Source: Desulfovirgula sp. (GTDB lineage Bacteria; Bacillota; Desulfotomaculia; Desulfotomaculales; Nap2-2B). Taken from it: a stretch of DNA of 33,037 nucleotides. The notes under the pieces are model-generated. The model ran no database searches and was not told the DNA's origin. It was given only the letters and a program-made list of their open reading frames with translations. Every line of letters starts with the position of its first letter. Position 1 is the stretch's first letter. Position numbers and translations under genes: made by a program. The DNA is taken from assembly GCA_020725585.1 (NCBI GenBank), contig DYES01000044.1:1-33037 (forward strand), read 5' to 3'. Below, in pieces: positions 1 through 33,037 of this stretch.

Positions 1-788
1 CGGACGGCTTCCGAAATAAGAAAACGAGGCGCCCCCGGCAGACTTAAGACGGTGGGGTGAAACTGGACAAACTCCATGTCCATCACTTCCGCCCCGGCGC
101 GGTAGGCCATCGCAACCCCGTCCCCGGTGGCCACCGCCGGGTTGGTGTTGTGTTCGAACAGCTGGCCCAGCCCCCCGGTAGCCAGCACAACGACCCGCCC
201 CCAGAAAATTTTCAAACGCCCCTCGTTAATGTCGTAGACAAGTACGCCCGAGCATGTATTTTCATGCACCAGCAAATCCACGGCAAAATGGTTTTCGCGC
301 ACATCAATATGCGGGTTTTGGCGGGCCTGTTCGGTCAAAACGCGCTGGATCTCCGCACCCGTGGCGTCTCCGGCCGCGTGCAAAATGCGCCGGCGGCTGT
401 GTGCTCCTTCCCGCCCCAGGACCAGTTCCCCGTTTAAAGCGTCAAAGCGGGCGCCCATGGCAATTAGTTCCTTAACCCGCTGGGGGCCTTCGTTGACCAG
501 AATGTTCACCGCTTCATAATCGCATAAACCGGCGCCGGCGGCCAGGGTGTCCTGCAGGTGCAGGCGCGGGGAATCCCCGCTGCCGAGCGCCGCGGCAATC
601 CCCCCCTGAGCCCGGTCCGTATTGCTATCCACCACGGTATGCTTGGTTAAGACGACGACATTTGCGCCCGTCTCGCTGGCGGCGTAAGCAGTATACAACC
701 CGGCTATTCCGCTCCCCAAAATCACATATTCCCATTCTTCTTGAGGCAGCTGCCGGGCTTCAAAGTTCACCAGGTATCTCTTCTGCAA
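1..788 (-). CDS. nadB: L-aspartate oxidase, partial (C-terminus beyond window edge)
   Basis: Minus-strand reading gives ...RYLVNFEARQLPQEEWEYVILGSGIAGLYTAYAASETGANVVVLTKHTVVDSNTDRAQGGIAAALG..., a FAD-binding GSGIAG and TDRAQGGIA signature of NadB; TTG start with GAGGGGG RBS overlapping the nadA end. Absent from ORF track because it runs off the window. Confidence 0.9.
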   Translation of the reverse strand, partial: MQKRYLVNFEARQLPQEEWEYVILGSGIAGLYTAYAASETGANVVVLTKHTVVDSNTDRAQGGIAAALGSGDSPRLHLQDTLAAGAGLCDYEAVNILVNEGPQRVKELIAMGARFDALNGELVLGREGAHSRRRILHAAGDATGAEIQRVLTEQARQNPHIDVRENHFAVDLLVHENTCSGVLVYDINEGRLKIFWGRVVVLATGGLGQLFEHNTNPAVATGDGVAMAYRAGAEVMDMEFVQFHPTVLSLPGAPRFLISEAV

Positions 789-802
789 AAAAACGCGCCC
801 CC

Positions 803-1738
803 TCAAACGATCGCCAGCATTCGTTCTAAAGATTTAAGGGCCTTCTCTCTTATCTCCGGAGGCACCGTAATCTTCGGTTCCAAGGTTGCCAGAGAGCGGT
901 GGAGTTTTTCCAGCGTGGTTGCTTTCATGTTTGGACAGATCATTTTCGGCGCGGCCGGGTAAAATTCCTTTCCCGGACATTGTTTGGATAATTGATAAAG
1001 AATGCCTGTCTCCGTGCCGATAATAAATTTTTTCGCCGCGCTTTCGCGGGCAAACCGCAAAATTCCGGACGTGCTGGCTACCTGGTCGGCCAGTTCCACT
1101 ACTTCCGGCCGGCATTCCGGGTGAACCAGGACAAGCGCGTCCGGATGCTCCTGGCGGGCAGCCAGGATATCCTCCCTGGTCAATTTATCGTGCGTCGGGC
1201 AATAGCCCTCCCAAACATGAATTTTCCGGTCCGTCTGCCGGGCGATATAGGCGCCCAGGTTTTTGTCCGGAACAAAGAGGATGTTTTCCTCCGGCGAAAG
1301 GGCGCTGATGACTTTGACAACGTTTGCGCTTGTGCAGGCGATATCGCTTTGGGCTTTTACTTCCGCCGATGTATTGACGTAACAAACCACGGTAGCCCTT
1401 GGAAAACTGCTCTTCCAGCGCTCTAAATCGACGGCCGTAATCATCTCGGCCATGGGACAGCCGGCGTTTTCCTCGGGCAGTAAAACAATTTTCTCGGGAG
1501 ACAAAATGGCGGCGCTCTCCGCCATAAAATGCACACCGCAAAAGACAATAACCTGCGCATCGGTTCGGGCGGCCTGCCGGGAGAGCTCCAGCGAATCGCC
1601 GACGAAATCCGCAACCTCCTGGATCTCCGGCCGCTGATAATAATGGCTTAAAATAACCGCCCGGCGCTGTTCCTTGAGCCGCTTTATTTCCTCTTTGAGC
1701 CGGTCATGCTTTCCAAGATTTCTTTCGTCCATGAGCAT
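803..1738 (-). CDS. nadA: quinolinate synthase NadA
   Basis: AVILSHYYQRPEIQEVADFVGDSLELSRQAA, VFCGVHFMAESAAILSPEKIVLLPEENAGCPMA, CPNMKATTLEKL are NadA hallmarks; adjacent to nadB. Confidence 0.95.
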   Translation of the reverse strand: MLMDERNLGKHDRLKEEIKRLKEQRRAVILSHYYQRPEIQEVADFVGDSLELSRQAARTDAQVIVFCGVHFMAESAAILSPEKIVLLPEENAGCPMAEMITAVDLERWKSSFPRATVVCYVNTSAEVKAQSDIACTSANVVKVISALSPEENILFVPDKNLGAYIARQTDRKIHVWEGYCPTHDKLTREDILAARQEHPDALVLVHPECRPEVVELADQVASTSGILRFARESAAKKFIIGTETGILYQLSKQCPGKEFYPAAPKMICPNMKATTLEKLHRSLATLEPKITVPPEIREKALKSLERMLAIV

Positions 1739-1768
1739 ATTCTATCCACCGCTGGCCAGATTTGTCAA
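1739..1768 (-). promoter_or_regulatory. putative sigma-A promoter of nadA (-35 TTGACA, 18-nt spacer, -10 TAGAAT)
   Basis: Minus strand TTGACA (1763-1768), 18 nt, TAGAAT (1739-1744) directly abutting the annotated ATG. Confidence 0.55.
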
Positions 1769-1776
1769 GGTGAGAA

Positions 1777-1803
1777 GGAAAAATGACCGCCGATGACCGG
1801 TCA
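1777..1803 (-). terminator. Rho-independent terminator after panD
   Basis: Minus strand TGACCG-GTCATCGG-CGGTCA followed by TTTTTCC; 6-bp stem overlapping the panD stop codon. Confidence 0.6.
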
Positions 1804-2160
1804 AAATTTACCTGCGCGGCGAATTTCCGTGATCCGGTTCTGGCCGTCGACCATCACGGCAGTGGGCTGAAGAGCCCTGGCTTCTTCCGGCGTCACCAGG
1901 ACGTAGGCGATGATGATCACCAGATCTCCGGGCTGCGCCAGGCGGGCCGCCGCGCCGTTTAAGCAGACCGTCCCGGACCCGCGCTCCCCTTCCAGCACGT
2001 AGGTTTCCAGGCGCGCCCCGTTATTGATATTAACCACCTGCACCTTTTCGTAAGGCAAAATCCCGGCCGCCTCCAGCAGCTCCGCATCGATGGTAATGCT
2101 GCCCATATAGTTTAAGTTGGCCTCCGTTACGGTAGCCCGGTGAATTTTGGATTTAAACAT
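1801..2160 (-). CDS. panD: aspartate 1-decarboxylase
   Basis: [50 protein letters not shown]...; contains the GS self-cleavage site (MGSITID). Start trimmed from ORF to MFKSKIH. Confidence 0.96.
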
Positions 2161-3118
2161 AGTTAAAAGCATCGCCGGCACCCCCTGAATTCCCTGGATT
2201 TAAAATCGTGTTATCAATTAAGCGGGTTTTGCCGATCCGCACCGCCAGAGCAAGCAGGCCCGGGCCCTGCAGGCGGGCGAGCGGTTCTAAATCGGGCAGC
2301 GAGCGAATTTCTGCGTAATCAATTTGCGCCAGCGGTTCAGACGCAATTTCCTGGCGAACAATTTCTAAGAGCCTGGCCACGTCCATTTCCCCGCCCGCCA
2401 CCGCCCGCTCCGCCAGTTTCAAGCTCCGGTACAGCACCCGGGCCGCCTCTCTCTCCCGGGGCCCCAGGTAGACGTTGCGGGAGCTCATGGCCAGCCCGTC
2501 CGGCTCCCTTACGGTGGGCACGGTAACGATCTCCAGAGGCATGTTTAGATCCCTGACCATTCTCTTAATCACCAGCGCCTGCTGCGCATCCTTCTGGCCA
2601 AAATAGGCCCGGTCCGGCAAAACGATATTGAACAGCTTGGCCACCACGGTCGTCACGCCGCGAAAGTGGCCCGGGCGGGAAAGACCGCACAGGCACTGCG
2701 TCAGCCCCGCCACTTCCACGTGGGTGGAAAAACCGGCCGGGTACATTTCTTCCACCGGCGGGGTAAAGAGGGCGTCCACCCCCACCTCCGCGGCCAGTCT
2801 TTTGTCCCTTTCAAAATCCCGGGGATACTCGTTAAAATCCTCCTGAGGACCAAATTGCAAAGGGTTGACAAAAATGCTGACGACCACCACGTCACAGGCT
2901 TTTTTGGCCTCCCGCATCAGGGTAAGGTGGCCTTCGTGAAAGTAGCCCATGGTGGGCACAAAACCGATGGTTTGCGAGCGCGCCCGCGCCTGCCGGACAA
3001 ATCCCCTGATCTCGCTAATTGTTCGGCAAACCAACACCAGCCCCACTCCTCGAAACGCAAAATAAAGTACTCTTTGAGCCCGCGCCTTTTCGCCCCTGCG
3101 CCCGGGACTTTCTAGCAT
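2153..3118 (-). CDS. panC: pantoate--beta-alanine ligase (start may be further downstream)
   Basis: [77 protein letters not shown]. Confidence 0.96.
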
Positions 3119-3948
3119 AGCCTGGCGAGTACCTCTTCAGGCATGTGAAAGGAGTGCTCCGGCCCGGGGAAGGTTCCGTTTTGCACTTCCTCGCGGTAGG
3201 CCACGAGCGCCTTCATAATGTCTTCGTGGATATTAGCGTAGCGCTTGACAAACTTTGGCCCGGCGCCGCCGTACATGCCCAGCAGGTCATGGGTGACCAG
3301 AATCTGCCCGCTGCAGTACGGGCCCGCGCCAATGCCGATCGTGGGTACTTCCAGCATTTCCGTGACCATCTTGGCCAGCGCGGTGGGCACACATTCCAAA
3401 ACAATCGCAAACACCCCGGCCTCCTCCAAAGCCTTCGCGTCGGCAAGCAGTTTTCTGGCCGCCGCCTCGTCCTTGCCCTGCACTTTATAGCCGCCCATTT
3501 GGTGAACGGACTGGGGAGTAAGCCCCAGGTGGCCCATCACAGGGATCCCCGCTGCGACCAGCGCTTTCACCGTCTGCGCCACCTCCTGGCCGCCCTCCAG
3601 CTTAACCGCCTGCGCCCCGCCTTCTTGAATAATGCGCCCGGCGTTCCGCAGGCTTTCCTCTACGGACAGATGATAAGAAAGAAAGGGCATATCGCCTACC
3701 ACCATCGCCCTGGATACCCCCCGGGTGACGGCCTTGATATGGTGCACCATGTCGTCCATCGTTACGGGGATCGTGGAACTGTAACCCAAAACGACGTTCC
3801 CCAGGGAATCCCCCACCAGGATGCCGTCAATGCCGGCGGCGTCGACCAGCTTCGCCATAGGGTAGTCGTAGGCCGTGAGCATGGTGAGCGGACGCCCCTC
3901 TTTTTTGGCCTGGCGGAAGTAGGCAGTAGTTACGCGCTCACTGTTCAT
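3112..3948 (-). CDS. panB: 3-methyl-2-oxobutanoate hydroxymethyltransferase
   Basis: LTMLTAYDYPMAKLVDAAGIDGILVGDSLGNVVLGYSSTIPVTMDDM, VKLEGG, GHLGLTPQSVHQMGGYKVQG. Confidence 0.97.
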   Translation of the reverse strand: MNSERVTTAYFRQAKKEGRPLTMLTAYDYPMAKLVDAAGIDGILVGDSLGNVVLGYSSTIPVTMDDMVHHIKAVTRGVSRAMVVGDMPFLSYHLSVEESLRNAGRIIQEGGAQAVKLEGGQEVAQTVKALVAAGIPVMGHLGLTPQSVHQMGGYKVQGKDEAAARKLLADAKALEEAGVFAIVLECVPTALAKMVTEMLEVPTIGIGAGPYCSGQILVTHDLLGMYGGAGPKFVKRYANIHEDIMKALVAYREEVQNGTFPGPEHSFHMPEEVLARLC

Positions 3949-4829
3949 TCAATTTCTTCCCCCTTTAAAATTTTTTCCAGTTGGGCAGCCTGCCCGCGAT
4001 CGATACTCCCCTTCTCGCAAGCTACACCCACGGTATACAAGCCCAGGGTACGGTAAAGGTTCAGCTCCCTCTCGCCGACCTGTTTTAAAGCCGGCAGGTG
4101 ATCCTGAATGGTAGCGCCGTCACCCCTGGAGATGGGCCCGGTGAGGGCTTGCACCGGGCCCACCCGGCGCACGTTATTGATTGTACCCTGAACCAGGGGA
4201 AACAGCGCCCGGAAGGCTTCCTCCCGGGACAGGCCAAAATGCTGGTAAAGGCCGGTGGCCAAGTGGAGCAAAGAAACCAGGTAATTGGAAGCGATGCAGG
4301 CCGCCGCGTGATAGAGCGGTTTGTCCTGCGCACCGATCGTAAACGCCTTCCCCCCTAAATCAAGAACCACCTGCCTGGCCAGGGGAAGAGCCCGTTCATC
4401 TCCTTCCAGCGCAAAGTAAGATCCGGGCAAATTTTTTATGGCGCCTTCCACATCGGCAAAGGATTGCAGAGGGTGAATGGATACCCCCAGCGCACCTGCC
4501 TCTTTCACGCCGCGCAGCTCGCCGGCTGCGTGCGCCCCGCTGGTGTGCGCCACCACCTGGCCGGAAAAAAAGCCCCCCTCCTGGGCGATCCTTTCCGCCG
4601 TCCGGGCAATCTCCCGGTCCGGCGTGGTGATGAAAACAAGCCCGGCCCGCCGGGTAAGTTCAGAAGCGTTTTCGTACGCCGGGCACCGCAAAGCTTCGGC
4701 CAGTGCTTGAGCTGAACGCAGGCTGCGGCTGGCCACCCCGGCCACCGGATAACCTTTTTTCTGCAGTAAAATGGCCAGCGCCGAGCCGACTTTGCCGGCC
4801 CCGACAATGGCAAGGGCAGGTTTTTGCAC
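3945..4829 (-). CDS. Rossmann-like/DUF2520 dehydrogenase; candidate ketopantoate reductase (PanG-like)
   Basis: N-terminal ALAIVGAGKVGSALAILLQKKGY Rossmann motif, VVAHTSGAHAAGEL and SIHPLQSF motifs typical of DUF2520 proteins; first gene of panBCD operon with ATGA overlap to panB. Confidence 0.85.
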   Translation of the reverse strand: MQKPALAIVGAGKVGSALAILLQKKGYPVAGVASRSLRSAQALAEALRCPAYENASELTRRAGLVFITTPDREIARTAERIAQEGGFFSGQVVAHTSGAHAAGELRGVKEAGALGVSIHPLQSFADVEGAIKNLPGSYFALEGDERALPLARQVVLDLGGKAFTIGAQDKPLYHAAACIASNYLVSLLHLATGLYQHFGLSREEAFRALFPLVQGTINNVRRVGPVQALTGPISRGDGATIQDHLPALKQVGERELNLYRTLGLYTVGVACEKGSIDRGQAAQLEKILKGEEIE

Positions 4830-4854
4830 GGTACAAATCTCCTTCTCCGTTTTC

Positions 4855-4893
4855 TAAAAAAGAAAACCTTCCGGACAGGCCAAATCCGAAAGG
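4855..4893 (-). terminator. Rho-independent terminator/attenuator inside the pan-operon leader
   Basis: Minus strand CCTTTCGGA-TTTGGCCTG-TCCGGAAGG (9-bp stem) followed by TTTTCTTTTTT, located upstream of the first gene's RBS. Confidence 0.75.
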
Positions 4894-5017
4894 CTTCTTT
4901 TCTGTGTTCCTCCCGTCTCGGTCCATCCCGGCTCCAAGCGGTCGACTCATGAAGACTTAAAAAGCTAAATAAAAGGACACACCATAAGGTAAGGCTCCAC
5001 GTGGATGCCAACCTTCT

Positions 5018-5050
5018 AAGTGTATTTTAAGTGTATTTTAAGTGTATTTT
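5018..5050. repeat. 3 x 11-bp perfect tandem repeat (AAGTGTATTTT / AAAATACACTT)
   Basis: Three consecutive identical units at 5018-5028, 5029-5039, 5040-5050; each carries a TAAAAT -10-like hexamer on the minus strand. Confidence 0.95.
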
Positions 5051-5074
5051 AACATATCCTGCCGGAGATAGCAA
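5046..5074 (-). promoter_or_regulatory. putative promoter of pan operon (-35 TTGCTA, 17-nt spacer, -10 TAAAAT)
   Basis: Minus strand TTGCTA (5069-5074), 17 nt, TAAAAT (5046-5051), just past the folK stop. Confidence 0.5.
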
Positions 5075-5084
5075 CGCATAAAAA

Positions 5085-5570
5085 TTACATTTTTTCGACC
5101 TCCTGCAATCTTACCAGTTCTTGACTTAAATCCGCAACCCGACCGTGACCCGGCAGACAAAGATCGGGATCAAGATCCGCCAGCGGCGCCAGGACAAAAG
5201 CACGCTCAACCATCCGCGGGTGAGGAACAACAAGATCGGGTTCGTTAACCACGGCATCCCCGTAAAGCAACAAATCCAGGTCGATTACCCGCGGCCCCCA
5301 ACGCACGTCCCGCACCCGGCCCATTTTTTCTTCGATGCTCAGCAAAACAGCCAGCAGGCGCCCGGGCGGCAAAGCGGTTTCGATTTCCACCACCGTGTTG
5401 ATAAACCAGTCCTGCCCTGCATAGCCCCAGGGCGCCGTTCGGTAAAAAGGGGCCACCTTTTTTACGGAAATACCCTCTTCGCCAGCCAACAAAAAAATAG
5501 CCCTTTGTGCGTTCGCCTCTTTGTCGCCCAGGTTGGAGCCAAGGCCAATAAAACACCGCACGCGATCCAT
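5085..5570 (-). CDS. folK: 2-amino-4-hydroxy-6-hydroxymethyldihydropteridine diphosphokinase
   Basis: CFIGLGSNLGDKEANAQRA, FYRTAPWGYAGQDWFINTVVEIET, RVRDVRWGPRVIDLDLLLYGD, VPHPRMVERAFVLAPL. Confidence 0.96.
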   Translation of the reverse strand: MDRVRCFIGLGSNLGDKEANAQRAIFLLAGEEGISVKKVAPFYRTAPWGYAGQDWFINTVVEIETALPPGRLLAVLLSIEEKMGRVRDVRWGPRVIDLDLLLYGDAVVNEPDLVVPHPRMVERAFVLAPLADLDPDLCLPGHGRVADLSQELVRLQEVEKM

Positions 5571-5606
5571 ATCCTGTACAAGCCTTTCTTATTTTTCCTT
5601 TTTAAG

Positions 5607-5666
5607 TTATCCACAGCCTAAAGCTTTTTAAAAAAGTTATTAACAGAGTTATTCACATTATCCACA
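5607..5666 (+). promoter_or_regulatory. cluster of four DnaA-box-like 9-mers
   Basis: TTATCCACA (5607-5615), TTATTAACA (5637-5645), TTATTCACA (5649-5657), TTATCCACA (5658-5666), all in the same orientation. Confidence 0.7.
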
Positions 5667-5683
5667 GGTATTGAGCCAAAGGA

Positions 5684-6706
5684 TCAATACTGCTCTTCGC
5701 CGAGTTTAAGGCCGGGCGAGGCGTTTAAGGTGAAAGGAGCGAAATCTCCCCGCATGTACTTATAGTAGGCCGCGCAGCCAATCATGGCGGCGTTGTCCGT
5801 ACACAGCACGGGAGGTGGGTAAACTACCGGCAGCATCTGCCGTTCGGCGCCGGCCTGGAAAAGCTCGCGCAAACGTGCGTTGGCGGCCACGCCCCCGGCT
5901 AAAAGCACGGCGCTTGCCTTGTATTTTTTAGCGGCCTGGAAAGTTTTCTCCACGAGCACGTCCAGCACAGCTTTTTGGAAAGAGGCCGCCACATCCGCCT
6001 TGTCGAGCGCAACCTGCCGCTCTTTCGCCTGGCGCAGGTAATTAATCACGGCCGTCTTTAAGCCGCTGAAGCTGAAGTCAAAAGTTCCTTCCTCCAGGTA
6101 GGCGCGCGGAAAATGGATGGCCTCTTCGTCGCCGTAGGCGGAGAGCTGTTCGATTGCGGGGCCGCCGGGATAACCCAGGTCCAGGACGCGGGCTATTTTA
6201 TCAAATGCCTCGCCTGCGGCGTCGTCGCGCGTGCTGCCCACCAGCCGGTAGCTCCCGTGGCGGCTGATGACCACCAGGTCGGTGTGTCCGCCGCTGACAA
6301 TCAGGCAAACCAGGGGAAAGCAAAGCGCGGGCGCCGCTAAAAAATTGGCGTAAATGTGCCCTTCCAGGTGATTCACCGCCACAAGCGGGATATTTAACGC
6401 AAAAGAGATGGCTTTCGCCGCAGCCACCCCCACCAGCAAGGCTCCCGCCAGGCCGGGGCCATAGGTAACCCCCACCGCATCCAGATCGGCAAAACGCAAC
6501 CCCGCCTTCTCTAAAGCTTCTGCAATCACCCTGTTGATTAACTCCAGGTGCTTGCGGGAGGCAACCTCCGGAACCACCCCGCCGAATTTTTTGTGGAAGT
6601 CAACCTGCGACGAAATAATATTCGACCTGACCAACAAACCATCTTCCACCACGGCGGCGGAAGTTTCATCGCAAGAAGTTTCAATCGCCAGTATTTTTAC
6701 ACTCAT
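5684..6706 (-). CDS. tsaD: tRNA N6-adenosine threonylcarbamoyltransferase
   Basis: ILAIETSCDETSAAVVEDG, VNHLEGHIYANF, VSGGHTDLV, GGVAANARLRELF. Confidence 0.97.
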   Translation of the reverse strand: MSVKILAIETSCDETSAAVVEDGLLVRSNIISSQVDFHKKFGGVVPEVASRKHLELINRVIAEALEKAGLRFADLDAVGVTYGPGLAGALLVGVAAAKAISFALNIPLVAVNHLEGHIYANFLAAPALCFPLVCLIVSGGHTDLVVISRHGSYRLVGSTRDDAAGEAFDKIARVLDLGYPGGPAIEQLSAYGDEEAIHFPRAYLEEGTFDFSFSGLKTAVINYLRQAKERQVALDKADVAASFQKAVLDVLVEKTFQAAKKYKASAVLLAGGVAANARLRELFQAGAERQMLPVVYPPPVLCTDNAAMIGCAAYYKYMRGDFAPFTLNASPGLKLGEEQY

Positions 6707-6711
6707 TCTCT

Positions 6712-7467
6712 TTATTCCTCAAGTGGCTCCCCCAGGGCAGCCATTAAATCGGTAAAAACCTGTCCCGCAGAATGGCGGATGACTAGCTCCGCGTGCTCAT
6801 CCCATGATGTCGGGTCGCGATTAATAATCACGACCCGGCGTGCCAGCTGGGGCAAACCCGCAACCGGGTAAACCGTCAGGCTGCTGCCCACAACAATGAG
6901 CAGCTGGCAGCCGGAAAGAACCTGCGTAGCTGTAAAGAATTCATCGCTCATGCGGTCCTCGAATAAAACTACGTTGGGACGCAAAACTCCTCCGCATTTT
7001 TCGCACAGGGGAGGGTTTTGCCCCGATTTATACAAGTCCACCAGCAAGTCAAAGGGGTAAACACTTTCGCACTTTGTGCAGCGGCAGGTGCGCAGATGGC
7101 CGTGCACTTCCCAAACTCGCTGCGAACCCGCCTTGATATGCAGGCCGTCGATGTTCTGGGTAATGACGCCCGCCAGGTAACCCAGCTTTTCCAGGCGTGC
7201 CAGCGCAAGGTGGGCGTTGTTCGGCCGGCAGTCCCGGTAAGATGTCCAGCGTGTCAGGTTAAGTTCGTAAAACCTGGCCGGATCCCTGCGCAAGGCGGTA
7301 AGGCTGGCCGTTTTCATCGGATCGTACTTGGTCCAAAGTCCTGTCCCGGGGCTGCGAAAATCGGGTATGCCGCTTTCCGTGCTGATCCCCGCCCCCGTCA
7401 GGGCGTAAGCCGGACGGCAGGTTTTCAGCAAATCAGCAAGGGCAGCAATTTGCTCATGATAATTCAT
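6712..7467 (-). CDS. NAD-dependent protein deacylase (sirtuin, Sir2 family)
   Basis: [53 protein letters not shown]...CEKCGG zinc site, [24 protein letters not shown]. Confidence 0.96.
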
Positions 7468-7565
7468 TCCTTTCGCCCCCTTTCCTTCCTACCTACCTAA
7501 AACCTTCCTCCCTACCGAAAATAAAAGAAGCAGCTGCCCTCAAAGGGTATTTAACAGGCCATCCT

Positions 7566-8150
7566 TTACTTCTTACACCCGTTTCCTATGCCGCCCAAGT
7601 CCCCACGTTCAATCACTTCAAAAATTTCCTCCCAGGAGGAACACCGCCGGACAAGGGGAGGGAGCTGACCCTGATTGTAAGGCGCGTCCAACAAAAGCAC
7701 TGGAACTCCGCAGGAGCTGATCTGGTGAGCATTTTTCAAGCTGTCCTCAATAAACAAATCCACCGATATTCTGCTGCACGCTTCCCTTTTGTCGTGACTG
7801 CCCAGCAGGATTAATCCGTGGTAAGGAATGGCGTGCTTGCGGAGCCACTTTTCCGTTTGGGGGCGGTATTTTTCGTTGCGGGCGGAGACGAGAAAAATAG
7901 CGTGCTTTTGAGCCAGCATAGAGAGACATTGAGCGGCCCCATCCTTTAAAGCCGGGCCTTCCATTAAGGCCTCCTCTTTTTCGCGCAAAAACTTAAACAT
8001 GTCGGCATCGCTTAAACCGTACACTTTAAATATATTATAATCGTTAATATCCTGTAAAGCCAGGTCGGCTTGAAAATAATTGTTGAGCTCGCGAACCAAA
8101 AGCACAAAGGTGTCCGCGATAACGCCGTCGATGTCCACGCCAATGCGCAT
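7566..8150 (-). CDS. HAD-superfamily 5'(3')-deoxyribonucleotidase-like protein (NT5C type)
   Basis: MRIGVDIDGVIADTF (HAD motif I), FLVSARNEKYRPQTEKWL, DLFIEDSLKNA. Start trimmed to MRIGVD. Confidence 0.8.
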   Translation of the reverse strand: MRIGVDIDGVIADTFVLLVRELNNYFQADLALQDINDYNIFKVYGLSDADMFKFLREKEEALMEGPALKDGAAQCLSMLAQKHAIFLVSARNEKYRPQTEKWLRKHAIPYHGLILLGSHDKREACSRISVDLFIEDSLKNAHQISSCGVPVLLLDAPYNQGQLPPLVRRCSSWEEIFEVIERGDLGGIGNGCKK

Positions 8151-8189
8151 AAGAGCTCCCTCCAACCACATGATTCAGATGATTGTAAA

Positions 8190-8229
8190 GAATACAAAAA
8201 GCCGACAATATAAGAAACCTCGTCGGCTT
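8190..8229 (-). terminator. Rho-independent terminator downstream of the 109-aa ORF
   Basis: Minus strand AAGCCGAC...GTCGGCTT 8-bp stem followed by TTTGTATTCTTT. Confidence 0.65.
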
Positions 8230-8258
8230 CATTGATGAGGGTTTGAAAACGTGGGAAG

Positions 8259-8588
8259 CTAGTTCAAAATGTTGCTGATGTCCACGTATAAAGCTCTCTC
8301 CTGCTCGTCAAACCTGGCTTCACATTTACCCCGCGGGTTTATTCCGAAATGCTTGAAAAACCCTTTGCCAAAAACTTTCGTCTTTTTAATCTGCATTCCG
8401 CCGTCATCCACGGCCCGGATGCGCACTGTTTTTGTTTCGCCGTCATAAGCCAATTCCACGTGCCGCGAGTTAAGTTTTTCCCTGGAAACATTATTTAAAA
8501 CAATTGAACTCTTGGAGAAGGATACTATCGGCGCTTTTTCCACTTTTTCGCCGCGAGGTTTATAAACCTCAAAAGCCACTCTGATCAT
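8259..8588 (-). CDS. hypothetical small protein (109 aa)
   Basis: Intact ORF with own terminator; AGGAGATGATC start context; no family recognised. Confidence 0.7.
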   Translation of the reverse strand: MIRVAFEVYKPRGEKVEKAPIVSFSKSSIVLNNVSREKLNSRHVELAYDGETKTVRIRAVDDGGMQIKKTKVFGKGFFKHFGINPRGKCEARFDEQERALYVDISNILN

Positions 8589-8688
8589 CTCCTCTATCTT
8601 TTGAAAGACATTATATAATAAATGAAATAATTATGTCAATAAAGTACTTATTCGAATATTTTCAATAAAACCATTTCATTTCTCGCTA

Positions 8689-8717
8689 TTGTAAATTACA
8701 AGTTATCTCGTTATAAT
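8689..8717 (+). promoter_or_regulatory. putative sigma-A promoter for acuA (-35 TTGTAA, 17-nt spacer, -10 TATAAT)
   Basis: TTGTAA (8689-8694), 17 nt, TATAAT (8712-8717) in AT-rich intergenic DNA. Confidence 0.6.
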
Positions 8718-8803
8718 AATTGTTAAACATGACAAAATTATTTTATTACTAACCTGTCTAACCCGGCAAAGTTGAAAGTTCGGCTGCGAAGGTGAGTCTT
8801 TTT

Positions 8804-9433
8804 ATGGATATGCAACAGGCTATGTTAGAAACTCCTAAGGGAAAAGTGTATATCGAAGGCCCCGCTTCGGGAGCCTACCTGGAAACGTTGACCATGAACA
8901 AGCTTTTATGCAACTTCCGTCCGCCCGACCGCCAACAGCAGGCCCTCATTAAAATCACCACTTTGCCTGACGGGATGATTTACCTGGCCCGCCACCAGCA
9001 GGAAATCGTCGCTTACGTCGCCTTTCACCGGCCGGACGATTATTCCCGCTGGAGCAAGCATCCCCGGATTTTAGAAATGGGGGGCATCGAAGTCAGTCCC
9101 GAGTGGCGGCAATGCCGACTGGCGGAGAATTTGCTGAAGCTGGCTTTTGCCAACGAACGGCTGGAAGATTTTATTGTCATCACCACAGAATACTGCTGGC
9201 ACTGGGATCTGAAAAATACGGGCCTGGGCCTGTGGGCCTACCAGCAAGTGCTCACCAAGTTATTCGGGAAGGTAGGCTTAAAAAAAGTAACCACCGACGA
9301 TCCCGATATTCTTGAGCACCCGGCTAACGTTTTAATGGCCAGGTTCGGCAAGAACGTCAGCAAAGAGGACCTCGAACTTTTTGAAAAAATGAGGTTTATG
9401 GGCAAGTACAACCAGGCGGCTAATCTTTTTTAA
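8804..9433 (+). CDS. acuA: AcuA-like GNAT protein acetyltransferase
   Basis: FRPPDRQQQALIKITTLPDGMIYLARH, YSRWSKHPRILEMGGIEVSPEWR, FIVITTEYCWHWDLKN, HPANVLMARFGKNVS match the remembered B. subtilis AcuA pattern; ATG at 8804 preceded by AAGGTGAG RBS. Confidence 0.9.
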   Translation: MDMQQAMLETPKGKVYIEGPASGAYLETLTMNKLLCNFRPPDRQQQALIKITTLPDGMIYLARHQQEIVAYVAFHRPDDYSRWSKHPRILEMGGIEVSPEWRQCRLAENLLKLAFANERLEDFIVITTEYCWHWDLKNTGLGLWAYQQVLTKLFGKVGLKKVTTDDPDILEHPANVLMARFGKNVSKEDLELFEKMRFMGKYNQAANLF

Positions 9434-10031
9434 AGAGCGGGCGCACAAGATAATCGGCAAAAAACTCCGCGATTTCTTCCCTGTTCATACTCCCTTTTTC
9501 AGAATACCACCGTGGTATCCAGTTCATCGCCCCCATAATGATAAATACGGCCATCTTGCTCGCCAGCGGGCGAAAGACCCCTTTTTCTATCCCTTCGTCC
9601 ACCAGCTGGCGGAAATACCTCTCGTACCGGTCGCGTTTCGCCACGATAATCTGGCGGTAATTATCCTCCAGCTCAAATTCCTGCCCGAGAGCGACGGTCA
9701 CCAAAGACATCTCGCCTACGACCATTTCAATGTGGGCCTTAATTCCTTCTTTTAACTTAACCTCCACCGGCCAGTCCGCAGCCATGATTTCCTGCATGCG
9801 GTTAATCAACATATCCATGGCCAATTCGTGGCACTGAAAAAGGAGCTCCTGCTTGCTGTTTATATAGTAATAAATAGATCCCTTGGTATATTTGAGATTC
9901 CTGGCGATATCCTCCAGGGTGGCGTCATGGTAACCCTTTTCGCTGAACAGTTTGGCGGCCACTTTGATTATATTCATTTTCCTTTCTGCCGCTCTTTCCT
10001 CGCGAAAGCTCAACACCGGCACCTCCCTCAA
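9420..10031 (-). CDS. TetR/AcrR family transcriptional regulator
   Basis: N-terminal HTH: IIKVAAKLFSEKGYHDATLEDIARNLKYTKGSIYYYINSKQELL; C-terminal ligand domain. Confidence 0.92.
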   Translation of the reverse strand: MREVPVLSFREERAAERKMNIIKVAAKLFSEKGYHDATLEDIARNLKYTKGSIYYYINSKQELLFQCHELAMDMLINRMQEIMAADWPVEVKLKEGIKAHIEMVVGEMSLVTVALGQEFELEDNYRQIIVAKRDRYERYFRQLVDEGIEKGVFRPLASKMAVFIIMGAMNWIPRWYSEKGSMNREEIAEFFADYLVRPLFKKD

Positions 10032-10234
10032 AATTGAGATAATGAAAAATAAAATAATTAAATATAATAAATAACCTCTAACAATAGCCCTTTAGTGACA
10101 CTATTAATACTCTATATTACTCTTAAAACACGGCAATTCCTTTTTTGTTTAAAAAATAACTTAGAATTAAAAGTTTAACCCTTGCCTAAAGATGTCTTTA
10201 GTTTTCACATGACCATTGAAAAATAAATATGGCT

Positions 10235-10273
10235 AAAAAAACAAAAATGCCCGGTGATTGTTTTACCGGGCAT
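10235..10273 (-). terminator. Rho-independent terminator after rpsU
   Basis: Minus strand ATGCCCGGT-AAAACAATC-ACCGGGCAT followed by TTTTGTTTTTTT. Confidence 0.85.
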
Positions 10274-10282
10274 GACCTGCTC

Positions 10283-10459
10283 TTAGCGATATTTGCGCCG
10301 GCGAGCCGCCTGGGCTTTTTTCTTGCGCCGGACACTCGGTTTCTCGTAACGCTCGTGTCTTCTCGCTTCAGCCAAAACGCCTGCTTTTTGGCAGCTGCGC
10401 TTAAAACGACGGAGGGCGCTGTCCAGTGTTTCATTTTTTCCAACCCGTACCTCTGCCAT
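10283..10459 (-). CDS. rpsU: 30S ribosomal protein S21 (58 aa, below ORF-track cut-off)
   Basis: Manual translation: [58 protein letters not shown]; typical S21; [14 protein letters not shown]. Confidence 0.96.
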
Positions 10460-10523
10460 CCATTTCCCCTCCCTCCGCCAGATTGATTTTTCTCACGCCT
10501 GCTCTACCCCGCTTTTGATTATT

Positions 10524-10868
10524 TTAACCAGGTGGCCACTGAAGAGGGCGACCGGCAAGAAAATGGTAATGAATGTGGAAGATCAGCTGCCCGCCATCTT
10601 CCAGGCAATTGCTCACCAGGCGAAAACCTTTTTTGGTCAGGCCGGCTTCCCTGGCGATCATGCCGGCAACGCGCTGCAGGTGACCAACTATGCCCTCATC
10701 TTCCTCTTTTAAGTCAAGAAAAGTAGGAATGTGTTTTTTCGGTATTAATAAGTAATGGATCGGGGCCGCCGGGCGGATATCTTTAAAAGCCATCACCTGG
10801 TCGTCTTCATAGATTATTTCTGCCGGAATGTTTCTGTTTACAATTTTACAAAAGATGCACTCTTGCAT
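10524..10868 (-). CDS. HIT family (histidine triad) protein
   Basis: MQECIFCKIVNRNIPAEIIYEDDQVMAFKDIRPAAPIHYLLIPKKHI... and HIHYH triad; start trimmed to MQECIFC. Confidence 0.93.
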   Translation of the reverse strand: MQECIFCKIVNRNIPAEIIYEDDQVMAFKDIRPAAPIHYLLIPKKHIPTFLDLKEEDEGIVGHLQRVAGMIAREAGLTKKGFRLVSNCLEDGGQLIFHIHYHFLAGRPLQWPPG

Positions 10869-10933
10869 GCAGGCTTCACCCCCTCTTGAAGACCACATAA
10901 TATTCTATTCAACAGCATTTATTTAAATCCTTC

Positions 10934-12268
10934 TTAAAAATTTTCTTCCCGCGCCTTTTCCACCAGGGTGCCTTTTAAGACCGTGCCGCAAAGCTCCGCC
11001 ACCTGAACCTTCACCAGTTCTGCGCGCAGATCAAGGGCAGCCGGAAAGGCAACGCGCAGGTAATGGCCGGTCAACCCTTCGTAGCATCCGGGAAATTCCC
11101 GGGAGGGCTCTTCAGCCAGCACTTCTACCTGCCGGCCCAAAAAACGCGCGGCGAAGGCGCCGGCCAGCGCCTCGCCCAGGGCAATCATCCGCCTGCTGCG
11201 CTCCTCCTTAACCGGTGCAGGAACCTGGTTCGGCATCTTTGCCGCGGGCGTGCCCTTGCGTGGGGAATACTTAAACACGTGCAGCCTGGAAAAGGCCATT
11301 TCTTGAACAAAAAGGTAAGTGCTGGCAAACTGCTCTTCGGTCTCCCCGGGAAAACCGACCAGGACATCGGTGGTAATGGCCACCTCCGGGATATTCCGGC
11401 GGATTGTCGCGATTAGCTCGCGAAAATATTCGGCCGTGTAATGCCGGTTCATTTTTTGCAACACCGTATTGTCTGCGCTCTGCAGGGGAATGTGCAGGTG
11501 GCGGCAGATCTTCTCTTGGGCGGCGACGACGGCAATCAAGGAGGGGGTGAAGTCCAGGGGCTCCACCGAACTGAGCCGCAGGCGGACCAGGCCGGGCAGT
11601 TTGACCAGGGAAACAAGCAGCCTCGCCAGGTCTATTTCCTCCGGCAGGTCGCGGCCGTAAGCGCCCGTCTGGATGCCCGTAACCACGATCTCCTTGTAGC
11701 CGGCCGCGATTAAACACCTGGCTTCCGCCAGAATATTCTCCGGGCGCCTGCTTTTGAGCGGCCCCCGCGCGTAAGGCACGATGCAGTAAGTACAGTAGTT
11801 GCTGCAGCCTTCCTGGATCTTTAAAAAAGCCCGCACGCGTTCGCCCAAAGCCGGTGCAGGCAATTCTTCGAACTCTTTTGCCGCGCAAGCATCCTGAACA
11901 GCCACCCGGGGGCCGTTTCGCCCGCCCGCCGATTCAATTAAATCAACAATGCGCCCTTTTTCCCGCGTACCCAACACCAGGTCAACCCCGGGAACGGCCG
12001 CCACTTCCTCGGGGGAAACCTGCGCGTAACAACCCGTCACCACGATCAAGGCGTCCGGGTTGTTTTTCGCCGCCCGGCGGATCAGCTGGCGGGATTTGCG
12101 GTCCCCAATGTGCGTAACCGTACAGGTATTGATTATGTAGATGTCAGCCGGCTCGGCAAAATCAACTACCTGGTAGCCCCGGCGGGAAAAAAGGCTGGCC
12201 AAGGCCGCCGAGTCGTACTGATTTACCTTGCAGCCGAGGGTGGCGATGGCTACCTTTTTTATGTTCAT
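10934..12268 (-). CDS. mtaB: tRNA (t6A37) methylthiotransferase MtaB
   Basis: VAIATLGCKVNQYDSAALASLF, INTCTVTHIGDRKSRQ, GCSNYCTYCIVPYARG radical-SAM motif, HLHIPLQSADNTVLQKMNRHYTAEYF. Confidence 0.95.
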   Translation of the reverse strand: MNIKKVAIATLGCKVNQYDSAALASLFSRRGYQVVDFAEPADIYIINTCTVTHIGDRKSRQLIRRAAKNNPDALIVVTGCYAQVSPEEVAAVPGVDLVLGTREKGRIVDLIESAGGRNGPRVAVQDACAAKEFEELPAPALGERVRAFLKIQEGCSNYCTYCIVPYARGPLKSRRPENILAEARCLIAAGYKEIVVTGIQTGAYGRDLPEEIDLARLLVSLVKLPGLVRLRLSSVEPLDFTPSLIAVVAAQEKICRHLHIPLQSADNTVLQKMNRHYTAEYFRELIATIRRNIPEVAITTDVLVGFPGETEEQFASTYLFVQEMAFSRLHVFKYSPRKGTPAAKMPNQVPAPVKEERSRRMIALGEALAGAFAARFLGRQVEVLAEEPSREFPGCYEGLTGHYLRVAFPAALDLRAELVKVQVAELCGTVLKGTLVEKAREENF

Positions 12269-13023
12269 CCCCCCAGATCGCCAAGTTCGTACAAGATCAT
12301 GGCCACCGCCGCGATGGCCGCCGTTTCCGTCCGCAGGATGCGCCTGCCCAGCGAAACCGCCGCCACACGGCGGCTTTTCGCCAGCTCTACTTCTTCTCTC
12401 GCCAACCCGCCTTCCGGGCCGATAAAAAGAAAAATTTTATCCGGAATTTTTTCCCGGCTTCCTTCTTTCGATATTTTTAACACTTGCCTTAGGGAAATCG
12501 CGCCTTCCTCTTCCCAGGGCATTATTCCGAGGGCGTCAGGGGGCATGGCGGCAAAAACCTCTTTTAAAGACATGGGGACACTCACTCCGGGCACTTCTCC
12601 CCGTTGGCATTGCTTGGCCGCCTCGTAGGCCACCCGCCGCCAGCGGAGGACGCGCTGCTGCAATTTCTCGCCCGAAAGCCTTACCACCGCTCTGTTCGCG
12701 GTCCAAGGGATGATTTCTTTCACGCCTAGTTCGGTGCATTTCTGGATGATCATTTCCATTTTTTCACCTTTGGGGATCCCCTGAACGAGCGTGATCCGCG
12801 CCGCGGGCTCCGCATTGATGATAAATTCTTCTTCGATCGCCCCTTCTACTTCTGCACCGATTCTATCTAACCTGACCCGGTAGCCTTTGCCCTGCCCGTC
12901 CGCGACAATTAACCCGTCCCCCGGCCGCAGCCGCAAAACGCGGGTGATGTGCGCAGCATCAGGACCAGTGATCGTTACTTTTTGCTTTTTAATTTGCTTC
13001 GGCGAAACAAAAAAATACGTCAT
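12265..13023 (-). CDS. rsmE: 16S rRNA (uracil(1498)-N(3))-methyltransferase
   Basis: ITGPDAAHITRVLRLRPGD, LVQGIPKGEKMEMIIQKCTELGV, FIGPEGGLAREEVELA, SLGRRILRTETAAIAAVAMI. Confidence 0.95.
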   Translation of the reverse strand: MTYFFVSPKQIKKQKVTITGPDAAHITRVLRLRPGDGLIVADGQGKGYRVRLDRIGAEVEGAIEEEFIINAEPAARITLVQGIPKGEKMEMIIQKCTELGVKEIIPWTANRAVVRLSGEKLQQRVLRWRRVAYEAAKQCQRGEVPGVSVPMSLKEVFAAMPPDALGIMPWEEEGAISLRQVLKISKEGSREKIPDKIFLFIGPEGGLAREEVELAKSRRVAAVSLGRRILRTETAAIAAVAMILYELGDLGG

Positions 13024-13024
13024 C

Positions 13025-14167
<1,143 letters not shown>

Positions 14168-14189
14168 TCACCCCGCCAGACAACAGGCC

Positions 14190-16014
<1,825 letters not shown>

Positions 16015-16022
<8 letters not shown>

Positions 16023-16749
16023 TTACCCTTTCACCCTCCTGAACTTCTTTTTGTTTAGCGCGTCCCACTTTAACCATGGCCGGTCGAATAACCTTATCCT
16101 TTAAATAATATCCCTTGCGTAATTCTTCTACAATAATATTATCATTGCCCGCTTCCTCTGTTTCCTCCCAGGCGACGGCCTCGTGCCGGGAGGGATCAAA
16201 CTTTTCGCCTAAAGCGGGAATGGGCGCAAGCCCCTGGGCTTTAAGCAGATGACAAAGCTGCCTGTAAATCATCTCCACCCCTTCGTAAAAGGCATCCGCG
16301 TTTTCCCGCCCGAAAGAAAGCGCCCGTTCAAAGTTATCCAGCACCGGAAGCAATTGCGTGATTAATTCTTCCGCGGCAAACTTGAGCAATTCCTCCCTTT
16401 CCCGGAGGGCACGTTTCCGGTAATTATCAAAATCTGCCTGGAGCCGGACGAGGCGGTGGAAATATTCCTGCGCCTGGGCGGTAGCCTCCGCCAGCTGGCG
16501 TTTAAGCTCTTCAACGTCTGCTTCCGGTTCGGGAGCCGCCTTTTGTTCGGCTTGCGGCTCCGTTTGTTCCGCTTCTTTCTGATCCCGTTCTATTTTCTCC
16601 GTTTCGGAAGGAGCATCCGGGGGATTCTCCCCCGGGAGTTCGCTATTTTGCTGGCGCTGCGTCTTTTCCTCCTCCGGCTGGACAGCAACGATTTTTTCCT
16701 TCAAGTTTTCTTTGACGGTTTGTTTTTCTTGTTCCAGATGGCTACCCAT
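16015..16749 (-). CDS. grpE: nucleotide exchange factor GrpE
   Basis: [43 protein letters not shown]..., coiled-coil N-terminus; start trimmed to MGSHLEQEK (RBS AGGTGAAGGGG). Confidence 0.95.
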
Positions 16750-16795
16750 CCCCTTCACCTCACAACAGTTATTCTTCCCCGTTTGGCCCTTGTGA

Positions 16796-18373
16796 TTAAG
16801 TTTTTGCCTCAACCTCTCTTCCTTCGCCTACTTTTTCTTCCTTTTTCTTAATAATTGTATCTATCCTTAAAATGGCTTCCGCCACTTCTCCCGCTGCTTT
16901 AAAGGCGTAGCTTTTGACCAGGAGGGGATCGATTACGCCCGCCTGGTACATATCGCAAACCTCGCCCGTATCGCAGTCGATGGCCAGAGCGTCGTTGCCA
17001 GCCTGTACCTGGGCCGCGATCACGTCGCCCACCTTCTCCAGGGGGTTAAAACCCGCGTTGGCCACAATTTGCGCCAGGGGGCGCCTGAGTGCCTCCACGA
17101 CGCAATCCACCCCGTAAGCGGCCATGCCGCGCACCCCGGCGCGCAGCTTTTCCACTTCGCGGGCCACGGCAATCTCCAGGGCGCCGCCGCCGGGCACGAC
17201 GCCCCCCTTAATCGCGGCCTGGACGGCCGCGGCTGCGTCCCTGGCGATCCGCTCCCGCTCGCCGACCACTTCCCGGGTGGCCGCGCCGACGACAAGCGTT
17301 GCCATGGGCTTCCCGGCCCCCTCGCAGATCCAGACCTGCTCCAGTTTTTCGTCGTTAAAAACGCGGCGCGCCCGCCCCAAATACTGCTCGAGCTGGGCGG
17401 GATCTTTTTTCAAACCCGTGCGCTTGATCATGCGTGCGCCTACATGCTCGGCGGCCTTGCGCAGCTCCCGCGCCCGCACCCGCTGCACCACCATCACGCC
17501 CGCGTCGGTGAGCATTTCTTCGGCAAGATCGTCTACGCCCCGGTCAACCAGTACCAGCCCCACCCGCAGCTCGATTATTTTCCGGACATTTTCCCGAAAC
17601 TGGTTCTGCAGTTCCAGGTAGCGCGCAAAACCGGACTCGGTGGAAAGGGCTTCGTCTTCTATTTCTTCCGGCTCCAGAGCGTCGTCAATAACCAGCACTT
17701 GCACATTTTCCAGCTCGCGGGGCATCTGGCGGTTAAGGCGCTCCTTGGTGATGATCACTCCCGATAAAACCTGGTTTTCGGCCCCTTCCTGGGCGACGAC
17801 AATATCCGCAAATTTAAAGGAAGGATCGCTGAGTTTTTCCCTGCCGATCAGGCGCGCCGCCTGCACCACCAGGTCCGCTATATCCTCGTGGCCCCGGCCG
17901 GCGACCAGGGCGACCTGGCGAACGGCGGGATCGTCCAAACCCGCCACGGGGCGGGACTTTTCCTTCATCAACGCCAGCCCCTTTTTTAGGCCGGCCCGCA
18001 GCCCCTCAATAACCCTGGCCACGGGCACTCCGCGGGAAACCAGCTCCACGCCCGCGCCGACCATCGCTCCCGCCATGACGGCGGCCGTCGTGGTCCCGTC
18101 GCCCACTTCCTCCTGCTGGGCCTTCGCGATATTAATCAACATCCTGGCCGCCGGGTGGTTGGCTTCCATTTGGGTCAAAATGGTGACGCCGTCGTTGGTA
18201 ATGATCACCTCGCCAAATTTATCCACCAGCATGGTATCCAGACCCTTGGGCCCCAACGTGTTCTCTACCGCCGAGGCAATGGCCCGGATGGCGTTTGCGT
18301 TGCTCACCAGGGCGGCCAGCCGCTCGTTAACCTCTGCGCCGCCGCTCGCCTGCTGTTTGAGGGTCAAATTCAA
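16796..18373 (-). CDS. group II/III (thermosome/TCP-1-like) chaperonin
   Basis: NTLGPKGLDTMLVDKFGEVIITNDGVTILTQMEANHPAARMLINIAKAQQEEVGDGTTTAAVMAG, GVVPGGGALEIAVA, IDPLLVKSYAFKAAGEVAEAILRIDTII: thermosome-type rather than GroEL-type sequence; start overlaps hrcA stop. Confidence 0.93.
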   Translation of the reverse strand: MNLTLKQQASGGAEVNERLAALVSNANAIRAIASAVENTLGPKGLDTMLVDKFGEVIITNDGVTILTQMEANHPAARMLINIAKAQQEEVGDGTTTAAVMAGAMVGAGVELVSRGVPVARVIEGLRAGLKKGLALMKEKSRPVAGLDDPAVRQVALVAGRGHEDIADLVVQAARLIGREKLSDPSFKFADIVVAQEGAENQVLSGVIITKERLNRQMPRELENVQVLVIDDALEPEEIEDEALSTESGFARYLELQNQFRENVRKIIELRVGLVLVDRGVDDLAEEMLTDAGVMVVQRVRARELRKAAEHVGARMIKRTGLKKDPAQLEQYLGRARRVFNDEKLEQVWICEGAGKPMATLVVGAATREVVGERERIARDAAAAVQAAIKGGVVPGGGALEIAVAREVEKLRAGVRGMAAYGVDCVVEALRRPLAQIVANAGFNPLEKVGDVIAAQVQAGNDALAIDCDTGEVCDMYQAGVIDPLLVKSYAFKAAGEVAEAILRIDTIIKKKEEKVGEGREVEAKT

Positions 18374-19413
18374 CGACCTCCACCTTTAAATAAGCGTTCT
18401 AAAGCGTAGGATAGATTTTTCGTCATGCAGTCAACGACGCTGATTACCTTTGCGTAATCCATCCGAATGGGGCCCAACACCCCCAGGTAACCAATGGGCT
18501 GGCCCCCGATCTCGTAAGTGGCCGTTACAATGCTGCAGTCTTGAATTTCCCGGCAGCTCATCTCACCGCCGATGCGTACGTTGATACCGGGTTGATTAAT
18601 CTGCGCCAGCAGATTGGCCAGCAGATTTTCTTGTTCCAAAAGGCTTAACAGCGTTTTTACCTTTTCCACGTTATGAAATTCAGGGTGGCTTAAAATATTA
18701 AACAGCCCGCCCAGATAAATCTTATCTTCCGAAACGGAAGCGGAGCTGGATCTCAAAGCTTCCAAGACCATATCCAGGATCTGCCTGTGTCGCGTTAACT
18801 CCAGGTAAATTTCTTTCAGCAAAGTGATTTTAATGGTCTCTACGGTGGAACCGCCCAGCTTGGCGTTAAGCACGTGTGAAATGGTGGTCAGGTCGCTGCC
18901 CGTAATGCTGGTGGGGATGTCGATCATCTGGTGCTGGATCATCCCGCTGTCCATGACGATGACCAGCATGGCGCGACCGGGGCTCATTTCAACTAACTGG
19001 ATGTGCTTGTATGAGCCGACCTCCAGTTTCGGCGACTGCACAACCGACGCACAATGGGTAAGCTGCGACAAGAGCTGGCCGGTGCGCTGGAGAAGGAGGC
19101 CGATGTCGCGCACTTTGCGCGTGTACTCCTGCCTGATCAAATCCTCTTCTTCCGGAGACAGACTATATCTTTGCATCAGATAATCCACGTAATAGCGGTA
19201 ACCGCGCTCGGAGGGGACCCGGCCTGCCGAAGTATGCGGCTGTTCGATGAAGCCCATTTCTTCCAGATCCGCCATCTCGTTGCGAATGGTGGCCGGACTG
19301 ACGCCCAATTTATACTTTCTGGCGATGGTGCGGGAGCCAACCGGCTCCGCGGTGTCGATGTATTCTTTAATAATGGCCAAAAGAATTTGCTGCTGGCGGG
19401 GATTTAACTTCAT
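18370..19413 (-). CDS. hrcA: heat-inducible transcription repressor HrcA
   Basis: LNPRQQQILLAIIKEYIDTAEPVGSRTIARKYKLGVSPATIRNEMADLEEMGFIEQPHTSAGRVPSERGYRYYVD. Confidence 0.98.
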   Translation of the reverse strand: MKLNPRQQQILLAIIKEYIDTAEPVGSRTIARKYKLGVSPATIRNEMADLEEMGFIEQPHTSAGRVPSERGYRYYVDYLMQRYSLSPEEEDLIRQEYTRKVRDIGLLLQRTGQLLSQLTHCASVVQSPKLEVGSYKHIQLVEMSPGRAMLVIVMDSGMIQHQMIDIPTSITGSDLTTISHVLNAKLGGSTVETIKITLLKEIYLELTRHRQILDMVLEALRSSSASVSEDKIYLGGLFNILSHPEFHNVEKVKTLLSLLEQENLLANLLAQINQPGINVRIGGEMSCREIQDCSIVTATYEIGGQPIGYLGVLGPIRMDYAKVISVVDCMTKNLSYALERLFKGGGR

Positions 19414-19431
19414 CCCGCGGCACCTCCTTTG

Positions 19432-19458
19432 TTAGCACTCTCCTCTCTTGAGTGCTAA
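19432..19458 (-). promoter_or_regulatory. CIRCE operator
   Basis: TTAGCACTC-N9-GAGTGCTAA, perfect match to the consensus, between promoter and hrcA start. Confidence 0.98.
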
Positions 19459-19470
19459 CGCCTAAGTTAA

Positions 19471-19499
19471 AACATAGCACTTCCGCCCGTACTTGTCAA
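19471..19499 (-). promoter_or_regulatory. sigma-A promoter of hrcA operon (-35 TTGACA, 17-nt spacer, -10 TATGTT)
   Basis: TTGACA (19494-19499) and TATGTT (19471-19476) on minus strand upstream of CIRCE. Confidence 0.75.
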
Positions 19500-19502
19500 G
19501 GG

Positions 19503-20639
19503 CTACACAAATTCCGCAAAAACCTGGTTGGCCACCGGCAGTCCCTGCCGGGTGAGGCGTAAAAAACGGCCGTTTATCTCAATTAAATTTAGACGCAAGA
19601 GGCGGCTGAGTTGCTCCGGAAAGACTTCCTCCACCGTTTGCCCAAAACGCCCGGCAAAAACATTTAAATCCAGGCCCTGGATTAGACGCAGGCCTAAAAA
19701 AACAGTCTCCGCCATCATCGTTTCCCTGGTCAGTTTTTCCCTTTCAGCAACGGGCAATTCCCCCGCGCCAAGGCGGCGCACATATTTTTTTAAGGAAATT
19801 TCGTTGCTGTACCGGCAGTCGGCGTAAAAAGAATGGGCCGCCGGCCCAAAACCCAGATAGGGCAGGTTATGCCAGTAGCGCAGATTATGCCGGCACTGAC
19901 AGCCGGGCGCGGAAAAATTAGAAATTTCGTAATGCACGTAGCCGCGAGCGGTCAAAATGGCGATGGCCCGCTCAAACATGGCCAGTTCCGTTTCTTCGTC
20001 GCCGGGTTTTCGCTTCCCGGCCTGCACGTCCCGCCACAAAGGAGTATTTTCTTCCAGCTGTAAGCTGTAGGTGGAAACGTGCTCAGGATAAAGGATCAGC
20101 ACCTGCGCGAGGCACTCCACCCAGTCCTTTTCGGTTTGCTCCGGGAGGCCGAAAAGCAGGTCCACGCCTACATTTTGAAAACCTGCTTCTCTTGCCGTCC
20201 TGGCGGCGTCCTTTACCTGCTCGTAAGTATGGACCCGCCCCAGAAGGTCTAGGAGCCTTTGCTGGCAGGCCTGCACGCCGATGCTTAAACGGTTGACGCC
20301 AGCCTGGCGAAGCGCGGCCAGCTTCTCCCTGTCCACCGTGCCCGGGTTGGCTTCGATACTTATTTCCGCCCCCGGCAGCACGCAAAAATAATGCCGGCAA
20401 CTTTTCAAGATGAAGGCCAGTTCCTCTGCCGACAAACAGGTGGGCGTCCCGCCGCCGAAATAGATTGTCTCCACTTCTTTTTCTTCCGGCGGGAGGCGCC
20501 CGCTGGCTAATTCTATTTCCCTCCCCAGAGCGGCGAGATAATCCCGCACGTCGCTTTGTACATAAGGATAAGATACAAAGTCGCAATAATTACATTTTTG
20601 CAGACAAAAGGGTACGTGCACGTACAATCCAAGCGGCAT
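19503..20639 (-). CDS. hemW: radical SAM heme chaperone HemW (coproporphyrinogen III oxidase-like)
   Basis: LYVHVPFCLQKCNYCDFVSY, IYFGGGTPTCLSAEEL, EANPGTVDREKLAALRQAGVNRLSIGVQ, YEISNFSAPG. Confidence 0.95.
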   Translation of the reverse strand: MPLGLYVHVPFCLQKCNYCDFVSYPYVQSDVRDYLAALGREIELASGRLPPEEKEVETIYFGGGTPTCLSAEELAFILKSCRHYFCVLPGAEISIEANPGTVDREKLAALRQAGVNRLSIGVQACQQRLLDLLGRVHTYEQVKDAARTAREAGFQNVGVDLLFGLPEQTEKDWVECLAQVLILYPEHVSTYSLQLEENTPLWRDVQAGKRKPGDEETELAMFERAIAILTARGYVHYEISNFSAPGCQCRHNLRYWHNLPYLGFGPAAHSFYADCRYSNEISLKKYVRRLGAGELPVAEREKLTRETMMAETVFLGLRLIQGLDLNVFAGRFGQTVEEVFPEQLSRLLRLNLIEINGRFLRLTRQGLPVANQVFAEFV

Positions 20640-20695
20640 TACCCATCACATTCTTCCCTTTTCTCCGCAACGCTTTAAGACGCAGGGGACGCCGC

Positions 20696-20995
20696 CTACT
20701 GACCGCTCGCCTGTTTTAACAGGTGGCGGGCCACCTTGCCGGTAGCGGTTTTGGGAAGTTCACAAAATTCAATGCGTAAAGGTACATCCATTTTTCGCCT
20801 GCAATGATCGGCCAGGGCCTCTTTTTCCACGGCGCAGCTCCCGTCTAGCTGGACATAGGCGATAAACTCTTTTCTGCCGTCGGGCAGTTCCTCAACCAAT
20901 ACGGCGGTTTCCTCCACGCCGGGAAAATCACTGATCATTCTTTCCATGTCCCGGACCATGATTACATTTTCCAGGTAAACGTCGTTTTCCGTCAT
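20696..20995 (-). CDS. stand-alone AMP-binding enzyme C-terminal domain (acyl-CoA synthetase C-domain)
   Basis: 99 aa: ...ISDFPGVEETAVLVEELPDGRKEFIAYVQLDG...CRRKMDVPLRIEFCELPKTATGKVARHLLK; PKTxTGK motif; strong purine-rich RBS; no upstream adenylation domain in any frame. Confidence 0.88.
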   Translation of the reverse strand: MTENDVYLENVIMVRDMERMISDFPGVEETAVLVEELPDGRKEFIAYVQLDGSCAVEKEALADHCRRKMDVPLRIEFCELPKTATGKVARHLLKQASGQ

Positions 20996-21049
20996 CGCCT
21001 AAGACCCTCCTCCCTCCACTATCCGTGTTCTTTCTCATTTTTTCCTTAT

Positions 21050-21078
21050 ATATTAATCCTCCGGCAAGCGCATGTCAA
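21050..21078 (-). promoter_or_regulatory. putative promoter (-35 TTGACA, 17-nt spacer, -10 TAATAT) for the orphan ACS C-domain gene
   Basis: TTGACA (21073-21078) and TAATAT (21050-21055) on minus strand just after mutS2. Confidence 0.6.
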
Positions 21079-21098
21079 TTACTTACTTTCCCCATAAG

Positions 21099-23453
21099 CT
21101 ACGCCAGCTCCACCACCGTTACGCCGACACCGCCCTCGCCCTGTTCGCCCAGGCGGAAAGACTTCACCCGCCGGTCGTTTTTGAGCTGCTCCTGGATGGC
21201 CGCGCGCAGGGCACCCGTCCCTTTGCCGTGAATCAGATAGACCCGCGAAAGCCCCGCCAGCACGGCGTCGTCTAAGTATTTCTCCACTTCCAGCAGGGCA
21301 TCCATGGCGCGCAGGCCGCGCAAATCCACGCTGGTGGAGATTGCCTTCGCCTTGGCGGTAAGCACGCCCGCATTAGGCAATTTTTGACTGGAAATCTGTT
21401 CTTTGCGGATGCGCAACTCTTGCAGGGGAAGGATAAGTTTAATGGCCCCCACCTGCACCTGGGCCTGATTGTTTTCCGCGAGCGCCACCACGTAGCCCGT
21501 CTGGTTAAATTGGGGAAGGTACACTTCCTGGCCCGCTTTAACTTCGGCCGGAATCTCACCCTCCCCTCTTTCCGGCGGGGGCTCGGGAGCGCTGATTTTT
21601 TTTGATAGATCGCGGATTTTGCGCCGGAGCTCAAAAACGGCCTTCTCCCGTTCGGCCTGGGCCTCCTCGTTCGCCCGCGCGCGCATTTCCCGAACGATCT
21701 CTTCCGCTTCCTGCCGGGTCTCACGTACCAGCTGTCTGGCTTCCTGGGCAGCCTTCCTTAAAATTTCCTGGCGGCGCTCGAAAAGCGCTTTTTCCATTTC
21801 CAGATAGCGCTCTCTTATCTCCCTCGCTTCTTCTTTTAAGCGCCTTGCTTCTTCTCTGTCCCGGGCGGCCAGCTGCCGATCGCGCTCCAGCTGGACGAGC
21901 AAATCGGCCAGGGCCAGCTGTTCCTGGCTTAAAAATTGCCTTGCCCGGCTGATCAGATCAGCGTCCACCCCGAGGCGCAGGGCGATTTGAAAGGCCTGGC
22001 TGCCGCCGGGCCGTCCCGTCAGCAAACGGTAGGTAGGTCTAAGCGTGACGGCGTCAAATTCCACCGAGGCGTTTTCCATTCTTTCCCGGCTATGCGCAAA
22101 GTTTTTTAATTCGCTGTAGTGCGTGGTGGCAACAGTTTTTGCCCCTTTGCCCTGCAGCCTTTCTAAAATCGCCTGCGCCAGGGCCGCACCTTCGGCAGGA
22201 TCGGTCCCGGCGCCCAGTTCATCCAAAAGCACCAGGCTGCCTGCGTCCGCTTCCTGCAATATATGCACGATATTCTTCATGTGCGCGGAAAAAGTGCTCA
22301 AACTCTGTTCAATGCTCTGCTCGTCGCCGATATCGGCAAACACGTTTGTAAAAATGCCCAGCCGGGCGCCGGCGGCGGGGATATGCAGCCCGGACTGGGC
22401 CATCAAAACCATTAACCCCGCCGTTTTCAGAGCCACTGTTTTCCCGCCGGTGTTGGGGCCGGTAATGATCAGGGTATCGAAATCCTCCCCCAGGCGCACA
22501 TCGATGGGAACCACATCAATGGCGAGCAGGGGGTGGCGGGCCCCCCGCAGGTGAAAAAAGGGCCTGGCGGGCTCGATTTCCGGCTGCCAGGCGTCCAAAG
22601 CCTGGCTATAGCGGGCTTTGGCCAGAATAAAATCCAGCTCGCCGAGGGCCCGCAAAGACGCTGCCAGTTCTTTCGCCACGGCGGCCACCTGCGCCGACAG
22701 CCGGGCCAGGATCTTATTTATTTCCTGTCTTTCGGCCGCCTGCAGACGGCGCATTTCGTTATTGGCGGCAAGCACGGCCATGGGCTCAATAAAGACCGTA
22801 GCGCCGCTGGCCGACTGGTCGTGGATCACGCCCGGCACGTGCGTGCGAAACTCCTGCTTGACGGGGATGACGTAGCGCCCTTCCCGCATGGTCACCAAAG
22901 GCTCCTGTAGATACTTTTGAATGGCCGGGGAACGAATAAGCTGGTCCAAGCGCTCCTTGACCTCCTGCTGGAGCCGGGCCAGCCTGCGCCTTACGTCGGC
23001 CAGCGCCGGGGAAGCGTGGTCGGAAATTTCCGGTCCGGGCAGAATGGCAGCAAATATTTTTTTCTCCAGGGCGTCAAAATTGCCAATTCCCGCGGCGACT
23101 TCCCCGAGCAAAGGATAGCGCTCGCACCGCTGGGAGAAAAACTTTTGATACTGCCGGCAAGCCTGCAGGGCCTGCCCGACCGCAAAAAGCTCTTCCGGAT
23201 CCAGCACCCCTCCCTGCCGCGCCCGGTGCACCTCCCGCCGTACGTCCGGCCAGCCGCCCAAACCGGCCAGGGGCTCTAAGCGGAGCAGTTCTCTGCCTTC
23301 CGTGGTTTGGGCCTGCGCCTTTAAGATAAGCGCATAATCAGTCATGGGCCGCAAAGAAAAAACGAGCTCCCGTCCCGGCTCGGAAACACAAAAAGACGCC
23401 AGGTGAGCTAATACCTTAGGAAACTCCAGGCGTTGCAGAGTCTGTTCGTGCAT
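21099..23453 (-). CDS. mutS2: endonuclease MutS2
   Basis: TLIITGPNTGGKTVALKTAGLM Walker A, LVLLDELGAGTDPAEGAALAQAIL, C-terminal Smr domain VDLRGLRAMDAL...VYLIHGKGTGALRAAI. Confidence 0.97.
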   Translation of the reverse strand: MHEQTLQRLEFPKVLAHLASFCVSEPGRELVFSLRPMTDYALILKAQAQTTEGRELLRLEPLAGLGGWPDVRREVHRARQGGVLDPEELFAVGQALQACRQYQKFFSQRCERYPLLGEVAAGIGNFDALEKKIFAAILPGPEISDHASPALADVRRRLARLQQEVKERLDQLIRSPAIQKYLQEPLVTMREGRYVIPVKQEFRTHVPGVIHDQSASGATVFIEPMAVLAANNEMRRLQAAERQEINKILARLSAQVAAVAKELAASLRALGELDFILAKARYSQALDAWQPEIEPARPFFHLRGARHPLLAIDVVPIDVRLGEDFDTLIITGPNTGGKTVALKTAGLMVLMAQSGLHIPAAGARLGIFTNVFADIGDEQSIEQSLSTFSAHMKNIVHILQEADAGSLVLLDELGAGTDPAEGAALAQAILERLQGKGAKTVATTHYSELKNFAHSRERMENASVEFDAVTLRPTYRLLTGRPGGSQAFQIALRLGVDADLISRARQFLSQEQLALADLLVQLERDRQLAARDREEARRLKEEAREIRERYLEMEKALFERRQEILRKAAQEARQLVRETRQEAEEIVREMRARANEEAQAEREKAVFELRRKIRDLSKKISAPEPPPERGEGEIPAEVKAGQEVYLPQFNQTGYVVALAENNQAQVQVGAIKLILPLQELRIRKEQISSQKLPNAGVLTAKAKAISTSVDLRGLRAMDALLEVEKYLDDAVLAGLSRVYLIHGKGTGALRAAIQEQLKNDRRVKSFRLGEQGEGGVGVTVVELA

Positions 23454-23547
23454 TTGGAAAACTCCTTGGATTCACCCCTAAGAAAAGCTGCTTTGCAGGT
23501 GCAAGGTAAGAATTTAAAGAGAATCATTCCTAAATTAATTAATTCTT

Positions 23548-23556
23548 ATTATATCA
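23548..23556 (-). promoter_or_regulatory. putative extended -10 promoter element (TGATATAAT) for mutS2
   Basis: TGNTATAAT on minus strand in the U32-mutS2 intergenic region; no clear -35. Confidence 0.4.
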
Positions 23557-23574
23557 CATTTTTATTTATCTGGT

Positions 23575-26121
23575 TTATTCCACGCCCCGGAAAAAGTGCC
23601 CGGTGGTTGTCTCTTCCGTCAGGAAGCGGGCGATCGTTTCCTTTCCCGGGCCTTCCCCTCCCCGTTCAAGGGCCTGCCGGTAAGCCCGGGTAACGTGGAA
23701 GACGTATTCCGGGCCGCGCCGGCGGGCGTCGATCCGGAAAACGCCCGCCCCGGTCTCCGCCACCAGGCGCAGGTGGTCCAAAAGACAGAGCTCCCGGGAG
23801 TTAAAAATATGCATGCGGCAGAACTTGTCAACCTCCACAGGAAAAAGTACGCCCAGGCGGTCTTTCAGGTAGCACCTGCGCTCCCGGCAGGACCGCGGGC
23901 ATTTTTTTGCCGGCGCCAGGCCGCCCAGGATGCTTCCTACGGCGCAGTACTCGGAAACCATCAACTCTACATCCCCGTGCACCAGCACTTCGACGGAAAC
24001 GGCCGCGCGGGCGGCAATTTTTTTGATCTGCTCCCTGGTCAACTCGTAAGACAGCATCACCTGCACCGCGCCCATTGCCTGAAGATAGTCAAAAGTCCGG
24101 CTGTTAAACACGTTGAAAGGGTAATCGGCATAAAAGGGGACGCCAAGTTTCCTGATTTTCTCCAATAAGCCCAGGTTGCCGACCAGCAGGCCATCGGCCG
24201 GCCAGCTCATCACTTCTTTGCACAGTTCCAAAACTGCCGGCAGTTCCCCGTCTTTGATAATCCGCGGGGTCGCCAGAACAAATTGCACGCCCCGCCTCCG
24301 GCAAAAGAGGAACCCCGCGTGCAATTCTTCCCGGGCGGCCGGCGGAAAACGAAAAGCCTCGCCTCCGAAGTAGACCAGGTCGGCTCCTGCTTCGGCCGCC
24401 GCCCGCAGGGAATCAAGATCGCCGGCAAAAACGGCCAGCAAAGGGTAAGACCCGCCGGGAGAACCGGCTGGCGCGGGCCGGGCGCGCCCGGGCAGGGGCT
24501 CCGGCCTTTTTTCTTTTTCCAGGGCTTTGACCAGCCGCCGCGCAAAGACCTCCGGATCTTCCAGTTCAGGCCGGGCGGCCCGCGCGCGGGCGGCGCTTAA
24601 TGCGGAAACGGCCTGTCTTCTGGCCTCGTTGATTTCACCTACAGGATAAATTACCTCGCCTTGCAGGCGACAGTCGAATTCGGCAATGGAAAAGGGAGTG
24701 TTTCCCAGGCGGTCTACCTGTTCATAAAGAAATTCCGCCGTCAAGGGCCGCTTTTCGGCCGCCCGGCCCACCGCCCTTGTCCTGCCCTCACCGGTGTTTT
24801 TCTCCTCATCCTGGAGAAAAATAAAAAGCGGCTCCCCTACCCTCCCCCGGACAGATACGCGCACCGGTATTTTCCGCGCTTCCCGGGGGGAAGCAAAGGT
24901 AGCTCTGGCGCGCTCGACAAGCTCCCTGTCGTGCGTTTTAAAGATCCTGTCCCCGGTGCGGGCCGGGCCTCTGTACGCCAGCTTTACCGTCTGGCCCGGC
25001 GGCGCGGAAACGACCCTTTTTCCGTTGGAAATAATCTCTTTTACTTCAAAACCGTCCCGCCCCCCTTGGGTAACCCAAACCTCGAGGCCGTCCCCTACGT
25101 TTAGCCTGCCTTCCAGGGCAACCTGCAAATATCCGCCCTCATTGCGGCGAACCCGGCCTAAAAAAACCCCCCGGTTGTTCGGACGCAAGTAACTCATCAT
25201 TTCTTTGCCCGGCCGTCCGTAAAGGTAGCCGGTGGTAAACTCGCGGTTAAAAATCTGGGCCAGATCCTGCGCCTCTTCCGGCTCCACGTAAAAATTCTGG
25301 ACACCTAAAGCCGCGGTCCGGTCGATCAACCGCCGGTACACGCGCGTGACCACCGCCACGTACTCCGGCCTTTTCATGCGCCCCTCAATCTTAAAGGCGT
25401 CAACACCCGCCTGAAGGAGATCGGGAAGGTTTTGGCTGGTGTTGAGGTCGCGCGGGCTCAAAATGTACTCGCCGACCCGGGCGGGATCGGCGAGCGGCCA
25501 GCCGCGCTCGTCCACCAGCGCGTACGGCAGCCGGCAGGGCTGGGCGCAGCGGCCGCGGTTGCCGCTGCGCCCGCCCACCATACTGGAGAACAGGCACTGC
25601 CCGGAGTAGCAAACGCACAAAGCGCCGTGGATAAATACCTCTACCTCCGCGCCGGTCTCTTCTTTTATTTTTTTTATCTCCCCCAGGCTCAGCTCCCGGG
25701 CGAGGATAAATCTCTTAAGACCCATTTTCAGAAGGTGTTCCACGGCGGGGGAGTTGTGCACGGTCATCTGGGTGCTGGCGTGCAGGGGGAGGTCCGGAAC
25801 AACCGCGCGGGCGAGCGCGGCCAGCCCCAGGTCCTGCAGGATGGCGGCGTCGGCGCCGGCGTTCCGGATAAAAAAAAGAAAGCGGGCGGCTTCCTCCAGT
25901 TCCTCATCGGCAACAAGAGTATTCACCGTCACGTAGACTTTCACGCCCCGCACGTGGGCGTACTCGACGGCGCGCGCCAGTTCCTCGTCGTTAAAATTTG
26001 CCGCCGACTGCCGGGCGTTTAACAGCTTGCCCCCCAGGTAGACCGCGTCGGCGCCGTTCTGCACCGCGGCCACCAGCGCCTCCCAGCTCCCCGCCGGAGC
26101 CAGCAGCTCGGGCTTGCCCAT
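23575..26121 (-). CDS. U32 family peptidase with DUF3656-like insertion
   Basis: MGKPELLAPAGSWEALVAAVQNGADAVYLGGKLLNARQSAANF, FIHGALCVCYSGQCLFSSMVGGRSGNRGRCAQPCRLPY; start trimmed to MGKPELL. Confidence 0.93.
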   Translation of the reverse strand: MGKPELLAPAGSWEALVAAVQNGADAVYLGGKLLNARQSAANFNDEELARAVEYAHVRGVKVYVTVNTLVADEELEEAARFLFFIRNAGADAAILQDLGLAALARAVVPDLPLHASTQMTVHNSPAVEHLLKMGLKRFILARELSLGEIKKIKEETGAEVEVFIHGALCVCYSGQCLFSSMVGGRSGNRGRCAQPCRLPYALVDERGWPLADPARVGEYILSPRDLNTSQNLPDLLQAGVDAFKIEGRMKRPEYVAVVTRVYRRLIDRTAALGVQNFYVEPEEAQDLAQIFNREFTTGYLYGRPGKEMMSYLRPNNRGVFLGRVRRNEGGYLQVALEGRLNVGDGLEVWVTQGGRDGFEVKEIISNGKRVVSAPPGQTVKLAYRGPARTGDRIFKTHDRELVERARATFASPREARKIPVRVSVRGRVGEPLFIFLQDEEKNTGEGRTRAVGRAAEKRPLTAEFLYEQVDRLGNTPFSIAEFDCRLQGEVIYPVGEINEARRQAVSALSAARARAARPELEDPEVFARRLVKALEKEKRPEPLPGRARPAPAGSPGGSYPLLAVFAGDLDSLRAAAEAGADLVYFGGEAFRFPPAAREELHAGFLFCRRRGVQFVLATPRIIKDGELPAVLELCKEVMSWPADGLLVGNLGLLEKIRKLGVPFYADYPFNVFNSRTFDYLQAMGAVQVMLSYELTREQIKKIAARAAVSVEVLVHGDVELMVSEYCAVGSILGGLAPAKKCPRSCRERRCYLKDRLGVLFPVEVDKFCRMHIFNSRELCLLDHLRLVAETGAGVFRIDARRRGPEYVFHVTRAYRQALERGGEGPGKETIARFLTEETTTGHFFRGVE

Positions 26122-26152
26122 TTTTCCACCTCGTGTACAAAAAATGCTTTTT

Positions 26153-26184
26153 GGAATTACACCGACGATTACCGGGGTGATTCC
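26153..26184. repeat. imperfect 11-bp inverted repeat
   Basis: GGAATTACACC (26153-26163) / GGGGTGATTCC (26174-26184), 10-nt loop, one mismatch plus one G-U as RNA; just upstream of the U32 gene. Confidence 0.6.
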
Positions 26185-26447
26185 GAAAAACCAAAGCAAC
26201 TCAGGATTAGCGCTGCCTTTTTTAGGCGCGTTTCAGTTAAGTATAACAATTTCTACCGGAAAAATAAAGAGGCCTCGAGTCCCGACGTTTCTTTCTGGTA
26301 CCGTAACCTAAAAATTCACGCCATAAAAGCGGCTGACTGAATTTGGCAGTTTAGGGTTTTCTGTCGGACCTCTTCCGGCAGGCGGTCCTGGTGTTGGAAG
26401 CAGGAATAATTTTTCCACCGAAGAATAAGATCAGTAGCTTTATCTGG

Positions 26448-26486
26448 AGCTGGCCTGGGGCAGGTCTGGGGCAGGTCTGGCCAGCT
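26448..26486. repeat. 8-bp inverted repeat enclosing two GGGGCAGGTCTG direct repeats
   Basis: AGCTGGCC (26448-26455) ... GGCCAGCT (26479-26486), with ggggcaggtctggggcaggtctg in the loop. Confidence 0.6.
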
Positions 26487-26659
26487 GGCGCCGGGGCAAC
26501 AGGGGACGGACGACGCAGTCAGGGCCCATTATTTGACGACAAAGACCGCGGGGAGCGGCAGGAGCTTGACCCGGTTTCGGGCGCGGTAATCAGGAAGTAA
26601 GCAAAAAAGGACGGTTTCGCATCCTTGCAGACGGTTTTTTGTAAACGGGGTGGGTTTAA

Positions 26660-29200
26660 TTGCCGGCCGACAAAGAAAAGGGACCGCTTTCTGGGAACGA
26701 ACAGAGAGCAGAATTAAACAAAGAACCGGAACTGCTCAAAGACGGTGGTGGAGAAGGCGCCGGATTACCGCGGTTTGAACAGCTTAGTCTCTTTAGCGAA
26801 GACGAACCAGCCGCCCCGACGGCCAGGCCGGTTTCAGACGATACCTGGGAAGTAACTACGGTTAAAGCTGGATGCGCTCACCCGCAGAGAGCGGTTCGTT
26901 CAGCCTCAGACTGCGCTCCAAAAGAAAGTTTGCTCGCAGAAGAGGTTCAAGCAGGGGCACGCGGGCAGAAAAAGGTGATCCGGCAAAAATTGTCCAGAGA
27001 AGAAAGAAAAAAGGCCCGGGAGAAATTTCTCCGCTGGGCGGAAGCCATTAACGCCATGCTCGAAGAACATCTGCAGCGGACCGGGAAGACCAGGGAAGAA
27101 ATTCTCTTTGAGATTCTCGGTTCAGCGCCCCCCGCTCCTCCCCCAGGAAGGCGGCCTGGAAAGCGTTCCCGCCGGAAAAACGCCGGATTGCAGCAAGCCG
27201 CCGCGCCCCCGCGGGACGCGGTCTTGCAGAAGGGCGGCGCCTTCCCGAAGAGCGTTGTGTCGCGGAAAAAGAAAGACGTTGCCGGGCCGAAAAGAGGGCT
27301 GGAAAAGAGTTTGGAAAAGGAGCCGGAAAAGGAGCCGGAAAGCGTTCCGGAAGGCGCCCCCCAAAGCGCCCCGGAAACGCTCCGTAAAGTCGCCTTCCCC
27401 GCCCGGGAAACCCGTTGTCCTCAGGAAGAAAGCCTGGAAGAAAGACCGCCGGTAAAAGTAACTTTCTTCCCAGAAGAAGACGCGGCCGTTTTAAACCTGG
27501 CCGAAAGCGGCGCTGTTTCGCCGGCCGCCGACCTTTACCTGCACCGGCAGGCACTCGGCCTGCTCCTTTCCCCCGGTTTTGATACCCTCCTTTCCGTCCA
27601 GGCGGCCCGGGATATCCAGTTGCTGGACTACCAGCTGGCCACGGTGCGCCACGTTTTAAAGCACCTGCGCGGCCGGGCGCTTTTGTGCGACGAGGTCGGC
27701 CTGGGGAAAACCATCGAAGCGGGCCTGATCATGATGGAATACCTCCTGCGCGGCCTGGTCCGGCGCGTCCTGGTCCTGACCCCGCCTTCTCTGGTGGAAC
27801 AGTGGCGCCAGGAAATGCAGGCCAAATTTAACCTGGATTTTATCACTTACGATGCGCCCCTTTTCAAATCCACACCCCGCCCCTGGACGGTCTTTCCTTA
27901 CATTATTGCCTCCCTGGACACGTCCAAAAGGGAACCGCACCGGAGCATGGTGCTGGAACCGGCTTACGACCTGGTGATTGTGGACGAGGCGCACCACCTG
28001 AAAAATAAGACCACCCAGGCTTACCAGCTGGTTAGTCAGCTCAAAAAGAAATACGTCCTGTTCCTTACCGCTACCCCGGTGGAAAACGACCTGGAAGAAT
28101 TGTTTAACCTGATCACTTTATTGCAGCCCGGTCAGCTGGAAACGGCTTCTTCTTTCAAGCGGAAATACATCACCCGGGGAGATCCGCTCAAACCAAAAAA
28201 CACGGAGGAATTGAAAAGGCTGGTGCGCGAAGTAATGGTGCGCAACCGGCGCAGTGAAACCGGCGTCATTACCGCCAGGCGCCACGCCGAGGTGGTGGAG
28301 GTGACCCTTTCGCCGGAAGAGGCGGCCTTCTACCGGCGGCTGACTTCCTTTGTGCGCGGCCATTACACTCCGGAAGCGGCGAAATTGTCCGGCGGCGTGA
28401 ATCAGTTTATTTTAAAGACCCTTCAGCGGGAGGTAGGCAGCAGCATCGAAGCGGTGCTGCCTACCCTGGAAAAAATGGCCGCCAGCGAAGAAAATCCCCC
28501 TTCTTTGCGCCGCCTGCTGAAAACTCTGGCCGACCAGGCCGGGGAAGTGCCCCGCCGGGCCAAGGCCGAGGCCCTGGTCCGCCTGCTCAAAAAAATCCCG
28601 GCTAAAGCCGTTGTTTTTACCTGCTTTCGCGAAACCCTGCATTTTTTGGCCGCCCTTTTAGAGCGGGAAGGATTCAGCGTGGCCCGGCTGCACGGCGGGA
28701 TGCGGCGGGCCGAGAAGGAAGCGCAGGTGCAGGCCTTTGCCGGCGGCGCCCGCGTCCTGGTCTCCACCGAAACGGGGAGCGAAGGGCGTAACTTGCAGTT
28801 CTGCAACGTGCTCGTCAACTATGACCTCCCCTGGAACCCCATGCGCATCGAACAGCGCATCGGCCGCCTGCACCGCCTGGGTCAGACAAAGGACGTTTAC
28901 ATCTACAATCTGTCGGCGGCCGGGACGGTTGAAGCCTACATCCTGGACCTGCTGGACGCCAAAATCAACATGTTCCAGCTGGTGGTGGGGGAGCTGGACA
29001 TGATTTTAGGCAACCTGCGCGAGAAAAAGAATTTTGAAGACATCGTCATGGATATCTGGGCCGGGGCGGCCGACGAGGCAGCCCTGCAGGCCGGGCTGGC
29101 GGAACTGGGCGAAAAGCTCGCCGCGGCCAAAAAGCACTACCTGGCGGTAAAGGAACTGGACGACCGGCTGCTGGGCGAATTGTTGCCGGAAAAAGATTAA
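26660..29200 (+). CDS. SNF2-family DNA/RNA helicase with long low-complexity N-terminal extension
   Basis: ALLCDEVGLGKTIEAGLIMMEYL (Walker A), LVIVDEAHHLKNK (DEAH), FLTATPVENDLEELFNLI, VLVSTETGSEGRNLQFCNVLVNYDLPWNPMRIEQRIGRLHRLGQ; N-terminal QLSLF. Confidence 0.93.
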   Translation: MPADKEKGPLSGNEQRAELNKEPELLKDGGGEGAGLPRFEQLSLFSEDEPAAPTARPVSDDTWEVTTVKAGCAHPQRAVRSASDCAPKESLLAEEVQAGARGQKKVIRQKLSREERKKAREKFLRWAEAINAMLEEHLQRTGKTREEILFEILGSAPPAPPPGRRPGKRSRRKNAGLQQAAAPPRDAVLQKGGAFPKSVVSRKKKDVAGPKRGLEKSLEKEPEKEPESVPEGAPQSAPETLRKVAFPARETRCPQEESLEERPPVKVTFFPEEDAAVLNLAESGAVSPAADLYLHRQALGLLLSPGFDTLLSVQAARDIQLLDYQLATVRHVLKHLRGRALLCDEVGLGKTIEAGLIMMEYLLRGLVRRVLVLTPPSLVEQWRQEMQAKFNLDFITYDAPLFKSTPRPWTVFPYIIASLDTSKREPHRSMVLEPAYDLVIVDEAHHLKNKTTQAYQLVSQLKKKYVLFLTATPVENDLEELFNLITLLQPGQLETASSFKRKYITRGDPLKPKNTEELKRLVREVMVRNRRSETGVITARRHAEVVEVTLSPEEAAFYRRLTSFVRGHYTPEAAKLSGGVNQFILKTLQREVGSSIEAVLPTLEKMAASEENPPSLRRLLKTLADQAGEVPRRAKAEALVRLLKKIPAKAVVFTCFRETLHFLAALLEREGFSVARLHGGMRRAEKEAQVQAFAGGARVLVSTETGSEGRNLQFCNVLVNYDLPWNPMRIEQRIGRLHRLGQTKDVYIYNLSAAGTVEAYILDLLDAKINMFQLVVGELDMILGNLREKKNFEDIVMDIWAGAADEAALQAGLAELGEKLAAAKKHYLAVKELDDRLLGELLPEKD

Positions 29201-29227
29201 TTCGCGGAACCTGGAGGTGGGGCATCG

Positions 29228-30283
29228 ATGCTGTCTTCCGAAAAGCCGGGTTTGCGCCCGTTTGTCACCGCCTGTCTAGAACGGGCCGGAGCCGTCGTGG
29301 AGGAAGCCGGTTACGAACTGGTGGAAGCGCTTTTGCCGGAGGAACTGCACAACCTGCTAAACCAGGATCATCTTCTGCTGGCTTTTGATTACGAAGTGGC
29401 CCGGGAAAATCCGGAAGCAATCTTTCTTACTTACGGGAGCCCTTTTTTAGACAGCCTGGCCAGACTGGCCGCAAGTTACGGCCGCTATACGGTTCTTTAC
29501 GGCCCGGAGGCGGGTTTGAAACAGGCGGCCCGGCTGGAGCGGGAGATTGCCGAAAAAATTGAGTTCGTGGGGTGCCGCCCGCCCAGGGTCGTCCGCCAGT
29601 GGCTGGAGGGGCACGTCTTCAGGGGCTTTTTCTTCCGGGCAGTGTTTTGTTCCCACGAAAAAATTGAAGAACTCCTGGAGATCGTGGTGGACGGATCCAC
29701 CGGCCTGGTGGCGCCCGATTTTGCCGGCTGGTGGACAAACGTGGTGGCGGCCGGGGAGCCCGCGTGGCAGTTGCCGGAAGCGCCGGGGCTTCCCCTGGCG
29801 GACCTGTACCGGGCGGCCTGCCGGGAAGCGGAAAGGCAGGCCAGGGAGCAGGCCCTTGCCCTTCAGGAGCAGGCAAAGGGCCGGCTGGCCCGGGAAATGG
29901 CCAGGGTGTCCGGGTATTACACCCGGATGATCCGGGAAATCGAACATAAGCTGGCGGCAACCGGCGACGAGGCCAAAAAGGAGCGCCTGGTTAAACAACT
30001 GGCTGCCGTGGAGGCCGACCGGCAGCGCCGGGAAAAAGATACCCTCGACCGTTACACCGTGGAAGTGGAGCTGCACCTGGACCACCTGGTGGACTACCGT
30101 CTTCCCCTTCTGCACGTCGAGCTGGAAGTGCAGCATAAAAAGCAGGTCCTGCCTTTTACCGTATTGTACAATCCCTTCGCCCACCGCCTGGAAACGCCCC
30201 TCTGTCCCCTGTGCGGCCGGCCTTCCCCGCGCCTTTTTCCGGACGGCGAAAACCGGCTGGTCTGTGCCCGTCACAGGGCATAA
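29228..30283 (+). CDS. uncharacterised SNF2-associated coiled-coil protein with C-terminal zinc-ribbon-like motif
   Basis: GGAGGTGG RBS 28 nt after helicase stop; central Glu/Arg/Ala-rich helical segment; C-terminal CPLCGRPSPRLFPDGENRLVCARH. Confidence 0.85.
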   Translation: MLSSEKPGLRPFVTACLERAGAVVEEAGYELVEALLPEELHNLLNQDHLLLAFDYEVARENPEAIFLTYGSPFLDSLARLAASYGRYTVLYGPEAGLKQAARLEREIAEKIEFVGCRPPRVVRQWLEGHVFRGFFFRAVFCSHEKIEELLEIVVDGSTGLVAPDFAGWWTNVVAAGEPAWQLPEAPGLPLADLYRAACREAERQAREQALALQEQAKGRLAREMARVSGYYTRMIREIEHKLAATGDEAKKERLVKQLAAVEADRQRREKDTLDRYTVEVELHLDHLVDYRLPLLHVELEVQHKKQVLPFTVLYNPFAHRLETPLCPLCGRPSPRLFPDGENRLVCARHRA

Positions 30284-30294
30284 AAAGACTTTCC

Positions 30295-30353
30295 GGGAAG
30301 CCCGGTCCTTTCCGGCACTTCCGGGTGGTCTTTAGGATAACATTGAGAACAAC
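30295..30353. terminator. possible bidirectional terminator/hairpin between convergent units
   Basis: AAAGAC...GTCTTT outer arms and imperfect TTCCGGGAAG.../CACTTCCGGG inner arms; irregular. Confidence 0.3.
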
Positions 30354-30374
30354 TTAACAAATATGCGCCGCTGG

Positions 30375-31764
30375 TCAAAATGGCGGGCGGAGGAACTGGT
30401 AGCGGTCTGCCAGCTCCTTTAAACAGGTACCGCCTGATGCCAGGAAGACTTCGGCAATGTCCTCCACCAGTTTTTTAAACACGGTGTAATCCTCTTTGTC
30501 CACTGCTTCAAACCCGTGGACAAAAGGCTGAAATTGCGCTTTTCGATCAAGCCGTTCAAGCGGGGCAGGTTGATGCCCCTGGCCAGGGGGTCGTCAATTG
30601 CCTTTAAGAGCAGGTAACCGTTAAACAAGGATATCTGGCCCGGGAGGGTCGTCTCTGACGGTTGTTTTCTCAAGATTTTCACCCGTATGGTTCCAAATTT
30701 CTCCTGTAATTCTTCCCTGGTGGCCGGTCTTCTTCCCTGCCGGGCGCAGGTTGAATTTTCCCCCTGCTGCGGCCCTTCCAACGGAACCCCCACCAGGCAG
30801 TAATAATCCGGTTCGGCCGTATCCATCCCGTAAGCCGCCAGGGCGGCCTGCTCTATCATCTCCAGGAGGCGGTATAGCAGCAGGGCAGCCATATCCAGCT
30901 TATTTTGCTCCTCCCGACGCAGGGCATTGCAATAGATGGTGGCCATCAAAATCTGAATAAATTCCCTGTCCTGTAAAAGTTTCACTATTCTGCCCGTTTC
31001 CTGTGGGCCAGATATTCGGGCTTTGACGAAGCCGGTTCTATTGCTTAAGAGCACCAGGGCCTGATGCTGCTGTACAAGCTGTGGGAACCGGTCCTGCAGG
31101 ACAAAATTCCTTTGTATCTTGCTGTACTGCCCTGAACCATACTTATTACCTGTTCCAGGGCTTCAGCGGCAGCCGGGAAATTGATATTGTCCCACGCCTT
31201 ATAAGCCCGGGCCAGGTGGCCCAAAACCTGGTACCGGCGGGGATCGGGCACTGCCTGGGCCAGTTCCCCAAAGATACGGCCTGCCCCGGCGTAGTCATGC
31301 TTGGTCATCAACTCCAGGGCTTTTTCCTCCTCCAGATCGCCAAACACCTGGTAGGGATTGGGAATGAATTCCAGGCGCTCGGAACCGGGATATGGACAGC
31401 ACAGGTCGCCCCGGTAGTTGGAGCTGGTAATGTAAATCAGTTCGGCGCCAATAAGGCCCTCTGCCATGGCCGAACCACCGGACATGGCCTTGGTGCCGCC
31501 GGTAAAGTCCAGGGCAACGCTGGCCGGCCGCCCCCATCGATGATAGATGTCCTTTATGGTCTGGTAAATCTGCAGGGGTTGTCCTTGTCCACTTCGGTAA
31601 AGTCATACTGGCTGGGTTTCAGACCGGTTAATTCCACCACCACGTCCAGATGGCGCCTTGATCTTTCCGTGACGAGGAAAAACATCCCGCTCCTCCTCAC
31701 TGCCCCTGGGCATTTTTTCCCACCGGGCGGCCAGATCTGCAAGCTGGTCTTCTTTGGATAACAT
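30375..31764 (-). pseudogene. degraded CRISPR-associated Cas02710-type CARF protein gene
   Basis: Fragments in several frames: MLSKEDQLADLAARWEKMPRGSEEERDVF / FLVTERSRRHLDVVVELTGLKPSQYDFTEVDKDNP / IYQTIKDIYHRWGRPASVALDFTGGTKAMSGGSAMAEGLIGAELIYITSSNYRGD... / LPGQISLFNGYLLLKAIDD...LNGLIEKRNFSL / HGFEAVDKEDYTVFKKLVEDIAEVFLASGG...*. DFTGGTKAM is a CARF-type motif. Confidence 0.8.
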
Positions 31765-31774
31765 CAGGATCTTC

Positions 31775-31810
31775 CTTTCTTTTGTTATATTTCTTTCTTT
31801 TGTTATATTT
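31775..31810. repeat. perfect 18-bp tandem duplication
   Basis: CTTTCTTTTGTTATATTT-type unit at 31775-31792 and 31793-31810, immediately upstream of the Cas02710-like pseudogene start. Confidence 0.9.
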
Positions 31811-31884
31811 TCGTTCATTTGGCAAAAAACGCAAAAATCAACTTTTCAATCAACTGCCGCCCGAAGCCGGTCCGGCCCCGCATT

Positions 31885-32057
31885 TCAGAGATCGCACAGG
31901 TACCGGGCACGGTAAAGCAGAACCTGTGTTTTACCCGAACCGGGTGGTCTGAAAAATAACCCGGTGCTTCCGGAAATCCAGTTCTATGGCCCGGATCTGT
32001 TCCAGAGTTAATTCTGCCTGGGAAACCAGCAGGTGCCTATGCTCATGCTCCCCCCAT
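31885..32057 (-). pseudogene. remnant of P-loop (UvrD-like?) helicase N-terminus
   Basis: MPWGEHEHRHLLVSQAELTLEQIRAIELDFRKHRVIF then +/-1 shift to RPPGSGKTQVLLYRARYLCDL*; Walker A PPGSGKT split by frameshift. Confidence 0.65.
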
Positions 32058-32216
32058 GGCATTTAAGAAACCGCGTACAAATTGTTATACCGCAGATTAT
32101 CTGCGTCTAAAATTATAGTTTTTTAATCAAATTATCTTATTGCTTTTTCCTTTTTCGGGTAAAATAACGTGATGCTTTTTTGTGACGGTATTTTATTTTT
32201 AAGGAGGTGACACCGG

Positions 32217-32681
32217 ATGGCCGCTGAGATTGCAGATACCCTCAGTCCTGTGGAGAGGAGGCGCAGCATAGTGAACAGGGTGCAAGAAAACCCTATCCAT
32301 CCCGAAGATTGGACTTTCAAGGACAGCGTAGCGGCAACCTTCCAGTACGAAATCGACATAATTGATTCAGTTGTATCCTTCCATAATGAGGACGTTTTCC
32401 GCATCGTCCTTACCGACCCGAAGAACTTGAATTTCGGTATGGGCGACGAAGAGGAACTGGTTACTGCTTACTTTATGCTCTGTCATTTGAAGGCCCGATT
32501 AGAAATCTTGAACGCCGCGCTGCCTCTCGTAGACGATGAAGCTACCCGAGGTGCTACCGCTGAAGAGATTAGCTCTTGGAGCCAACTCGTAACCTTGTTA
32601 TTAGCAAGGGTCACAAAAAAAATTGTTGAGGCCGGCCCAGAAAAAACACCCGCTGTAACTGAGTTCGAAATACAGCAGTAA
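32217..32681 (+). CDS. hypothetical acidic, probably helical protein (154 aa)
   Basis: AAGGAGGTGACACCGG ATG start context; intact ORF; a degenerate paralogue lies immediately downstream. Confidence 0.75.
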   Translation: MAAEIADTLSPVERRRSIVNRVQENPIHPEDWTFKDSVAATFQYEIDIIDSVVSFHNEDVFRIVLTDPKNLNFGMGDEEELVTAYFMLCHLKARLEILNAALPLVDDEATRGATAEEISSWSQLVTLLLARVTKKIVEAGPEKTPAVTEFEIQQ

Positions 32682-32786
32682 ATTCAGCGCCTGTGCACAT
32701 TGCGCTATACAGGAGAGTTACAGGGTAGCTGGTTTGACGGGAGTGGCAAATAACAGTATTCAGCGCTCAAAAACGGAGGTGAGATT

Positions 32787-32921
32787 ATGGCCACCGAGAT
32801 TGGGAAAACCCTTAGCCCTGTGGAAAGGAAGCACTGTATTTATGGAAAAAGCGTAGGAGGCGGAGCGGCCAATAGAGGAAGTCATGATGTTTTCCGTCCT
32901 CCTCGTATAAAATTAAATTAG
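32787..32921 (+). pseudogene. truncated/degenerate paralogue of the 154-aa ORF
   Basis: ACGGAGGTGAGATT ATG; MATEIGKTLSPVERKHCIYGKSVGGGAANRGSHDVFRPPRIKLN* versus MAAEIADTLSPVERRRSIVNR...HNEDVFRIVLTD; missing from ORF track due to length. Confidence 0.7.
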
Positions 32922-32988
32922 CCTAGATTGAGAGCTGCTAAGCCTTATAGATTGTGAGGTTTGCGGCCTCTCAAAAAAGTTTCAAATT

Positions 32989-33001
32989 TGTTCTTTGGCA
33001 A
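32989..33001 (+). promoter_or_regulatory. boxA-like antitermination element
   Basis: TGTTCTTTGGCAA resembles boxA (TGYTCTTTRAMAA-like), at the window edge after a GAGG-TTTGCGG-CCTC hairpin. Confidence 0.35.
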
Positions 33002-33037
33002 TCTTTACAACTCATGGTTTTTCCAGCATAATGCTTA

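Follow-up and report, generated by a model that had tools for sequence, protein, structure and literature searches.

A Group III chaperonin in a dnaK operon of Desulfovirgula under probable HrcA/CIRCE control, and an apparently undescribed stand-alone Hsp70 lobe IIB in its relatives

The minus strand of the window (the whole 33,037-nucleotide stretch of DNA that was analysed) carries hemW, a promoter with a CIRCE operator, hrcA, a chaperonin gene, grpE, dnaK, dnaJ, rsmE and mtaB, in that order. Identification of each gene with Pfam and NCBIfam models bears out the arrangement hrcA-chaperonin-grpE-dnaK-dnaJ proposed in the initial annotation.

19503..20639, minus strand: hemW, conserved upstream neighbour (TIGR00539, 295 bits; neighbourhood tally)
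19471..19499, minus strand: sigma-A type promoter, TTGACA-17-TATGTT (10/12 positions, a consensus match only)
19432..19458, no strand assigned: perfect CIRCE operator, TTAGCACTC-N9-GAGTGCTAA (no mismatches; the genome has one other CIRCE)
18370..19413, minus strand: hrcA, heat-inducible repressor (TIGR00331, 365 bits)
16796..18367, minus strand: Group III chaperonin gene (523 aa from TTG 18367; 525 aa from TTG 18373)
16015..16749, minus strand: grpE, from a likely ATG at 16749 within ORF 16015-16812 (PF01025, 160 bits)
14190..16022, minus strand: dnaK, intact, lobe IIB included from residue 206 (NF001413, 1009 bits)
13025..14143, minus strand: dnaJ (TIGR02349, 486 bits)
12265..13023, minus strand: rsmE-type 16S rRNA methyltransferase, conserved downstream neighbour (Pfam Methyltrans_RNA; neighbourhood tally)
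10934..12268, minus strand: mtaB-type methylthiotransferase, conserved downstream neighbour (TIGR01579, 446 bits; neighbourhood tally)

The chaperonin most probably starts at the second of two TTG codons (18367), giving a 523-residue product that begins 2 nt beyond the hrcA stop. This codon has GGAGG 8 nt upstream, and in alignment the ATG of relatives (MSLKQQAS) falls on it. The two genes are therefore more likely to abut; the overlap first described for them holds only if translation begins at the TTG at 18373. The chaperonin stop lies 46 nt from the likely ATG of grpE, and grpE and dnaK overlap. Farther upstream in the window, a 99-residue ORF on the minus strand (20696-20995) matches AMP-binding enzymes in their C-terminal domain alone and may be a stand-alone domain or a remnant.

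The perfect CIRCE and the sigma-A promoter noted earlier upstream of hrcA are both present. Matches to CIRCE with three or fewer mismatches have a chance expectation of 0.01. The second promoter hexamer is preceded by TG, and the predicted transcription start point falls just upstream of CIRCE. An operator adjoining a promoter, with hrcA present, is the configuration of an HrcA/CIRCE regulon, and the operon is predicted to be transcribed as a unit and induced by heat through loss of HrcA binding. A search of the genome for groES and groEL, suggested in the initial annotation, located both away from the window, under the only other CIRCE. From the distribution of the two operators, HrcA would control both chaperonins.

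The protein encoded between hrcA and grpE-dnaK-dnaJ is confirmed as a Group III ("archaeal-like") chaperonin. The Pfam model Cpn60_TCP1 spans its whole length (384 bits), the catalytic aspartates D61, D92 and D379 are conserved, and the GDGTTT ATP loop is present, as are the thermosome-type motifs already quoted in the initial annotation (NTLGPKGLD, TNDGVTIL, VVPGGGA). Its best sequence match in the PDB is a reconstructed ancestral Group III protein (9rwq, 690 bits); the database label of this entry is 'Group II', and it is read here as the ACIII of PMC12696368 from that paper and from its closeness to the window protein. Next comes Ch-CPN (5x9u, 490 bits), with natural archaeal proteins (~243 bits) and CCT (~199) lower. 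The AlphaFold model (mean pLDDT 87) retrieves through Foldseek the closed (5x9v) and open (5x9u) Group III structures as its best PDB matches, with TM scores of 0.87/0.92. These sequence and structure matches support the link to Carboxydothermus 'group III' drawn in the initial annotation (PMC5635000). Relative to thermosomes, the window protein and Ch-CPN share a 6-residue gap at the nucleotide-sensing loop and deletions of 3+1 residues in the lid; the same paper gives the missing loop and the shortened lid as Group III features.

A phylogeny of the kind first proposed for this protein, with 60 rows covering GroEL, archaeal thermosomes and Group III (45 rows), places Group III (80/98) apart from GroEL (100/100) and from archaeal thermosomes (100/100). 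The window protein lies deep within the Group III clade, its nearest rows supported at 100/99. The neighbouring row (L073, 88% identical) comes from a metagenome-assembled genome recorded as Armatimonadetes, a label that is probably wrong.

The initial annotation considered such chaperonins rare, occurring in a few Firmicutes. The survey contradicts this: of the genomes sampled, 127 of 398 in the phylum and 88 of 113 in the class carry a Group III chaperonin. Across 100 relatives the chaperonin follows hrcA wherever the contig includes hrcA, and the great majority of the loci read hrcA-chaperonin-grpE. The CIRCE upstream of hrcA is exact in 90 of them and has 1-2 mismatches in 4, the contig end cutting it off in the other 6, and the same gene order is kept down to 44% chaperonin identity. 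In a second, partly overlapping set, grpE lies directly 3' of the chaperonin in 117 of 119 loci. Because of the constancy of these neighbours, the position is better regarded as old and fixed. The position reported earlier stands, and "inserted" is better replaced by words to that effect. Among the near relatives of the window, the family f8 and the genus g268 lack the chaperonin, and seven such loci (L264-L270) have a clean hrcA-grpE-dnaK-dnaJ operon without it; this may reflect clean loss or ancestral absence.

Two further features of the family deserve mention. In two single-contig genomes (G015, locus L053; G341, locus L070) the Group III gene is split across two frames by an apparent frameshift, which may be a sequencing error, decay or recoding. 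Many Group III proteins, in several lineages, end in an acidic tail with DF or EF at its terminus, a tail absent from the window protein. The DF ending was considered as a mark of operons without dnaK and rejected: in the other set, which includes a few duplicate loci of those dnaK-less exceptions, it also closes 37 of the 148 distinct tails.

Group III chaperonins generally coexist with GroEL: a strong GroEL accompanies them in 124 of 127 carriers. In the other three (G260, G312 and G320, all drafts, the last two nearly complete) no GroEL was found. True absence is not favored, since these are drafts and another genome from the genus of G312 encodes two GroELs; contigs are probably missing. 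A search for prefoldin, the partner of Group II chaperonins, gave no match in the Desulfovirgula genome and three weak matches in the 113 genomes.

In 15 loci of related Bacillota, grpE and dnaK are missing between the chaperonin and dnaJ (L033, L108, L113, L117, L122, L138, L143 and L200, with L301-L307 added by a class-wide search). The idea that these organisms have no Hsp70 at all was rejected: each of the six genomes checked has a full dnaK at another site, followed by grpE if the contig extends far enough. These copies (L179-L184) are mostly in the order dnaK-grpE. Their DnaKs form their own branch (99), separate from the operon DnaKs, and are 60-65% identical to the DnaK of the window, versus 69-92% for the operon DnaKs. 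It is likely, from these sequences, that the native DnaK was replaced in these organisms by a foreign or second DnaK.

In 11 of the 15 loci (L143/L308, L108, L113, L122/L309 and L301-L307), a short ORF of 80-110 residues is flanked by the Group III chaperonin gene on one side and dnaJ on the other. Representative coordinates, each in its own locus, are as follows.

L143, 8629-8955: stand-alone lobe ORF
L122, 1696-1953: stand-alone lobe ORF
L108, 8652-8924: stand-alone lobe ORF
L113, 8664-8912: stand-alone lobe ORF
L301, 4192-4440: stand-alone lobe core, within ORF 4168-4440
L302, 4226-4474: stand-alone lobe core

The core of 75-85 residues comprises helix 8, helix 9 and beta-sheet E, which by the residue ranges given in PMC2940730 make up subdomain IIB in the ATPase domain of Hsp70. 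In 154 genomes, the Hsp70-type open frames shorter than 200 residues are, among the matches listed, these same 11, all in this slot. A model predicted by AlphaFold from four of the sequences has a pLDDT of 87 and superimposes on lobe II of DnaK and on the GrpE-bound DnaK domain with a TM score of ~0.82 and rmsd of 1.5-1.7. Among Pfam and NCBIfam models, none describes the ORF convincingly except those for whole Hsp70/DnaK; no description of a stand-alone lobe IIB was found in the literature searched, and it is apparently undescribed. The window itself has no such ORF beside its intact dnaK. In L108, about 1.4 kb (8924-10370) separates the lobe ORF from dnaJ and holds an opposite-strand ORF that by eye resembles transposon-associated TnpB/OrfB.

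The short ORF very probably encodes a real protein under selection. In close pairs dN/dS is 0.12-0.30, with a synonymous excess significant at p values from 2e-3 to 3e-8, which makes a decaying remnant unlikely. The residues that in Hsp70 we take to face the adenine are, in our reading of the alignment, largely replaced, which favours docking over catalysis as its role. Subdomain IIB is contacted by every nucleotide exchange factor examined in PMC2940730, among them GrpE. The lobe has persisted at this place, next to the chaperonin and dnaJ, while the remainder of dnaK was lost, and this suggests a partner in the same operon. The lobe might be an adaptor for its operon neighbours, a proposal we put forward tentatively. 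Equally tentative is its more specific form, in which the lobe would serve the chaperonin (or DnaJ, or a GrpE) as a dedicated adaptor or docking piece; the data suggest that it acts for the chaperonin or for DnaJ independently of catalysis by Hsp70. It is not indispensable, as four loci (L117, L138, L033 and L200) pass directly from chaperonin to dnaJ with neither grpE-dnaK nor the lobe.

The reading that best accommodates these observations, to which we assign a probability of roughly 0.93, is that the gene encodes a Group III chaperonin as the second member of an HrcA/CIRCE-controlled hrcA-chaperonin-grpE-dnaK-dnaJ operon and would be co-produced with the Hsp70 proteins once HrcA is inactivated, for example by heat. 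By homology to Ch-CPN, the chaperonin would form a double ring of 16 subunits closed by its built-in lid, in which ATP hydrolysis would drive the folding of clients without GroES. It would serve as a second chaperonin beside GroEL-GroES and presumably cooperate with DnaK and DnaJ on shared clients. A counterpoint is that support for the Group III branch (80/98) is less than full.

Cooperation is the part of this picture that invites an alternative. The chaperonin could simply ride along in a regulatory operon, sharing its control with Hsp70 and not cooperating with it. At least seven relatives (L264-L270) have the same operon minus the chaperonin, so that DnaK can do without it. Conversely, the chaperonin has kept its place with hrcA and dnaJ in the 15 loci that lost grpE-dnaK, so a shared operon with dnaK is dispensable. 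Against mere co-regulation stand an adjacency that is near-universal across a large divergence and an Hsp70 lobe that remains next to the chaperonin after the departure of dnaK; we consider it the less likely reading.

Recent acquisition of a Group II thermosome from an archaeon, placed beside hrcA by chance, is far less probable. In its favour, the protein has a lid and an overall fold of the Group II kind, and the highest-scoring NCBIfam models are those for archaeal thermosome beta (310 bits) and alpha (308 bits). These scores fall below the NCBI cut-offs of 400 and 450, however, and a further thermosome model reaches 307 bits against a cut-off of 671, so that none of these three curated thermosome models reaches its cut-off. 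The match to Ch-CPN is about twice that to archaeal proteins (490 bits versus ~240), the protein nests deep among bacterial homologues, its slot is shared across the phylum, and it lacks the Group II nucleotide-sensing loop. That the gene encodes a divergent GroEL paralogue partnered by GroES is highly improbable: the superfamily is the same (PF00118) and a number of genomes of the phylum have more than one GroEL, but the GroEL model TIGR02348 fails (155 bits against a cut-off of 582), GroEL forms a separate clade, a built-in lid is predicted, and no groES adjoins.

The Group III chaperonin gene within the dnaK operon is, in the window, an instance of a published arrangement. The window adds one ordinary member to the group and shows the arrangement to be widespread and fixed in the phylum. 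Group III chaperonins have been discussed as relics or as ancient transfers between two chaperonin worlds. To account for their position in the Hsp70 operon, an interaction with DnaK has been put forward as a proposal (PMC5635000). The relatives whose operon lacks dnaK offer a natural experiment here, and with a conserved stand-alone lobe IIB beside the chaperonin, the link between chaperonin and Hsp70 can be tested directly using three small genes. If the docking proposal is true, lobe IIB would be the face through which Hsp70 communicates with Group III chaperonins.

The closest known system is Ch-CPN of Carboxydothermus hydrogenoformans (5x9u/5x9v). It shares with the window protein the family, the built-in lid, the position in the dnaK operon and the missing nucleotide-sensing loop (PMC5635000); the two are ~49% identical, with otherwise no difference of kind found. 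The 16-mer double ring with ATP-dependent refolding is known for Ch-CPN only (PMC5635000, PMC12696368). Group II chaperonins (archaeal thermosome and eukaryotic CCT) resemble the window protein in overall fold and built-in lid, but form a separate clade, have a longer lid, possess the nucleotide-sensing loop and work with prefoldin, for which this genome gave no match. The Group I pair GroEL-GroES has in common the superfamily, the ATP-site motifs and control by CIRCE; it differs in forming its own clade, in requiring a detachable GroES and in being encoded elsewhere in the genome. The short ORFs of the dnaK-less operons, compared with DnaK and Hsc70, are missing the rest of the ATPase domain and the substrate-binding domain, and the residues presumed to form the adenine pocket are largely replaced. 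In sequence and predicted fold they are nonetheless alike to subdomain IIB of DnaK/Hsc70 (1dkg, 5oow; PMC2940730).
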